A stretch of 64,000 bases of DNA from Sedimentisphaerales bacterium (lineage in GTDB: Bacteria; Planctomycetota; Phycisphaerae; Sedimentisphaerales; Anaerobacaceae): NCBI GenBank assembly GCA_016936075.1, contig JAFGPS010000004.1:18227-82226 (forward strand), given 5' to 3'. A program made the translations under genes and the position numbers. Each line of letters begins with the position of its first letter. Position 1 is the first letter of the stretch. The notes below the pieces were generated by a model. The model saw only the letters and a list, made by a program, of their open reading frames with translations, did no database searches and was not told the DNA's origin. This document shows, piece by piece, positions 1 through 64,000 of this stretch.

Positions 1-146
1 GCGACAATTAAATTTGCAACTTCGTCGACAACTGGTCCACCGAGAAAAATAATTCTGTCTTTTAAGAGCCTTGAATAAATATCGTAAGCTCTTTCGGTTC
101 TGCCGCTCTTTTCAATTACTATAGGTACTAACTGATTAATACTCAT
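1..146 (-). CDS. clpP: ATP-dependent Clp protease proteolytic subunit, second copy (partial)
   Basis: This gene is too short for the ORF track because the window edge cuts it. Reading the minus strand from the ATG at 146 gives [20 protein letters not shown], followed by [19 protein letters not shown]. That is the standard ClpP N-terminus ([29 protein letters not shown]). Only the first 48 residues are visible, so the Ser-His-Asp triad cannot be checked. It lies about 100 bp downstream of another clpP on the same strand, so the organism has at least two ClpP subunits, which may form a mixed tetradecamer. Identity as ClpP is secure; activity is inferred. Confidence 0.93.
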
Positions 147-190
147 AATTTTTCCTTGTATTGTGTATATCGTATTGCGTATTTTTTCGC

Positions 191-229
191 GATGGGTCCC
201 TCAAGGGATGGCCATGCTCACATCACGCA
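191..229. repeat. Possible degenerate copy of the dispersed GATGGGxxxC...GGATGGCCATG repeat
   Basis: The gap between the two clpP genes holds GATGGGTCCCTCAAGGGATGGCCATGC. It has a small inverted core (GGTCCCTCAAGGGA) and the GGATGGCCATG tail that also ends the repeat at 7043-7091. The match is partial, so it may be a diverged family member or a similar element. Confidence 0.35.
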
Positions 230-244
230 ACACACTTCACGAAA

Positions 245-898
245 TTATTCTTTCTTCTCTTCAGTTGTTTTGTTTTTCATATCTTCTTCGTGGAGAACTT
301 CATCAATCAGGCCGTATTGCATCGCTTCATCTGCGCTCATATACCTGTCTCTTTCGGTCTCAGATGCGATTTTTTCTTCCGGCAGGCCGGTATGAGTCGA
401 AAGAATTTTATTAATCATAGCTTTTGACTTGAGGATTTCCTCTGCCTGAATTTTGATATCTGATGCCTGTCCGGTTACTCCACCCCATGGCTGGTGCAGC
501 ATAATTTTTGCATGAGGCAAAGCGTATCTTTTGCCTTTCGTTCCTGCCGCAAGTACTATTGCTCCACCTGATTGTGCTCTGCCAATACAGTATGTGGCGA
601 CCGGCGAACGAACAAAACGCATCGTATCGTAAATTGCCATTGTATCATCCACAGTACCGCCGGGGGAGTTTATGTATAAACTGATTTCGCTGTTTCTCTT
701 GAGGTTGTCAAGATAGAGCATTTTCATAATAACTTCAGCGGCACGTGCATAAGAAATTTCGCCTATCAGAAAAACGATGCGATTTTCCAGTAACATATCG
801 TCCAAACTCATCTGGCGAAATCGCTGATATGTTCCACCGCCGCCTCCACCGTATTGATTGAAAATATCCATACTATTTGCTTTATAATCACTAAACAT
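245..898 (-). CDS. clpP: ATP-dependent Clp protease proteolytic subunit ClpP
   Basis: Serine peptidase subunit that, with a Clp ATPase, degrades unfolded or tagged cytosolic proteins. All three catalytic positions are readable in the 217-residue protein. The serine is in GRAQSGGA (family norm GQAASMGA), the histidine in MLHQPWGG, and the aspartate in ERDRYMSADEA. The N-terminus has a six-glycine run just before the MSLDDMLLENRIVFL strand, which is unusual for ClpP and sits where the axial loops form. Two starts are possible (M1 or M10). It lies between the trigger factor gene and a second clpP on the same strand, the common tig-clpP order. The altered serine motif (QSGG for ASMG) suggests the divergent partner of a two-ClpP system. 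Confidence 0.95.
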   Translation of the reverse strand: MFSDYKANSMDIFNQYGGGGGGTYQRFRQMSLDDMLLENRIVFLIGEISYARAAEVIMKMLYLDNLKRNSEISLYINSPGGTVDDTMAIYDTMRFVRSPVATYCIGRAQSGGAIVLAAGTKGKRYALPHAKIMLHQPWGGVTGQASDIKIQAEEILKSKAMINKILSTHTGLPEEKIASETERDRYMSADEAMQYGLIDEVLHEEDMKNKTTEEKKE

Positions 899-950
899 TC
901 AAATTTCCTTAAAAAATCAGGATTATCATATTCTGCGTTTCACATCATCC

Positions 951-990
951 ATAATGGTATTACGGCAGGATGGCGAGGTCACTATAGTAT
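951..990. repeat. Possible dispersed repeat fragment in the tig-clpP gap
   Basis: The 93-bp gap between tig and clpP contains GGTATTACGGCAGGATGGCGAGGTCACTATAG. The CAGGATGGC..GTCAC portion resembles the 3' part of the repeat at 7043-7091 (CAGGATGGCCATGTCAC). The similarity is short and may be fortuitous. Confidence 0.3.
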
Positions 991-991
991 T

Positions 992-2494
992 TTATTCTTC
1001 TTTTTTCTTTTTTGTCGGTTTTTTAGTAGCAGCTTTCTTTTTTGGAGCTTTTTCGGCTTTTGGCATTGCTTTTTCAGGCTCTTTTTCCGTTATTTTTGCG
1101 GACTCAAGCAATTTTGCGATACACTTTTCCTGTTGAATTTCCAGTTCTAACTGAGTAAGAGAACCATCTTGTTCCATTTGTTCTCTCATTTTTTCAGGAC
1201 GCTGATTTCGTTCTATAGCCAATTGAGCGATATAACCGTTAATTTCTGGTTCTGTGACAGTTATATCGAATTTTCCTGCGATTTGACTCATGATGAAGAA
1301 TGTCTTAAGCTGTTTTTTAGCCTGCTCTTCGCTTCCAGCTTTGAGCTGTTCTAATTGTGTATCTATCTGCTCACGCTGAAGACCTTTCATCATCAGGTTT
1401 ATATATTGTCTGCGAAGCACTGATTCAGCCTGTTGTGCTACGACATCGAGCGGTAAATCAAAATTAATATTATCATCTAAATATTGATATACCTGCTCGT
1501 TCATATCATTTCGTACCTGTGCTTCAAGGCGGCTCTGGAGTTGTTCCTGAATTCGCTCTCGCAACTCATCTTCACTATCAATATTTATTCTCTGTAAGAA
1601 AGCTTCATCAAGTTCTGCGGGTTTGAGCCATTTTATGTCCTTGACATCAATTTCAATATCGACTTTTTTGCCGCGATACTCTTCTTTATAGTAGGTTTTC
1701 GGTACTTCGACGCTTGTTTGTTTATTATCTCCGGCCTTTGCGCCTATAAGAAGTTCATCGAGTTTTTCAACTGGGATCTGCCCGACAAAACCGTTTTTAC
1801 GTACAAATATTTCTGTATTGTCGAGTTTTTCGGCTTCTTCAACATCTTCAATTTTTAATATAGCATCAGCGATTATCTGGTCATCAAGCTCTGCCGGCTC
1901 ATCTTTTCTGGGTGTCCAGATACCAGCGTATCGTTGCATTTGTTCAATTTCGCTATCGACTTGCTCATCTGTAACTTCGAGTTTTGTTTTGTTAACAGGG
2001 ATACCTTCAAGCAAAGGAAGCTCGAATTCCGGTCTTACTTCCACGACAAAATCAAATTTCATCGCACCTTCTTCAGGCAGTTCAATTTCTTCGAAATTTA
2101 TATCAGGCTCGCCGAGAGTTTGTAACTTATTGTCTGTCAAAGCGGCCTGACTCGCATCTGCTAATAATTTGGCTTTGATCGCATCTGTCGCTTCTTTACC
2201 GAATCTTTTCTCCAGGAGTCTCCTTGGTGCTCGTCCTTTCCTGAAACCCGGAACGATAGCATCTTTACGAAGCTCTTCGAATTGGGAATCTGTAGCTTTT
2301 ACAATCTTTTCCGCGGGTATTTCCACAATCACTTTCTTTTTGCAGGGGCCTGCATCTTCAATTGTGACTATATTAGGAATTTCAGGAGTTTCGTCTGCTG
2401 TAGCTTTGTCCTGTTGTTCGTCGATATTTTCTTCTACAGATTTTTCCGTTTGTTCTGCTGCAAGTTCTTCTTGTTTTTTTTCATCTTCAGCCAT
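992..2494 (-). CDS. tig: Trigger factor (ribosome-associated chaperone / PPIase)
   Basis: Ribosome-bound chaperone that shields nascent chains. I place the start at the ATG at 2494, giving MAEDEKKQEEL and 500 aa, because AGGAGC lies seven bases upstream. The track ORF adds 29 implausible residues. The ribosome-binding signature is clear as GFRKGRAPRRLLEKRFG near residue 95. The middle region retains a PPIase-like stretch (DELLIGAKAGDNK), and the C-terminal half is the helical SurA-like cradle. Compared with about 430 aa in E. coli, it carries an acidic Glu-rich N-terminal extension of about 50 residues and a Lys/Ala-rich tail ending KKPTKKKKEE. It is first in a tig-clpP-clpP cluster and is likely cotranscribed with it. 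Confidence 0.93.
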   Translation of the reverse strand: MAEDEKKQEELAAEQTEKSVEENIDEQQDKATADETPEIPNIVTIEDAGPCKKKVIVEIPAEKIVKATDSQFEELRKDAIVPGFRKGRAPRRLLEKRFGKEATDAIKAKLLADASQAALTDNKLQTLGEPDINFEEIELPEEGAMKFDFVVEVRPEFELPLLEGIPVNKTKLEVTDEQVDSEIEQMQRYAGIWTPRKDEPAELDDQIIADAILKIEDVEEAEKLDNTEIFVRKNGFVGQIPVEKLDELLIGAKAGDNKQTSVEVPKTYYKEEYRGKKVDIEIDVKDIKWLKPAELDEAFLQRINIDSEDELRERIQEQLQSRLEAQVRNDMNEQVYQYLDDNINFDLPLDVVAQQAESVLRRQYINLMMKGLQREQIDTQLEQLKAGSEEQAKKQLKTFFIMSQIAGKFDITVTEPEINGYIAQLAIERNQRPEKMREQMEQDGSLTQLELEIQQEKCIAKLLESAKITEKEPEKAMPKAEKAPKKKAATKKPTKKKKEE

Positions 2495-2581
2495 TTTTTT
2501 GCTCCTGAAAGATACTGCTGTACTTGTGATTAAAATAAAAAAAGGCCACAGGGAAACGCTTTGCAAACTTAGCTTTTTCAA

Positions 2582-2763
2582 GCATAAACTGCGTTTTCCT
2601 TAGCCCGGTCTTCACGATTCCGATTAGGAGGAAAAAAATAACCCTGCCTGACCTAAACGTACCGGAGACCAACGCCAAACTACACTTAGCCGGTAACTCA
2701 CCGATACTATATGGGTTTCTTTATGCGAAATATGCATTCAAAATGCCCATCCTTGGATAGTAA
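2582..2763 (-). other. Unassigned 180-bp spacer between tRNA-Gly and tig; possible structured leader
   Basis: No ORF here looks real. On the minus strand the segment carries an imperfect long pairing around GGTCTCCGG...GAAGACC and two near-identical blocks, CCGGCTAAGTG and CCGGGCTAAGG, about 80 bases apart. It does not contain the SRP RNA core (GTCCGGAAGGNAGCA), the RNase P core or a tmRNA end. It could be the tig 5' leader, a tRNA processing spacer or an unrecognised RNA. Confidence 0.3.
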
Positions 2764-2835
2764 AGCGGGCGATGAGATTCGAACTCACGACATTCACGTT
2801 GGCAACGTGACGCTCTACCACTGAGCTACGCCCGC
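2764..2835 (-). tRNA. tRNA-Gly (GCC)
   Basis: Minus-strand cloverleaf beginning GCGGGCGTAGCTCAGTGG. The anticodon arm is CACGTTGCCAACGTG, giving anticodon GCC. The T-arm is GTGAGTTCGAATCTCAT and the 7-bp acceptor stem is GCGGGCG/CGCCCGC. CCA is not encoded. It lies upstream of tig on the same strand. Confidence 0.95.
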
Positions 2836-2954
2836 ATTTCAAAGACACTTCATTAATAAAGAAATATCCTTAAAACGGTATTATATACGCAAATCGAAGC
2901 CTTGCAAGTGGATTTTTATTAAAATTTTACATAATAATTCAGGTTTATTAATAA

Positions 2955-3479
2955 TTAATGTGTTTTTTTCATGCTAATCCGTAGTTTTTGTCCATCATAT
3001 ATAAGAATGAACTTATCATTCTGAAATCTGAATGTTTGCTGTCCCATTTTTTTGTTCGGCCAATAAGCGAATAATTCGGGTATCTTTTCCAATGCCTGTT
3101 CTGATGGCTTATCAAAATGGTAGTTTACCATAAAACCATTTTCTATTGTATATGTACCGCTCAGGGAATTATTAATAAAATTCCCAACCTGACCTTTTCG
3201 TTTGGAATCCCAGGTAAAGCGGCCATTATCATCGAATGTAACTGTAAGTTCCCAATCTTTATCTCCGGGATAGTCGTGGTCTTCCTGGGATGCGGATTCT
3301 TTAATCCATGTACCGATGATACTTTTATTAGAGGTATCATTCTTTTCTGATATTTGGGAGTTAGTTTCAATTTCTTCGGATTTGATAATTTCTGTATTGT
3401 TCGCATTTGCTGAAATGAGGATTCCAATCAGGCTCAATATTATTATTCCGCCTGAAATTATCAGATATTTTGTTTTCAT
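2955..3479 (-). CDS. Membrane-anchored or secreted hypothetical protein, lipocalin-like fold possible
   Basis: 174 residues. An N-terminal hydrophobic segment (IISGGIIILSLIGILISANA) can serve as signal peptide or anchor. The exported part begins with a Ser/Asn/Glu-rich linker and then IIGTWIKES. It continues with alternating hydrophobic strands such as WELTVTFDDNGRFTW and LSGTYTIENGFMV. A GTW motif followed by short beta strands is typical of small lipocalin-like stress or lipoprotein domains, but no specific family can be named. There is no lipobox cysteine. It is monocistronic, convergent with nothing, and followed by AT-rich DNA. Confidence 0.6.
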   Translation of the reverse strand: MKTKYLIISGGIIILSLIGILISANANNTEIIKSEEIETNSQISEKNDTSNKSIIGTWIKESASQEDHDYPGDKDWELTVTFDDNGRFTWDSKRKGQVGNFINNSLSGTYTIENGFMVNYHFDKPSEQALEKIPELFAYWPNKKMGQQTFRFQNDKFILIYDGQKLRISMKKTH

Positions 3480-3888
3480 ATTGCGTAACTCGAACGAAAG
3501 ATATTATATATGTAAGGAAAATATATTGAAACAACTATTGTCGGTATATACTTTATATTTCGGAATTACGTGGATTTTTAGATAATGAAATTATTTTGAA
3601 AAAAATCGAAAATTTTATGTATGAAATCTCTGACATATGTATCTGTATTAAATATAAGGAAGTATTTTGTGGTATATGTCTAATAATTTTTGTTATTTTA
3701 TGAATATATGTTTGAAAATAAGGTTTATAATTTCAGACTTGAACATATGAAAAATATTTTGCATAATCAGAACGTTTTAAATAGTAAAACGTATATTTAA
3801 TCTCATAGAATGAAATGTGCAATAGCCGTAACACCGGCTTGACGCATTTAGAGAATTTTACCGAAAAGCTTTTGTTAGGAGAAGTTTT
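3480..3888. other. AT-rich intergenic region upstream of the Bat operon
   Basis: About 400 bp with no convincing ORF or RNA. The 100-aa antisense ORF at 3733-4035 overlaps moxR and is a shadow. A Shine-Dalgarno sequence (TTAGGAGAAG) precedes the moxR ATG, so the operon promoter should lie here. I could not choose a promoter with confidence. Confidence 0.5.
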
Positions 3889-4878
3889 ATGGCTATTGAT
3901 GTTAAGCAAATAGGGGACCTGGTTCAGGAGAAAAGTGAGTTTATTCGTGCTTTGTTTGGTGAAATAGACAAAGTCATTATCGGACAAAGGTATATGCTCG
4001 AACGAATGCTTATAAGTCTTCTGGCGAATGGTCATATTTTATTGGAAGGTGTCCCCGGCCTGGCAAAAACAATGGCGGTGACAACACTTGCCAAAGCGAT
4101 AGATGCCGATTTCAGGAGAATACAGTTTACGCCGGACTTGCTTCCTGCTGATTTGATTGGAACGCAGATTTACAGGCAGTCGGATGGTGAGTTTTATACT
4201 CGCAAGGGACCTGTGTTTGCAAACATAATTCTCGCTGATGAAATTAACAGGGCGCCCGCGAAAGTTCAAAGCGCGTTACTTGAAGCAATGCAGGAAAGAC
4301 AGGTAACTATCGGCGATGAGACTTTCCCTATTCCTGAGCCGTTCCTTGTACTTGCGACACAAAACCCAATCGAGCAGGAAGGAACATATCCTCTTCCGGA
4401 AGCGCAGCTTGACAGGTTTATGATGAAACTCAAAGTCGATTATCCCAACAAGGAAGAAGAACGCAAAATTCTCGATAGGATGGCTTCTACGAATAAGAAA
4501 TTCGATATCAAGCCTGTAATTCATCCGAATCAGATTGCGGAAATTCGCTCTGTTGTCGATGAAATATACATAGATGATAAGGTCAAAGATTATATCGTAA
4601 ATATTGTTTGTGCAACGAGAGATCCCAAAAAATATGGAATTGACCTGGGAAACTTTATAAATTATGGCGCTTCACCAAGAGCGACTATTTTTCTCGCTGT
4701 AGCCGCCAAAGCTCATGCGTTTATCCAGCAGAGAGGTTATGTCACGCCGCAGGATGTTAAGAGTATCGGCTATGATGTTCTTCGTCACAGGGTGATTATC
4801 AGCTACGAAGCTGAAGCAGAAGACAAAACCAGCGAAGATATTATAAAAACAATTTTTGATAATATTGAAGTACCGTAA
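3889..4878 (+). CDS. MoxR-family AAA+ ATPase
   Basis: 329-residue AAA+ ATPase of the MoxR family, first gene of the Bat-type operon. Walker A is GVPGLAKTM near residue 55. Walker B is IILADEINRAP, followed by the family signature KVQSALLEAMQERQV. Sensor 1 is in LVLATQNPIEQEGTYPLPEAQLDRF. MoxR proteins act as chaperones that insert cofactors or remodel complexes together with von Willebrand factor A (vWA) proteins. The five vWA or Bat proteins downstream are the natural partners. The start is fixed by a strong AGGAGAAG eight bases upstream. Substrate unknown. Confidence 0.95.
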   Translation: MAIDVKQIGDLVQEKSEFIRALFGEIDKVIIGQRYMLERMLISLLANGHILLEGVPGLAKTMAVTTLAKAIDADFRRIQFTPDLLPADLIGTQIYRQSDGEFYTRKGPVFANIILADEINRAPAKVQSALLEAMQERQVTIGDETFPIPEPFLVLATQNPIEQEGTYPLPEAQLDRFMMKLKVDYPNKEEERKILDRMASTNKKFDIKPVIHPNQIAEIRSVVDEIYIDDKVKDYIVNIVCATRDPKKYGIDLGNFINYGASPRATIFLAVAAKAHAFIQQRGYVTPQDVKSIGYDVLRHRVIISYEAEAEDKTSEDIIKTIFDNIEVP

Positions 4879-4881
4879 AAA

Positions 4882-4948
4882 AGTGACTTGTGACTCGTCT
4901 CTCGTTACTCGGATTTCGAGCGACAAGTCACGAGCGACAAGCGACGAA
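4882..4948. repeat. Dispersed GTGACTTGTGACTCG / CGAGTCACGAGCGACAAG repeat with inverted arms
   Basis: The 72-bp gap between moxR and the DUF58 gene is almost entirely this repeat. It has perfect arms GTGACTTGT (4883-4891) and ACAAGTCAC (4923-4931), then CGAGCGACAAGCGACGAA. Related sequence occurs at 49632-49669 and inside the LhgO gene at 34781-34821. It is an intergenic element sitting in the middle of an operon. Confidence 0.7.
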
Positions 4949-4950
4949 CT

Positions 4951-5826
4951 ATGATACCGGCAGAATTAATAAATAAAATAAGACAGATTCAGATATACAC
5001 GTCCCGAATGGTTGACGCCAGTTTCGCGGGTCAGTATGAAAGCGTATTCAAAGGACGCGGCATGCAGTTCGATGAAGTACGCGAATACACTCCCGGCGAT
5101 GACATAAGGACAATCGACTGGAACGTAACCGCTCGAACTGGTAAGCCGTATATAAAGAGATATGTCGAAGAACGTGAAATGACAGTCATCTTTGCGGTTG
5201 ACTTGAGCGCATCGGGCGATTTTGGAACTGTCAATAAGGCAAAGAACGAACTTGCCGCGGAATTTTGCGCAGTCATGGCATTTGCCGCCGCGAAAAATAA
5301 TGATAAAGTCGGCCTTTTGATTTTCTCCGATAGGATCGAATTATATATCCCTCCTAAAAAGGGAATCAGTCATATGCTCAGGCTTATTCGTGAGCTTCTG
5401 TATTTCAAAATGCCGAAAAGAAAAACCAATATTAACGAAGCGATGGATTATCTTGCAAGAGTTATACGAAAGAAAGCGACCGTTTTTCTTGTATCCGATT
5501 TTATCGAGACTAATTTCAAGAAGTCACTGAGTCTGCTCAGTAAGAGACACGATGTAATTGCTGTTTCAGTTTGTGACCCTGCGGAAGTTGCATTGCCGAA
5601 TATTGGATTAATCGAATTTACAGACGCCGAAACTGGTGAGCTAATTCTTGTCGATACACGGAACAGAAAGTTTAGAAAGCAATATAATGATTCGACTACA
5701 AAGCAGGCTTATGAATTAAATAATATGTTGAAATCGATTAATGTCGATAGTATTAATATCAGTACCGACAAGCCTTACATCCATGATTTGGTTAGGTTTT
5801 TTCATATGAGACACAAACGACGCTAA
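4951..5826 (+). CDS. DUF58 domain protein with vWA-like fold
   Basis: 291 residues. The N-terminal half carries the DUF58 signature (GRGMQFDEVREYTPGDDIRTIDWN). A metal-ion-dependent adhesion-site-like motif follows, AVDLSASGDFG (DxSxS). There is no membrane segment, so it is cytosolic. In other bacteria DUF58 proteins pair with MoxR ATPases and precede batA/batB, exactly the order here, so a MoxR adaptor role is the reasonable inference. The start ATG follows the repeat at 4882-4948, and no strong ribosome binding site is visible. A dispersed hairpin follows the stop. Confidence 0.92.
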   Translation: MIPAELINKIRQIQIYTSRMVDASFAGQYESVFKGRGMQFDEVREYTPGDDIRTIDWNVTARTGKPYIKRYVEEREMTVIFAVDLSASGDFGTVNKAKNELAAEFCAVMAFAAAKNNDKVGLLIFSDRIELYIPPKKGISHMLRLIRELLYFKMPKRKTNINEAMDYLARVIRKKATVFLVSDFIETNFKKSLSLLSKRHDVIAVSVCDPAEVALPNIGLIEFTDAETGELILVDTRNRKFRKQYNDSTTKQAYELNNMLKSINVDSINISTDKPYIHDLVRFFHMRHKRR

Positions 5827-5836
5827 TTTATTAAAT

Positions 5837-5861
5837 TGTAGGGTGGGCTGTGCCCACCAAT
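5837..5861. repeat. Short hairpin repeat TAGGGTGGGCTGTGCCCACC
   Basis: Between the DUF58 gene and the next gene lies TTGTAGGGTGGGCTGTGCCCACCAA, a perfect 7-bp stem (GGTGGGC/GCCCACC) with a 3-base loop. This type of GTAGGGTGGGC..GCCCACC sequence is a widespread dispersed bacterial repeat. It is not followed by a T-run on the plus strand, so I do not call it a terminator. Confidence 0.6.
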
Positions 5862-5894
5862 TCTCCTTATTTTATTTATGGAGCATAAAGAACT

Positions 5895-6992
5895 ATGGAA
5901 AATAAACTTGATTTTTCATTACCTCAAAAGAAAACGAAAAATTCGGCTGCATCTTTTATTATAATAATCTTGCTTCTGGTTTTGATTGGATTAGTTTCAA
6001 TTAATGTTTTCAAACCAACCGGAAAAAGTTTATTAAATGGAAATTCTCAGGCGTTAATGACTCCTGATGAAATGAAGGGACTTGCTTCGAAACTCGCACA
6101 AAGGGGCATATATGAAAGAGCTGTAGTTCTCTGGAAAGAATATCTCGCAAACGTGAATTTGACTGATATCGAGCGGGCCAGGGGACTTTTTCAGATAGCT
6201 TCATTGTATGAAAAAGCAAATATGTACGAAGAAGCTATCGAATATTTCTATCGAAGTGAAACCACATCAAAAGCTGCCGAACTGGAATCTCAGATAAATA
6301 CCCATATTAAAGATTGTTTTGAAAAACTCGGCAAATTTTCTGCTCTTCGTTATGAGCTGATGGACAGGACGAGTTTTAACGAACAAGAAGGTGCAGGCTC
6401 GGAAGTTGTAGCCGAAATCGGACCGGAAAAAATAACACAGGCGGACCTTGATGCGTTAATCGAGCAAACGATAGATATCCAGCTTACTCCTCTAATGTCA
6501 TTTATGACGGCTGAGCAGCGAAATGAGCAGAAAAAGCAAATGCTCGAACAATATAAAACTCCTTCTGCGAAAATGCAGTTTTTACAATCGTACCTCGCGC
6601 AGGAAATATTATATCGTGATGCATTGGAACAGGAAATGACACAGGAACCTGAAGTAAAAAGTCAGATAGAAGAAATGACAAGACAGGTTCTGAGCCAGCA
6701 ATTAATGAATAAAGAATTGGCAGGTAAAATTAATGTTACTGAAACGGATGTGCAGACATATTATCAGGCGAACAAGGATAAATACGTCGAACCTGCGAAA
6801 GAGGATGATCCGAATTCCGTACCAACACAGAAGACTTTCAACGAGGTAAGGGAACAGGTGACTTCTGAACTGATTAATAGTAAAAGCAGGGACGTTCAGC
6901 AGGCATATATAAAGCAGTTGATGGATAAATATAATATCATTGTACATACATCAGTATTAACACCGGCGGTTCAGGATAGCAATGACATGTAA
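5895..6992 (+). CDS. Membrane-anchored TPR / SurA-N-like protein lacking a PPIase domain
   Basis: 365 residues. One transmembrane segment near residues 20-40 (AASFIIIILLLVLIGLVSI) anchors an extracytoplasmic domain. TPR-like helices (RGIYERAVVLWKEYL, MYEEAIEYFYRSE) are followed by a SurA/PrsA N-terminal-type helical region with EQTIDIQLTPLMSFM and LAQEILYRDALEQEM. The family's VTETDVQTYYQANKDKY linker is present. In SurA or PrsA a parvulin domain would follow; here the protein passes directly to the closing helix (KTFNEVREQVTSELI). It is therefore a chaperone-like scaffold rather than an isomerase. It overlaps the next gene and sits inside the Bat operon. Confidence 0.75.
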   Translation: MENKLDFSLPQKKTKNSAASFIIIILLLVLIGLVSINVFKPTGKSLLNGNSQALMTPDEMKGLASKLAQRGIYERAVVLWKEYLANVNLTDIERARGLFQIASLYEKANMYEEAIEYFYRSETTSKAAELESQINTHIKDCFEKLGKFSALRYELMDRTSFNEQEGAGSEVVAEIGPEKITQADLDALIEQTIDIQLTPLMSFMTAEQRNEQKKQMLEQYKTPSAKMQFLQSYLAQEILYRDALEQEMTQEPEVKSQIEEMTRQVLSQQLMNKELAGKINVTETDVQTYYQANKDKYVEPAKEDDPNSVPTQKTFNEVREQVTSELINSKSRDVQQAYIKQLMDKYNIIVHTSVLTPAVQDSNDM

Positions 6993-8154
6993 AACAAAAC
7001 AACTGAATAAGGATTTATTTGGATGCTCGAAGAAAAAAGAACGTGTCATGGGCATCTTGCCCATGAAGCATGGCCAGGATGGCCATGTCACAAATAGACA
7101 AAACATTCTGTTAGAGTTTCTTAGAATCTTTGTACTTATAGCATTTATGCTGTTAGTCATTAGCGGCTGCGATAAAAGTACGGACAAAAAAGACGATGAA
7201 CAATCATTTGAAATCGACAAAAAGTACGAGCGTGGTCCTCTAACCGCTCATATACGCATAGACAAATCCAAAATAACTATCGCAGATACATTACTTCTCG
7301 AAATCGAAGCGGCAGTAGAATCAGGATATGATGTAAATATGCCGAATGTAAACGAAGTTCTCGCGAATTTCGGTATTGTCGATTGGAAAAATCTTGGTGA
7401 CAAGCTCGATGAAAATAATAATGTCCTCAGTACATATCAGTATCGACTTGAACCTTTTGTATCGGGTACTTTTCCAATACCGGCTTTCAAATTTGGATTT
7501 TATGATGTGAATAATCCAGGCGAAAATCATTACGAGCTTGAAACCGAACCTATAGATATCGAAGTTGCTTCGCTTTTGGGTGAGCAGCGTGAAAATTTGC
7601 AAATCTCTGGTATCGAAGGTGTAGTTGCAATGCCTAAACATGTATCTTATACATGGATATGGATACTGCTCGTTGTTGTGATTGTTATCGCCGTGATATG
7701 TGTTGTAATTTACTTTAAGCGCAAACGAGTAAAAGAGATTGTAAGGATTTTCAGACCTGCACATGAAATCGCATATGAACGTCTGCGTGTATTTGTCGGG
7801 CAAAATCTTATAGAAGAAGGAAAGATAAAGGAATTCTACGAAGGTATAAGTGATATTTTGCGGCACTATATCGAGCATCGTTTCGATTTAAGGGCACCGG
7901 AAAGGACCACTGAAGAGTTTTTATATGAGATTCAATATACAGATGTACTTTCCAAATCGGATAAGGACAGTCTTGGAGAATTTCTTACTCATTGCGATAT
8001 GGTAAAGTTCGCGAAATTTAATCCTACTAAAGAGCAAATACAGAAAACGTTTGATTTGGTAAAGAGCTTTATTGAAAAGACCAAATCCCAGGACAAGAAA
8101 ATTGATGTAACTGAAACAGAGAATGAAGAAACAGTTGAAATCGGGAGTGCATAA
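6982..8154 (+). CDS. Bat-operon lipoprotein/membrane protein with DUF4381-like cytoplasmic domain
   Basis: The annotated frame is 390 residues. The export signal is far inside, LLEFLRIFVLIAFMLLVISGC near residues 38-57, whose LVISGC is a good lipobox. An immunoglobulin-like periplasmic domain follows, then a second membrane segment (WIWILLVVVIVIAVICVVIYF) and a cytoplasmic helical tail (EFYEGISDILRHYIEHRF) as in DUF4381/BatD-type proteins. The 37 residues before the signal include VMGILPMKHGQDGHV, encoded by a dispersed repeat (7043-7091), so the true start is uncertain. The first ATG overlaps the upstream stop by 11 bases and has AGGA upstream, so a translated, repeat-extended N-terminus is possible. 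Confidence 0.75.
   Translation: MTCKTKQLNKDLFGCSKKKERVMGILPMKHGQDGHVTNRQNILLEFLRIFVLIAFMLLVISGCDKSTDKKDDEQSFEIDKKYERGPLTAHIRIDKSKITIADTLLLEIEAAVESGYDVNMPNVNEVLANFGIVDWKNLGDKLDENNNVLSTYQYRLEPFVSGTFPIPAFKFGFYDVNNPGENHYELETEPIDIEVASLLGEQRENLQISGIEGVVAMPKHVSYTWIWILLVVVIVIAVICVVIYFKRKRVKEIVRIFRPAHEIAYERLRVFVGQNLIEEGKIKEFYEGISDILRHYIEHRFDLRAPERTTEEFLYEIQYTDVLSKSDKDSLGEFLTHCDMVKFAKFNPTKEQIQKTFDLVKSFIEKTKSQDKKIDVTETENEETVEIGSA
7043..7091. repeat. Dispersed palindromic repeat (ATGGGCATCTTGCCCATG...GGATGGCCATGTCAC)
   Basis: The perfect palindromic core ATGGGCATCTTGCCCAT is followed by GAAGCATGGCCAGGATGGCCATGTCAC. A second copy lies in opposite orientation at 46211-46252 (TCATGGGCATCTTGCCCATGAAGCATG, then AGGATGGCAAT). 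The copy here falls in the 5' coding region of the DUF4381-like gene and is translated in frame as MGILPMKHGQDGHV. Confidence 0.85.
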
Positions 8155-9243
8155 ATGCAGTTTTATTCGAAGTGGATACTACTGTTATTATTTTTAATAC
8201 CTGCGATGATGTATTTTAATTTTCGCAAAAAGCGTCACGCCGCGCTGAAGTTTTCCAGCTTGCGGGACATGCGGAATTGTTCTATCTCGCTGAGACAGCG
8301 TTTGCGTCCTTTAATGATTTTCGCTCGGTATATTTGCATTGCATTATTGATAGTCGCTCTTGCAAGGCCGAGGAAAGGAACGGTTCTTTCTGAAATTTCC
8401 GCCGAAGGTGTCGCGATGGAAATTGTCGCCGACCGTTCGAGCAGTATGAATACAGAAATGGATTACTATGGCCAGACAGTTAGCCGATTCGATGTTGTAA
8501 AAAGAGTTCTTTCTGATTTCATTGAAGGTGATAAAAAAGAATTTACAGGAAGAGACAGTGACCTGATAGGACTTGTTACTTTCGCAAGATATGCAGATAC
8601 GATATGCCCGATGGTACTTGGTCATAATGTTCTTGTTGAGTTTCTGAAAAAAACGAATACAGTAAATATTCGCAGCGAAGACGGAACCGCGATAGGTGAT
8701 GGAATTGCACTTGCTGCCGCAAGACTGAAGAAAGCTGAAGAAGAATTCCAGAAAAGAAAACAAAAGCTGGCGGAAGAAGGGGAAAATGTTTCAGATGAAG
8801 ACGCTGGTTTCAAAATAAAAAGCAAAGCTATCATTTTGCTTACAGACGGCATAAATAATGTCGGCGATTACAGCCCGACTCAGGCCGCTGAATTAGCGAA
8901 AGAATGGGGAATAAAAATATATACGATTGGTATCGGTTCCGCTGAAGCTTATACTACCGTTCAGTCTATGCTGGGAACTTTTAAAATGCCTGTCGGTCAG
9001 AGCCTTGATGAAGGATTACTCAAGAATATAGCTGAAACAACAGGCGGTTTTTATGGACGTGCCGATGATGCTAAGGCACTTAAACAAATTATCGAAAAAA
9101 TCGATGAGTTGGAAAAAACGGAAGTGAAATCAATACAGTTTACTCAATATTCCGAATTTTTCAGCCCATGGACGCTAACCGCGTTATTAATATTAATATT
9201 GGAAATGTTGGCAAGTTGTACAGTATTTCGTAAGATACCGTAA
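8155..9243 (+). CDS. batA: BatA-like vWA membrane protein
   Basis: 362 residues with the classic BatA layout. There are two N-terminal membrane segments (WILLLLFLIPAMMYF; ICIALLIVALARP), a vWA domain and a C-terminal membrane segment (LTALLILILEMLASC). The metal-binding motif DxSxS is intact as DRSSSMNTE, with the later TDGINNVGD aspartate. Compared with BatB it has an extra charged insertion (KKAEEEFQKRKQKLAEEGE) within the vWA domain. It starts 3 bases after the previous stop. BatA/BatB form membrane complexes involved in envelope or oxidative-stress fitness in Bacteroides and Leptospira; the precise function is unknown. Confidence 0.93.
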   Translation: MQFYSKWILLLLFLIPAMMYFNFRKKRHAALKFSSLRDMRNCSISLRQRLRPLMIFARYICIALLIVALARPRKGTVLSEISAEGVAMEIVADRSSSMNTEMDYYGQTVSRFDVVKRVLSDFIEGDKKEFTGRDSDLIGLVTFARYADTICPMVLGHNVLVEFLKKTNTVNIRSEDGTAIGDGIALAAARLKKAEEEFQKRKQKLAEEGENVSDEDAGFKIKSKAIILLTDGINNVGDYSPTQAAELAKEWGIKIYTIGIGSAEAYTTVQSMLGTFKMPVGQSLDEGLLKNIAETTGGFYGRADDAKALKQIIEKIDELEKTEVKSIQFTQYSEFFSPWTLTALLILILEMLASCTVFRKIP

Positions 9244-9255
9244 AAGGTTTTTAAT

Positions 9256-10278
9256 ATGAATCTTGGAAATGATAAAGCATTGTGGTTGTTATTCGTAGTA
9301 CCGGCTATCCTGGTACCGGCTTACTTATGGTGTTTCTGGCAGAAATCCCGGGCGTTGAAAATGTTAGCTGGAACCGAAATGCTAAAGAAAATAAATGCCT
9401 CTGTAAGTTTTAGAAGGCAGGTATTGAAAGCATTTCTTTTAGTAGCGGCTTACATTAGTATTGTAATTGCGTTGACTGAGCCGAAGTGGAATCCGCAGGC
9501 TGAAAAAATAAAACAGCAGGGGCGTGACGTTTGTATCTTGCTTGATACTTCACGTTCCATGCTTGCAGAGGATATAAAACCGAGCAGGCTCGAACGTTCC
9601 AAACTCGCGATAAGGGATTTGCTTGAGACGCTGCAGGGTGACAGAGTGGCTATCGTGACCTTTGCCGGAAACAGCACTGTCAAATGTCCCCTTACTCAGG
9701 ATTATGCTTTTGTGCGAATGGTACTTACTGATATTTCCACTGAAAGTTCCAGCAGGGGCGGAACGATGATAGGCGATGCGATTCGCAAAGCAACTGAGGA
9801 AGTTTTCGATAAGCAAAGCAGGGAATATAAAGATATAATTCTTATAACCGACGGCGAGGAACAAGAGGGAGTCGAAAGTTTTGCCGAGCAGGCCGCCGAA
9901 AAAGCCGCTGAACAGGGAATCAGGATAATCGCAATCGGGCTCGGTGATGACCAGCAGGGTTCGAGAATTCCAATTACAGGACCGAATGGAGAAACGACTT
10001 TCCTGAAATATAATGGACAGGAAGTCTGGTCGAAACTTGGCAGCGATTTGTTGATGAAGGTCGTTTATGCGACCGATGGTGGAAAATATCTCTCGGTAAA
10101 GCCCGGAACCACGATGGATTTGGGCGCGATTTACAAAGAAGTTATTGCAACCGGGCCAAAACGCGAGCTTGAATCGGCTACAATGATTAGGTATGATGAG
10201 AGATTCCAGATATTTCTGGCTCTTGGATTGATATTATTAGTTTTAGAGACGATGACAAGTGAATGCAAAAAAAGTTAA
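9256..10278 (+). CDS. batB: BatB-like vWA membrane protein
   Basis: 340 residues. Two N-terminal membrane segments are followed by a vWA domain with an intact metal site: LDTSRSM (DxSxS), RGGTMIGDAI and LITDGEEQEG. A last hydrophobic helix (IFLALGLILLVLETM) closes the protein. It is a tandem paralogue of the preceding BatA, 12 bp downstream. The end overlaps the next gene by 20 bases, implying coupled translation. The MIDAS site should bind Mg2+ or Mn2+ and mediate protein contacts. Confidence 0.93.
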   Translation: MNLGNDKALWLLFVVPAILVPAYLWCFWQKSRALKMLAGTEMLKKINASVSFRRQVLKAFLLVAAYISIVIALTEPKWNPQAEKIKQQGRDVCILLDTSRSMLAEDIKPSRLERSKLAIRDLLETLQGDRVAIVTFAGNSTVKCPLTQDYAFVRMVLTDISTESSSRGGTMIGDAIRKATEEVFDKQSREYKDIILITDGEEQEGVESFAEQAAEKAAEQGIRIIAIGLGDDQQGSRIPITGPNGETTFLKYNGQEVWSKLGSDLLMKVVYATDGGKYLSVKPGTTMDLGAIYKEVIATGPKRELESATMIRYDERFQIFLALGLILLVLETMTSECKKS

Positions 10279-11419
10279 AATCCTGTTATTAATGATTTTG
10301 TTTTTAACTGTAAGCCGCTCAGTTTATGCTGATTCTGCGCAAGCTTTGGTTGAGCAGGGCAATAGTCTGTATTCTCAGGGCGATTTCAATAAAGCGATTG
10401 AAAAATATGATGCCGCTCTTATTGACCAGCCGCAGGTACTTGAGCCGAAGTTTAATAAAGCAAACAGTTATTACATGCTCGAAGACTTTTCCGAAGCGAT
10501 AAATCTTTTTAGACAGGTTGCCGCAGAAAGCAAGGATATGGGATTGGTTGCCAAATCGAAATATAATCTTGGTAATTGCTTTTTTCAGCAGGGCATGAAA
10601 CAGAAAGATTCTGATTTGCAGAAATCGGTTGAAGATTTACAGAGCAGTATAGTCAACTGGCGGCAGACACTCGAAATCGAACCTGAGAATCATGACGCCG
10701 CAAAGAATATTGAAGTTGCAAGAATAATTATCAAGGATATTATCGATCAGATAAATAAACAGAAACAAGAGCAGGAAAAACAGGCTCAACAGCAGCAGCA
10801 AATGCAGGAAAAGCTAAAAGAGCTTATTGAAAAACAGAAGTCTTTATCTGAACAATCGCAACAGACACAGGACCAGCTTGAAAAGCAGCAAATTGACCAG
10901 CAGCAGGCTTCGGAAGATTATCAGAAACAATCTCAGGAACAATCGCAATTGCAAGACCAAACTCAGCAGACTAAGCAGGAATTAGAGCAGCAGCAGGATC
11001 CGAATAATCCGATGTCTCAGCAAATGCAGGAGGCCGCGAAGGAACTTGAGCAGGCCGCTGAAAATCAAAAAAATGCACAGCAGCAATTAGATAATTCCGA
11101 TGGAAAAGGTGCAAAGGAATCACAGGACAAAGCATCTGAACATCTTGAGAAAGCCCTTGAAAAAATGTCACAGGGAGATAACCAGCAGCAACAGCAACAA
11201 CCGGGTGGAAATCCGAACCAGGACCAGGAAGAGCAACAAGACCAGAACAGCGACCAAAATCAGGATCAGCAAAACCAATCGGAGCAGGATCAACAACCTC
11301 AGGAAGTAGCCGCTCCAGATGCTACCGCTCAGGAGATTCTCGACAAAGAGCAGAAAGACAAAGAGCAAAGGCAAATGCTTCAAAGGCCCAGCAACCAGAA
11401 AGTTGAAAAGGACTGGTAA
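10259..11419 (+). CDS. batC: BatC-like periplasmic TPR protein with Gln-rich tail
   Basis: 386 residues from a GTG start that overlaps batB. A signal peptide (ILLLMILFLTVSRSVYA) is followed by TPR units (QALVEQGNSLYSQGDFNKAIEKY; LVAKSKYNLGNCFFQQG). From about residue 170 onward the protein is a long low-complexity coiled coil rich in Gln, Glu, Asp and Lys. Bat operons typically contain such an exported TPR protein between BatB and BatD. The Q-rich tail varies freely between species, so only the N-terminal third is likely to be conserved. Confidence 0.85.
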   Translation: MNAKKVKILLLMILFLTVSRSVYADSAQALVEQGNSLYSQGDFNKAIEKYDAALIDQPQVLEPKFNKANSYYMLEDFSEAINLFRQVAAESKDMGLVAKSKYNLGNCFFQQGMKQKDSDLQKSVEDLQSSIVNWRQTLEIEPENHDAAKNIEVARIIIKDIIDQINKQKQEQEKQAQQQQQMQEKLKELIEKQKSLSEQSQQTQDQLEKQQIDQQQASEDYQKQSQEQSQLQDQTQQTKQELEQQQDPNNPMSQQMQEAAKELEQAAENQKNAQQQLDNSDGKGAKESQDKASEHLEKALEKMSQGDNQQQQQQPGGNPNQDQEEQQDQNSDQNQDQQNQSEQDQQPQEVAAPDATAQEILDKEQKDKEQRQMLQRPSNQKVEKDW

Positions 11420-11420
11420 T

Positions 11421-13223
11421 ATGAAAGTTTTAATAAAATGCTTTTTTATATTCTTTGCATATACGATTTTTCTGTCGGGCAATGCCTTTGCACAAGTTCG
11501 TGTTTCTGCGCAGGTTGATTCTTCGACGGATATTTATGTCGGTAAAGAATTTTCATATCAGATTGTAATAGAAGGTACAGGTTCAATTGGACAGCCTGAT
11601 ATGAGTTCTATCCAGCAATATAATCCGAGAGGTCCGAGTACTTCTCGTCAGTCAATCAATACGAATGGGGCTTTAAGAAGTTTTGTAGTTTTGGGTTATA
11701 ATCTTACAGCGGTAAAAGAAGGAGAGATACAATTGCCGCCCGTGACAGTTCCTGTAGATGGGAAAAAATATCAAACCAATCCTGTACGGATTAACGTTGT
11801 AAAACCCGGAACAACAGACAGGCTCGATTTGGAAGTTGAATTATCTGAAAAACAATGCTATGTCGGCCAACCTGTAATTATGACCGTTAAATTTTATGTT
11901 ATGGCTGATATTGGTGATTTTAATTTCAATATACCTGCTTTTACCAGTGACGATTTCTATATCGAAAATCCTGATACAGTAAATCCTCAAGCCAGAGATT
12001 TCAATCTTGGCAATGGAATTATTGCAAGTGTCAGTCAATACAGAACAACTCATAACAACAGAGAGGCAATTCTGGTTACTTTCAGTAAAGTTCTTATTCC
12101 AAAACATTCGGGTGTTATTAATATCGGGCCGACAAGTGTTTCTGCTGATGTAGCAGTGGGAAGGGCACGTTCAAGTGATATATTCGGTGACTTTTTCGGT
12201 TCTAATGTTCAATACCAACGATTCATGGTAAGTTCCAAGCCGCTTGAACTTAAAGTATTGAGTCTGCCCGGGCAAGGTAAGCCCGATAGTTTTTATGGAC
12301 TTATAGGTAACTATTCGATTGAAAGTTCTGCAACTCCTACGGAAGTTAGTGTAGGTGACCCGATTACATTGAATATAAAAATCGGCGGCAACAAGTATTT
12401 AAAACCCATCCAATGGCCCAAACTCGAACAGATTCCTGAATTCGATAAGAATTTCAAGATTCCTTCAGAGCAGGCTTCTCCAGTTCTTGAAAATGGTTAT
12501 AAGGTATTTACCCAGACAATCCGGGCAAATAATGACAAGGTGACAGAAATACCATCCATTCCTCTTGCATATTTTGATGCTGATAAGGGTACATATGTCA
12601 CTGCGAAAACAAAACCTATAAAACTTGAAGTATCTCCGACTAAGATTCTGACAGGTTCGGATTTACTTGGTACTGACTTTTCGCCTGTGAATAAGGAAAT
12701 AGAAGCTGTAAAGCAGGGTCTTTCCGCGAACTATCAGGATATGGATGCTTTGCAGAGCCATGATTTTTCTCCAATAGCTGCTATCGTAAGTCCGGGCTAT
12801 TTAGTCCTTTGGGCCAGTCCTCTTGCGTTTCTTTTATTTAGTGCATTTACGAAAATATATAATAATACATCACCTGAAAAACAGTTACAAAAGCAAAGAC
12901 GCGGCGCATCAGGAAAAGCTATCAGTCAGCTCAAGAGTTTATCTTTATCTGGTTCACCAGAACATATCGAGCAGCTTGCGAGAGTATTGAAACAATATAT
13001 AGGAGACCGATTCAACAAAACAGCCGGTTCTCTTACTTCCAATGATTGCTATGAAGCAATAGTTCACGCGTCGGGTGACACTGAGACGGCTCAACAGTTT
13101 AAAAATATAATTGCTGATTGCGAAGCATCGCGTTATGCTTCGACAGGAGCTAATATTGATTCTGAATGTGTTAATAAAGCTATAGATTTGATTTTAACTA
13201 TTGAAAAGAAATCTGATAAATAA
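11421..13223 (+). CDS. batD: BatD-like protein (multi-Ig membrane protein)
   Basis: I start at the ATG at 11421, giving MKVLIKCFFIFFAYTIFLSG and a clean signal peptide ending NAFAQ; the track ORF's extra 34 residues overlap batC. The 600-residue protein has repeated beta-sandwich domains (VSAQVDSSTDIYVGKEFSYQ; VELSEKQCYVGQPVIMTVKF; SVGDPITLNIKIGGNKYLKP). A membrane helix near the C-terminus (PGYLVLWASPLAFLLFSAF) is followed by a cytoplasmic helical tail. This matches the BatD 'oxygen tolerance' family. It starts right after batC, and its stop overlaps the batE start (TAATG). Confidence 0.92.
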   Translation: MKVLIKCFFIFFAYTIFLSGNAFAQVRVSAQVDSSTDIYVGKEFSYQIVIEGTGSIGQPDMSSIQQYNPRGPSTSRQSINTNGALRSFVVLGYNLTAVKEGEIQLPPVTVPVDGKKYQTNPVRINVVKPGTTDRLDLEVELSEKQCYVGQPVIMTVKFYVMADIGDFNFNIPAFTSDDFYIENPDTVNPQARDFNLGNGIIASVSQYRTTHNNREAILVTFSKVLIPKHSGVINIGPTSVSADVAVGRARSSDIFGDFFGSNVQYQRFMVSSKPLELKVLSLPGQGKPDSFYGLIGNYSIESSATPTEVSVGDPITLNIKIGGNKYLKPIQWPKLEQIPEFDKNFKIPSEQASPVLENGYKVFTQTIRANNDKVTEIPSIPLAYFDADKGTYVTAKTKPIKLEVSPTKILTGSDLLGTDFSPVNKEIEAVKQGLSANYQDMDALQSHDFSPIAAIVSPGYLVLWASPLAFLLFSAFTKIYNNTSPEKQLQKQRRGASGKAISQLKSLSLSGSPEHIEQLARVLKQYIGDRFNKTAGSLTSNDCYEAIVHASGDTETAQQFKNIIADCEASRYASTGANIDSECVNKAIDLILTIEKKSDK

Positions 13224-14032
13224 TGTATAAGAAATTTATAATATTATTGTTTATTTTGTTTGTGTGCATAGGCTCACTTGCCAAAGCTGATTTGACAAAA
13301 GAGCAGAAAAAGGAACTCTTTACACAGGCCAACGAATATTTTCAACAGGCTAACTCGACGGATAACCAGGAAAAAGCCAGCGAGCTTTATGAAAAAGCTA
13401 TTCTCAGTTTCAATAAAATCATAGATGACGGTAATGTAAAAAACGCACGTTTATATTACAACCTTGCAAATGCTTATTTTCTGAATGGCAGTATTGGTAT
13501 GGCGATTCTGAATTATCGCAAAGCAGAGAAGCTCGATAGTTCCGATGAGAATATCAAAAAGAACCTCGCGTTTGCCAGAAGCAGAAGAATTGATAAAGTT
13601 GCAGTAAACACAGAGAAAAAAGTGATGCAGACTCTGTTTTTCTGGCATTACGATTTCTCAATGAAAATAAAGTTTATTCTAACATGTATTTTCTTCGGTA
13701 CTCTTTGTCTGTGCGGTGCTATAACTATACGAAAAGGCCTCACCGGACCGCTTACAGTTACAATGATAATAAGCGGCCTATTGACAATTTTGTTTTTTGT
13801 TTCAGTTTTTATTGAATACAGGAGTCATCACGATACAAGTTATGGTGTCATCACGGCCGGTGAAGTTATTGCACGGCAGGGGGACGGCCAGAATTATCCA
13901 CCAAGCTTCAAGGATTCCTTACATGAAGGTATGGAATTCCAGTTGCTCGAAAGCAGGCCAAGATGGTATCACATCAAACTCACAGATGATAGTACCGCAT
14001 GGATTCCATCAGATACAGCAGAACTGATATAA
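13223..14032 (+). CDS. batE: BatE-like TPR/SH3 membrane protein
   Basis: 269 residues, last gene of the Bat operon. A signal peptide (FIILLFILFVCIGSLAKA) is followed by TPR repeats (ARLYYNLANAYFLNGSIGMAILNYRKAE). Two membrane segments follow (IKFILTCIFFGTLCLCGAI; LTVTMIISGLLTILFFVSV). A C-terminal SH3-like domain ends the protein (VIARQGDGQNYPPSF...WYHIKLTDDSTAWI). This TPR-2TM-SH3 layout is that of BatE. The start codon shares a base with the batD stop. It converges with the MazG-like gene, only 24 bp away. Confidence 0.88.
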   Translation: MYKKFIILLFILFVCIGSLAKADLTKEQKKELFTQANEYFQQANSTDNQEKASELYEKAILSFNKIIDDGNVKNARLYYNLANAYFLNGSIGMAILNYRKAEKLDSSDENIKKNLAFARSRRIDKVAVNTEKKVMQTLFFWHYDFSMKIKFILTCIFFGTLCLCGAITIRKGLTGPLTVTMIISGLLTILFFVSVFIEYRSHHDTSYGVITAGEVIARQGDGQNYPPSFKDSLHEGMEFQLLESRPRWYHIKLTDDSTAWIPSDTAELI

Positions 14033-14056
14033 CAACACAATACAAAAGTTATATTT

Positions 14057-14434
14057 CTACTTTTGATTATATTTGTGATTCTTTCCTTTGAATTCTTCTA
14101 CGGAATATCTTGTTTCGTTTATATCGAGTTTTTCTTTTATAACTTTGGCGATATCAATTTCTGTAAGTTTTGCAAACTCTAAAAGCAGCATCATAATATC
14201 CGCAACTTCGTAAGAAATCTCTGTTTTATTTTTATCCTTAACAGCGGCTTGTTCTTCTTCCTTTGAAGTCATCCACCTGAAATGAGCCATTAACTCACCG
14301 ACTTCAGAACCAATTGCCATCGAAAGATTCTTCGGACAGTGAAACTGCTCCCAGTCCCGTTTGCGTACGAAATCCATAATTAAATTTTGCAGTTCAGAAA
14401 TCGTTACGTTCGTATCATTCCATTCAGTTGCCAT
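14057..14434 (-). CDS. MazG-like nucleotide pyrophosphohydrolase
   Basis: 125-residue all-alpha NTP pyrophosphohydrolase of the short MazG / dCTP pyrophosphatase type. The Mg2+-binding signature ExxE...ExxD is complete: GSEVGELMAHFRW, then EISYEVADIMMLL. Such enzymes hydrolyse non-canonical or excess (d)NTPs to the monophosphate and PPi. The size and the WEQFHCPKNLSMAI stretch match the dCTPase/YpjD-like group. It is a single gene convergent with batE. Confidence 0.88.
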   Translation of the reverse strand: MATEWNDTNVTISELQNLIMDFVRKRDWEQFHCPKNLSMAIGSEVGELMAHFRWMTSKEEEQAAVKDKNKTEISYEVADIMMLLLEFAKLTEIDIAKVIKEKLDINETRYSVEEFKGKNHKYNQK

Positions 14435-14584
14435 TGTATAAATCCTATAACTATAATTTGATTAACAGAGAAAAAATCACAATAGCACCTGATTATAGGA
14501 AAATCAAGCTATTTTCAAAGAACAGGGTTCGGCATATTCTGGACAATATTTCTGAGTAAGCTTCATAATAAAATGAATCTGCTT

Positions 14585-15013
14585 CTAATCGTTATACTGT
14601 TCTGCGTAGTAACCATCGCCGCCAAATACACCATCTTTCCCATAGCTGACTAAATCATAGCTTCCTGGGTTGAAAGAACCCTTGGGGATATAGCCGTACT
14701 CAAAACCCCATGGATCTTTTAACTGGCTTTTTTTCAGATAAGGACCTGACCAGCCCTCTATTCCCGGATTGGTCAGCAGGTCGTTAAGAGTGTTTGGAAA
14801 CTCGCGGCAGTTTAGCGTATAAGAATCTATCGCTGTTTCAATAGGTTTCATTCCGGGCTTTGCCAAATCCCATTTTGATTTGTCAATTTGCTCCCACAAT
14901 CTTGGTGCCGTAATTGCGGTCAGCAGCGAAAGAATAACAATTACCACAAGAAGCTCAATGAGTGTAAATCCATTCATATTTTTTTTATCTCTTTTTAGTA
15001 AAGTCATGTTCAT
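14585..15013 (-). CDS. gspG: GspG-type major pseudopilin (type II secretion)
   Basis: 142 residues. The type III signal peptide is textbook: a short basic leader, then NGFTLIELLVVIVILSLLTAITAP, with prepilin cleavage before the F and Glu at +5. The C-terminal part (SGPYLKKSQLKDPWGFEYGYIPKG) and the Ca2+-loop-like YGKDGVFGGDGYY are diagnostic of GspG. A second start at the internal Met just before NGFTLIE would give a shorter leader. It is isolated here with no other gsp gene nearby, as often in planctomycetes. Confidence 0.9.
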   Translation of the reverse strand: MNMTLLKRDKKNMNGFTLIELLVVIVILSLLTAITAPRLWEQIDKSKWDLAKPGMKPIETAIDSYTLNCREFPNTLNDLLTNPGIEGWSGPYLKKSQLKDPWGFEYGYIPKGSFNPGSYDLVSYGKDGVFGGDGYYAEQYND

Positions 15014-15256
15014 AACCTTTCATAGATGCAGTTAATAAATTTTGATTGCGCGCACATTGACTATAGACATTACATATTATGATTAATTGGTTTACTCTAC
15101 CGCGGTTTTCTATATGAACAGACGAGTGAAAGGGGAAATTTATTGCATGCTTTTTTTTGCTAATGAGAATAATGAATTAAGATGAACCAAAATCTAAATA
15201 CGCTCAATTCAATTTTCTTCAGCCGAATTGATTTAATCTTATCAATATAAAAAAAT
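15014..15256. other. Intergenic region between chemoreceptor terminator and gspG
   Basis: About 240 bp of AT-rich sequence. No c-di-GMP riboswitch core, tRNA or ORF was recognised. It should contain the gspG promoter. Confidence 0.4.
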
Positions 15257-15282
15257 CCAGACGGGCTATTACACCCGTCTGG
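15257..15282 (-). terminator. Rho-independent terminator of the chemoreceptor gene
   Basis: A perfect 9-bp stem CCAGACGGG/CCCGTCTGG with an 8-base loop. On the minus strand it is followed by ATTTTTTTA. It lies 27 bp beyond the stop of the MCP gene. Confidence 0.9.
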
Positions 15283-15308
15283 AAAAAGCAAAACAGTCAA
15301 ATATCCGT

Positions 15309-17471
15309 TTAATTATTAAATTCATCAAAGCTACTGTTAAAATTATCATCCTCTAAAGGAATGACAATATTAGATTTTACAGATGTTTTGTTTTTTGCGG
15401 CTTTGTTCTGAGCAATATCATGGAAGACTTGATTTGATAATGAAGAACTCTGTCTTTTTGTTGTTTTCGAGACCTTTTTCTTCCTGCTCGAAGTAGATGA
15501 GGTATTTGTTTTATTGCCTCCAACTAACGTAGCTAATTCTTGAACAATCTGGTCCATTTGTTCTGCTTGTGCGCTTAGCTCTTCAGAAGCACTTGCGGAT
15601 TCCTCGGCGTTAGCAGCATTCTGTTGTGTAACTTTATCCATTTGTGATACCGCAGTATTTACCTGGTCGATTCCCTGTGCCTGTTCAGCAGAAGCGGCTG
15701 CTATTTCGCTGATTAAATCTGTTGTTTTGCCAACACTGGAGACTATTTCATCGAGAACCTTACCAACTTCTGTGGCAATATCAACACCATTCCTTGCGTT
15801 CTTAACAGATTCCTCAATCATATTGGCAGTGTTCTTCGCTGCATCGGCAGAACGCATTGCAAGATTTCGTACTTCTTCAGCTACTACAGCAAATCCCTTT
15901 CCTGCTTCACCTGCTCGGGCAGCTTCTACGGCAGCATTTAGAGCCAGAAGATTTGTCTGGAATGCAATCTCATCTATAACCTTGATAATCTTAGCGGTTT
16001 CATCGGAACTTTTCTGGATATCCTGTATGGCCTTATTCATTCTAATCATGGAATCCGTTCCTGTACTGGCAGATTTTTTAGCTTCGGCGGCCAGTGTGTT
16101 AGCCTGTTGGGCATTATCTGCATTTTGTTTTGTCATTGCAGACATTTCCTCAAGACTGGAAGACGTTTCTTCAAGACCTGCAGCCTGCTCAGTTGCACCT
16201 TCGGCAAGCGATTGAGATGCAGATGAAACCTGACCTGATGCGGATGCTACCTGTTCTGAGCCTTCTGAGAGCTGGTTAACAATAAGATTTATCTTTCCTG
16301 TTATCTTACGTGCAACAAGGAACCATACTACAGAGACAATCAACATTGAGGACACAAGAATAATACCAAGGGTAGCGTTACTTGTATTTCCTATTGAGGA
16401 AATTTTATCTTTCGCTTCATAAAACTCATCAATATAGGAACCTACACCAATTACCCAGTCCCATGGTTCGAAATACATAATTCTTGCAATTTTCACACGT
16501 GCCTGAACATCTCCATCGTTTTTCCATGGATATCTTTGCTCATCCATTTCCCCTGATCCCAGATTAAGTGCTTTTTTGCAGATATCCTGTATAAATAAAT
16601 TTCCATCGGCGTCTTTTGCCTGATAGATATCCTCATTATCTCGGGCACCATTTTGTGAAATAACATAACGTCCTTTTGAGTCGAGAACATAAACATAACC
16701 GGTTGCCCCAACCTTTGTATCCATTATCGATTTTCTTAATGAAACAACACTTTCCTGAGGAATACCAAAATACAAAGCTCCGACAACATTATTGTTTTGG
16801 TCTAATATGGGCTCGTATGTTGCAAGATACGATTTGTTGACTACGTATGCACTACCTCTGAATGTTTGACCATTAAGAAGTGCGCTAATAACAGGATTTG
16901 TTGTGCCATCGGGATTTGTTTTTGGAATATATGTACCTATAGCACGTTTACCATCTTGTCCCTGTACATTTGTGCAAATACGAAGCATATCACCAGCATC
17001 GTTCATTCGCTGGAATATTGTGCATGTACCTCCGATAAGCGATTTGACTTTATCGACAACAGCCGAAGTTTTTTCCATATCATTATTTTGTCCCAGCCAT
17101 GTTTCGCCAACTAACATTTTAGGAAGTTCTACGCGTGACGAAACCTTATTATATTGGTTTGTTGCGTTCCATATTACTGCTTCTTCTGTAAAACTGACTG
17201 GGCCTGTATTTTTAAGAACATCTCTGGCGGTATTTAATGAAGAAATGAGATTTTCCTGTAATAGTTCCTGCTGTGTTTCACATAACGCATAAATACCTTT
17301 TGCAATATTGTCAAGGCTGGAATAAGCCATTTTAGTGTTTTCCACATCGGAAACTTTTACCATTGTTGTATTTTGGTGATAGACAATCAATGAAACTGTA
17401 ACCAGCGGGATAGTGGTTAATACAATTCCAATTACCAATAGTTTTGTTTGTAATTTCATGTTGCTAAACAT
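15309..17471 (-). CDS. Methyl-accepting chemotaxis protein with Cache sensor
   Basis: 720-residue chemoreceptor. TM1 is [22 protein letters not shown] large periplasmic Cache-type ligand domain follows, with [21 protein letters not shown] and [16 protein letters not shown] typical of sCache. TM2 is [21 protein letters not shown]. The cytoplasmic signalling tip is canonical ([20 protein letters not shown]). After TM2 there is little room for a full HAMP domain before the adaptation helices ([23 protein letters not shown]). The tail ends with a Ser/Lys linker. It is followed upstream by cheW, 31 bp away, in the same orientation. Confidence 0.95.
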
Positions 17472-17502
17472 CTGTATTCTCCTTCATAAAACTTTTTGAG
17501 AG

Positions 17503-18033
17503 TTAATTGCAGTTATCATTATTTATATTGTTGTTTAAGGAATTAAAATTTATACCTGTAAGTACTTTTTCGATATCAAGAAGAATTTTTATCGCTGTTC
17601 CTACTTTTCCTATACCAAGAATAAAATCTGTATTTATTGATGTGCTAAATTCCGGTGTTTCCTGTATGTTTTCGCTGTTTATATCAAGAACCTCCTGAAC
17701 TCGATCAACTACGATTCCTGTATTGCATTTTCTTTTTCCATTGCTGATGTCAATAACAATAATACATGTTTGTTCGGTTATATCAGCGGTTTCCATACCG
17801 AATTTTGATCTTAAATCTATTACCGGAATAACCTGACCTCTAAGATTGATTACTCCCTTAACGTATTCCGGCATTTGCGGTACTGCAGTAATTTCAATAT
17901 AACCTATAATTTCACGGACCTTCAGAATTTCCAATCCATATTCTTCTGAACCAAGGGCAAAAGTAAGATACTTTCCTTCTTTCCGGGAAATGGCATCTTT
18001 GATTTCTTCAGATGTGACTGTGGCTTTCGTCAT
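17503..18033 (-). CDS. cheW: Chemotaxis coupling protein CheW
   Basis: 176-residue single CheW domain. It shows the typical N-terminal strand (KYLTFALGSEEYGLEILKVREIIGYI) and the loop PQMPEYVKGVINLRGQVIPVIDLRSKFG, followed by IIVIDISN. CheW couples receptors to the CheA kinase; here it precedes and is probably cotranscribed with the MCP downstream. No CheA or CheY is in the window, so this is an auxiliary receptor-coupler pair. Confidence 0.95.
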   Translation of the reverse strand: MTKATVTSEEIKDAISRKEGKYLTFALGSEEYGLEILKVREIIGYIEITAVPQMPEYVKGVINLRGQVIPVIDLRSKFGMETADITEQTCIIVIDISNGKRKCNTGIVVDRVQEVLDINSENIQETPEFSTSINTDFILGIGKVGTAIKILLDIEKVLTGINFNSLNNNINNDNCN

Positions 18034-18242
18034 AGTATAACCCTTTCATTGAAGCCTGACACTAATGCTTTCTGGAGTATTCGAAGCCGAATCGAAAATC
18101 TTTCATAATTTGATTTTCTGGTTTTCTATTTTTAATCGTATTTGCTTTTCGACTTTTTGAGAGGGTGTATTGATGGTGTGTTTATGTGATTTTAATGACA
18201 AAATATAAGTAGGGTAGTATTAGTTGGTGCTGTTTAAGACTT

Positions 18243-18890
18243 TTATACGTGGATATGTCCCTCACGGATAGCATAACGTGTCAAATCAGCTATATTATGC
18301 AGCTCAAGCTTATCCATAATATTCTGGCGATGTCGAATGACTGTATTGTTACTGATATGTAAGCTTAATGAGATTTCTTTTGAGGACTTTCCTTCTGCGA
18401 TGAGTTGGAGTATCTCCAATTCCCTATCACTAAGTATTGAAATTGATGAAGTATTTTCATTATTCTGATTAGTTATAAAGTGTGTCAGGATTGTCCTGCT
18501 TATTATTGGGCTTAAATACATTTGTCCTTTTAAGACTGAATGTATAGCAGTAACCAGTTCTTCAAAAGCACTTTCTTTGGGAATATAACCGACCGCTCCT
18601 GCTTGAAACATATCTGTAACATATTGATTTGCAGTTAACATCGAAAAACCAATGACTTTGCAGGATGGATTTTCTGTGCAAATTTCCCTGGTTGCGAGTA
18701 TGCCGTTCTTTTCAGGCATATCGATATCCATGATAACAATATCAGGATTCAATTGCCTGCTTATTTCTACAGCTTCTCGGCCATTTTTTGCAATCGATAC
18801 TACGTTAAGATCAGATTCTGACTCAAGAAGTATCTGGAGTCCTTCACACATTACAGTATGATTTTCTGCTATAAGAATGTTTATCGTCAT
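18243..18890 (-). CDS. NarL/FixJ-type response regulator
   Basis: 215 residues. The REC domain has phosphoacceptor Asp in DIVIMDIDMPEKNG, and Lys in GYIPKESAFEE. The C-terminal LuxR HTH (LSDRELEILQLIAEGKSSKEISLSL...NTVIRHRQNIMDKL) binds DNA. It overlaps the kinase gene upstream by 47 bases, so the two are translationally coupled and form a cognate pair. Target genes are unknown; the adjacent cheW-MCP unit is a plausible but unproven candidate. Confidence 0.95.
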   Translation of the reverse strand: MTINILIAENHTVMCEGLQILLESESDLNVVSIAKNGREAVEISRQLNPDIVIMDIDMPEKNGILATREICTENPSCKVIGFSMLTANQYVTDMFQAGAVGYIPKESAFEELVTAIHSVLKGQMYLSPIISRTILTHFITNQNNENTSSISILSDRELEILQLIAEGKSSKEISLSLHISNNTVIRHRQNIMDKLELHNIADLTRYAIREGHIHV

Positions 18891-19947
18891 GTTTGTTGTC
18901 TCTTTCGTTGTTTTCGTTTGATGTTATCGGACATGTCAATGTTACTTTTGTGCCAGATCCGATATTTGATTCAATAAAAAGATAACCATTAATATCTAAA
19001 AGTTGTTGACGGATACTGAATAAGCCAAAGCAATCCACATATTTCTCATTCATCAAAGTTTTGGGAGCATTAAATCCTATTCCATCGTCTTCAATTGTAA
19101 TAGTTAGCTTTTCTTGCATATTTTCAATTTTAATATACACATTTTGTGCCTGGGCGTGTTTATCAATATTTAATAATAATTCACGAATAGCACGAAACAA
19201 TATTGATCGAGAATTTTTATTTAGATTGAACGAATGCTCCGAACATTCATATCTAAAGTTAAGAGATGTTTTTTTCTTATATGATTCTATCAAAGATTCT
19301 ACTGCTGCTTCAAGACCAAGTTCATAGAGAACTTTCGGGCTTAATTCAAATATCATTTCTCTAATCTCAACTATCGAAGTATCTATACAATCGATTACTT
19401 TATCGAAAAGATATGTGTTTTCTTTACCTGATTTGGTTTTATGAGTATGTAACATTATCTTGGCGGCAGAAAGTTGTGGACCAACAGAATCATGCAATCC
19501 TGCTGCGATTTGCATTTTATGTATTTCTTCAGATTTTGAAAGACGATGTGTCAGATAACGTAGTTTTTCTCTTTCTCTTGCCATAGTTCTTTCTGCCAGA
19601 GCAAGCTGTTCGCGTAAAATTACTGTGATAATTCCGACTGTTAAAAACATTATTACTCGTAAATAATCAGGGGAAGGTGCGATATCGTGAATAAAAACAT
19701 GGTGACTGACAATTAGGAAAAATCCGAGAAATAATGGTATGATTAAACCTTTTCGTTTCCACCAGATTGCACTTATAACTATAGGTATATAGAATAAATG
19801 GGTCGCGACGGTACAGATTTTCATGACCATATGGTAATATAAGCTGAATCCGCAGCATATTATTAATAGAATAATAATTGAAAGGAACTTGCATCCTCGG
19901 CTGACTTTAAGCTCTTGCCAAATAAGTTTTTCTTTTAATGAATCCAT
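18844..19947 (-). CDS. NarX-type membrane sensor histidine kinase (HisKA_3)
   Basis: 367 residues. The N-terminal third is a membrane sensor of four or five hydrophobic helices (FLSIIILLIICCGFSLYY; THLFYIPIVISAIWW; GLIIPLFLGFFLIVSHH; VIMFLTVGIITVIL). The HisKA_3 dimerisation box contains the phospho-His in IAAGLHDSVGPQLSAAK. The ATPase has N-box LLLNIDKHAQAQNV and G-box EDDGIGFN. No extracytoplasmic domain is evident, so the signal is probably sensed in or near the membrane. It overlaps the response regulator. Confidence 0.93.
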   Translation of the reverse strand: MDSLKEKLIWQELKVSRGCKFLSIIILLIICCGFSLYYHMVMKICTVATHLFYIPIVISAIWWKRKGLIIPLFLGFFLIVSHHVFIHDIAPSPDYLRVIMFLTVGIITVILREQLALAERTMAREREKLRYLTHRLSKSEEIHKMQIAAGLHDSVGPQLSAAKIMLHTHKTKSGKENTYLFDKVIDCIDTSIVEIREMIFELSPKVLYELGLEAAVESLIESYKKKTSLNFRYECSEHSFNLNKNSRSILFRAIRELLLNIDKHAQAQNVYIKIENMQEKLTITIEDDGIGFNAPKTLMNEKYVDCFGLFSIRQQLLDINGYLFIESNIGSGTKVTLTCPITSNENNERDNKHDDKHSYSRKSYCNV

Positions 19948-20587
19948 ATCTTGTACTCAATTTTATTGGGGGTATATCAAGGCAGAATAATATGTACCTC
20001 AGGTAATGAATGTTTACATACCCTTTAATTCTATGGTGTTATGCAAGTATTGTGCCTAAATCCATTTGCACGGGAAATATGTATTTTTCGTGAAAATTCG
20101 GGATAAATATCTTAAATATAAAAATAATTGTCAAGAAATTTTACATTTTCGTATTTTCTATTATTGAAAAGGGCACTACTAAAATGCTTTGATTATACGA
20201 ATTACACACAGATTTGATGAAAGTTGAGACTTTATTATGATACGATAAAGAACTCAATACCGAGAAAATAAATAAAATTAAAAAAAGAGATTGTTGAAAA
20301 AACTGCGAATATCCATATCATTAAGAACTTTCAGGTAGGTAAGGATATTTTTATCTTCTTTGTGGATGTGAATCCCGTTAGGGATAATTTGTGAAAAAAT
20401 GATTGATGAAATTTTACGTGATGCGTATGCCAGAGGTATTTCTTTTATCCCTCTTGGCTAATTGCCTGCATATCATAAACAATTGAAACCAGATACAATT
20501 ACAGCCCGGGAAATACCCGGAAGGGAAGGCTGGATTAGTTGCCAGTCAAATTCATCCTGTTTATAACAGAAGAAATGGAAACATTAT
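19948..20587. other. Long intergenic region with a possible gene remnant
   Basis: 640 bp without an intact gene. From an ATG at 20399 the plus strand reads MIDEILRDAYARGISFIPLG, then one stop, then LPAYHKQLKPDTITAREIPG and a second stop at about 20560. The frame is otherwise open for about 55 codons, so this may be the decayed end of a gene I cannot identify. The rest (19948-20390) is AT-rich with no recognised element. Confidence 0.3.
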
Positions 20588-21517
20588 ATGGGAATAAAAA
20601 TATATTATAGATTATTAGTTTTGTTATTAATTTTAGGGGCAATTGAAAACGAACTTTTTGGGCAGAATATTACAGAATCTTCAGGAAACTACAGTTTTTT
20701 CACAAACGTGACAAACAACAATTCAGAAACAGGTATGCTTCCAAAGAAAAAGTCTTTTTTGAATAAATTTAACGAATTATCGCGAAAAAAGAAAACTATA
20801 TATTTTAATACAGCCACTTTTGTTGCTACCATGACAATCGGAGCGGCATCGTGGGATTATTACAGTTCTTCGTTCGATTTTCGAAATGAAGGGTGGTTTG
20901 ATCCTGACACAAATTATGGCGGTTCAGATAAACTTGGACATGCTTTCGGCGGATATGTTCTAACGAGTGTGTACAATTCCATTTATAAAAAGTTTGGATA
21001 TACCGATGAAAAAGCAATATTGTATGGAGCATTGAGTAGCTGGTCCCTTATGACCCTGATAGAAGTAGGTGATGGTTTCAGTCAGGATTATGGATTTAGC
21101 GTACAGGACGAGGTCTTTAATACCGCAGGTGTGATGCTTGGCTATTTTCGTCACAGGTATCCAAGACTAAAGGAGATATTCGATTATCGCCTGGAATGGG
21201 TGCCATCACAGGAGTTTCGTGATGGGGATGCAGATCCATTTACTGATTATTCGGGACATAAAAATATCATAGCATTGAAACCGGCTGGTATATTAAAATC
21301 AGATAATCCTTTGCTTAAAGCAATCGAACTGAATGTAGGATTCTACACACGAGGATATGAGGATAATTTTCATGCTCACAAAAGATATATGTTTTGCGGG
21401 ATTGGTCTGAATATGACATATGTAATTGAGCAGCTTACAGGGCATAAAGTTGGTGGGATTTTTAATTATTTACAGGTACCTTTCACATATATTCCATTTA
21501 AAACTGAGCTTGATTAA
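20588..21517 (+). CDS. DUF2279-type exported protein (YfiM-like)
   Basis: 309 residues. An N-terminal signal peptide (LLVLLLILGAIENELFGQ) is followed by a Ser/Asn-rich segment and a hydrophobic helix. The conserved core is DKLGHAFGGYVLTSVYNSIY...YGALSSWSLMTLIEVGDGFS...FSVQDEVFNTAGVMLGY. This DKxGHAxxxY and E..DGfs..G.s..D...N..G pattern is the DUF2279 family of periplasmic or outer-membrane proteins of unknown function. The C-terminal beta-rich part (ELNVGFYTRGYE) suggests membrane association. It stands alone. Confidence 0.8.
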   Translation: MGIKIYYRLLVLLLILGAIENELFGQNITESSGNYSFFTNVTNNNSETGMLPKKKSFLNKFNELSRKKKTIYFNTATFVATMTIGAASWDYYSSSFDFRNEGWFDPDTNYGGSDKLGHAFGGYVLTSVYNSIYKKFGYTDEKAILYGALSSWSLMTLIEVGDGFSQDYGFSVQDEVFNTAGVMLGYFRHRYPRLKEIFDYRLEWVPSQEFRDGDADPFTDYSGHKNIIALKPAGILKSDNPLLKAIELNVGFYTRGYEDNFHAHKRYMFCGIGLNMTYVIEQLTGHKVGGIFNYLQVPFTYIPFKTELD

Positions 21518-21594
21518 TTTTGAATCGAAAAGTTGCCCTAATCTTCAATGAAAATGAATAATCAACGAAGTTTCAGCTAATATTTAGATTTGAA

Positions 21595-21644
21595 CGGAGC
21601 AGGAGGAATTCTAATCCCCGTGATCTTGCGGTAAAACGGTTTTC
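21595..21644 (-). pseudogene. tRNA-Ser 3'-half remnant (possible attachment-site scar)
   Basis: The plus strand reads CGGAGCAGGAGGAATTCTAA followed by TCCCCGTGATCTTGCGGTAAAACGGTTTTC. It aligns without gaps to the first 50 bases (3' half, from acceptor through variable arm into the anticodon loop) of the intact tRNA-Ser at 25858-25942, with 5 mismatches. Similarity stops abruptly in the anticodon loop. It is in the same orientation as the intact tRNA, as expected for the displaced att copy of an element integrated at a tRNA 3' end. Confidence 0.75.
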
Positions 21645-21708
21645 GGGGTTCGTTTCTTCTAAATACTGGGTATGATAAAAGATATTCAAAGAAAATATTT
21701 TTTTAAAC

Positions 21709-21736
21709 TTGACAAAATCGGATTTTATGCTATTAT
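21709..21736 (+). promoter_or_regulatory. Sigma-70-type promoter of the cold-shock gene
   Basis: TTGACA at 21709-21714 and TATTAT at 21731-21736, 16 bp apart. They lie upstream of a transcribed leader of about 100 nt that precedes the csp gene. Confidence 0.7.
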
Positions 21737-21765
21737 GTATATTAATAAGTGGAAGTATTCTTTCA

Positions 21766-21840
21766 TCTCTCAGGAGTATCCCCATAAATTTAATAATGAG
21801 AGTAATTATTTATTTGGCCAACATACCGGCCAAGGAGAAG
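21766..21840 (+). promoter_or_regulatory. Conserved cold-shock mRNA leader (CTCTCAGGA box and GGCC hairpin at the RBS)
   Basis: The leader carries TCTCTCAGGAGTA at 21766-21778 and GGCCAACATACCGGCCAAGGAG at 21817-21838. The GGCC/GGCC pair can form a short hairpin immediately 5' of the AAGGAG Shine-Dalgarno sequence. The second csp gene (53033-53236) has the same two blocks in the same order, which supports a functional leader. The mechanism (temperature-responsive structure) is inferred. Confidence 0.6.
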
Positions 21841-21845
21841 TACAA

Positions 21846-22049
21846 TTGAGTACAGGTACAGTAAAATGGTTTAATGCGAGCAAGGGATTTGGTTTTATTA
21901 ATCAGGAAAATGGTGGCGAAGATTTGTTTGTTCATCATTCTGAGATTAGATCAGATGGTTACGCTTCGCTCAATGAAGGCCAAAAAGTCGAGTTTAGAGT
22001 CGGACAGGGCAAAAAAGGCCCATGTGCTACTGATGTTATTCCTTGCTAA
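21846..22049 (+). CDS. Cold-shock domain protein
   Basis: I place the start at the TTG at 21846, eight bases after AAGGAGA. This gives a 67-residue protein ([20 protein letters not shown]) of exactly the usual CspA length; the track ORF's upstream extension is leader RNA. RNP1 (KGFGFI) and RNP2 (DLFVHHSEI) nucleic-acid-binding motifs are intact. It is an RNA chaperone in the cytosol. It is about 80% identical by eye to the second csp in the window (53033-53236). It lies just inside the segment bounded by tRNA-Ser and its remnant. Confidence 0.93.
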
Positions 22050-22072
22050 TTAAGGAAGCAGCTTGAAAAACA

Positions 22073-22100
22073 AAAGGCCGGATTAAAACCGGCCTTTTTT
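22073..22100 (+). terminator. Rho-independent terminator of csp
   Basis: AAAGGCCGG/CCGGCCTTT stem with an ATTAAAA-type loop, followed by a T-run (CCGGCCTTTTTTATG). It lies 24 bp after the csp stop. Confidence 0.92.
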
Positions 22101-22378
22101 ATGCGTGTGCAGCATTATTAGAATCTCAAATCCACACTTATTTTCTTTCTATCGTTTCAACTGTTCGGTTTGATTTAAGCCTTAATAAGTAGTGCAATTT
22201 TCTGATTTTGGTAATTTATTGTTTTTCAGGTTTTTGTCGGTACATTATATTTGCGAAAATGCTTGATGTTCTTTATTTAAAGTGTTAATCTAAGATTTGG
22301 AGAGATTAACGCTAATAAGAAAAATATTTAGAGAAATACTGTAACCTGACTGACTGAAAAGATAAAGAAGAGAAAAAA

Positions 22379-22795
22379 ATGAAAAAATCGAAAGAGGCAA
22401 ATCAAACAGATCTTGCAGAAAATATCGAAAGGTATCTTAATATTATAGACGAGGTTGAATTCTGGGTGCTAAAATACTGCTACGGCATAAGGCGAACCAA
22501 AGATATACGACCATATCATCCGGCAGGCCGCTATAAAGACCCTTATCTTGTAACAAAGGATGAATTAGCATGGCTGAAAAAGTTTTATTTGATGTTCAAT
22601 CTCGATAAGGATGACCACAAGGTTATAGATGATGCTCATATCATTTTGTCTGAACTATCCAGCAATTCTGCGTATGAAAAATACAGGAATGAAGATACCT
22701 TTAAGCAGAATTCGCATATACTGAGACATATTGAAAGATATATGCAAAGGATTCTAAAAGATATAACTCTACATACCAGCAACAAGCTGAATTAA
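22379..22795 (+). CDS. Hypothetical protein
   Basis: 138 residues, highly charged and predicted helical, without signal peptide or membrane segment. Recognisable stretches are IERYLNIIDEVEFWVLKYCYGIRR and a Pro/Gly-containing middle (YHPAGRYKDPYLVTKDELAWLKKFYLMF). I know no family for it. A purine-rich AAGAAGAGAAAAAA precedes the ATG. It lies alone in the sparse tRNA-Ser-bounded segment. The coherent amino-acid composition supports real coding. Confidence 0.6.
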   Translation: MKKSKEANQTDLAENIERYLNIIDEVEFWVLKYCYGIRRTKDIRPYHPAGRYKDPYLVTKDELAWLKKFYLMFNLDKDDHKVIDDAHIILSELSSNSAYEKYRNEDTFKQNSHILRHIERYMQRILKDITLHTSNKLN

Positions 22796-23393
22796 CATAG
22801 AAGAGTTATATAAGCAAATAAAGCGATGTACATGGCGCGGCAAACCGCCACGAAAATCTCAAAAACTCCAGCAGTTTGAGCAATCAATAGAAACTATACT
22901 CGCCGCTTATTATGCACTTTTGATATAGAATAAAAGGGTATAAGGGGAGATAAAGGGGATTGGCTGATGATGTCAGTACCTGCTTAACCGGCGTTTTTTT
23001 ACTTTTTTAAGAGTACCTACGCTGGTACTCACTATTGTTTTAAGCTTTAACAGATAATTCTTAAAAAAGCCCCCGCTTTTTTTCCTAAATTTAGGTGTTT
23101 GAGGAGCAGGGGCACATTAAAAACTGAAAACATCAATGCAAACAGCATTTTTCTTATTTATAGCCATTCTTTTGGTTTCCTGAACTTATTTATTATATGA
23201 AAAATTAAAAGTTATGTATATTGTGGTAACTACGTATTTTTTAAAAAAAGCTTCCTGCTTTCAGGATGAGAGTTAAAGCATAAAACATGAGCCAACTAAA
23301 AAATAAATAGAACTGAAAATTACATTATCAAATAATGAGACTTTTCATGTTTTATGATATGCAATAAATATAATTAATAGCTAATATAGTGAG
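22796..23393. other. 600-bp non-coding stretch with two stem-loops
   Basis: No ORF is convincing. A perfect hairpin GAGTACC-TACGCT-GGTACTC lies at about 23010-23030. A second structure near 23064-23114 has arms GCCCCCGCT and AGCAGGGGC, with an internal palindrome CCTAAATTTAGG. A smaller hairpin (TCCTG-CTTT-CAGGA) lies near 23250. Similar AAAAAAGC-led hairpins recur at 24610-24671. Confidence 0.5.
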
Positions 23394-23633
23394 TTATTCG
23401 AGAATATCAGAAATATTTTTTTCATCAAGACCATTGTGAAACTCATCTTTTGCAACTTGCCACTTGCGAGATGACAACTGTCGATTACAAATAACCTGAT
23501 CTTTAAGCCATTTTGACATTGTATTTCGGTGAACATTGAATATTGCTGAAAGTTCTCTTATACTCATTGCACGAGACCAATTGATTTTAGTTAAATTGTT
23601 GCTATTATTTTTCACCTCACTATTCCTGTTCAT
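23394..23633 (-). CDS. Small HTH DNA-binding protein (paralogue 1)
   Basis: 79 residues. The central helix-turn-helix (SIRELSAIFNVHRNTMSKWLKDQ) is of the excisionase/MerR-like or Xis-like type, followed by VICNRQLSSRKWQVAKDEF. It is clearly paralogous to the protein at 23935-24180, with which it shares the run VHRNTMSKWLKDQ. Small HTH proteins of this size in a tRNA-bounded segment fit excisionases or element regulators, but no integrase is visible. Function is inferred from the fold only. Confidence 0.7.
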   Translation of the reverse strand: MNRNSEVKNNSNNLTKINWSRAMSIRELSAIFNVHRNTMSKWLKDQVICNRQLSSRKWQVAKDEFHNGLDEKNISDILE

Positions 23634-23934
23634 ACAGAATGTTGTTCAGGATATCCAAAACTATTTCATACCCTAATTGTAAAATAAAACAAAATATTCA
23701 AAATAGAAAGCATTGACGTTTTGTAGTATTTGTTATCTTCTGCTTAAAATATAAAAATGCCCTCATGTTGAATATTAAGCAATAAAGTTCCATATAATTT
23801 CCAAATACTGCAAATATGATTTTGAATACTTTTTCACTTGTTTTTTACGATGATAACTATAAAATATTTTTTGGGATATAGCAAAGATGAAAATATGACT
23901 GCAATAAAAGATATGGAGAACTTATTTTTGAATT
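23634..23934. other. AT-rich spacer between the two HTH genes
   Basis: 300 bp, strongly AT-rich, no recognised feature. It must contain the promoter of the 23394-23633 gene. Confidence 0.4.
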
Positions 23935-24180
23935 TCAGAAATGTCCCAAATTAGCAGTTTGAGAACTTATTTGCCGATTATCAGAAGTTAAATCATAAGG
24001 TAATTCAAAGGTAGCTACTTCCCACTTTCTTGGAGACAATTGTCGATTACAAATAATCTGGTCTTTTAACCATTTTGACATTGTATTTCGATGGACATCA
24101 AAAATCTGTGATAATTCCTTAAGCCCCATCGGACGGGTCCAATGCTCTTTTGATATGTTAGAAGTATTTTTTCGTATCAT
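23935..24180 (-). CDS. Small HTH DNA-binding protein (paralogue 2)
   Basis: 81 residues. The HTH region (GLKELSQIFDVHRNTMSKWLKDQ) and following IICNRQLSPRKWEVA match the neighbour at 23394-23633, while the last 20 residues differ. The two genes are in the same orientation but separated by 300 bp, so they probably arose by local duplication and are transcribed separately. No partner gene identifies the target. Confidence 0.7.
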   Translation of the reverse strand: MIRKNTSNISKEHWTRPMGLKELSQIFDVHRNTMSKWLKDQIICNRQLSPRKWEVATFELPYDLTSDNRQISSQTANLGHF

Positions 24181-24802
24181 ATTTCCTATCTTTCATCTTA
24201 TCGCATACTGTTAAGCATAACTTTGAAAAGTAATTATTAAATATGTTTTAAGACAACAGGAAAACAAAATTTGTGATTAGTATGAAATATGACTTGTTCT
24301 CCTTAATCCATTCTCCTTAAATAAACGTTAATAATACAAGTTATAAAAAAATACACCTTATGGCAATAATGGCTAATTTAATCCTTTAAAACAACCAAAG
24401 TAAAGCCAAAAGCCACCTGTATTAAATTTATTATCATCCGAGATGCATCAAACCTATATTAGCCGTAAAAGTATATTATATTATGTTAATGCAGATGTTC
24501 CATAGAGTGCTATATAGGTTATTATTGTGCCAAATTGGATACTGTATTACTTTTTCTGGGTATGTTTATATTTAATTTATTCATTTTTGCAAATTATAGG
24601 AACTACGTTTTTTTTAGAAAAAAGCCCCTGTGTGCGGAGGAGGAGAGGAAATGTGAGATAGCACAGGAGCTTGATTTCAAAGTTGTAAATTCAAAGTTCG
24701 CTTATTATAAATACTGGGCAGGTCGAAATATGTTCAGATAAAATTAATTTACCGACGGATCTTGATGTCAGCCGCAGCTTTTTGGGTAAGCTCGTTTATA
24801 CT
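24181..24802. other. AT-rich region with one doubtful small ORF
   Basis: A TTG-started 68-codon frame at 24535-24741 begins with a hydrophobic stretch (VLLFLGMFIFNLFIFANY). It overlaps a hairpin-bearing repeat (AAAAAAGCCCCTGTG ... CACAGGAGC, about 24610-24671) and has no clear ribosome binding site. I regard it as probably non-coding. Nothing else is recognised. Confidence 0.4.
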
Positions 24803-25750
24803 CTATAATCCTCGAAGATACTCCGGACGCAGCATCGAAGAATCACCTTCGTCCAGCACACGTTGTATCTCTCTTAACATTCGCTCTTTGTCCGCGGGTA
24901 ATGTTCCTCGTACGGAAAGATAGTTGGATGCGTGCATTGAGCTGAAGAAACAATTGGTGAAATCAGAGTTTTCAATGATCCCTTTCAGCTCTGCCAGAAA
25001 CTCAAATGGAATGAGTTCTTTGAATTCACCTCGTTGTGCCTGCTCATATAGAGGTGTTCCAGGGATCAGCGTTACTGTAAGTGCGCCAACATATTCGGGA
25101 TCGATTTCGGAGAGAATTCTCGCTGTCTCAAGGACATGTCTCTGGCTTCCGTCAACTCCGCCAAGACCAAGTAAGACGGTTAATGAAAGTATTATACCAG
25201 CTTCCTTAACCTTCCTTCCTGCCTCTACCATTTGATTATGACTTGCTCCCTTGCAAATCATATCAAGCACCTTGTCGTCACCACTTTCAATGCCAGTATA
25301 AAATATGCTCAACTTGAGTCGCTTCAATTCCTTAAGCTCTTCCAGGCTTCTTCGTAGAATATCCTGCGGCGTAGCATAGATACCAATTCTCTCAATATCC
25401 GGGAATTTCTTGTTCAAGTGTTCTAAAATTTCTATTAGTTTTGGATAGGGATAAACAAGTGCATCACCATCCTGCAGAAAGATTCGCCTTCGGTCCCAAT
25501 GCTGAGCAATAATGTAAACCATCTCATCAACGTTAGGTAATACAATACCCTGTTCAAGAAAGAGAGCTAAAGCATCAATCTCAGCTTTAACCTCTTCGTG
25601 CTCTCTAATCCTAAGTCGATTTCCATAGAAGCTGCAAAAGGTACATGTATTATTTGAGCAACCACCCGTTAGCGGCAGGAAATAGCTGTTCTGCTCACTC
25701 GGTGGACGCAAAATATCAGGTCGTCGAAACTTTTTCATATCTTCTTTCAT
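24803..25750 (-). CDS. Radical SAM protein
   Basis: 315-residue radical SAM enzyme. The [4Fe-4S] cluster motif is GGCSNNTCTFCSFYG, the CX4CX2C spacing of the COG1032-like group whose members start PLTGGCSxNxCTFC. The SAM-binding GIESGDDKVLD and LLGLGGVDGSQ segments follow, as does TLIPGTPLYEQAQRGEF. No B12 or TRAM domain is present. The substrate cannot be inferred. It is encoded next to tRNA-Ser within the tRNA-bounded segment. Start choice between M1 and M5 is open. Confidence 0.9.
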   Translation of the reverse strand: MKEDMKKFRRPDILRPPSEQNSYFLPLTGGCSNNTCTFCSFYGNRLRIREHEEVKAEIDALALFLEQGIVLPNVDEMVYIIAQHWDRRRIFLQDGDALVYPYPKLIEILEHLNKKFPDIERIGIYATPQDILRRSLEELKELKRLKLSIFYTGIESGDDKVLDMICKGASHNQMVEAGRKVKEAGIILSLTVLLGLGGVDGSQRHVLETARILSEIDPEYVGALTVTLIPGTPLYEQAQRGEFKELIPFEFLAELKGIIENSDFTNCFFSSMHASNYLSVRGTLPADKERMLREIQRVLDEGDSSMLRPEYLRGL

Positions 25751-25857
25751 CTTTAAAAACGAATCTTAAGAATTATCTCATACAACAGGTTAGAATTCAA
25801 TAATTTACGTTTAAAATAAGAAGTAAAGGGATGAAATGTCATCTTCATGACATTAAA

Positions 25858-25942
25858 CGGAGCAGGAGGGATTCGAACCCCCGTTACCTTGCGGTAAAAC
25901 GGTTTTCAAAACCGTCGCGATCAGCCGCTCTGCCACTGCTCC
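25858..25942 (-). tRNA. tRNA-Ser (UGA)
   Basis: Minus-strand class II tRNA starting GGAGCAGTGGCAGAGCGGC. The anticodon loop is TTTGAAA with 5-bp stem ACGGT/ACCGT. The long variable arm contains TACCGCAAGGTA, and the T-arm is GGGGGTTCGAATCCCTC. The acceptor is GGAGCAG/CTGCTCC with discriminator G. CCA is not encoded. A degenerate copy of its 3' half lies 4.2 kb away at 21595-21644. Confidence 0.95.
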
Positions 25943-26071
25943 GGGTCTTAATTTAATCGGTGTAATTTACATTAAACATCACAATTTTGCAATAGTCCTT
26001 TTAAAATACTCCATTATTTTATGTAAAATCACGATTTTTAATAGATTTTTTGAAAAATATACATTTTTTAC

Positions 26072-26100
26072 TTGATATTACATAGTATGTATAACATAAT
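26072..26100 (+). promoter_or_regulatory. Promoter and candidate PadR operator
   Basis: TTGATA (26072-26077) and CATAAT (26095-26100) are 17 bp apart. Between them lies the perfect inverted repeat TACATA-G-TATGTA (26079-26091). An ATGT/ACAT-type dyad is the usual PadR operator, so autoregulation of the gene downstream is likely. Confidence 0.65.
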
Positions 26101-26150
26101 AAGCAAAGCATGATAACAAAATGAATAAGACATATTTCAGGAGAATTATT

Positions 26151-26492
26151 ATGAAATTCGAAAGTCAATTATTAAAAGGAATCGCGCCTGTGGTTGTATT
26201 GGAAATTCTCTCTCGCGGCCAGATGTACGGCTATGAATTGAGCCAGGCTATTGAGCAACGCAGCAATAAAGTCCTGACACTTGGCAAAGGAACGCTCTAT
26301 CCATTACTTTATAATCTTGAAGCAAAAAAGTTGATTACAGGAAAGTGGGAAGATAATAAGGCCGCAAGAAAAAGAAGATATTACTCCATAACCGATACAG
26401 GCATGAATGAATTAGCAAAACAAAAAGAACAGTTAAAAGAATTAACATCTGGATTGAATCTTCTTTTCGGCGGAGCATTTTCACCCGCTTAA
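26151..26492 (+). CDS. PadR-family transcriptional regulator
   Basis: 113 residues from the ATG at 26151, chosen because AGGAG lies eight bases upstream; the track ORF starts 30 bases earlier. The winged-helix PadR domain is clear: ILSRGQMYGYELSQAIEQRS, then GTLYPLLYNLEAKKLITGKW and RKRRYYSITDTGM. It is followed 78 bp downstream by a large membrane-anchored protein with an N-terminal helical domain. A PadR gene coupled to such a 'permease-prefix-like' protein is common in planctomycetes. A dyad operator overlaps its promoter. Confidence 0.92.
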   Translation: MKFESQLLKGIAPVVVLEILSRGQMYGYELSQAIEQRSNKVLTLGKGTLYPLLYNLEAKKLITGKWEDNKAARKRRYYSITDTGMNELAKQKEQLKELTSGLNLLFGGAFSPA

Positions 26493-26499
26493 AAAAATA

Positions 26500-26536
26500 T
26501 GTCATTCTGAGGCGGAGCCGAAGAATCTGGCTTGCG
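26500..26536. repeat. Dispersed TGTCATTCTGAGGCGGAGCCGAAGAATCT repeat
   Basis: The padR-downstream gap holds TGTCATTCTGAGGCGGAGCCGAAGAATCTGGCTT. This TCATTCTGAGxGGAGCxGAAGAATCT word is a well-known dispersed extragenic sequence in several bacterial phyla. Only one copy is seen in this window. Confidence 0.6.
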
Positions 26537-26570
26537 AAAATAATTTATAATTCGTTGAAGAGAGGTTATT

Positions 26571-28205
26571 ATGGCAAAGGGAAATGATAAAAACGCAAAT
26601 CAACTACCTGATAGCGCGATGCAATTTATAAAACATGTTATCAAAAAAGTACGCTATCGCAAAATGGTCAGAGCAGATGTGCAAGCTGAATTGCTCACTC
26701 ATTTTGAAGACGAATTACAAGATTGTAATACAGAACAAGAGCGGCTTGAAAAAGCAAATCATTTAATTGAAGAGTTCGGTGACATAAAACTTTTAGCAAC
26801 TCTGATACGACGCGCAAAAAAACGCTGTCGCCCTCTATGGAAAAAAGTATTGATAAGAGCAACCCAGGGCGTTGGGATTATTTTTCTATATATATTTATC
26901 TGTACCTTGCCTCTTATGATTGGTAAGCCTACAATTAAAGTTGATTATTTACAATATTTAAATGAAAATGAAAAAGCTGGTAGAGAAGATTCCGAGAACG
27001 CAAGAGTTTATTATGAAAAGGCGGCTGAATTACTCGTTCCAATGCCAGATTGGCTCATACCAAACAATTTTGATTGGCCTTCTGATTTTAACGAAGTTGA
27101 ATTGAAGAAATTATCTGATTGGCTTGAAAAGAATAAAGAACCTCTTGAGATTCTAAGAGAAGCCGCTAATAAGTACAGTTTTTGGAGTCACTATCAAAAA
27201 AGTACAGATAAGGGGATTTTAGCGGAAACAATTCAGCCGAGTATTACTGAACCTCTGCCTGATTACAGGCATCTTGCATTTGCTATGAGTGATAATATCA
27301 GATATGAAGCCTGGCAAGGAGACGTTAATCAGGCTATGGAAGATTGCTTTACCATTATGAAGATGGGATATAACATCGGAGGTCAGGGCTTTCTTGTCGA
27401 GCAGTTAGTTGGTATTGCTCTGGAAGCAGTCGGATTTGGTGAGTGCTTCAGATTGCTTGATAAAGTTGATATACCGGCGGAAGTTTTACAAAGTACTCAG
27501 GAAAAGCTCAATAAACTTTATGCAGAGCGAAAGCCTGTTTGTTCACTCGAATCAGAAAAAATTTATTGGGACGATCTTATTCAAAACTCTTTTACCGATG
27601 ATGGTAATGGTGACGGCAGGCCTGTTAACTGGCGTGGTTTTGCTTATACTGTCGAATCGGATTGGACTGTATTAAAATTGCTGACCTTTGATTATCCGAG
27701 CAGAAAAGAAATCACGGAAGCAGTAGAGCGGCATTTCGATATGTCTGCCGAATTAATGGCTGAATCTCCATTGAAACTGCATGAAGAAGGAATTGATCCT
27801 AATAACTGGATAACTGATTTTAATGAAGCTCCTATAATGCTCGAAATAAACGATTCGGCATATTGCAGGGTGCATTCAATAGGTTGGAGACTGAAAACTG
27901 ACCGGCATGCATTATTAACCGTTCTGGCTTTATTCAGGTATTTCACAGTAGAAGGAAACTTCCCTAAAGAGTTAAACGAGCTTGTTCAAGGTGGTTATAT
28001 TAAAGAATTGCCTTTGGATTCGTACAGTAATAAGCCTCTGGTATATATTCCGGATAACGAAGGAGATTTCATGCTTTATAGCGTAGGCTCGAATTTCACT
28101 GATGACGGCGGGACGATAGGAACAAATTCGCAAGGCAAAAGACGAGTAAAGTATGAAGATAACGGCGATTGGATTTACTGGCCGCTGATTGAACTGGAAA
28201 AATAA
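26571..28205 (+). CDS. Large membrane-anchored protein downstream of padR
   Basis: 544 residues. The N-terminal cytoplasmic helices (FIKHVIKKVRYRKMVRADVQAEL...HLIEEFGD) resemble the short helical prefix found on PadR-linked membrane proteins. One membrane helix (GVGIIFLYIFICTLPLMIG) leads to a large outer domain with repeated helical pairs. The C-terminus (DSYSNKPLVYIPDNEGDFMLYSVGSN, then DDGG) has the strand pattern seen at the end of type II secretion GspG-like domains and many planctomycete proteins. No enzyme motif is visible. It is likely cotranscribed with and controlled by PadR. Confidence 0.75.
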   Translation: MAKGNDKNANQLPDSAMQFIKHVIKKVRYRKMVRADVQAELLTHFEDELQDCNTEQERLEKANHLIEEFGDIKLLATLIRRAKKRCRPLWKKVLIRATQGVGIIFLYIFICTLPLMIGKPTIKVDYLQYLNENEKAGREDSENARVYYEKAAELLVPMPDWLIPNNFDWPSDFNEVELKKLSDWLEKNKEPLEILREAANKYSFWSHYQKSTDKGILAETIQPSITEPLPDYRHLAFAMSDNIRYEAWQGDVNQAMEDCFTIMKMGYNIGGQGFLVEQLVGIALEAVGFGECFRLLDKVDIPAEVLQSTQEKLNKLYAERKPVCSLESEKIYWDDLIQNSFTDDGNGDGRPVNWRGFAYTVESDWTVLKLLTFDYPSRKEITEAVERHFDMSAELMAESPLKLHEEGIDPNNWITDFNEAPIMLEINDSAYCRVHSIGWRLKTDRHALLTVLALFRYFTVEGNFPKELNELVQGGYIKELPLDSYSNKPLVYIPDNEGDFMLYSVGSNFTDDGGTIGTNSQGKRRVKYEDNGDWIYWPLIELEK

Positions 28206-28208
28206 AGA

Positions 28209-28232
28209 ATCGGGGAGACAAGATTTGAACTT
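28209..28232 (-). repeat. Exact inverted copy of the tRNA-Pro 3' end
   Basis: ATCGGGGAGACAAGATTTGAACTT is the exact reverse complement of 28457-28480, the T-arm and 3' acceptor strand of tRNA-Pro. The match ends at both sides after 24 bases. It begins four bases after the upstream gene's stop. Confidence 0.85.
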
Positions 28233-28240
28233 TAGATTGG

Positions 28241-28324
28241 GTGGCAGCCTCATACTGTTTTTTTCAGGATGGGGATGGTAATTATAAAACTCATTCATCC
28301 CCAATCTCCGATTGAGGCTGCCAC
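28241..28324. repeat. Inverted repeat GTGGCAGCCTCA ... TGAGGCTGCCAC
   Basis: Perfect 12-bp arms (28241-28252 and 28313-28324) enclose about 60 bases with an additional imperfect pairing (GGGGATGG / CATCCCC). The whole could fold into an 84-nt hairpin. There is no ORF inside. It may be a small mobile or extragenic palindromic element, or act as terminator of the upstream gene. Confidence 0.7.
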
Positions 28325-28404
28325 TCTCGTTACTCCATTTTTTTATTTTTTTACTTAATAGTTTGCAATTTGTGGGATGATTTGGTATATTTAGCCGCTT
28401 GAGC

Positions 28405-28479
28405 CGGGGAGTAGCTCAGCTTGGCTAGAGCGCTGCGTTCGGGACGCAGAGGTCGCAAGTTCAAATCTTGTCTCCCCGA
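28405..28479 (+). tRNA. tRNA-Pro (CGG)
   Basis: Starts CGGGGAGTAGCTCAGCTTGG. The anticodon arm is CTGCG-TTCGGGA-CGCAG, giving CGG. The T-arm is CAAGTTCAAATCTTG and the acceptor CGGGGAG/CTCCCCG with discriminator A. CCA is not encoded. Its 3' end is duplicated in inverted orientation at 28209-28232. Confidence 0.95.
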
Positions 28480-28556
28480 TTTTTCTCTATCAGATTCTTA
28501 ATTCCCAAAAAATGTACATGACACCCTCACTTTTTCGCAAATATATCATTTCCAGG

Positions 28557-29444
28557 TCAGAGCAGACCAGTGCTGAAGTATCTTTCTGCTCTGTCCGGAA
28601 GTACAGTGGCTATAATCCAATCGGGATGTTCAGCGGCTATTTGTCTTGCCGCCCAAATGTTTGCACCTGATGACGTTCCGCACAGAAGAGAGTTACTCAC
28701 TGCTAACTCACGTGTTGTATTAATCGCATCATCATCTGTCACTTCAAGTATTTTATCTATCAAAGATACATCGAGAATGTCAGGTATAAATCCGTCACCA
28801 ATTCCCTGAATCTGATGCAGGCCCGGCTCGTGGCCGAGAAGTGCGGACACATTTTTCGGTTCGACTGCTACTATCGTGACATCGGGATTATTTTTCTTAA
28901 GAAACGAGCCTACACCTTGTATAGTTCCGCCGCTTCCAATACCTGAGACAAAGGCGTCTACTTTATTACCCGTCTGCCTCCAGAGTTCCGGTGCCGTATA
29001 TTCATAATGAGCCAATGCGTTATTAGGATTTTTGAATTGCTGCGGCATAAATCCCTTGTATTGCTCAACCAGTTCCTCTGCTTTTGCAACCGCACCGGCT
29101 ATGCTTTCGTTATCAGGAGTAAGAATCAGATTACCGCCAAGGACCTTGATTATATTTTTTCTTTCTTCGCTCATCCCTTCGGGCATTACAATAAAAACTT
29201 CATATCCTTTAGCGACACCAACGAGAGTTATTCCTATGCCGGTATTGCCCGATGTCGGCTCAACTATTTTCATTCCGGGCTTGAGAATTCCGTTCCGTTC
29301 AGCCGCGTCTATCATCGCAAGGGCTACGCGGTCCTTTATACTGCCGCCGGGATTGAGAAATTCAGCCTTGGCCACAATATTTTCGTTTCTGAGTTTAATT
29401 AAAGGAGTATTTCCTATCAGATCAATAACGTCAAATGCTTTCAT
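28557..29444 (-). CDS. cysK: Cysteine synthase (O-acetylserine sulfhydrylase)
   Basis: 295-residue fold-type II PLP enzyme making cysteine from O-acetylserine and sulfide. The start (DVIDLIGNTPLIKLRN) is typical. The Schiff-base lysine is in NPGGSIKDRVA. TSGNTG binds the substrate carboxylate, and the glycine-rich GIGSGGTIQGVG binds the PLP phosphate. CGTSSGAN near residue 255 completes the active site. It is slightly short but ends normally (TVLPDRAERYFSTGL). It stands alone. Confidence 0.93.
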   Translation of the reverse strand: MKAFDVIDLIGNTPLIKLRNENIVAKAEFLNPGGSIKDRVALAMIDAAERNGILKPGMKIVEPTSGNTGIGITLVGVAKGYEVFIVMPEGMSEERKNIIKVLGGNLILTPDNESIAGAVAKAEELVEQYKGFMPQQFKNPNNALAHYEYTAPELWRQTGNKVDAFVSGIGSGGTIQGVGSFLKKNNPDVTIVAVEPKNVSALLGHEPGLHQIQGIGDGFIPDILDVSLIDKILEVTDDDAINTTRELAVSNSLLCGTSSGANIWAARQIAAEHPDWIIATVLPDRAERYFSTGLL

Positions 29445-29644
29445 AGTTTTCTACTTTCCTGATTGATCATAAAAAATTTCACGGCGAGCCGAAAAAATCA
29501 CCGTGCACTCAGTTCTGATTAGTGTTATGTAAACAGCTAAACAACGCCTAAAAACGCTTACGACCGGCCCGAAAACCCGAAAATAAATCGTAAAACAAAA
29601 CTATATATTTTGCTAATAGGATATGCAAGAGAAAAAATGTATCA

Positions 29645-30451
29645 TTAATCGGTGGCAGTTCCTGATTTCTCGCTATTTTCAAAATTGCTTATGAATCGTT
29701 TTAATAGATTCTCTGCTGCAATTTTATAAGCTTGATGTGTGCCTTTTGCCTTAAGTTCCTTTACGGCCTGTTCATTCATTCCGTTTGGCGTTGCTGCGTG
29801 TTTTGCGAGTTCGTTAAAATCTATTTTGTTTTCCTGCTTCGGCGATGATATTAAAGAATGATACATGTCCACGATATATTTATCTGCAATCGTTTTGTTA
29901 ACACCATTTGATATAGTCCAGTCGCTTAATTCCTGGAGTAAATCATAAAATGATGAGATGAATCCAGTCAAAGTCCATAAAATATGGAGTTGGTTTTCAT
30001 CTTCCACCAAAAGCGGCTGGCCGATATAACTGAATATTTCAGCAATTCTTTTGTTTGAATTCAGTATTGGAATCGGGCAATCATGATTGACAACAGTAGG
30101 TAAGGGGATAGCACGGCATATCAGGCTTGCCGGCTTCACAACTTCAGACAAATTGGAAATTGTCAAAAATGGAATAAAGGATATTACAGTATGAGCTTCT
30201 TTGAATTTTAGATTATTCAGGATTTCTTTTGAGCTTTTTGGCGGAACCGCAATAAAAATAATCTCAGAATTATCTAAAACAGATTGATTACTTTCCAACC
30301 GATTGACATTAGAAAATGTCCTCGCTAAATAATTGGAGTTGTTTTCATTTCTTGGTGACAGATTAATCGTTGTATCTTGTATATCGGAAGTGCATAGTCC
30401 CTTTACAATCGCAGATGCAATCCTGCCTATCCCAATAAAACCTAATTTCAT
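29645..30451 (-). CDS. Pyrroline-5-carboxylate reductase-like protein
   Basis: 268 residues. The N-terminal Rossmann fold (KLGFIGIGRIASAIVKGL) and the substrate-domain features (IFIAVPPKSSKEILNNL; VISFIPFLTISNL; RAIPLPTVVN) place it in the ProC superfamily. The C-terminal helical dimerisation domain is present (KHAATPNGMNEQAVKELKAKG). Canonical ProC has TPGGTT at this point; here it is TPNGMNEQA. It may be a divergent proline-synthesis reductase or a paralogue with another imino-acid substrate. Confidence 0.82.
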   Translation of the reverse strand: MKLGFIGIGRIASAIVKGLCTSDIQDTTINLSPRNENNSNYLARTFSNVNRLESNQSVLDNSEIIFIAVPPKSSKEILNNLKFKEAHTVISFIPFLTISNLSEVVKPASLICRAIPLPTVVNHDCPIPILNSNKRIAEIFSYIGQPLLVEDENQLHILWTLTGFISSFYDLLQELSDWTISNGVNKTIADKYIVDMYHSLISSPKQENKIDFNELAKHAATPNGMNEQAVKELKAKGTHQAYKIAAENLLKRFISNFENSEKSGTATD

Positions 30452-30537
30452 GATTATAGTATCCTATAAAAGTATTAACAACTTCTTGAAAATCCAATTA
30501 ATTGGTAGCTCTCCATAGTTTTTCATTGTTATATTTA

Positions 30538-31242
30538 CTAACTACTTTGGTGTAAATTACCGATAAGTGAGGCCAATTCAAATACCTTAGAATCAAATCT
30601 CAACTTCCAAATATAAATCGTGAGTGTCCCTGGTTCATCTATATGTTTTTCAGTATCTATTTCATTGCTCTGTGTTTCTATAACATAATCCTGTGTGACA
30701 AGCCCACAATTATGCAACTTGAGACACCAGTTACCAACAAACTCTCCGAGGTTTACTGGCCCAGTGCTAATTGGAGATGGCCAATTACTATCGCTTTTTT
30801 CTCGATGAATCTCAATCTCATCATTATTAAAGTTGTTTTTGTTGAAGTAAGTATACATTTTTATAAACTCTGAATCACTAAGCGATTCCGCAGCCATGAA
30901 AATTCGTTCTTCTTCCTCTGTTGCATTTCGATTTTCAGCAATAAGACGCGCCGTTAATAGTGCAATAATCCTCGGTCCCAAAGAAACAGACGCAGAAAGG
31001 CAAACACGTCGGTATGATTCAAACAAGACTTCGCTTTTATGCTCATCTTCGAGCAATTCGGTAAGTACATGCTCAATAGAATCAAACGAACCATATTTTT
31101 TGTCGATCTCTGTGACCTGTGCAGCGAATTGCTTGAAAAACGTTTCAGCTCTTCTTCGTGACCAGCGTTCAATAACAGTTTTACTAAAACGATTAAGTAG
31201 CCAAGTTACTGCTTTGGTGACAAGAGCTGTTGTTGGTTCCAT
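30538..31242 (-). CDS. Hypothetical protein
   Basis: 234 residues from the ATG at 31242, which has AGGAA eight bases upstream; the track ORF uses a TTG 18 bases earlier. The N-terminal two thirds are helical and charged (VIERWSRRRAETFFKQFAAQV; LGPRIIALLTARLIAENR). The C-terminal third is predicted beta-rich (LGEFVGNWCLKLHNCGLV; GTLTIYIWKLRFDS). No signal peptide and no family recognised. Composition is normal for a real gene. Confidence 0.65.
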   Translation of the reverse strand: MEPTTALVTKAVTWLLNRFSKTVIERWSRRRAETFFKQFAAQVTEIDKKYGSFDSIEHVLTELLEDEHKSEVLFESYRRVCLSASVSLGPRIIALLTARLIAENRNATEEEERIFMAAESLSDSEFIKMYTYFNKNNFNNDEIEIHREKSDSNWPSPISTGPVNLGEFVGNWCLKLHNCGLVTQDYVIETQSNEIDTEKHIDEPGTLTIYIWKLRFDSKVFELASLIGNLHQSS

Positions 31243-31466
31243 TAGGAAATTTCCTATCAAAACATATTATTCTATAGTTTCCGTATAACATCATAAAAGA
31301 TATACATGGTGTGTAGTTATGTCAAGTATATAGTCATTTTCTATCTAAATAAATTGTGTTTATTCGTCCGCCGTGTCTGCGACTCGTTGCGACAGGTGTT
31401 CATTTGTGGTTAAAATAGTCGTTTGTTGAAGTGTGGCATGTACTGGAAGCCCATGCTACGTGAAAG

Positions 31467-33827
31467 CTATAATAAATTTACCGGGTCGATGTCGATTGTT
31501 ATTTTTACGGCGGGGCGGATTGGCTTTTCTTCTCGCAGGTTTGCGAAGAATCTTTGCATTGTTGCTGGCGCCGGGGCCTGGACTATTATTTGCATTCTGT
31601 GGAAACGTTGTATTCGGTTTATTAACGCGGGCATTGGGCCGCGGATTTTTATGTTTAAGTTTTCCCTGCGAATAATTTGGTCAATTGTATTTTTCATTAT
31701 GTTACAGGCTTTTTCGAGTTTTTCGAAATCTGTGTCACGCAATACAATCGAAGACAATCGCCAGTAGGGCGGCAGGTTGCATGTTTTGCGGTGTGTCAAT
31801 TCCTCTTTGATAAAGCCGTCGAAATCTCCTTTAGCCGCGTATTGAATTACCGGCTGGTCGGGCATGAAAGACTGTACGAAAACCATTCCTTTTTTCTCGG
31901 AGCGGCCGGTTCGTCCGGCTACCTGCGAAATGAGCTGGAAAGTTCTTTCGTTCGATCTGAAATCCGGCAGAAACAAACACGTATCAGCGCTGATAATCCC
32001 GACTAATGTCACGTTGGGGAAATGCAGTCCCTTTGCAAGCATTTGCGTACCGGCTAAAATGTCGATTTTTCCTTCGCCGAAATCCTTGAGAATATGATAA
32101 TAATCTTTGCCGCCCATCGAATCGCTATCCATTCTCTTGACACGAGCGTTTGGGAATCTTCCCGCAAGTTCTTCTTCCAGCCGCTGCGAGCCAAGTCCAA
32201 TCATAGCGAAATTCTTGCCGCAGACGGGACATTTTTCAGGAACGAGAGTTTGTGCGAGGCAATAGTGACATATCGCATAACCGGAGTTGATATGTTTGCC
32301 CGTTACCGTACTCATATTTTCACTTCGCTGTTTTTGGGATTTATGGAAAGTCAAGGTGACATCGCAATTGCGGCAGTGCAAAGTATATTTGCATGATGGA
32401 CAGAAAACAAAATTGCTGTAACCTCGCCTGTTAAGCAGTAAAATTGCCTGTTCTTTTTTTTCTAATACAAGTCTTAGTTGTTTTGCGAGCGGGTCGCTTA
32501 TTAAATTCATGCCTTTATGAGTGACTTCCGATTCTCGCAGGTCGATAAGTTTCATCTCAGGCATGGGAAGGTCCATGACTCTTTTTGGAAGATGCACGAG
32601 ATTGAAATGCTTTTTGGTTTGGCAATTGACAAGCGTTTCAAGTGACGGCGTAGCGCTCCCAAGAATACAATGGGCGTTTGCAAGCTGGACACGCTTTATC
32701 GCTACGTCTCGGCCGCTATATCGCGGCACAGTATCCTGTTTGTAGCTCGGCTCATGCTCTTCGTCAACTACAATGAGGCCGAGATTATTCAGCGGTGCGA
32801 AAACTGCAGAACGTGCGCCGATAACAACGTCCGCGTCACCAGATTTGATTTTTTGCCATTGTACATTTCGCTGAGCCGCGTTTAAACCAGAGTGCATTAC
32901 GGCGATTCTCTCGAATCGTTCATTGAAACGCTGAACTGTTTGTGTCGTTAGCGCGATTTCAGGAAGCAAAACGATTGCGCTTTTCCCTTTTTCCAGAGCC
33001 GCCTGTATTGCCCTGATATATATTTCGGTTTTGCCGCTGTCGGTGACACCGTAAACAAGTGTTATGCCGAACTCAGCGGAATCGATTTTAGCTTTTATAG
33101 AATTCAGTGCGTTTTGCTGGTCACTGTTGAGAATGATTTGGCCGCGAGATTGCTTCGATAAGCTTAGTGGTATAGCGGGTAGGGATTTTAAAACTGATTT
33201 TTGGACTGTTTTTATAATCTGAAGTTCCGCAAGTTTTTTAAGAGGAGCTTTGCCGCTGTTTGCACTTTCCAGCAAAGAATTTATTTCGATTGCGGAATCA
33301 TTATCGATCGCCTCTTTTTCCTGTAAGACAGCAACAATCTGTTTTTGTTTTTTTCCTCTTAGTTCATTGATTATCGTTTCAAAGTTTTCAGCTTTTGTAT
33401 TCAGGAAAACGTTATTCTGAGTTTTTACTCCGGCTCCATGTTTAACTGCTGCTGGTACAATCGCCGCCAAAACCTGGCCGAGCGGGCATACGTAATAAGT
33501 GCTTATCCATTTTGCTAATTCCATCAGTTCGGAATCAATCAGAGGCTCTTTTTCAATTATATTTTTAATAGGTTTGAGTTTGAATCTAAGTTGCTTGCCA
33601 TATTCAGGTGGTCGAATCTCAACGCAAAAACCTTTCTGGAGTTTATTACCTTTTCCAAGAGGAGCTTCAACTCTCTGGCCAACCTGAATCGGCCATAATA
33701 CATCCGGTACAGCGTAGTCAAACTCAGTATCAGCCGCGTTTTCAAAAGCTACGAGGATTATATGATGATATGTTTTATCCTTTGTTTCTTCTTTTGCAAA
33801 CAAACTGTCAGTTTTATATAGTTTCAT
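31467..33827 (-). CDS. priA: Primosomal protein N' (replication restart helicase PriA)
   Basis: 786-residue 3'-5' helicase that reloads the replisome at stalled forks. The N-terminal DNA-binding domain is followed by Walker A GVTDSGKTEIY (usual GVTGSGKT; the change is at a variable position). Walker B is VVDEEHEPSYKQ. Zinc-binding pairs follow in CPSCKYTLHCRNC and CHYC...CPVCG. A stretch of about 20 extra residues (QRSENMSTVTGKHINSGYA) splits the zinc region. Late helicase motifs (GTQMLAKGLHFPNVTLVG; SQVAGRTGR) are intact. The ATG overlaps the stop of a tiny upstream ORF. Confidence 0.95.
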   Translation of the reverse strand: MKLYKTDSLFAKEETKDKTYHHIILVAFENAADTEFDYAVPDVLWPIQVGQRVEAPLGKGNKLQKGFCVEIRPPEYGKQLRFKLKPIKNIIEKEPLIDSELMELAKWISTYYVCPLGQVLAAIVPAAVKHGAGVKTQNNVFLNTKAENFETIINELRGKKQKQIVAVLQEKEAIDNDSAIEINSLLESANSGKAPLKKLAELQIIKTVQKSVLKSLPAIPLSLSKQSRGQIILNSDQQNALNSIKAKIDSAEFGITLVYGVTDSGKTEIYIRAIQAALEKGKSAIVLLPEIALTTQTVQRFNERFERIAVMHSGLNAAQRNVQWQKIKSGDADVVIGARSAVFAPLNNLGLIVVDEEHEPSYKQDTVPRYSGRDVAIKRVQLANAHCILGSATPSLETLVNCQTKKHFNLVHLPKRVMDLPMPEMKLIDLRESEVTHKGMNLISDPLAKQLRLVLEKKEQAILLLNRRGYSNFVFCPSCKYTLHCRNCDVTLTFHKSQKQRSENMSTVTGKHINSGYAICHYCLAQTLVPEKCPVCGKNFAMIGLGSQRLEEELAGRFPNARVKRMDSDSMGGKDYYHILKDFGEGKIDILAGTQMLAKGLHFPNVTLVGIISADTCLFLPDFRSNERTFQLISQVAGRTGRSEKKGMVFVQSFMPDQPVIQYAAKGDFDGFIKEELTHRKTCNLPPYWRLSSIVLRDTDFEKLEKACNIMKNTIDQIIRRENLNIKIRGPMPALINRIQRFHRMQIIVQAPAPATMQRFFANLREEKPIRPAVKITIDIDPVNLL

Positions 33828-33955
33828 TAGTTTGTATTTTTATACAGGCCAGCTTCTCTTCGCATTTCTGATTTATCATCAATAAATGTATCTTTGATTC
33901 CATCGAGTTCGAGTTTTTTCGGTAGTCCCTTTATATAATCGAGATGCGGGCACAT
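33827..33955 (-). CDS. Candidate small protein (42 aa) overlapping the priA start
   Basis: This ORF is too short for the track. From the ATG at 33955 it reads MCPHLDYIKGLPKKLELDG, then IKDTFIDDKSEMRREAGLYK. Its TAA overlaps the priA ATG (TAATG), an arrangement of translationally coupled genes. The frame stays open upstream for 17 more codons (including EWKLTCKSHISS) without an ATG, so it could also be the end of a larger degraded gene. The composition looks coding. No family recognised. Confidence 0.4.
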   Translation of the reverse strand: MCPHLDYIKGLPKKLELDGIKDTFIDDKSEMRREAGLYKNTN

Positions 33956-34055
33956 GGATGAAATATGACTTTTGCATGTTAATTTCCATTCGATAGCTCC
34001 ACCAAATTAATTCTGGCGGACTTCATTTCATTCCGTATGATAATACACTTAGCTT

Positions 34056-35327
34056 TCATTTTTCTTCTTTTTTTAGTTTAAAATATTGTGTTGCTACTTC
34101 GTTTATATATTCACCGATAGCAAGTGACGCAGTCGCTGCCGGTGACGGTGCGTTGAGAACGTGTATAGAGTTTTTTCCTTTTTCGATTTTAAAATCATCG
34201 ACCGGCTTCCCATTTTTTGCAACCGCCTGTGCTCTTACACCTGCCCTGGAAGGTTTTATGTCATGTTCCGTAAGCGAAGGAACGAGTCTTTGCAAACTAT
34301 GCAGGAAAAGTTTTTTCGAAAATGCTCTTGAGTATTCGGCAATACCGAATCGTAAGTTTTTCATGAACATTGTCCATGTCCCCATGTAAGACAGAGATTC
34401 CCATAAGTCAGTAAAATCGAAATCTGTTTTATTATAACCTTCCCTTTTGAATGAGAATACAGCGTTCGGTCCGCATTCTACGGTATCATTTATCATTCGT
34501 GTAAAATGCACTCCGAGAAAAGGAAATTTCGGATCAGGAACAGGGTAGATAAGATTATTGACTTTTTCCTTTGCGTTTTCAGTCAGTTCATAAAAATCGC
34601 CGCGAAAAGGAATTATCCTTACATCGGGCCAGATGCCGTCGGCTTTTGCTATGCGGTCGGATTGCAGACCGGCACAATTAATAATATATTTAGTTGTGAA
34701 ATTACCCTTGTTTGTTCGTACCTCTGTATAAAAATCATGCTTGTCGAAACCTGTGACTTCGTGTTCGAGAAGAATCTGGCTTGAGGCTCGTGACTCGTGG
34801 CTCGTGTCTCGAGTTACGATGAGTTCAGCGAGCTTTTCTGCTACTTGTACGAAGTCAATTATACCTGTGCATGGTACCCAAAGACCTGCTATTCCATCGC
34901 AAAAGGGTTCAAGCTCTTTGATTTTTTCCGATGTTATTTTTTCGATACCTTCGACCTGGTTTTCGAGACCGTTATTATAAATTCTTTCGAGATGAGTAAG
35001 TTCTTTATTTGCGGTTGCGACTATGATTTTGCCGCATATTTTGTGTGGAATTTCGTATTTTTTTGCGAAACTTACAAGCTCTTTTCGTCCCTTGGTGCAG
35101 TTCATTGCTTTTGCGGAGCCTGGTTTGTAATACAATCCTGAATGAATCACGCCGGAATTGTGACCTGTTTGATGATAACACAGTGTTTTTTCCTTTTCCA
35201 TTACTGCGATTCGTAAATCGGGATGGCTTGACGCAATTTTATAAGCAGAAGCCAGACCGACAATTCCACCGCCTACTATTACAATGTCAAAAATTTCATT
35301 ATTATCTACCAAAACACTTCCTTTCAT
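34056..35327 (-). CDS. lhgO: L-2-hydroxyglutarate oxidase family FAD enzyme
   Basis: 423 residues. The FAD-binding Rossmann motif IVIVGGGIVGLASAYKI is followed by the family hallmark QTGHNSGVIHSGLYYKPGS. The substrate domain (FLGVHFTRMINDTVECGPNA) and the C-terminal SPAATASLAIGEYI are also typical. This membrane-associated enzyme oxidises L-2-hydroxyglutarate to 2-oxoglutarate. Between AELI and ILLEHEV lies an insertion, VTRDTSHESRASSQ, encoded by a dispersed repeat (34781-34821). The reading frame is kept, so the protein is probably still made. Confidence 0.9.
   Translation of the reverse strand: MKGSVLVDNNEIFDIVIVGGGIVGLASAYKIASSHPDLRIAVMEKEKTLCYHQTGHNSGVIHSGLYYKPGSAKAMNCTKGRKELVSFAKKYEIPHKICGKIIVATANKELTHLERIYNNGLENQVEGIEKITSEKIKELEPFCDGIAGLWVPCTGIIDFVQVAEKLAELIVTRDTSHESRASSQILLEHEVTGFDKHDFYTEVRTNKGNFTTKYIINCAGLQSDRIAKADGIWPDVRIIPFRGDFYELTENAKEKVNNLIYPVPDPKFPFLGVHFTRMINDTVECGPNAVFSFKREGYNKTDFDFTDLWESLSYMGTWTMFMKNLRFGIAEYSRAFSKKLFLHSLQRLVPSLTEHDIKPSRAGVRAQAVAKNGKPVDDFKIEKGKNSIHVLNAPSPAATASLAIGEYINEVATQYFKLKKEEK
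34781..34821. repeat. Dispersed CTCGTGACTCG-type repeat inside lhgO
   Basis: TTGAGGCTCGTGACTCGTGGCTCGTGTCTCGAGTTACG is made of the same words as the intergenic repeats at 4882-4948 and 49632-49669. It lies inside the LhgO coding sequence in frame, at a position where relatives need no extra residues. Confidence 0.7.
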
Positions 35328-35617
35328 TTTATGATAGTGTTCACAATATAATTTATCATATTACTACATACGATTCTTAAATCACACATACAATAACCAA
35401 AACTCAATCCAACGTCAATTATTCAGAATGAGAAGTCTATGAAATGTTTAAAATCTCAATAATCAAGTTTCGGAGCAAGATTCAAATATGAAGGGGAAAT
35501 GTCATATTTTAATGTGTTTATGGTATATTTCATTTAAACTGCAATAAATCAACTTACAAATTCGTCTATTCTATATAAATTTGGTTTTAATATTGAAGAT
35601 TATAAAGGGAAGATGTA
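35328..35617. other. Divergent promoter region between lhgO and cotH
   Basis: 290 bp of AT-rich sequence containing the promoters of two divergent genes. AGGGAAG precedes the cotH ATG. No repeat or RNA was recognised. Confidence 0.4.
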
Positions 35618-37273
35618 ATGATTAAGAAGATTTTATCTATGTTTTTGGTGTCGGTTTTTTTATTAGTTACGGTCCAAAGTATATACGCACAACCAGGAGG
35701 CTTCGGCGGGCGTGGCGGCATGGGAGGGATGCCCGGAGGTATGGGGGGAATGCGTGGCGGCATGGGAGGCGGTATGAATCAAAAAGCAAGCTATGTTTCT
35801 GAATTCGACAAGGATGAAAATGGCTGGTTAAATAATGAGGAGAGAAAGGCAGCACGTGAGTCTATGGGAAATCGCCAATCCATGGGCGGCAGAGGTATGA
35901 TGGGACGAGGTGGCAGAGGAGGGGGTTTTGGTGGAACAAGTTATACAGAAGGAATTGCTCTTACGCCAGCCGATGTAAAATCATATTTTAAAAAAGAATC
36001 CCTCTATGACTTAGAAACGTTGCGTACAATCTTTCTGGAGTTCGAGAATGACGATTGGGAAGCCGAGCTTGAGGCGTTTTATCGTTCAGATGTCGAGGTA
36101 CCGGCTAAGATGATTGTGGATGGAAAGGAATATAAGAATGTTGGCGTGCGTTTCAGAGGGAATACTTCATATCAGATGGTTGGTACCGGCGGGAAAAGAC
36201 CTTTGAATCTTTCAGTAGATTATATAAAGAATAAACAGGAACTTTATAGTTATCGCACTCTCAATCTGATGAACTGCAATACTGATCCTACATTTATGCG
36301 TCAGGTTCTTTATCATTATATTGCTGGTCAATACATACATGCGTTAAAAGCGAATTATATACGATTAGTAATCAACGATGAAAACTGGGGTATATATGTG
36401 AATCTGCAGCAGTTTAATAAAGATTTTATCAGAGATGAATTCAATACGACAAAAGGTGCCCGTTGGAAAATTCCGCAGATGAGTCCTAACGGCGGCCTTG
36501 TTTATGTCGGTGACAATATAGAATCTTATAAAAGAACTTATGAGATCAAGAGCAAAGATGATCCAAATTCGTGGAAGGCGCTTGTCAATTTGTGTAAGGT
36601 TCTGAACGAAACTCCAGCAGAAAAGTTGGAAAATGCCATCAGGCCAATACTTGATATTGACGGTGCATTGAAGTTTCTTGCACTTGAGAAGTCTCTTGTT
36701 AATAGTGATGGTTATTGGACCAGAGCGAGTGACTATCTATTATATATGGACCCGACAGGGCGGTTCCATGTTTTCCCCTATGATACAAGTGAAACTCTGA
36801 GTGAAGCTGAAGGTGGTCCCGGTGGTGGTCGTGGTGGTCGCGGCGGATTTGGCATGGGAGGTGGCACAAGTAGCGGAACGATGCTCGATCCTCTGGCCGG
36901 AGCTAATGATTATGATAAGCCGTTGCTCTCAAAGTTATTGGCAGTTCCGTCTTTAAAGCAGCGTTATTATGGATATATTCGTGATATCGCTGAAAACTGG
37001 ATGGATTGGAATAAGATAGAACCTTTGGTCGAGCAATATAAATTGCTTATAGCCGAAGATATTGAGATTGATACTAAAAAGAACTCAACTACTGAAGCCT
37101 TTTATAGCGGCATAGATGGTTCTGAACAAGAGACTTTTAACCTGGTCGGCTTTGGTGGTGGAAGAGGCGGGAGAGGTGGCCCAGGCAGAGGATCAAGTAT
37201 TAGCTTAAAGGATTTCTTTGAAAAACGTCGGGCAGAGCTTTTAAATCTTCAGGAAATAAGTCAGGCTAAGTAG
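35618..37273 (+). CDS. Secreted CotH-family protein with EF-hand and Gly-rich regions
   Basis: 551 residues. A signal peptide (MFLVSVFLLVTVQSIYA) is followed by a Gly/Met/Arg-rich segment, an EF-hand-like loop (FDKDENGWLNNEE), and a second Gly-rich stretch. The CotH kinase-like domain runs from about residue 120: KNVGVRFRGNTSY, RTLNLMNCNTDPTFMRQVL, WGIYVNLQQFNKDFI and PYDTSETLSE. A third Gly/Arg block and a final one near the C-terminus are present. CotH homologues are atypical protein kinases on spore-coat or secreted proteins. It neighbours DUF4956 and VTC-domain genes, a frequently seen association. Confidence 0.9.
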   Translation: MIKKILSMFLVSVFLLVTVQSIYAQPGGFGGRGGMGGMPGGMGGMRGGMGGGMNQKASYVSEFDKDENGWLNNEERKAARESMGNRQSMGGRGMMGRGGRGGGFGGTSYTEGIALTPADVKSYFKKESLYDLETLRTIFLEFENDDWEAELEAFYRSDVEVPAKMIVDGKEYKNVGVRFRGNTSYQMVGTGGKRPLNLSVDYIKNKQELYSYRTLNLMNCNTDPTFMRQVLYHYIAGQYIHALKANYIRLVINDENWGIYVNLQQFNKDFIRDEFNTTKGARWKIPQMSPNGGLVYVGDNIESYKRTYEIKSKDDPNSWKALVNLCKVLNETPAEKLENAIRPILDIDGALKFLALEKSLVNSDGYWTRASDYLLYMDPTGRFHVFPYDTSETLSEAEGGPGGGRGGRGGFGMGGGTSSGTMLDPLAGANDYDKPLLSKLLAVPSLKQRYYGYIRDIAENWMDWNKIEPLVEQYKLLIAEDIEIDTKKNSTTEAFYSGIDGSEQETFNLVGFGGGRGGRGGPGRGSSISLKDFFEKRRAELLNLQEISQAK

Positions 37274-37284
37274 CCATAAAAAAT

Positions 37285-37317
37285 GCCCCTTGTTTTCATA
37301 AATAAGAAGCAAGGGGC
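37285..37317. terminator. Terminator-like hairpin between cotH and the DUF4956 gene
   Basis: GCCCCTTG/CAAGGGGC arms (37285-37292 and 37310-37317) lie just after the cotH stop, between two convergent genes. It has no strong T-run on the plus side and may act on both strands. Confidence 0.65.
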
Positions 37318-37351
37318 TATATATTCTTATATATTCTGTATTTAATATATT

Positions 37352-38026
37352 TCAACCAGCAAAGAATTCGATATTTCCCTGACCAGCGAGTCTGGTAAGT
37401 TCTGAAGTAAATTTCACTTTCTCAGAGGCTGATATTTCACGATGCTGATAATGAATTGAAATTCGGTCGTCCATAACCGACATAGTTTTCATTGTAAGAC
37501 TATTGAGCCGGCTCTTGAGAAACTGATTCAATTGAGGTTCTACTTCTTCAAAAGCTGCTTTATCAATTGAAATTATAAAACTCACCAGGGGTTTTAGTGA
37601 AAAATGATTCTGGATTAGCCATTGAATACAAAGAGCAAGAAGTACAATTAGAAACAGGATTATCATAATAAGTGCTTTTTGTGTTGATGCTCCCACAGAT
37701 GATGCTATAAGTAACAGGACATATCCAATTTCTGCCGGGTCTTTAACGGGAGTTCTAAACCTTACGAAGGACATTGCACCAAGTAATCCGAGAGAAAGCG
37801 GGACTGAGCTTTGAATTGCAAGAAAGAGTGCTGTTATGGCCGGACCTATTATGATAAAGCAACGATCAACTCCTGCTCCGATATTGCGTGATTTATAAAA
37901 CGCCTGATAGAGAATATATATCATAACAGATGCTGCAAGCGAAAGGCTAAGCGAAACTATAATTTGTTGTACAGAGAAATTAGATGGTTCGAGTGTTTCT
38001 AAAAAGGCTTGTTTCAGCGTTTCCAT
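37352..38026 (-). CDS. DUF4956 membrane protein
   Basis: 224 residues. Four membrane helices occupy the first 140 residues (VSLSLSLAASVMIYILY; CFIIIGPAITALFLAIQ; VPLSLGLLGAMSFVRFRTPVKDPAEIGYVLLLIASSVGA; ALIMIILFLIVLLALCI). They include the DUF4956 signature SFVRFRTPVKDP. A soluble C-terminal domain of about 80 residues follows. It lies 26 bp after the VTC gene and is almost certainly cotranscribed with it. DUF4956, VTC and CotH genes recur together in bacteria, suggesting a shared envelope or polyphosphate function. Confidence 0.92.
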   Translation of the reverse strand: METLKQAFLETLEPSNFSVQQIIVSLSLSLAASVMIYILYQAFYKSRNIGAGVDRCFIIIGPAITALFLAIQSSVPLSLGLLGAMSFVRFRTPVKDPAEIGYVLLLIASSVGASTQKALIMIILFLIVLLALCIQWLIQNHFSLKPLVSFIISIDKAAFEEVEPQLNQFLKSRLNSLTMKTMSVMDDRISIHYQHREISASEKVKFTSELTRLAGQGNIEFFAG

Positions 38027-38052
38027 GTTGTTTACTCCTGATAAATAAGACT

Positions 38053-38841
38053 TTATTGTGATTCAGTTCTGCCGGAAGGCCATGTGTGACCGATAGAACC
38101 ATTTGTTTCCATGTGAGATTCAATGCATCCTGCGTATTTTGAAAACCTTGACCAGTCAATACATGCGTGATGCAAAGGTCGAAGTGATAAAGGGATCTCA
38201 ATTATTGTGCCCTTAATTTCGATTACAGCTCCCTGCAGCATTATATTTGCATAAGAATGCCCTGGAATATGATAAGTTGGTACTGATCTGATTTGCCAGT
38301 CAAAGGACATTCTCGTTCCGGTCATGATTTCAGTGAAACGCAATCGGTCATAAGATATCATAATTACTGGTAATATATGACCATTTGGAAAATAATTGAA
38401 TTCCGCCAATGTTTTTAGAATTACATTCCTGTTCAAAATTGAACCGCCGGTTTTATATTTGTAAATTTGTTCTGCCGGTACGAGAAATTTCCTGCGTTTC
38501 TTTTTGCTTGCGAAACCTTTCTTCGATTTTAATTCGAGATATACTGGAACCGTTTCATCCTTTGAGGGATTATCGTACCATCGAATACGGATTTTCTCCC
38601 TTTTGTAATCTCCGTCGTCTGATTTCTGATACTCTTGTAAATCAGGTGTATCGAAATAAAGGCTATTAATTGTACCTCTTGAATATTTTTTATCCGGCAT
38701 ACAAATACTGGTCATCAGGCTGCGGGCATATATTATTTTGTCGGGACTAACAAAGAATTTTCGCTCGATTCGATCCCACCGTTCGTCCTTGTCTGATACA
38801 GAACTTTTTTTTTCGTTGCGGCGAAATTTTAAAAACACCAT
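38053..38841 (-). CDS. VTC-domain protein (polyphosphate polymerase-like)
   Basis: 262 residues. The VTC/triphosphate-tunnel pattern is readable: ERKFFVSPDKIIYARSL, YSRGTINSLYFDTPDL, KIRIRWYDN, VPVYLELKSKKGFASKKKRRKF and MISYDRLRF. These conserved Arg, Lys and Glu residues line the tunnel that binds triphosphate in Vtc4. The product in bacteria may be polyphosphate, but this is inferred from the yeast enzyme. No membrane segment; it probably works with the DUF4956 protein encoded next to it. Confidence 0.9.
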   Translation of the reverse strand: MVFLKFRRNEKKSSVSDKDERWDRIERKFFVSPDKIIYARSLMTSICMPDKKYSRGTINSLYFDTPDLQEYQKSDDGDYKREKIRIRWYDNPSKDETVPVYLELKSKKGFASKKKRRKFLVPAEQIYKYKTGGSILNRNVILKTLAEFNYFPNGHILPVIMISYDRLRFTEIMTGTRMSFDWQIRSVPTYHIPGHSYANIMLQGAVIEIKGTIIEIPLSLRPLHHACIDWSRFSKYAGCIESHMETNGSIGHTWPSGRTESQ

Positions 38842-39034
38842 CTTATACTATCCTAAAGTATTATATCAGCTTGAATCGTTTTGTTTATTTTGTGTTAAAA
38901 TACTAACAGAAATATAACAATGAAGACGTTTGTTATATGTCTTTTATTGCAGGAAAAGAATATGTGAAAGAGATAAAATATCTCGTGAATTAAGAAGAAT
39001 CTTTTTAAGGAGAAATAACACAAATGGAATTGTT

Positions 39035-39718
39035 TTAAATATCCGGTATTGCCTCAAGGTAGAAAAGACCCGTTGGAGCAATTTTGAATATATAAATACG
39101 ACCCTTAATCAGCTTGTAATATAGAGCATCACCATAAATGGCCTGTATGCCGTATTCTTCAAGTTTGTTAGGATCATTGGCAAGGTCCCAGATATTCGAC
39201 CAGAACAAATTACAATGCTCTACCGGCAGAGCTTCAAGCAGGTCCTTATACCTTAACGGTTCAGTTCCCTGCTCTTCTATCACAAAACCTCGTTCCGGAG
39301 CCATCTTTTCACCAAAAATCCTCCTCCATATATATAGTGCCTTAGCTTTACCATCTGTAACCATATTATTTTGGAATTTTACAATAAGTACGTCGAAATA
39401 AAATACATCACCTTCGATTGTAAATTCTTTTTCAAGGATTGTATTGAGATTGTCACCTCTTTCAGTCTCGACAAATTTTATGGTTGTATAAAGAACGCCG
39501 TCCTTTTCTTCCTGTGATAAGATTTTAGCATAGCCAATCTGGTCTTCTTCTGTAAGATTGGTTATAGCCTGTTTAAGCTCATTATTTTCTGTGAGCAGCT
39601 TGTGAATGGTCATGATAGCTTCTTTGTAAGGGCTTTTTGAAAAATAGGATACTACACCTGCACCCAGTGATACTACTAATATGAAGATGAATCCAAATTT
39701 TATTTTTCGTAATGCCAT
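39035..39718 (-). CDS. Membrane-anchored hypothetical protein
   Basis: 227 residues. An N-terminal anchor (FGFIFILVVSLGAGVVSYF) is followed by a helical linker (IHKLLTENNELKQAITNL) and a mostly beta domain (GVLYTTIKFVETERGD; KEFTIEGDVFYFDVLIVKF). It ends with conserved-looking LIKGRIYIFKIAPTGLFYLEAIP. It is lone and minus-strand between the VTC gene and the beta-helix gene. I know no family; similar anchored proteins with EKMAPERGF-type segments occur in planctomycetes. Confidence 0.65.
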   Translation of the reverse strand: MALRKIKFGFIFILVVSLGAGVVSYFSKSPYKEAIMTIHKLLTENNELKQAITNLTEEDQIGYAKILSQEEKDGVLYTTIKFVETERGDNLNTILEKEFTIEGDVFYFDVLIVKFQNNMVTDGKAKALYIWRRIFGEKMAPERGFVIEEQGTEPLRYKDLLEALPVEHCNLFWSNIWDLANDPNKLEEYGIQAIYGDALYYKLIKGRIYIFKIAPTGLFYLEAIPDI

Positions 39719-39862
39719 TTTTTAATCCAAAATATGCAGTATAGATGCATAACAACATGCTGCTCTTATTGTATTATCGGCATAGAAGGATTGGAATTTT
39801 TAAATTCTAATACGAATTTCGTAATAAATAACAATTATTTTTTTAAGAAAGTGAATTGAGCA

Positions 39863-41932
39863 TCAGAAATCATCAGATTCTTTGTTTGTGACCAGAGATT
39901 CCTGTGATAGGCTGGCTTGAGTTGTACCGCCGTAAGCGCCCATATTAATTCTGCCGCCATTTGGGAAGGGTTCATCTTCGCTTGGGCTATTGGGGTCTCC
40001 TGCGTCGAGACAAGGACTATTTACATCATCAAAAATCCATGTTTGGCTATTTGGGTCGTAATGACCGGCAGTAGATTTGAGATGATAATCGCCTTCCTGC
40101 CAAAAAGCATTCGGATCATTTGGTTCGACAATGATATTAGGATCATTTGCATCAATCCAAAAACCTGATTCGACAAATTGGGGCTCTATATCGTTATTTC
40201 CATTGCCCCATATTAGACCTTGTTGTGGATCATCGATTGCTAAAATACCATGCTGAATATCACTGTAGTTTATCTTGATAGTCGAGTTATTAAGGTTTTC
40301 TATAGCGTTTTCGCCGTTCCAAATTATACAGTTCAAAAATTCGATATTTCCTTTGTATTCGATATTTCCTGAGTATTTAAGCGGCATATTAAGGATAAAA
40401 GGACCAGAATCTTTTGCATAATTACCGTTAGCGGTACAATTTATGAAAGTTAAGCTGCCTCCTGCATTTATTACAGCTCCTCCCGCATTGCTTAGAATAG
40501 AAGATTCTGCTTTATTCCCACTGAAGATACAATTTTTTAACACAATATTACCTAAATAGTTTTTCATTACTCCACCATCTTTTTTTGCTAAGTTATTAAT
40601 AAAAACGCATGAGGTAAATATGGGATTGCTATAAGAGATGGATCCATGGGAGTTATCAAATGCACCGCTATTATTTGAATGATTACCTGAGAAAATACAA
40701 TTTGTAAGGTTTGGATCGGAATCACTGTTCGCTATTGCTCCTCCTTTAGAATCTGTGGAATTGCTCGTAAATATGCAGTTTGTTATACTTGGCTTGCTAT
40801 TGACGAAATTTGAAATTGCACCTCCGGCATTTTTTGCCCAATTTGCTTCAAAAGTGCAATCATTCAAAATAGGATGAGAATAATTCCCGTTTACAATAGC
40901 ACCTCCTTGATAAAAATTAGCAGTATTGCATAGGAATTTACAATTCGTAAAAACTCCATTACTTTCATTATAATTATATATTGCCGCACCATTACTCGCG
41001 AGATTTTCCGTAAATTCGCAATTTGTAATGATCGTGTTGCTTTGAAAATTGTAAATTGATCCGCCGTTGCCGCCGATTGGCGAGCTAATATTGTAATAGT
41101 AATTTGCGCTATTTTCTATGAATTTACAATTAGTTATGTTAGGATCGCTGCTTATACTATAAATTGCTCCTCCCTCGTAAGCTGCATTTATTGTAAATGT
41201 ACAATTTGAAATAACTGGTCCGCCAATGGCTGATTTGATGTAGAGACCACCGCCTCGGCTTGTAGAATCAAACTCATAATAATAATTATTACCTCTTGCA
41301 TTACCTGCTGTAATCGTAAAGCCTTCAAGTACTGAAGTGTCATCTGTAAAACTTGCCGTAACAACATGATAGCTATTGTCTAAAAATGATTGCTCAGTTA
41401 CGAGGTTATTGGGATCGTAGTCATTTGAATCATCGTTAAGCAAATCACCGCTCAAAATACTCTGGTATAACTCGATATTTCTTTCGTCGCTTGTTGTTTG
41501 TGTCTCGTCATTCTTTGCTTGAAAACTCGATATCTGAGTCCCGATAACAGAGTCCTGAGTCCCCAAACCCCAAAATCCACCTAATATAGTTACTCCGTTA
41601 AGTAGCTCGAAAGATTCATAAATATCTTCAATAAAAACATTTTCTCCTTTATCAGGAGTATAAATTCCCTGGGCCACACGTATCTCGATTCTCGTCGTAT
41701 TAGGCTCCTCGCTCGATGTTTCTGGTATGGAATCATCAGATACGAGTAACGATTGTGCTTTATATAGAGCATCCTGAAGATAAACGTAGGCATTTTCCCA
41801 CGATGAGCCGTCATTAAGACCTGAAGCATCATCATCGACATAAATAATCTGAGCTGAAACCTGAGAATTGCAAATTAATGTAAAAAACAGCGTTATGCCG
41901 GCTAATAGCAGAATTTTACTATGTTGTTTCAT
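39863..41932 (-). CDS. Secreted right-handed parallel beta-helix protein
   Basis: 689 residues. The signal peptide (ILLLAGITLFFTLICNSQVSA) is followed by IIYVDDDASGLNDGSSWENA, the usual start of bacterial pectate-lyase-like surface proteins. At least nine repeats of the form ITNCxFxxNxAxxxGGAIxN build the beta helix. The end (GGRINMGAYGGTTQAS) is a typical planctomycete conclusion. Between the signal region and the helix a low-complexity insertion (GLGTQDSVIGTQISSF...QTTSDE) interrupts the normal GGF...RDIELY...ILSGDL segment. It probably functions at the cell surface; no catalytic residues can be assigned. Confidence 0.88.
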   Translation of the reverse strand: MKQHSKILLLAGITLFFTLICNSQVSAQIIYVDDDASGLNDGSSWENAYVYLQDALYKAQSLLVSDDSIPETSSEEPNTTRIEIRVAQGIYTPDKGENVFIEDIYESFELLNGVTILGGFWGLGTQDSVIGTQISSFQAKNDETQTTSDERNIELYQSILSGDLLNDDSNDYDPNNLVTEQSFLDNSYHVVTASFTDDTSVLEGFTITAGNARGNNYYYEFDSTSRGGGLYIKSAIGGPVISNCTFTINAAYEGGAIYSISSDPNITNCKFIENSANYYYNISSPIGGNGGSIYNFQSNTIITNCEFTENLASNGAAIYNYNESNGVFTNCKFLCNTANFYQGGAIVNGNYSHPILNDCTFEANWAKNAGGAISNFVNSKPSITNCIFTSNSTDSKGGAIANSDSDPNLTNCIFSGNHSNNSGAFDNSHGSISYSNPIFTSCVFINNLAKKDGGVMKNYLGNIVLKNCIFSGNKAESSILSNAGGAVINAGGSLTFINCTANGNYAKDSGPFILNMPLKYSGNIEYKGNIEFLNCIIWNGENAIENLNNSTIKINYSDIQHGILAIDDPQQGLIWGNGNNDIEPQFVESGFWIDANDPNIIVEPNDPNAFWQEGDYHLKSTAGHYDPNSQTWIFDDVNSPCLDAGDPNSPSEDEPFPNGGRINMGAYGGTTQASLSQESLVTNKESDDF
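41482..41574. repeat. Low-complexity GGACTCAGGACTC-type repeat inside the beta-helix gene
   Basis: On the minus strand the segment reads GGGGACTCAGGACTCTGTTA, then TCGGGACTCAGATATCGAG and GACGAGACACAAACAACAAGCGACGAA. The last words match the family seen at 4882-4948. It is translated in frame as GTQDSVIGTQISSF through QTTSDER. Confidence 0.65.
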
Positions 41933-42011
41933 CAGTTCTCCTTCAAAGCATATATGATATCAAATTTGAACTGATTTTGCAACGATTTAAGCCTATTGGT
42001 GTTTAGTTATT

Positions 42012-45536
<3,525 letters not shown>

Positions 45537-46097
45537 TTAATCTTTTACTCTCGTTAAATATTCTCCTGTTCGAGTATCGACGCGAATAAGCTCGCCTGTC
45601 TTGATGAAAGAGGGTACATTTACAACCAGTCCTGTTTCAAGTGTCGCAGGTTTATTTTGATTGGTTGCAGTCGCTCCTTTAATTTCAGGTGCCGTATCAG
45701 TAACTTCCAGGTCCACTGTATTGGGCAGTGTAACTATTACAGGTTTGCCTTCGTACATACTAACCTGAATTGTTGTATTCGCCTTGCAATATTTTTGCCC
45801 ATCGCCAAAAGCATCGTCATCGAGACTTATCTGGTCGTAGGTAGTAGTATCCATCAGAATATGTTCACTCCCGGACGAATACAGGTATTCGTATGTTCTT
45901 TTATCGAGATATGCTTCTTCGATATATTCTTCCGAACGTAAGCGAATATTTTGAATACTTCCATCAGCAAGACTTTTTAGTTTTGTTTGATATACTGCAC
46001 CGCCTTTGCCCAACTTGACATGTTGATAATCGACTATTGCATATAGTTTGCCTTCGATTTTGACGGTTTGGCCTTTTTGCATTTCTGCTGCTTTCAT
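45537..46097 (-). CDS. efp: Translation elongation factor P
   Basis: 186 residues, normal length. It rescues ribosomes stalled on polyproline. Three beta-barrel domains are readable: KKGQ-like start MQKGQTVKIEGKLYAIVDYQH, a central TVDLEVTDTAPEIKGATA, and SFIKTGELIRVDTRTGEYLTRV. The modifiable loop residue is Lys in KLGKGGA (usual PGKGGA), so a lysine-modified EF-P (EpmA-type) is possible, with Pro replaced by Leu before Gly. The stop codon is immediately followed by the secA ATG, implying coupled expression. Confidence 0.95.
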   Translation of the reverse strand: MKAAEMQKGQTVKIEGKLYAIVDYQHVKLGKGGAVYQTKLKSLADGSIQNIRLRSEEYIEEAYLDKRTYEYLYSSGSEHILMDTTTYDQISLDDDAFGDGQKYCKANTTIQVSMYEGKPVIVTLPNTVDLEVTDTAPEIKGATATNQNKPATLETGLVVNVPSFIKTGELIRVDTRTGEYLTRVKD

Positions 46098-46210
46098 GTT
46101 TTCTCCGTTTTCAAATATTTATAAATCATACAAATAAAAGCGATATTATGTCAAAATTTAAAGATTCTGTCAATAACAGCCACAATAAAATGAATTTTAT
46201 CCTTTAGGTA

Positions 46211-46252
46211 TTGCCATCCTAATCATGCTTCATGGGCAAGATGCCCATGATA
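46211..46252. repeat. Second copy of the dispersed ATGGGCATCTTGCCCAT repeat
   Basis: In reverse orientation relative to 7043-7091. The minus strand reads TCATGGGCATCTTGCCCATG, then AAGCATGATTAGGATGGCAA. It lies downstream of the RNase R stop, between it and efp. Confidence 0.85.
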
Positions 46253-46262
46253 CGATTGTTTT

Positions 46263-48458
46263 TCATTTGTGCCTTTTTCGTTTATTTGGGAATTTATGTT
46301 TTTCTTTTGATTTCTTTTTTGATATTTTTTCCTTTGCCAGAGGCTCGATTGGGATTAGGTTCAACTGTCTTGCCGGGATATTTACTGAAGTGATTTTGGC
46401 TTCCATGGATTGTCCCATTCGAATACAGCTTCCTGAACGCTCTCCGACGACAGATTGTGTTTTATGATTATATTTCCATGAATCATGTCCCAAATCGTCC
46501 ATACGAATCAGGCCTTCTATGCCGAATTTCTTGCATTGTACGAAAACGCCAAAATTTGTCAGGCCGGTAACGACGCAACTCAACTTTTCGCCGATTTTCT
46601 TCGAGAGCATTTGCAGAATTAAAACCGTTTTCAGTTCATGCTCGGCTGATTCGGCATTTTGTTCGGTAAATGTGATGTGTTTGCCAATTTCAGAGAGGTC
46701 TTGCGTTGCTGATTGCTGCTTTGCGTCATTTATACGATTGTGCAGGTAGAAATCCAGAACACGATGAACGAGCAAGTCAGCGTATCTGCGAATAGGACTT
46801 GTGAAATGGCAATAATGAGTAGAAGCAAGCGCGTAATGGCCAATGTTTTCCGGTGCATATTGTGCCTTCTCGAAACTTCGCAAAACCGCTAAATTAATTC
46901 CAAGCGAACAATCTTCTCCTTTTACTTTATTCAGTAAATCCTGTAAAACTTTCCTGTCCGGGCTTTTTGGTATTGTAAAGCCGAACGCTTTTATAAGTCT
47001 GGCAAGATTTTTCATACTTATCAAATCTGGATCAGGATGAATTCGCCGCATAAACGGGATATTCAGCTTGTCCAAAAGCGATGCTACTGCGTCATTTGCT
47101 TCGACCATGAACATTTCTATCATAGTATGAGGATAGCTCGTATCCGCCGGTTCTGCATCGACAACCTGGCCAGACTCGTCCATGATAAGCTCCGTTTCAG
47201 GCATATCCAGGTGGAGCATTCCATTTTTTGTCCTGCGTTTTTCGATTATCCGGCTGAGAGTTTCCATTTTTTTGATAAGTTCGATTGCTTCAGGTTTTAT
47301 ATTTTTGGTATGACCTTTTAAGATTTCATTGGCCTGTAAATATGTCAATCTTTGTGTCGAGCAGATAATACAGTTTGCGTATTTTCGTGAGATAATTTCG
47401 CCATTATCGTCATAAGTTATAAAAGCACTTTTCGTAAATCTTTTCTGCTCAGGTTGTAAACTGCATATTCCATTACTCAAAATTTCAGGAAGCATTGGAA
47501 TAACTTTACCCGGCAGATAGACACTATTACCTCGAGCTTTCGCTTCGATATCCAAAGGCGAATCCGCAGTAACAAAATTGCTTACATCAGCGATATGAAC
47601 ACCGAGCACCCAGTTGCCTCCCGAATCTTTTTCGAGACTTATTGCGTCATCAAAATCTTTTGCGTCGTCAGGGTCAATTGTAATAATAATTTTGTTTGTT
47701 AAGTCCTGTCGCTCCCCGGTTTTATCTGGCTTGAATTGTTCTGCGGCTTGTCGTGCCTGTTCGATGCAATCGCTCTCGAACTCGCCCGGCAATTGAAACT
47801 GGTGAATAACAGACTTTATTTCAGTATCGTATCGGCCAGCTTTTCCGAGCACTTCGAGAATCACACCGCGAGCTAATAAATTTTCAGTAGGGTAGGATAG
47901 AATCTCAACAACTACCTTGTCTTTTTCCTGTGCGCCTTTTGCGGTTACATCATCGACAGAAATCGGTTCGATAAAACTTGAGCCATCCGGCTGAACAATC
48001 CAGCCTTCAGTGTGCTTTTGCAGAATACCTACAAATTTATTCTGCGCTCTTTTTATAATTTCGACAATCTCTCCGGCGTATTGCGTCTGGCCGTCGCGTT
48101 TTCCCTGCTTTTTGACTTTCGCGATAACTATATCACCTGTCATTGCTTCCAATGTAGCATCTGGAGGAATAAATAAATCGCCGTGTGTATTGGCATGTTG
48201 TGGTATGACAAATCCGAATCCTCTTGGATTTGACCGGAACGTTCCAACGATTTGCCCGGCAAGAGAGGGAAGATTTATAAGGTTTTTCGCACCTATTATA
48301 ACATGTCCAGCTTGCCGCATCTGGTCGAAGTCCTGCTTGAAATGTTCGAAATTTTCATCGCTTACACCCAGAGTTTTAGCTAATTGTGCCAACTTGAGCG
48401 GCTTATAGTCATCTTTTTTGAGAAGTTTGATTATTCTGTCTTTGTAAACTTGTGCCAT
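46263..48458 (-). CDS. rnr: Ribonuclease R
   Basis: 731 residues. It is a processive 3'-5' exoribonuclease acting on structured RNA. The N-terminal HTH (KLLKKDDYKPLKLAQLAKTL) is followed by a cold-shock domain (GTFRSNPRGFGFVIP). The RNB catalytic domain has metal-binding aspartates in IDPDDAKDFDDAISL. The RNB end (YCHFTSPIRRYADLLVHRVL) is intact, and a C-terminal S1 domain follows (CVVTGLTNFGVFVQCKKFGIEGLI). The tail is lysine-rich (KKKSKEKHKFPNKRK), as in RNase R. It stands upstream of efp-secA on the same strand. Confidence 0.95.
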   Translation of the reverse strand: MAQVYKDRIIKLLKKDDYKPLKLAQLAKTLGVSDENFEHFKQDFDQMRQAGHVIIGAKNLINLPSLAGQIVGTFRSNPRGFGFVIPQHANTHGDLFIPPDATLEAMTGDIVIAKVKKQGKRDGQTQYAGEIVEIIKRAQNKFVGILQKHTEGWIVQPDGSSFIEPISVDDVTAKGAQEKDKVVVEILSYPTENLLARGVILEVLGKAGRYDTEIKSVIHQFQLPGEFESDCIEQARQAAEQFKPDKTGERQDLTNKIIITIDPDDAKDFDDAISLEKDSGGNWVLGVHIADVSNFVTADSPLDIEAKARGNSVYLPGKVIPMLPEILSNGICSLQPEQKRFTKSAFITYDDNGEIISRKYANCIICSTQRLTYLQANEILKGHTKNIKPEAIELIKKMETLSRIIEKRRTKNGMLHLDMPETELIMDESGQVVDAEPADTSYPHTMIEMFMVEANDAVASLLDKLNIPFMRRIHPDPDLISMKNLARLIKAFGFTIPKSPDRKVLQDLLNKVKGEDCSLGINLAVLRSFEKAQYAPENIGHYALASTHYCHFTSPIRRYADLLVHRVLDFYLHNRINDAKQQSATQDLSEIGKHITFTEQNAESAEHELKTVLILQMLSKKIGEKLSCVVTGLTNFGVFVQCKKFGIEGLIRMDDLGHDSWKYNHKTQSVVGERSGSCIRMGQSMEAKITSVNIPARQLNLIPIEPLAKEKISKKKSKEKHKFPNKRKRHK

Positions 48459-48475
48459 TTCGACTCCGTTCTTTG

Positions 48476-48540
48476 TTCGTTCTGCGTTCAGTGTTCCGAG
48501 TTCTGAGTCGCAGTACGCAGCACGCAGTACTCAGAACGAA
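48476..48540. repeat. Dispersed TTCGTTCTG...CAGAACGAA inverted repeat
   Basis: Perfect 9-bp arms TTCGTTCTG (48476-48484) and CAGAACGAA (48532-48540) enclose CGTTCAGTGTTCCGAGTTCT followed by GAGTCGCAGTACGCAGCACGCAGTACT. The interior is made of GAGT/CAGTAC-type words. It lies just upstream of RNase R. Confidence 0.7.
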
Positions 48541-48591
48541 ATTTATTATAACAGCTTTGAATTGTTTATAAACAAGTAAATAAGAAATGTT

Positions 48592-48930
48592 TTAGCAGGT
48601 GCATTTCGCCTTTTTTGAGATTTTCATTAATTTTGCGATTTGCTTTTCGTCTATATCGTCAACTGAAAAGAATTTGATATGCCGCATTGTCTTGCCTTTT
48701 CCTTCGAAAAGAGCAATTTCTTTTTCTGATAAGCCGCTTATGGCAAATCCCATATTAACATGGTCCTTGAGTGCGACTATATAATATCTTTTATCATAGA
48801 AGGGCACACCCGCCCACATTTGCTCTTCAATCTTCGGATAAGTTTTCAATATAACCTCGCGCAGCTTCAAACAAATCTCCTTCTGCGGCGATTTCTGCTT
48901 CTTTTTATATTTTTCAACTTCTTTGTTCAT
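48592..48930 (-). CDS. DUF1801 (YdhG-like) protein
   Basis: 112 residues. The DUF1801 pattern is visible: SPQKEICLKLREVILKTYPKIEEQMWAGVPFY, KDHVNMGFAISGLSE and GKGKTMRHIKFFSVDDID. Members are small cytosolic proteins of unknown role. It lies between RNase R and a small membrane protein, probably a separate unit. Unusual only for its Cys-Thr-Cys end. Confidence 0.82.
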   Translation of the reverse strand: MNKEVEKYKKKQKSPQKEICLKLREVILKTYPKIEEQMWAGVPFYDKRYYIVALKDHVNMGFAISGLSEKEIALFEGKGKTMRHIKFFSVDDIDEKQIAKLMKISKKAKCTC

Positions 48931-48958
48931 AATAGTTATATAGCTAATTTAGTAAATT

Positions 48959-49441
48959 CTATTTAAAATAAATAGGTTCATTTTGTATATTAAAAGTAAA
49001 ATGTTTTTTCGGAGTAGGATTATAATGCCCTTTGGGGTAATACCAAAAATCTATCACGGCCCAATGCTTATCTGATATAGTAAATGTTTCTCGTAGCGAA
49101 ATCTTTTCCTGAGAACTATAAACTTTAAGTGTATGTTTACCTTTTGGTAATGAAAGAATAAATTTTTTCGAGTTATGCTGATTTTCAACTTCAAAATATT
49201 GTGATACAGCTACTTTGTCATCTATTCTTACCTGAATATCTACTTTGTTTATTTCGAAACTTTGATTACTTACGTATAAAACGAAATTTCCATTTTCTGA
49301 TAAAAGACTTTTATCAACAGATGGCAGCAAAATACTTTTTATGTTTACCACTGAAAGAAAGAATATAGAAATCATTATTAATATGAGCAAAATAACTTTT
49401 TTGTTTATATTTAATTTCTTTCTACTCATTTTATATCTCAT
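48959..49441 (-). CDS. Small membrane-anchored hypothetical protein
   Basis: 160 residues (start at M1 or M5). A basic N-terminus and a hydrophobic helix (KVILLILIMISIFFLSVVNI) anchor a domain of alternating strands (GNFVLYVSNQSFEINKVDIQVRID; KFILSLPKGKHTLKVYSSQEK; HWAVIDFWYYP). The order resembles a carbohydrate-binding-like beta sandwich, but no family is recognised. It is a single gene. Confidence 0.65.
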   Translation of the reverse strand: MRYKMSRKKLNINKKVILLILIMISIFFLSVVNIKSILLPSVDKSLLSENGNFVLYVSNQSFEINKVDIQVRIDDKVAVSQYFEVENQHNSKKFILSLPKGKHTLKVYSSQEKISLRETFTISDKHWAVIDFWYYPKGHYNPTPKKHFTFNIQNEPIYFK

Positions 49442-49557
49442 TTTGTACTGTATATAAAAACAGCCACATTTTCTCTACTTGGAGGATTATAAACGAAATT
49501 AGGTATGATTGGCAATTATAATAAGTAGGGGGGATGCAAATTTTTAAAACAGCAAAA

Positions 49558-49607
49558 GCGAAGCATGAAACAGTTCGGAAAAGATTCTTTACTGTTCCAG
49601 GCTTCGC
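49558..49607 (-). terminator. Terminator of rpsT
   Basis: Long stem with two mismatches: GCGAAGCATGAAACAGT (49558-49574) against ACTGTTCCAGGCTTCGC (49591-49607). On the minus strand it is followed by TTTTGCTGTTTTAAAA. It lies 63 bp after the S20 stop. Confidence 0.75.
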
Positions 49608-49631
49608 TTGATAAAGCAAACTTAATCCATC

Positions 49632-49669
49632 TCAAGCCGAGTCACGAGCGACTTGCGACGAGCGACGAA
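49632..49669. repeat. Dispersed CGAGTCACGAGCGACTTGCGACGAGCGACGAA repeat
   Basis: It lies directly before the rpsT stop (minus strand). The words CGAGTCACGAGCGAC and GCGACGAA match the right arm of the 4882-4948 repeat. Confidence 0.75.
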
Positions 49670-49942
49670 TTATTGTTTTGCTTTTAGTGCATTGAGTTTT
49701 TTTGTAAGACGAGATTTCTTACGAGCGGCTGTTTTCTTGTGCATTGTGCTTGTCGAAGCAGTCTTATCGAGTTTCTTTGTAACTAATCTCAACTGTTCTG
49801 TTGCTGCTGCGACGTCGCCTTTTTCAAGGATTTCTTCGTAATGTTTAATCTGGGTTTTAACCTGACTCTTGCGAGCGCGGTTGGTTGTTCTGCTTTTCTC
49901 GTTCTGTCTTACTCTTTTCTTCGACTGTAAAGAATGTGCCAC
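49670..49942 (-). CDS. rpsT: 30S ribosomal protein S20
   Basis: 90 residues, strongly basic. The S20 pattern is clear: AHSLQSKKRVRQNEKSRTTN and RKSQVKTQIKHYEEILEKGD, ending with TMHKKTAARKKSRLTKKLNAL. It binds 16S rRNA at the foot of the small subunit. It is monocistronic between the TPR gene (33 bp upstream) and its own terminator. Confidence 0.95.
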   Translation of the reverse strand: MAHSLQSKKRVRQNEKSRTTNRARKSQVKTQIKHYEEILEKGDVAAATEQLRLVTKKLDKTASTSTMHKKTAARKKSRLTKKLNALKAKQ

Positions 49943-49975
49943 TGTGTTCTCCTAAAAAACTATATTTTCTCAATT

Positions 49976-51382
49976 TCACTGAGAGGTTGGTTTATTTAAC
50001 TTATTCCTTAAATTATTTACTCGCTGGCTAACGTCTTTATATGCGAAATCGCTCTGTGCGATTTTACGAAAGATGTCCAGCGCTTCTTGCGTATTACCAT
50101 TTTCTTCATAAGCACGGGCAAGATTATACCTTAATTCCTTGCCCATTGCACTATCTTTTGTTTCATATGAATCTAAAGCACTCTTTAAAATGTCAATTGC
50201 ATCCGCAAACCAGCCCTTCATAAAGAAGCATAATCCGGTCTGGCTAAGTGATGAAAACCTCCTTTTGGGATCCTTTTGGGCTTCCTGGAACAGAGGTATT
50301 GCTTCATCATATTTTTTATTGCGAACCAGACGTGTCGCGTAATCGAACTTGGTTTCAAGATTAGTTGGATAATGTTCCATTTTGACACGATAATGCTCAA
50401 GTTCGGTATTATTCAATTGTACCTGAAGCTGTTCCACTGCAGTTTGTGTCGGTTCATCATTTGGATTGGTTTGTAATGTTTTTTTTGCTTGTCGAATTTT
50501 TCTTTTAATCTGTTTTATTTTAATCTGGCCTGCACGTTGTAGGAAATTGTAATCATCCGTTTTATTATAAGTGCTTTCAAGTAAAGATATTGCATCGTTT
50601 TCACCTGCATCGGTTTCAAGTCCTGAAAGCGCATCTGCAAGCTCGAAAATATTGGCAGGAAGAGTTGGGTTTTGAGCTATTTTTTTTCTTGCGTCTTCGA
50701 CAGCCTGAACACGGTAACTTTCACTTCTTACGGTTTCTCCCTGTGCGTGAAGTTTTTGCTGGCTATCCCTATCCTTAATGGATTCTCTAAAATCGCTTTC
50801 GCCGTCATATTTGCCGCGTTCCATAGTCAGTTCGGCGGAAAGATTTTTGAATTCGTCAGCCAGGTATTTATCATCCGGTTTAAGCCTGACGGCATATTGG
50901 CATGCCGCAAGGGCCTTATCAAGCTTTTTGAGTTGTATATACGAATCTTTTAATAGAATATATGTGCTTAAAGAAGGTTTTTCAGAGGAATTATTAGTCT
51001 GAAAAATCACATTTGCTATCCAGTCAGCCGTTTTGATGTAATTTCCTGCTACAGCAGCTTTTAGCATTGCTTCGGCATAGGGAAGATGGTCGGGATCTTT
51101 CACGAAAAGATATTCGGCATTCAGCATCTGTTCAAGGGGAGTTTTTCCTCCCATACGCTTAACTTTTTCTACCATAGAAGGTTTTTTTCCGCCTTTTCCT
51201 TTGCGGTGCATAGCCATTTCACATAGGGGCAAATGGCCTTCTTCAAGCGCGTCTGGAGCGTAGTGCAGGCCTTCAATGTACATCTCAATAGCGTAGTCAA
51301 AATTGGAGCTTTGAGCTAATTTCCGCCCTTTAGTAAAAAAAGCCTTTGCTTTTGCCAGTAATGTACCGTTTTCTTCGATCAT
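49976..51382 (-). CDS. TPR-repeat protein
   Basis: 468 residues, no signal peptide. Successive TPR units are readable: AFFTKGRKLAQSSNFDYAIEMY; STYILLKDSYIQLKKLDKALAACQYAVRLKPDD; TKFDYATRLVRNKKYDEAIPLFQEAQ; RYNLARAYEENGNTQEALDIFRKIA. A charged coiled segment in the middle (KIKQIKRKIRQAKKTL) may mediate assembly. It is probably a cytosolic scaffold. It lies upstream of rpsT on the same strand and divergent from glyA. Function unknown. Confidence 0.85.
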   Translation of the reverse strand: MIEENGTLLAKAKAFFTKGRKLAQSSNFDYAIEMYIEGLHYAPDALEEGHLPLCEMAMHRKGKGGKKPSMVEKVKRMGGKTPLEQMLNAEYLFVKDPDHLPYAEAMLKAAVAGNYIKTADWIANVIFQTNNSSEKPSLSTYILLKDSYIQLKKLDKALAACQYAVRLKPDDKYLADEFKNLSAELTMERGKYDGESDFRESIKDRDSQQKLHAQGETVRSESYRVQAVEDARKKIAQNPTLPANIFELADALSGLETDAGENDAISLLESTYNKTDDYNFLQRAGQIKIKQIKRKIRQAKKTLQTNPNDEPTQTAVEQLQVQLNNTELEHYRVKMEHYPTNLETKFDYATRLVRNKKYDEAIPLFQEAQKDPKRRFSSLSQTGLCFFMKGWFADAIDILKSALDSYETKDSAMGKELRYNLARAYEENGNTQEALDIFRKIAQSDFAYKDVSQRVNNLRNKLNKPTSQ

Positions 51383-51560
51383 TAAATCTATATTTTGATA
51401 TCTTTTGTTGGTATATTGCTAAATCGTTAATATTAGTCTAAAAAATCAAATTTGTCAACAAATAAAAAACTTGTCTGAGACTCTAAGCTATGATATAAAT
51501 ACCGCTTTGTGTTTGTATTACTTTTATAAATAGAAAGAAACTTAAATATTTTAGTGAGTA

Positions 51561-52820
51561 ATGATTATGATAAATGCTCTCGAACAGTACGATCCACAGA
51601 TATTTGAGCTTATCAGGCAGGAATCAGCTCGTCAGAGTGGTTCGATACGCCTGATACCCTCTGAGAATTATGTTTCCAAAGCAGTAATGCTCGCCAGCGG
51701 AAGCTGCTTAACCAATAAATACGCCGAAGGTTACCCCGGCAAACGTTATTATGAAGGCCAGCAGGTAACGGACCTGATAGAAAGACTTGCACAGGAACGG
51801 GCAACGAAGCTATTTAAAGCTGACCATGCCAATGTGCAGCCTTATTCCGGTTCAGTTGCAAACCTTGCGGCTTATTCCGCTCTGATAAAACCCGGCGATA
51901 CGATTATGGGTATGTCTTTATCCCACGGCGGCCACCTGACTCATGGCTGGAAAGTTTCACTGACAAGCAAGTTCTTCAATTCTGTGCCGTATCCAGTGAA
52001 TACTGATACTGGATTGCTGGATTTTAACATGATTGAAGATTTAGCAAAGCAGCATAAGCCCAAAATAATTGTTTCAGGCGCAACTGCATATCCGAGAGAA
52101 ATTGATTTCGAGATATTCGAGCAAATTGCAAAAAAAGTCGGGGCGTATCTTGTTAGCGATATTGCTCACATCGCCGGTCTTGTTGTAGCTGGACTTCATA
52201 AAAGCCCTGTTCCATATGCTGATGTCGTATCGACTACTACACATAAAACACTTCGTGGTCCACGCGGCGGAATGCTCCTTTGCAAAGAAGAGCATACATC
52301 AAAGGTCGATAAGGCTGTATTCCCTGGTCTGCAGGGCGGTCCTCATATGCATACTATGACTGCGATTGCAGTTGCGATGGCAGAAGCAAATACTCCTGAA
52401 TTTGTCGCTTATGCAACACAGGTTGTGAAAAACGCAAAAATTTTAGCGGCTAAGCTCATGGAATATGGTTTTACTCTTGTCACTGGTGGTACGGATAACC
52501 ATCTGATTTTGATTGATCTGAGAAGTAAAGATATTCCCGGAAAGAAAATGGCTAAGGCACTCGACAGGGCAAGGATTGTTACGAATTATAATACTATACC
52601 TGGTGACTCTGCTCCGCCAATGAATCCGAATGGAGTTCGTATCGGAACGCCGGCTATTACAACTCGCGGTATGAAAGAACCTGAAATGGAACAGATTGCA
52701 GATTTTATCAATACAGTCGCTGAAAACATTGACAATGAATCAATCATTGAAAAAGTCGGAAAAGACGTTCTACTGCTATGTTCACAATTTCCTGTACCTG
52801 AGCACTTCATAAAACAGTGA
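51561..52820 (+). CDS. glyA: Serine hydroxymethyltransferase
   Basis: 419-residue PLP enzyme. It interconverts serine and glycine with tetrahydrofolate, supplying one-carbon units. Motifs: IRLIPSENYVSKAV, the tetrahydrofolate/PLP region TNKYAEGYPGKRYYEGQQ, SDIAHIAGLVVAG, and the Schiff-base Lys in STTTHKTLRGPRGG. The C-terminal GTPAITTRGMKEPEM is typical. M1 or M3 could be the start. A terminator follows about 160 bp downstream. It is divergent from the TPR gene. Confidence 0.96.
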   Translation: MIMINALEQYDPQIFELIRQESARQSGSIRLIPSENYVSKAVMLASGSCLTNKYAEGYPGKRYYEGQQVTDLIERLAQERATKLFKADHANVQPYSGSVANLAAYSALIKPGDTIMGMSLSHGGHLTHGWKVSLTSKFFNSVPYPVNTDTGLLDFNMIEDLAKQHKPKIIVSGATAYPREIDFEIFEQIAKKVGAYLVSDIAHIAGLVVAGLHKSPVPYADVVSTTTHKTLRGPRGGMLLCKEEHTSKVDKAVFPGLQGGPHMHTMTAIAVAMAEANTPEFVAYATQVVKNAKILAAKLMEYGFTLVTGGTDNHLILIDLRSKDIPGKKMAKALDRARIVTNYNTIPGDSAPPMNPNGVRIGTPAITTRGMKEPEMEQIADFINTVAENIDNESIIEKVGKDVLLLCSQFPVPEHFIKQ

Positions 52821-52978
52821 CATTTCAGGATACACAAACCTAAACGTAGAAAAATGCCTGAAAAGCTTTGGCAGCGTTTCGTGCTATTTCTGCTTAATAT
52901 CTCCAGCGTGGATAGATAAATTCAAATCAGGTGACATCAATTCTGAGGTGTATTCTGGTCTGTTGAATCTAAAAATGA

Positions 52979-53013
52979 AACGGGCTCCGGGTTTCCAGAG
53001 CCCGTTGGTTTTT
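52979..53013 (+). terminator. Terminator of glyA (probably bidirectional with csp)
   Basis: AACGGGCTC/GAGCCCGTT stem with a 10-base loop, followed on the plus strand by GGTTTTTTTC. It lies between convergent glyA and csp and should also end the csp message. Confidence 0.85.
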
Positions 53014-53032
53014 TTCGGTATTGACCTGGATA

Positions 53033-53236
53033 TTAGCTGGGTATTACATTTGTCGCACATGGGCCTTTTTTACCCTGTCCGATCTCAAACTCAACTCTTT
53101 GTCCTTCATCAAGGCTGGCGTAGCCTTCCATCTTAATTTCGGAATGATGAACAAACAAATCCTCACTACCTCCGTCGGGGGTGATAAATCCAAAACCTTT
53201 TTTGCCGTTAAACCACTTTACTGTACCTGTGCCCAC
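53033..53236 (-). CDS. Cold-shock domain protein
   Basis: 67 residues from a GTG start preceded by CCAAGGAG. RNP1 KGFGFI and RNP2 DLFVHHSEI are intact, and the sequence is collinear with the csp at 21846-22049 (shared ends [10 protein letters not shown]). It acts as a cytosolic RNA chaperone. Unlike the other copy it starts GTG rather than TTG. Both weak start codons, together with the shared leader, suggest post-transcriptional control. Confidence 0.95.
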
Positions 53237-53243
53237 TGCTTTG

Positions 53244-53351
53244 CTCCTTGGCCTAATCTGGCCGTTAATTCTGTCTCCCTAATTTGTTCCACAAACTATT
53301 CCTGAGAGACCCGGGAATAATCCGAGTATACATTTATGACTTAATATTATA
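53244..53351 (-). promoter_or_regulatory. Promoter -10 and conserved leader of the second cold-shock gene
   Basis: A -10 TATAAT lies at 53346-53351 (minus strand), with only a weak -35. The roughly 100-nt leader contains TCTCTCAGGAATA (53297-53309) and GGCCAGATTAGGCCAAGGAG (53244-53263). These match TCTCTCAGGAGTA and GGCC-N8-GGCCAAGGAG in the other csp leader. Confidence 0.6.
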
Positions 53352-53553
53352 TCGGAACATTTTAGAATAATCCATAAAAATAAAAAAAATATTATCGAAC
53401 CTTAAAAAAAAGTCACTCATTCATTAAATTAGAATTTAGCAGTGTTTTTAACCAAATTTTGTTTTCATTGTTTATTTTTAGGAAAATTAAGGTAAAATTA
53501 TTGTATAAGTGATATATCTTTTTTGTGAGGGTGAGATTATATGGACTATAAAA

Positions 53554-54633
53554 ATGATTGAAAATAAACTAAAAACCGTGATTATGGGACTTAACGAAGG
53601 AGGTAAGCTCCTTCTTGAAGCGGCTATTGCTACAGGTCTTTTTCAGATCGAAGCCGTCGCGGATAAAAATATCAATCTTGTTGAAAAAGTAGCCAATGAG
53701 TTGAAATGTGAAGCATATGACGATTTCAGACAATTAATTTCGTCAACTGATGCTCGAATCCCTCGTGATAATAGGGTGCTTTTGGTAGCAGCGGAAACAC
53801 ATAATTGCGACGAATATATAAAAATGGCTACTAAAAAGAAGTTTAATTGCCTGAAACTTCCTCCTATTGCGAGGTATTTCGAAGAAGCCGCGGAATTTGT
53901 CAGGCTCAGCGAGGAAGAAGGTGTAATATTTTCTATTGCAAATACAGGAAGGTACGCAAAAGGTTTTCTCGGACTGCGTGACTATATCATAAAAAATCAG
54001 TTGGAACAGGTTTTTCTTGTAACTGTTTTTTGTACTTTCAGCGAACCTCCTGCCGATACGTGGCACACTGATCCTAAATTATCAGGTGGGGGTGTCCTTC
54101 TGTATAATTGCTATAAAATAATCGACCAGATTGTGTTGAACTTTGGCCTGCCCCAGCAGATGTATTCTCTCAATACTAATCAGGCAAAAGACAGGCAGCA
54201 AAGATTATATCTGACGGAAGATACAGCGGTTGTCACTTTGAAATTCACAGATACGCTCGTAGGAAATATTATCACATCTCGACGAAGCGGCATAGGGCCT
54301 CAGCAGGAGTATTTACGTTTCTTCGATAAGGACAAAATTCTTACTGTAAATGATAAGCAGATAAATATTCGTGACGGTAGTGGTGAGGTCACTACCCTGG
54401 AGGAATTTAACGATACTGAACTCGAGCGAATGACCGCATTGCTGAAAGATTTCGCGATGAGCATATTGTCACCGAAAGAGAACAAGCCGATATGTACAGG
54501 TAGAGAGAATCTCAATAATATGGCCGTTATTGAATCGGCGTATCTTTCCGCCCGCACAGGTTTCCCTGAAGAACCCTCTAAAATAATCAACATGCCGTCT
54601 GGTGTAACTGGTATCCAGATGGGTTTTGATTAA
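53554..54633 (+). CDS. Gfo/Idh/MocA-family oxidoreductase
   Basis: 359 residues from the ATG at 53554; the track's GTG start 45 bases earlier adds an unlikely peptide. The N-terminal Rossmann region is KTVIMGLNEGGKLLLEAA, followed by ADKNINLVEKVANELKCEAYDDF. The C-terminal domain has ADTWHTDPKLSGGGVLLYNCYKIIDQI, the family's D...GGG..x..G.H..D position with Tyr-Lys in place of Gly-His. The catalytic Lys of EKP is not obvious (KLPPIAR at the expected place), so activity may differ from classic sugar dehydrogenases. Single gene. Confidence 0.82.
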   Translation: MIENKLKTVIMGLNEGGKLLLEAAIATGLFQIEAVADKNINLVEKVANELKCEAYDDFRQLISSTDARIPRDNRVLLVAAETHNCDEYIKMATKKKFNCLKLPPIARYFEEAAEFVRLSEEEGVIFSIANTGRYAKGFLGLRDYIIKNQLEQVFLVTVFCTFSEPPADTWHTDPKLSGGGVLLYNCYKIIDQIVLNFGLPQQMYSLNTNQAKDRQQRLYLTEDTAVVTLKFTDTLVGNIITSRRSGIGPQQEYLRFFDKDKILTVNDKQINIRDGSGEVTTLEEFNDTELERMTALLKDFAMSILSPKENKPICTGRENLNNMAVIESAYLSARTGFPEEPSKIINMPSGVTGIQMGFD

Positions 54634-54803
54634 AACGACTTTAGTAACAAGTCATTTAGTATATCGGTCTAAGAGTATATGTACCCTTGGGCCTGCATGG
54701 CCTCCCGGGGAGATGCCTTGCGGCGTGTATATGAGTTTGTCGTTGTTTCTCATTTTCTCTTTTACTCATGCACACATCTACCCATTTACTGATATACTCG
54801 TTT

Positions 54804-55931
54804 TTAGGCTCTTCTTCTACCGCCGCCGAAGCCTCTTCGTTGTAATTCTTCGCCTTGGAGAGGTTCTTTCCATTGCAATTGCTCTTCGATATTGCCTGCC
54901 AGTTCGTATTTGATTACATGGTCGGTTGGCTTTGCCTGACCGATTATGTCAATCTTTGCACGGTCAATAATTCCCAGTCCTGCATCCGCACAATAATTCA
55001 GGTAGCCGAGATTTTCGAGCGGCACGTCCATAAGTTGTGCGCCGATACTATCGACCGCCATTACATCAGTTCCGGCCAACGCTACGCCGTGCTCGACAGG
55101 TGTACCGTTCATAGGACCGCTGCCTTCCATACCTTCGAGGCCGTCTAATATAGTAAACTGCGGCCGAACTTTCTGTGCTACAAGGAACATGTTGTAGTGT
55201 AGCCATCTTGAACTTGCACCGTGCATCGTGCGTTTGTAACTGCTGTTTCGACCTGCATTGAGCGGGCATCCCATGACAATGTTCTTGAGGCCCATTGTGG
55301 CAATAACTGTATTATGTGTTTTCAGACGTGTCATGGAAATGAAATAATTCTTCGGGTCCATGAACTCCGAGATAATCTGAATTCCTACAGGCCGGAGGTT
55401 TCCATCGACTATCCAGTAGGGCGTTCCGGAGTGTGTGTTAAAATCCTGGCATGTTACATCGTATTCTTTTTCGAGTGACATATAGCCGTAGTTCTCAAAA
55501 GCCGGCATAGTATTTTGTGAAGCTGATGATTCACCAATAATAATCTTTCCTGGATTCATAGGCTTGAGAAAATCCAGTAACGCGCGAACCGCGTCCGGAT
55601 GAGTCGCGCAGAGAAGATTGTCTGTCCCTACGAAGTTCGGCTTGATAATTACCTGCTTGCCTTGTATTCCTTTTTGAATTTCGTCTTTCCACGGCTCTAA
55701 TACCTTGGTTATCATATCTCGCCTGTCCTTGCCGGCGGTAAACGAGACCTTGCTCCTTCCCGTCCCAACGGTCTGTGCGGCTTGCGAACTCGCGACGGTA
55801 GGTTGAGCGGCTAGTAGGCTCGAATTCAAATTGAGCATAGCACCGGCCGAAAATAAAAGCGTGCCTTTAAGAAAATTCCTTCTGTTATTAAGAGAATCAG
55901 ATGCGGCTTGAAGTTGTTCATATTGGTCCAT
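54804..55931 (-). CDS. DUF362 protein, Tat-exported (copy A)
   Basis: 375 residues. The N-terminus has a twin-arginine signal (NNRRNFLKGTLLFSAGAML). The DUF362 body shows KQVIIKPNFVGTDNLLCATHPDAVRALLDFLKP, GESSASQNTMPAFENYGY, RLKTHNTVIATMGLKNIVMGCP and GTDVMAVDSIGAQLM. There are no ferredoxin-type cysteine clusters. The tail is Gly/Arg-rich (GFGGGRRRA). It is a paralogue of the gene at 56211-57374 and shares its promoter architecture. DUF362 members are of unknown activity, some linked to Fe-S or redox proteins. Confidence 0.9.
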   Translation of the reverse strand: MDQYEQLQAASDSLNNRRNFLKGTLLFSAGAMLNLNSSLLAAQPTVASSQAAQTVGTGRSKVSFTAGKDRRDMITKVLEPWKDEIQKGIQGKQVIIKPNFVGTDNLLCATHPDAVRALLDFLKPMNPGKIIIGESSASQNTMPAFENYGYMSLEKEYDVTCQDFNTHSGTPYWIVDGNLRPVGIQIISEFMDPKNYFISMTRLKTHNTVIATMGLKNIVMGCPLNAGRNSSYKRTMHGASSRWLHYNMFLVAQKVRPQFTILDGLEGMEGSGPMNGTPVEHGVALAGTDVMAVDSIGAQLMDVPLENLGYLNYCADAGLGIIDRAKIDIIGQAKPTDHVIKYELAGNIEEQLQWKEPLQGEELQRRGFGGGRRRA

Positions 55932-56026
55932 TGTTACCTCCCGGAGCGTGACGAAGAAGTGCTATTGAAAAATATCATCATTAAGATACATCGAAATTCA
56001 TCCTTCAGTAATAAATATTACACACG

Positions 56027-56061
56027 AATATAGCTTATACGAGCATGGAAAACAATTGTTT
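56027..56061 (-). promoter_or_regulatory. Promoter with AAACAATTGTTT palindrome (DUF362 copy A)
   Basis: On the minus strand: TTGTTT (56050-56055), 17 bp, TATATT (56027-56032). The -35 is part of the perfect 12-bp palindrome AAACAATTGTTT (56050-56061). The same arrangement occurs at 57477-57511. Confidence 0.75.
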
Positions 56062-56151
56062 CATGGAAAATATGTTAAATTTAGATATTCCATAGTATGT
56101 CTATTCAAAGTTGGAAATGTGTGAAGATTCTATTGTGCGTTAAATAAATTA

Positions 56152-56189
56152 AACAAAAGACCCACTAATATTTAAGTGAGTCTTTTGTT
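56152..56189 (-). terminator. Terminator of DUF362 copy B
   Basis: 15-bp stem with one mismatch: AACAAAAGACCCACT against AGTGAGTCTTTTGTT, 8-base loop. On the minus strand it is followed by TTTTGTTTAATTT. It lies 22 bp beyond the stop. Confidence 0.88.
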
Positions 56190-56210
56190 TTTTTAGTTTA
56201 GTGTAAGTAT

Positions 56211-57374
56211 TTATGTTCCTCTTCTTGCACCTCCGAAGCCGCCACCGCCGGCTCTTCTGTTTCCGCCGCCTCCGCCGCTGGTGTTGCTTCCGAATGGGCC
56301 GCCTTCGTTGTCCTGCATCTGGAGAGGCTGCATCCATTTGAGTTGTGTATCAGCGTTGCTTCCAAGTTTGTATGCTTTGACATATTCCTGCGGCTTTTTG
56401 TCACCGATAATATCAATTTTTGCCCGGTCGATAATTCCAAGCCCACCTTCGGCACAATAATTCAGGTAACCAATATTTTCGAGCGGTATGTCCATAAGCT
56501 GCGCGCAAATGCTGTCGACTGCCATTACATCGGGTCCGGCCAATGATACGCCGTGCTCGATAGGATCGCCACTGATAGGGCCGTCACCTTGCATACCTTC
56601 GAGGTTTTCGATAACAGTAAAGTTCGGCCTTACTCTATGGGCGACAAGGAATAGATTGTAATGCAGCCATCTCGGACTCGCGCCGTGCATTAATACTTTG
56701 CTGCTGCTTGGCCTTCCCGTATTAAGCGGACAACCCATAACAATATTTTTCAATCCCATAGTCGCAACGACTGTGTTATGTGTTTTCATGCGCGATACGG
56801 AAATGATATATGTATCGGGATCGAGGAAGTCGGAAATAACCTGTATCGGCTGGGGCCGCAAATCTTTATCGAGAATGTATAGCGTTTGGGTTGTGTGAGT
56901 ATTCAAATCCGCAAACTCAACGCCATATTCCTGCTGTAATGGCATATAGCCGTAGTTTTGGAAACCCGGCATAGAACTTCCGCCGGCGGGGGATTCACCG
57001 ATTGTGATTTTTCCGTTATAAATTGGTTTGAGGAAATCGAGCACGCCGCGAACCGCATCCACATGAGTTGCACATAGAGGATTGTTTGTAGAAACGAAGT
57101 TGGGTTTAATCAATACTTTTTTCCCTTTTACGCCTTCTGCAATCATATCCTTGAAAGGAGTCAGGACTTCGTTCATCATTTCCCGGCGGTCCTTGCCTGC
57201 TGTAAACGCGACTTTACTCTTTTGTGGCGTGGTTTGCCCGGCTGATTCTGCCGCAAATGTTGGTTTTTGCCCGTTCAGCAGAAAACCGGCGGACATGAGC
57301 AGACCTCCTTTTAGGAAATTTCTTCTGTTATTAAAACTATCAGGTGCGGTTTGAATTTTGTCGGAATGTTTCAT
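56211..57374 (-). CDS. DUF362 protein, Tat-exported (copy B)
   Basis: 387 residues. The Tat signal is NNRRNFLKGGLLMSAGFLL. The body repeats the copy A motifs (KKVLIKPNFVSTNNPLCATH; GESPAGGSSMPGFQNYGY; RMKTHNTVVATMGLKNIVMGCP; GPDVMAVDSICAQLM). The C-terminus is a longer Gly/Arg-rich tail (GGGGGNRRAGGGGFGGARRG). By eye it is more than half identical to copy A; each gene has its own promoter. It ends at a strong terminator. Exported folded by the Tat system, so it may bind a cofactor; which one is unknown. Confidence 0.9.
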   Translation of the reverse strand: MKHSDKIQTAPDSFNNRRNFLKGGLLMSAGFLLNGQKPTFAAESAGQTTPQKSKVAFTAGKDRREMMNEVLTPFKDMIAEGVKGKKVLIKPNFVSTNNPLCATHVDAVRGVLDFLKPIYNGKITIGESPAGGSSMPGFQNYGYMPLQQEYGVEFADLNTHTTQTLYILDKDLRPQPIQVISDFLDPDTYIISVSRMKTHNTVVATMGLKNIVMGCPLNTGRPSSSKVLMHGASPRWLHYNLFLVAHRVRPNFTVIENLEGMQGDGPISGDPIEHGVSLAGPDVMAVDSICAQLMDIPLENIGYLNYCAEGGLGIIDRAKIDIIGDKKPQEYVKAYKLGSNADTQLKWMQPLQMQDNEGGPFGSNTSGGGGGNRRAGGGGFGGARRGT

Positions 57375-57476
57375 TAAGACCTCCAGATGTACAATGAAGA
57401 ATTTTTATTGTAAAAAAAAATATTTTTTGAATACATTTAAATTAATCTTTCATATACAGGCTTTGCCTTTATAGGC

Positions 57477-57511
57477 AATATAACATATACGAGCAATGAA
57501 AACAATTGTTT
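57477..57511 (-). promoter_or_regulatory. Promoter with AAACAATTGTTT palindrome (DUF362 copy B)
   Basis: Minus strand: TTGTTT (57500-57505), 17 bp, TATATT (57477-57482). The palindrome AAACAATTGTTT spans 57500-57511 and overlaps the -35. Flanks are shared with copy A (TATACGAGC ... AAATATGTT). About 100 nt of leader follow, with a small GCCTATAAAGGC-type hairpin. Confidence 0.75.
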
Positions 57512-57711
57512 GTTTTTAAATATGTTGAGATAGGAAGCTTAAAATGCTTGTTTTTCGCATTTTTTCACATGTGTTAAGGTGTGCTAATAAGTTTTACTGC
57601 TATTAATAACGTATAGTTTTCGAAGCTTAAATTTGATTGATTGAGGAAAATTTTATTTACAAAACTTATAATATTTATTATAAAAACTGTTTTTATACAG
57701 TAGTAAGAAAT

Positions 57712-58029
57712 ATGAGCCAGGAAGATTTTTGTCAGGATTGTCATCAAAAGAATGACTGTCAGGAAGTTTACAGGCGTATGGGTTCTTCGGAATGCCCACC
57801 TGTTTTCTATAAAACCTTGACGGCTTTTCTAATGCCGATGGTGGTTTTTATTGTTTCCCTGGCTGTTTTTGAAAAAACTATCTCCGGCGGGGATTATTTG
57901 CTTTTTTCACAGAAATTGCAAACCGCTCTCGGATTTTTCGTTGCGTTGCTGATTACTGTAGTTTTTATGATTACTTTTAAATTGTTAAGTAAACTTTTCA
58001 GGAAAATTTTTAGAATTGCCATAAAATGA
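57712..58029 (+). CDS. Small Cys-rich two-TM protein upstream of rnfC (RseC-like)
   Basis: 105 residues from the ATG at 57712; the track ORF uses a TTG 75 bases earlier, so the start is uncertain. A cysteine-rich N-terminus (DFCQDCHQKNDCQEVYRRMG...CPP) is followed by two membrane helices (FLMPMVVFIVSLAVFEK; LQTALGFFVALLITVVFMI). Cys-rich plus two helices resembles RseC/RsxC-associated proteins found with rnf operons. The four-base overlap (ATGA) with rnfC shows it belongs to the operon. It may help to assemble or reduce the complex; this is inference. Confidence 0.75.
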   Translation: MSQEDFCQDCHQKNDCQEVYRRMGSSECPPVFYKTLTAFLMPMVVFIVSLAVFEKTISGGDYLLFSQKLQTALGFFVALLITVVFMITFKLLSKLFRKIFRIAIK

Positions 58030-59393
58030 GTGTTACATCTAAAAAAAGTTTGACATTTCCCGGCGGAATACATCCTCCGGATAAAAAGTCTCTGACAGTA
58101 GATAGCAAGATACATACTGGTTTTACACCGAAAGAAGTCGCAGTCTTGCTCAGTCAGCATATAGGTGCGGTTTGCGAACCTTTGGTTAGTAAGGGAGCTC
58201 TCGTTCAGGCCGGACAGAAAATCGGCGATTGTGAAGCCTTTGTTTCTGCTCCTATTCATTCTCCTGTAACTGGTAAAGTTAAGGAAATCGCTCTCAGGCC
58301 GCATGTAGTAATGGGACGAAGTATGGCGATTGTTATCGAAACACTTCCAGCGCATCCAGTCAAAAGAGGCTGTGTTCAGATAAATGAAGAATTCGATATT
58401 AATAAATACTCTGTCGAAAAGATATGCGAAGTTGTTCGCGAAGCTGGTTTAGTCGGTATGGGTGGTGCCGGTTTTCCTACCAGAGTAAAGATTGAACCAA
58501 ATCCTCGCTTGCCTAAAACAACAATGATAGTTAATGGCTGCGAATGCGAACCTTATATAACATGTGACTATCAGGTAATGCTCGAATGGACAAAGCAAAT
58601 CATTATCGGGATTAAGCTTGCTAAGAAGGCATCCGGCTGTTCGGAAGTATTCATCGGTATTGAGGATAACAAGCCTCGTGCTATCGAGATGATGGAAACT
58701 GTGTTGGGTAGTTTAGGTGCCGATGGGATTGAAATTGTCCCGGTTAAGACGAAATATCCTCAGGGTGGTGAAAGACAACTTATCAGGTCGATTCTCAAGA
58801 AGAATGTCCCAACAGGTGGAATTCCACCGATGATTGGTGTATTAGTGTTGAATGTCGCTACATGTGCAGCAATTGCGGAAGCAGTTGTCGCGAATGTTCC
58901 TTTAACGCACAGAGTTGTTACTGTTACTGGAGAAGCCATTGCTGAACCCGGTAATTATTATGTTCCGATTGGAACATCATTGGAAACGTTATTGGAAGTG
59001 TGCGGCGGGGTGACACAAAAATCTGCCAGAGTAATTATGGGCGGGCCTATGATGGGATTTGCGGTTGCAGACCTGACGACACCAACAACGAAAACATCCG
59101 GCTGCATTCTTGTAATAACAAAAGAACAGATGGGCAAGGCAAAATTCGAGCGGCGACAGACTGCCTGTATTCGTTGCGGCAGATGTCTGGAAGTATGCCC
59201 AGAGAATTTGAATCCTACAAAAATTGCTCACGCGGTGAAGAATAATATGATGGATGTTGCGAAAAGTTACTATATTAATGCCTGTATCGAGTGCGGATGC
59301 TGTAGTTATATCTGCCCGGCAAATATAGAACTTACAGGACATATAAAAACCGGCAAAATTAGCCTTGCCAGACAGAAAAAGAAAGTACCTTAA
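58026..59393 (+). CDS. rnfC: Electron transport complex subunit RnfC
   Basis: 455 residues. It is the peripheral NADH/flavin-binding subunit of the Rnf ion pump. The N-terminal GGIHPPDKKSLT and barrel-sandwich domain (PIHSPVTGKVKEI) are followed by the NADH/FMN-binding GLVGMGGAGFPTRVK and NGCECEPYITCD. Two [4Fe-4S] clusters are present: CIRCGRCLEVCP and CIECGCCSYICP. It starts at the overlapping ATGA after the small gene, and the operon order C-D-G-E-A-B is that of Acetobacterium and Clostridium. Confidence 0.96.
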   Translation: MSVTSKKSLTFPGGIHPPDKKSLTVDSKIHTGFTPKEVAVLLSQHIGAVCEPLVSKGALVQAGQKIGDCEAFVSAPIHSPVTGKVKEIALRPHVVMGRSMAIVIETLPAHPVKRGCVQINEEFDINKYSVEKICEVVREAGLVGMGGAGFPTRVKIEPNPRLPKTTMIVNGCECEPYITCDYQVMLEWTKQIIIGIKLAKKASGCSEVFIGIEDNKPRAIEMMETVLGSLGADGIEIVPVKTKYPQGGERQLIRSILKKNVPTGGIPPMIGVLVLNVATCAAIAEAVVANVPLTHRVVTVTGEAIAEPGNYYVPIGTSLETLLEVCGGVTQKSARVIMGGPMMGFAVADLTTPTTKTSGCILVITKEQMGKAKFERRQTACIRCGRCLEVCPENLNPTKIAHAVKNNMMDVAKSYYINACIECGCCSYICPANIELTGHIKTGKISLARQKKKVP

Positions 59394-59430
59394 AAAATAT
59401 TGTGATTTTAGCACAACGAGAAACGAAAAT

Positions 59431-60447
59431 ATGCTTACAGATATAACAGTTTCATTTGCACCCCATATTAGCAAGAAGCATTCTACGCGTAGTGTAATGC
59501 TGGACGTAATCATCGGCCTTGCTCCGGCTATGATTGCGGCTGTGATTTTTTTCAGACTATATGCGATTACGCTTGTTGCCACTTGTGTTATTTCATGTAT
59601 GGCAACAGAGGGAATTTGCAATCTGATTCGAAAGAAGCCAAACACTCTCGATGATTTGAGCGCAGTTATCACAGGTATTATTCTTGCTTTTTCGATACCA
59701 CCGGCTTTTCCTTTATGGGCAGCAATAGTTGGAAGCGTTTTTTCTATAGCTATAGGCAAAATGGTTTTCGGAGGTCTTGGTGCGAATATTTTCAATCCAG
59801 CTATGGTAGGAAGAGCGTTCTTAACTGCTTCGTTCGGTATGATGATGGCAACATGGACCGTTCCTGGAACAATTGATCCGAATATGCCGCAGATTGCCGC
59901 ATCTGAAAATGCTGTCGATGTACGAACTCAGGCTTCGCCGCTTGCTTATAGTAAAAACGCACAGAAAGCTCAATATGGTGCGAGAGAACTTAATGAATCA
60001 GTTGGTGATATTTTTCTTGGTAATGTCGGAGGCTGTCTTGGCGAAACAAGCGCACTGGCATTATTAATAGGTGGAATTTATCTGCTTATAAGAAAAACAA
60101 TTAGTTTTCACATACCTGTGGCGGTTTTACTATCGACTTTTATATTTAGCGGAATTGCTTATTTGATTAATTCTGATTATTATGCGTCACCTTTATATCA
60201 CCTGAGCAGCGGCGGATTATTTATCGGTGCGTTTTTTATCGCTACCGATCCAGTCACTGCTCCTTTAACACGACGAGGTATGTGGCTGTTTGGTTTCGGA
60301 GTCGGAACAATTACTATGCTTGTTAGAATTTTCGGCTCTTTCCCTGAAGGTATGATGTATTCAATTTTGCTGATGAATGCGGTAACTCCTCTTATCGACA
60401 GAATGTTTAAGAGAGTTCCCGCAGGAGGTTTGCCGAGTGCAAGATAA
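59431..60447 (+). CDS. rnfD: Electron transport complex subunit RnfD
   Basis: 338 residues from the ATG at 59431 (MLTDITVSFAPHISKKHST); the track ORF starts too early, inside rnfC. Membrane helices are abundant (IGLAPAMIAAVIFFRLYAI; FHIPVAVLLSTFIFSGIAYL). The conserved GGLGANIFNPAMVGRAFL and FIATDPVTAPLT are present. At the covalent-FMN site the sequence is DVRTQASPLAY, whereas the flavinylation consensus is Dxx[ST]GA[ST]. The Thr is kept but the Gly is Gln. Overlaps rnfG. Confidence 0.93.
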   Translation: MLTDITVSFAPHISKKHSTRSVMLDVIIGLAPAMIAAVIFFRLYAITLVATCVISCMATEGICNLIRKKPNTLDDLSAVITGIILAFSIPPAFPLWAAIVGSVFSIAIGKMVFGGLGANIFNPAMVGRAFLTASFGMMMATWTVPGTIDPNMPQIAASENAVDVRTQASPLAYSKNAQKAQYGARELNESVGDIFLGNVGGCLGETSALALLIGGIYLLIRKTISFHIPVAVLLSTFIFSGIAYLINSDYYASPLYHLSSGGLFIGAFFIATDPVTAPLTRRGMWLFGFGVGTITMLVRIFGSFPEGMMYSILLMNAVTPLIDRMFKRVPAGGLPSAR

Positions 60448-61051
60448 GATAAAATATTTTCTAAAACAAAGCTGGCTTCTTATTGCAGCATCTTTCTTTT
60501 TCGGTTTGCTCATAGCGGTAACAAACGCTTCACTGAAAGAGAGGATTGATTATAATCTGAATGTTTATAAATATAATAAAGCCGCAAAAGTGGTCTTACC
60601 GGAAGCTGATAATTTTGAAGAAGTTGCTGAAAGTGTTTCAGTCAAAACAAATTCAGGTAAGGAATTAACAACTTCAGTTAAAAAAGCTGTTGATAGTGAT
60701 GGAAATGCCCTTGGATGGGCTTTCATTTGCGAAGGAAAAGGTTTTGCTGATAAAGTACAATTGCTTGTCATAGTTGATAACGATTTTGAAAGAATGATTG
60801 GCTATGGAGTTCTATATAGTATAGAGACTGTCAAATATGGTGACGAGATAAGATTTCCGGAATTTATGAATCAATTTAAAGGTGCTCCAGCAGGTGGGTT
60901 TCAGTTAAGCAAGACAGGTGACAAAACAATAATTGATTCGGAAATTGTAGCTATCACGGGCGCAACAATAACAAGCCAGGCGGTTGTGGATATGTTCAAC
61001 GCGTTTATTCCGCAGGTAAAAGAACAAATGCAGGAAAAAGGATTAATTTAG
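60437..61051 (+). CDS. rnfG: Electron transport complex subunit RnfG
   Basis: 204 residues from a GTG that overlaps rnfD by 11 bases. One N-terminal membrane helix (WLLIAASFFFGLLIAVTNA) leads to an extracytoplasmic FMN-binding domain. It contains GKGFADKVQLLVIVDND and the flavinylation site AITGATITSQAVVDMF. The core TGAT is intact, so Thr should carry FMN, but the usual Asp three residues before it is Val. No ApbE flavin transferase gene is in the window. Confidence 0.94.
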   Translation: MQDKIKYFLKQSWLLIAASFFFGLLIAVTNASLKERIDYNLNVYKYNKAAKVVLPEADNFEEVAESVSVKTNSGKELTTSVKKAVDSDGNALGWAFICEGKGFADKVQLLVIVDNDFERMIGYGVLYSIETVKYGDEIRFPEFMNQFKGAPAGGFQLSKTGDKTIIDSEIVAITGATITSQAVVDMFNAFIPQVKEQMQEKGLI

Positions 61052-61053
61052 TA

Positions 61054-61689
61054 ATGGACAATAATAGCCAAAGTTCAATAGGATTGTATAAGAATACTTT
61101 TCTTGCCGGATTGTGGAATGAAAATCCGGTCTTCAGATTAATGCTGGGAATGTGTCCTACATTGGCAGTAACCGGGGCGGTTAAACCAGCTTTCACAATG
61201 GGTTGCTGTGTAATATTTGTTTTAATTTGCAGTAATATCGTAGTGAGTCTGATGCGCAATCTTCTCAAACCTCACTTGAGGATCATGATGTTCACTCTCA
61301 CGATAGCGACATTTGTTACTATCGCTGATTTGATCCTCAAAGCTTTTCTGCCGGATATGAGCGACGCACTCGGACCTTATGTACCATTGATAATAGTAAA
61401 CTGCATTATTATTTGTCGTGCAGAAGCTTGTGCAAGTAAGAATGGTATGTTCATAAGTATAATCGATGCAATCGGAATGGGGCTTGGTTTTACTCTTACG
61501 TTGTGTGTTTTGGCTTCTATAAGAGAATTACTTGCAACAGGAGCGATATTTGAAGTTCAAATACTTTCACTGAAAGAAAGTGGCGGCTGGTTTGTCCCAC
61601 TGGCTGCGTTCAGTATGCCTATCGGAGCGTTTGTCACGCTGGGCCTCATGTTGGGACTTATCAATTTAGTTAGTAAGAAGCGAAGTTAA
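61054..61689 (+). CDS. rnfE: Electron transport complex subunit RnfE
   Basis: 211 residues, six membrane helices. Family motifs: NPVFRLMLGMCPTLAVTGAVKPAFTMG, YVPLIIVNCIIICRAEACASKN and DAIGMGLGFTLTLCVLASIRELL. The Cys in NCI and the Cys in MGCC, together with the RnfA pair, ligate the intramembrane [2Fe-2S] cluster in this family. It starts 2 bases after rnfG. Confidence 0.96.
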   Translation: MDNNSQSSIGLYKNTFLAGLWNENPVFRLMLGMCPTLAVTGAVKPAFTMGCCVIFVLICSNIVVSLMRNLLKPHLRIMMFTLTIATFVTIADLILKAFLPDMSDALGPYVPLIIVNCIIICRAEACASKNGMFISIIDAIGMGLGFTLTLCVLASIRELLATGAIFEVQILSLKESGGWFVPLAAFSMPIGAFVTLGLMLGLINLVSKKRS

Positions 61690-61701
61690 AAGGGAAATTT
61701 T

Positions 61702-62292
61702 ATGGATACTTTTACTACAATGCTTTTAGCATTTATATCCCTGGTTCTTGTCAACAACCTCGTTTTTACGAAGTTTCTTGGTATATGTCCATATCTTGGA
61801 GTATCAGGTAGAATCGATATGGCGTTCGGTATGGGACTGGCGGTAACATTTGTCGTTATGCTCAGCGGAACATTGACATGGTTAATCGATCATCTGATTC
61901 TTATTGGTACACCGCTTGAAGTGACACGATATGTTTGTTTTATCCTGGTTATCGCTGGAGCGGTTCAGCTTGTTGAGATGTATGTTCGTAAGTTCTTTCC
62001 GCCTTTGTATGATAGTTTAGGAATATTTCTTCCTCTGATTACAACTAACTGCGCGATTCTTGGATTGTGCTTATTTATTAATCTTTGGGAAATTGATAAT
62101 TTACTCGAAGCGGTAGTTCGTAGTTTCGGAGCGGGAGTTGGTTTTACAATGGCGATTTGTATTATGGCCGGAATTCGTGAAAATCTCGAACTCGCAGATG
62201 TTCCGAAATGTTTGAGAGGTGTACCGATTACTTTGATAACCGCCGGATTGCTTACTTTGGCTTTCATGGGCTTTTCAGGAATGATAAAATAA
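61702..62292 (+). CDS. rnfA: Electron transport complex subunit RnfA
   Basis: 196 residues, six membrane helices. Paralogous to RnfE with inverted topology. Motifs: NNLVFTKFLGICPYLGVSG, FLPLITTNCAILGLCLF and GAGVGFTMAICIMAGIRENLE. The Cys of GICPYLG and TNCAILG are the expected Fe-S ligands. It lies 12 bp after rnfE, with an AAAGGGAAA ribosome binding site. Confidence 0.96.
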   Translation: MDTFTTMLLAFISLVLVNNLVFTKFLGICPYLGVSGRIDMAFGMGLAVTFVVMLSGTLTWLIDHLILIGTPLEVTRYVCFILVIAGAVQLVEMYVRKFFPPLYDSLGIFLPLITTNCAILGLCLFINLWEIDNLLEAVVRSFGAGVGFTMAICIMAGIRENLELADVPKCLRGVPITLITAGLLTLAFMGFSGMIK

Positions 62293-62301
62293 TTTTTACT
62301 T

Positions 62302-63201
62302 ATGATGCTATTAGCTAATATTTTTGATTTATGGCAAAGTGCCTGGCCGGCTGGAGCGATAATGCTTGGCTTGGGAACTGTGTTTGCTATCGTACTGCTC
62401 GTTGCGAGCGAAAAACTTAAAGTTCATGTTGACCCGAAGATTGAAGAGATACATAAAGCTCTGCCGGGTCTTGATTGTGGAGCGTGCGGTTTTGCCGGAT
62501 GCGGCCAGTATGCTAAATCTATTATGGATAATCCTGACTTGCTCGGAAAGTGTTCTCCGGGAGGCGCTGCTGCTTCTGCGAAAATAGCAGAAATATTGAA
62601 TTTGCATGTTAGTGAATCAGGTCCTCAGCAGAGACCTGTAGTACATTGTCGCGCACACAGTGACGACAAGACATTGTTTGCACATTATGATGGCATAGAA
62701 AGCTGTGTTGCTGTAAATGCTCTTGCTAATGTTCAGGCCTGTGCTTTTGGATGTCTCGGTTACGGCGATTGTGTTGCTGCGTGTAAATTTGATGCTTTAC
62801 ATATTGTCGATGGCCTGGCTACTATTGATTATAAAAAATGCACAGGCTGCACCGCCTGTGTTAAAGCATGTCCCCGCAACTTGATAGAAATGGTTCCGTT
62901 CAGCCAGGAAAATATGATGGTTGTCGCCTGCCGTAATAAAGAATCTGGCAAGGTCACACGTTCCGTCTGCAAAGTGGGCTGTATTGGCTGTGGCATATGT
63001 GTTAAACAAACTGACCTTTTCTCTGTTTCGGATAACTTTGCACGTATGAATTATGCAGGATACGAACCAGGCGAGAAAACTGAGACAGCTATGAACAAAT
63101 GTCCAACAAAGGTCATAGTCTATCGCGGCAAATCCGCACCAGAACCTGAGATGCCCAAAGAAAAGCCAGTTAAAGCTAAACCTGCTGAGACATCAAAATA
63201 A
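62302..63201 (+). CDS. rnfB: Electron transport complex subunit RnfB
   Basis: 299 residues. It takes electrons from reduced ferredoxin. One N-terminal membrane helix (AGAIMLGLGTVFAIVLLVAS) precedes the Fe-S domain LPGLDCGACGFAGCGQYA...C. Ferredoxin-like clusters follow: CAFGCLGYGDCVAACKFDAL, CTGCTACVKACPRNLI and CKVGCIGCGICVKQTD. The C-terminal tail is Lys/Pro/Glu-rich. It ends the rnfCDGEAB operon; no terminator was seen. Confidence 0.95.
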   Translation: MMLLANIFDLWQSAWPAGAIMLGLGTVFAIVLLVASEKLKVHVDPKIEEIHKALPGLDCGACGFAGCGQYAKSIMDNPDLLGKCSPGGAAASAKIAEILNLHVSESGPQQRPVVHCRAHSDDKTLFAHYDGIESCVAVNALANVQACAFGCLGYGDCVAACKFDALHIVDGLATIDYKKCTGCTACVKACPRNLIEMVPFSQENMMVVACRNKESGKVTRSVCKVGCIGCGICVKQTDLFSVSDNFARMNYAGYEPGEKTETAMNKCPTKVIVYRGKSAPEPEMPKEKPVKAKPAETSK

Positions 63202-63398
63202 TATAAGCAGCATAAATAATCATAAAAGGTTATCTGGCACAAAAAATATTATCAACTCTTATGGAATCATATGCTTAATTAGTTACTACAGAGTAGTGAT
63301 TTCTTTATTATTTTTTAAGTAAATAAAAACCTTTCAAACCTTTCATATCAGATAAAACACTTGAAAAGTGCAGCAAATTCTTTAATATTGTAATTTCA
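63202..63398. other. Intergenic region before the second SecA gene
   Basis: About 200 bp of AT-rich DNA with no recognised hairpin or ORF. It may contain the promoter of the SecA2-like gene. Confidence 0.4.
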
Positions 63399-64000
63399 TG
63401 GGAATCAATATACGCAAATTACGTGAGGCTTTTCATTTTCTTCGAGGGAGGCATATTGAATTCGACCTCAAAGAATACCAGAAGCCGCTAAAGAAAATTA
63501 ATGAGCTAAAACATAAGTACGAGACAATCGAAGATCATTTTTTAAAGGAAATGTCCCAGAAATTGATTGTTCGTGCCAGGGATGGTGAATCTCTGGATAA
63601 TTTAATGATCGATGCCTATGCACTTGTTTGTGAAGCAACAAGGCGCGTTCTCGGATTGAACCTTTTTGATGTTCAGATTATAGCCGGGATAGCAATGCAT
63701 CAGGGTAAGCTTGTGGAAATGCAAACAGGAGAGGGTAAAACATTTGTTGCTGTATTGCCTGCTTATTTAAATTCACTAACGGGTAAAGGTGTTCATGTGC
63801 TTACGTTCAGTGACTATCTCGCGCGAAGAGATGCAAACTGGATGGGGCCGATTTATAATTTCCTGGGCATAACCGTTGGTTTTGTTCAGGAAGGGATGGA
63901 AACCTGTGAACGTCAAAAAGCATACGCCTCTGATATTACATATGGCACTGCAAAAGAAGCCGGATTTGACTTTCTGCGTGATAATCTTTGCATGGAAAAG
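63399..64000 (+). CDS. Second SecA homologue (SecA2-like), partial
   Basis: This ORF is open to the window end and is absent from the track. From the ATG at 63399 it reads MGINIRKLREAFHFLRGRHI. Later come FDVQIIAGIAMHQGKLVEMQTGEGKTFVAVLPAYLNSLTG, VHVLTFSDYLARRDANWM and SDITYGTAKEAGFDFLRDN. These are the SecA DEAD motor motifs, with Walker A QTGEGKT and the Q-motif region conserved. It is clearly distinct from SecA at 42012-45536 (FSDYLARRDAN versus [11 protein letters not shown]). 200 codons are visible. It could be an accessory export ATPase; the C-terminal domains lie outside. Confidence 0.93.

Follow-up and report, generated by a model that had tools for sequence, protein, structure and literature searches.

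Two adjacent DUF362 genes, lying beside an rnf cluster in a 64,000-nucleotide stretch of DNA (the window), are each preceded by a promoter whose -35 element is part of the same perfect palindrome. We asked whether this palindrome is the operator of a regulator, perhaps serving a small regulon as an earlier note on this DNA had proposed, or part of a promoter that both genes inherited from a common ancestor.

Gene layout and promoters of the DUF362 pair

Gene 1 (54804-55931, minus strand) is an open reading frame of 375 aa that matches PF04015 (DUF362) with E=6e-38. Gene 2 (56211-57374, minus strand), its paralogue, encodes 387 aa and matches with E=2e-35. The scores of 131 and 123 bits are above the curated cut-off of 24. 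The gene 1 protein starts with a twin-arginine-like RR-x-F-L-K motif and ends in a Gly/Arg-rich stretch. Twin-arginine-like N-termini and Gly/Arg-rich C-terminal tails are found in both proteins (54804-57374), and tail length varies among the paralogues and the orthologue in the sister species G042. A terminator-like hairpin with a 16-bp stem (56151-56190, minus strand) lies after gene 2 and ahead of the gene 1 promoter; the two genes therefore look like two transcription units, with gene 1 separate from gene 2. Elsewhere in the window, a small Cys-rich membrane-like ORF without a Pfam match (57637-58029, plus strand) immediately precedes rnfC, and its counterpart in G042 (51%; L009:142-456, minus strand) also heads the rnf cluster; CotH, DUF4956 and VTC-domain genes adjoin one another at 35618-38841.

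Both predicted DUF362 promoters are on the minus strand. That of gene 1 (56027-56055) has a -35 element TTGTTT at 56050-56055, a 17-bp spacer and a -10 element TATATT at 56027-56032. That of gene 2 (57477-57505) has the same hexamers at 57500-57505 and 57477-57482, again 17 bp apart, with a TG one base ahead of the -10. The exact palindrome AAACAATTGTTT covers the -35 of gene 1 (56050-56061) and that of gene 2 (57500-57511), 118 and 125 bp from the respective start codons; its symmetry stops at 12 bp without extension. The upstream elements read AACATATTTTCCATGAAACAATTGTTTTCCATGCTCGTATAAGCTATATT (gene 1) and AACATATTTAAAAACAAACAATTGTTTTCATTGCTCGTATATGTTATATT (gene 2) on the minus strand and have the flanks TATACGAGC and AAATATGTT in common. 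These measurements confirm what the earlier note had described: the same TTGTTT-17-TATATT promoters, a palindrome over both -35 elements, additional shared flanks and a distance of about 120 bp to the start codon. When the two upstream regions are compared without gaps, the highest identity over 35 bp is 31/35; 300 Markov-1 simulations reached a maximum of 25, and the sharing is therefore not due to chance. The -10 matches the consensus at five of six positions in both promoters. The -35 matches it at only three (the TTG of TTGACA), so that both sites fall below the threshold of a standard promoter scan.

Duplication of the genes, and conservation in the sister species

The two DUF362 proteins are 62% identical, and the alignment of the DNA upstream of their genes begins just above the palindrome and runs across the 5' UTR into the coding region. 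The genes are old tandem paralogues in which gene and upstream region were duplicated as one unit; both promoters are therefore copies of one ancestral promoter. The syntenic block of G042 contains the rnf cluster, an M48 peptidase gene and then a single DUF362 gene, whose product is 83% identical to the gene 1 protein. In the tree, gene 1 and the G042 orthologue are grouped with a support of 99/98 and gene 2 branches outside. Because of this grouping, and because fourfold sites of gene 1 and gene 2 are only 46% identical, the duplication is not recent and predates the split from G042. At the matching place, the G042 orthologue carries AAACAATTGTGTCCGGCGTTCGTATATGTTATAAT, with a TTGTGT-17-TATAAT promoter and a TG before the -10. 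Its palindrome, AAACAATTGTGT, matches at 11 of 12 positions and has one of the six dyad pairs broken. The -35 is again 3/6, and the -10 now has the full consensus (6/6). The possibility that the element belongs to the rnf operon was rejected, since in G042 the M48 peptidase gene intervenes and the element stays with DUF362. The element is absent upstream of the homologues in G043 (same genus, 60%) and G021, and the upstream regions of other homologues, those of Bacteroidales and other phyla included, also do not have it.

Conservation is concentrated in the promoter. Gene 1 and gene 2 agree at 31/35 positions in the element, whereas identity is 57% over the UTR and 48% in the DNA above the element. 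Across all pairs of gene 1, gene 2 and the G042 orthologue, the element scores 31/35, 26/35 and 28/35 (gene 1 and the orthologue giving the 26/35), the UTR 57-63% and the region further upstream 43-48%. Columns invariant in all three sequences make up 26/35 of the element and 11/12 of the palindrome, versus 35/81 of the UTR (Fisher p=0.002 for either comparison). The left arm AAACAA, upstream of the -35 hexamer, and the spacer segment CGTATA are identical in all three promoters.

Two neighbouring promoters without the palindrome served as controls. The divergent rnf-cluster promoter TTTACA-17-TATAAA (57656-57684, plus strand) is almost unchanged in G042. The glyA promoter TTGTCT-17-TATAAA (51471-51499, plus strand) retains its spacer there. 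Both belong to the same syntenic block and are conserved to G042 at least as well as the DUF362 promoter, spacers included. A kept -35, spacer and -10 are therefore ordinary promoter behaviour at this distance and give no hint of a special regulator; the palindrome is not conserved beyond the level of an ordinary promoter.

An inherited promoter or an operator

We think it probable, on the basis of these comparisons, that the shared sequence is a duplicated, selectively maintained sigma-70-type promoter; with less likelihood, the palindrome may be an operator. Each DUF362 gene would have its own housekeeping (sigma-70/SigA-type) promoter, with transcription predicted to start about 90-96 nt ahead of the start codon. 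Gene, 5' UTR and ancestral promoter would have been copied together, at a time when this species and its sister had not yet separated. Since the duplication is older than that separation, the survival of the promoter probably reflects selection. Purifying selection, presumably on promoter strength, would have held the -10, part of the spacer and an A/T-rich stretch that takes in the -35 and the bases above it. The promoter core would thus have stayed alike during the drift of the UTR and of third codon positions. The palindrome would belong to this constrained stretch without having to be an operator. The architecture agrees with the extended -10 type of sigma-70/SigA promoter: the hexamers are 17 bp apart, TATATT or TATAAT is rightly placed, a TG precedes the -10 in the gene 2 and G042 promoters, and the layout is that of the adjacent rnf and glyA promoters. 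It differs in its -35, TTGTTT or TTGTGT with only 3/6 consensus bases, and in the overlapping palindrome. Two features speak against an ordinary promoter. AAACAA lies outside the -35 hexamer and is nevertheless invariant, as is the CGTATA of the spacer; and a -35 as weak as TTGTTT (3/6) can leave room for a regulator or indicate that one is needed.

The main alternative, which we consider unlikely, is an operator role for the palindrome: a dimeric repressor (or, with still less likelihood, an activator) would bind it and act on DUF362 alone, be it one gene or several, in this genus. A protein bound over the -35, centred near -35.5, would exclude RNA polymerase from both promoters. Dyads of the MarR or TetR type are examples of repressor operators overlapping the -35, and the likeness here consists in a short inverted repeat centred near -35.5. 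The dyad is perfect over 12 bp in both paralogues, AAACAATTGT is invariant in the three promoters, the palindrome exceeds the UTR in invariant columns, and the overlap with the -35 is that of classical repression. The difference from such systems is that no regulator, ligand or further targets were found, and that the dyad is only 12 bp long and imperfect in the sister species. No regulator gene adjoins the DUF362 genes among the neighbouring ORFs scanned, which were part of the ORFs of the window; the nearest ones found, a PadR-like gene at 26121 and a LuxR-type response regulator at 18243, are both far off. Also against an operator are the lack of symmetry past 12 bp, the G043 and G021 homologues without the palindrome, the equal conservation of neighbouring promoters that do not have it, and the frequency of 12-bp palindromes in these intergenic regions: the approximately 10 kb of intergenic DNA in the window contains six perfect ones of any sequence, and the present palindrome by itself is not very rare. 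The change in G042, where one of the six pairs of AAACAATTGTGT is broken and the -10 has reached full consensus, would fit selection on the promoter and not on the dyad, although one mismatch would still allow an operator. A more specific form of this alternative appears quite doubtful, namely that Sedimentisphaerales have an undescribed dimeric regulator dedicated to this site. It would bind AAACAATTGTTT over the -35 and switch the exported DUF362 paralogues beside the rnf ion-pump cluster, each paralogue forming a transcription unit by itself.

It is very improbable that recent gene conversion or duplication alone, without selection on the promoter, explains the likeness. The elements of gene 1 and gene 2 are indeed more alike (31/35) than those of gene 1 and the orthologue (26/35), but divergence is large in the UTR (57% identity) and at fourfold sites (46%), any recent copying would need to have been restricted to about 50 bp, and the element is kept in the sister species too. 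The earlier note had named recent duplication as an explanation that would undo its proposal; duplication is the source of the similarity, but one that predates the sister split.

Searches for further sites

The exact palindrome AAACAATTGTTT occurs five times in the 4.36-Mb genome (an 89%-complete assembly), and two of these copies are the DUF362 promoters. The other three lie inside an 849-codon open frame, inside a frame of 1004 codons that we take, from reading its sequence, to be glutamate-synthase-like, and 12 bp past a tRNA-Cys gene; none has TTGTTT-17-TATA. With the long element and up to three mismatches, no third promoter was found in the whole genome. The composite element, searched over 161 genomes of the order and likewise with up to three mismatches, was detected only at the two promoters in the window and at that of the G042 orthologue. 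Forward counts of the spacer and -10 motif TCGTATANGNTATANT were not above those of the reversed-pattern control. The degenerate pattern ACAATTGT-N18-20-TATANT gave five further sites in four genomes, scattered at unrelated genes, versus two for its reversed control, a frequency close to that of the control. Occurrence at promoters of several non-homologous genes was not found in these searches; the site is confined to two paralogues and the sister orthologue. No riboswitch or leader RNA in Rfam matched the DUF362 upstream regions, the only match being sraL, below its cut-off and downstream of the DUF362 gene in G042. Our literature search found no bacterial paper on AAACAATTGTTT as an operator and none treating DUF362 together with Rnf.

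That two promoters of one genome have the site in common might suggest a genuine regulon, with several genes under AAACAATTGTTT promoters at scattered places; such a regulon is scarcely credible given the placement of the other three copies and the yield of the degenerate search. The small regulon that the earlier note had proposed is not borne out. It is largely refuted and would be conceivable only with an operator far more degenerate than those searched, or in the unassembled parts of the genome.

Other promoter families

A control search brought out two multi-copy promoter families in these genomes. One belongs to a GC-rich non-coding element of about 100 nt that carries a promoter of its own (TTGTTTTATTCTSTGGTTTGCGNTATAAT in G042) and ends in a hairpin and T run (..CCGGTGAGT..ACTCACCGGCTGCTTTTTT). 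Copies are located at G042 L194:1020-1143, L194:4811-4934 and L195:1072-1195 and at G000:C71:26335-26430(-). Similar sequences are present in 16 of 89 genomes of the family, with up to four copies per genome, and no Rfam 15 match was obtained at E<=1. The element has a fold z of -3.5 and a two-hairpin consensus, with double-sided changes in only 1 of 26 pairs, and is a candidate for an unnamed small RNA family.

The other family consists of paralogous sigma-70-like (ECF-type) genes that have one promoter and leader, TAACGCCTTATATTTGTGTAGAGAACAAATAACGANTATAATAGCGTTATGGAGACTTGAAAAATG, in common, flanked by an inverted repeat TAACGC..GCGTTA. They are found at G000:C203:1190, C67:3813, C92:66141, C204:39074, C139:1276 and C151:2062 and at G042:C81:75122 (L187, L172, L188, L189, L191, L193), the C151 copy being detected by the leader pattern only. 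Where read that far, the proteins end in (N/K)AAPA-type tails. In these genomes their promoter is a better candidate for a co-controlled promoter set than the DUF362 element.

Implications

Of the earlier interpretation, the shared and better-kept promoters at both DUF362 genes stand and the regulon falls. If the palindrome were a true operator, it would offer a first handle on how DUF362 genes next to rnf are controlled, but no operator is needed to account for the present evidence. The locus is a clear example, on a small scale, of a promoter inherited through tandem duplication in uncultured relatives of planctomycetes, with its conservation measured in a sister species.
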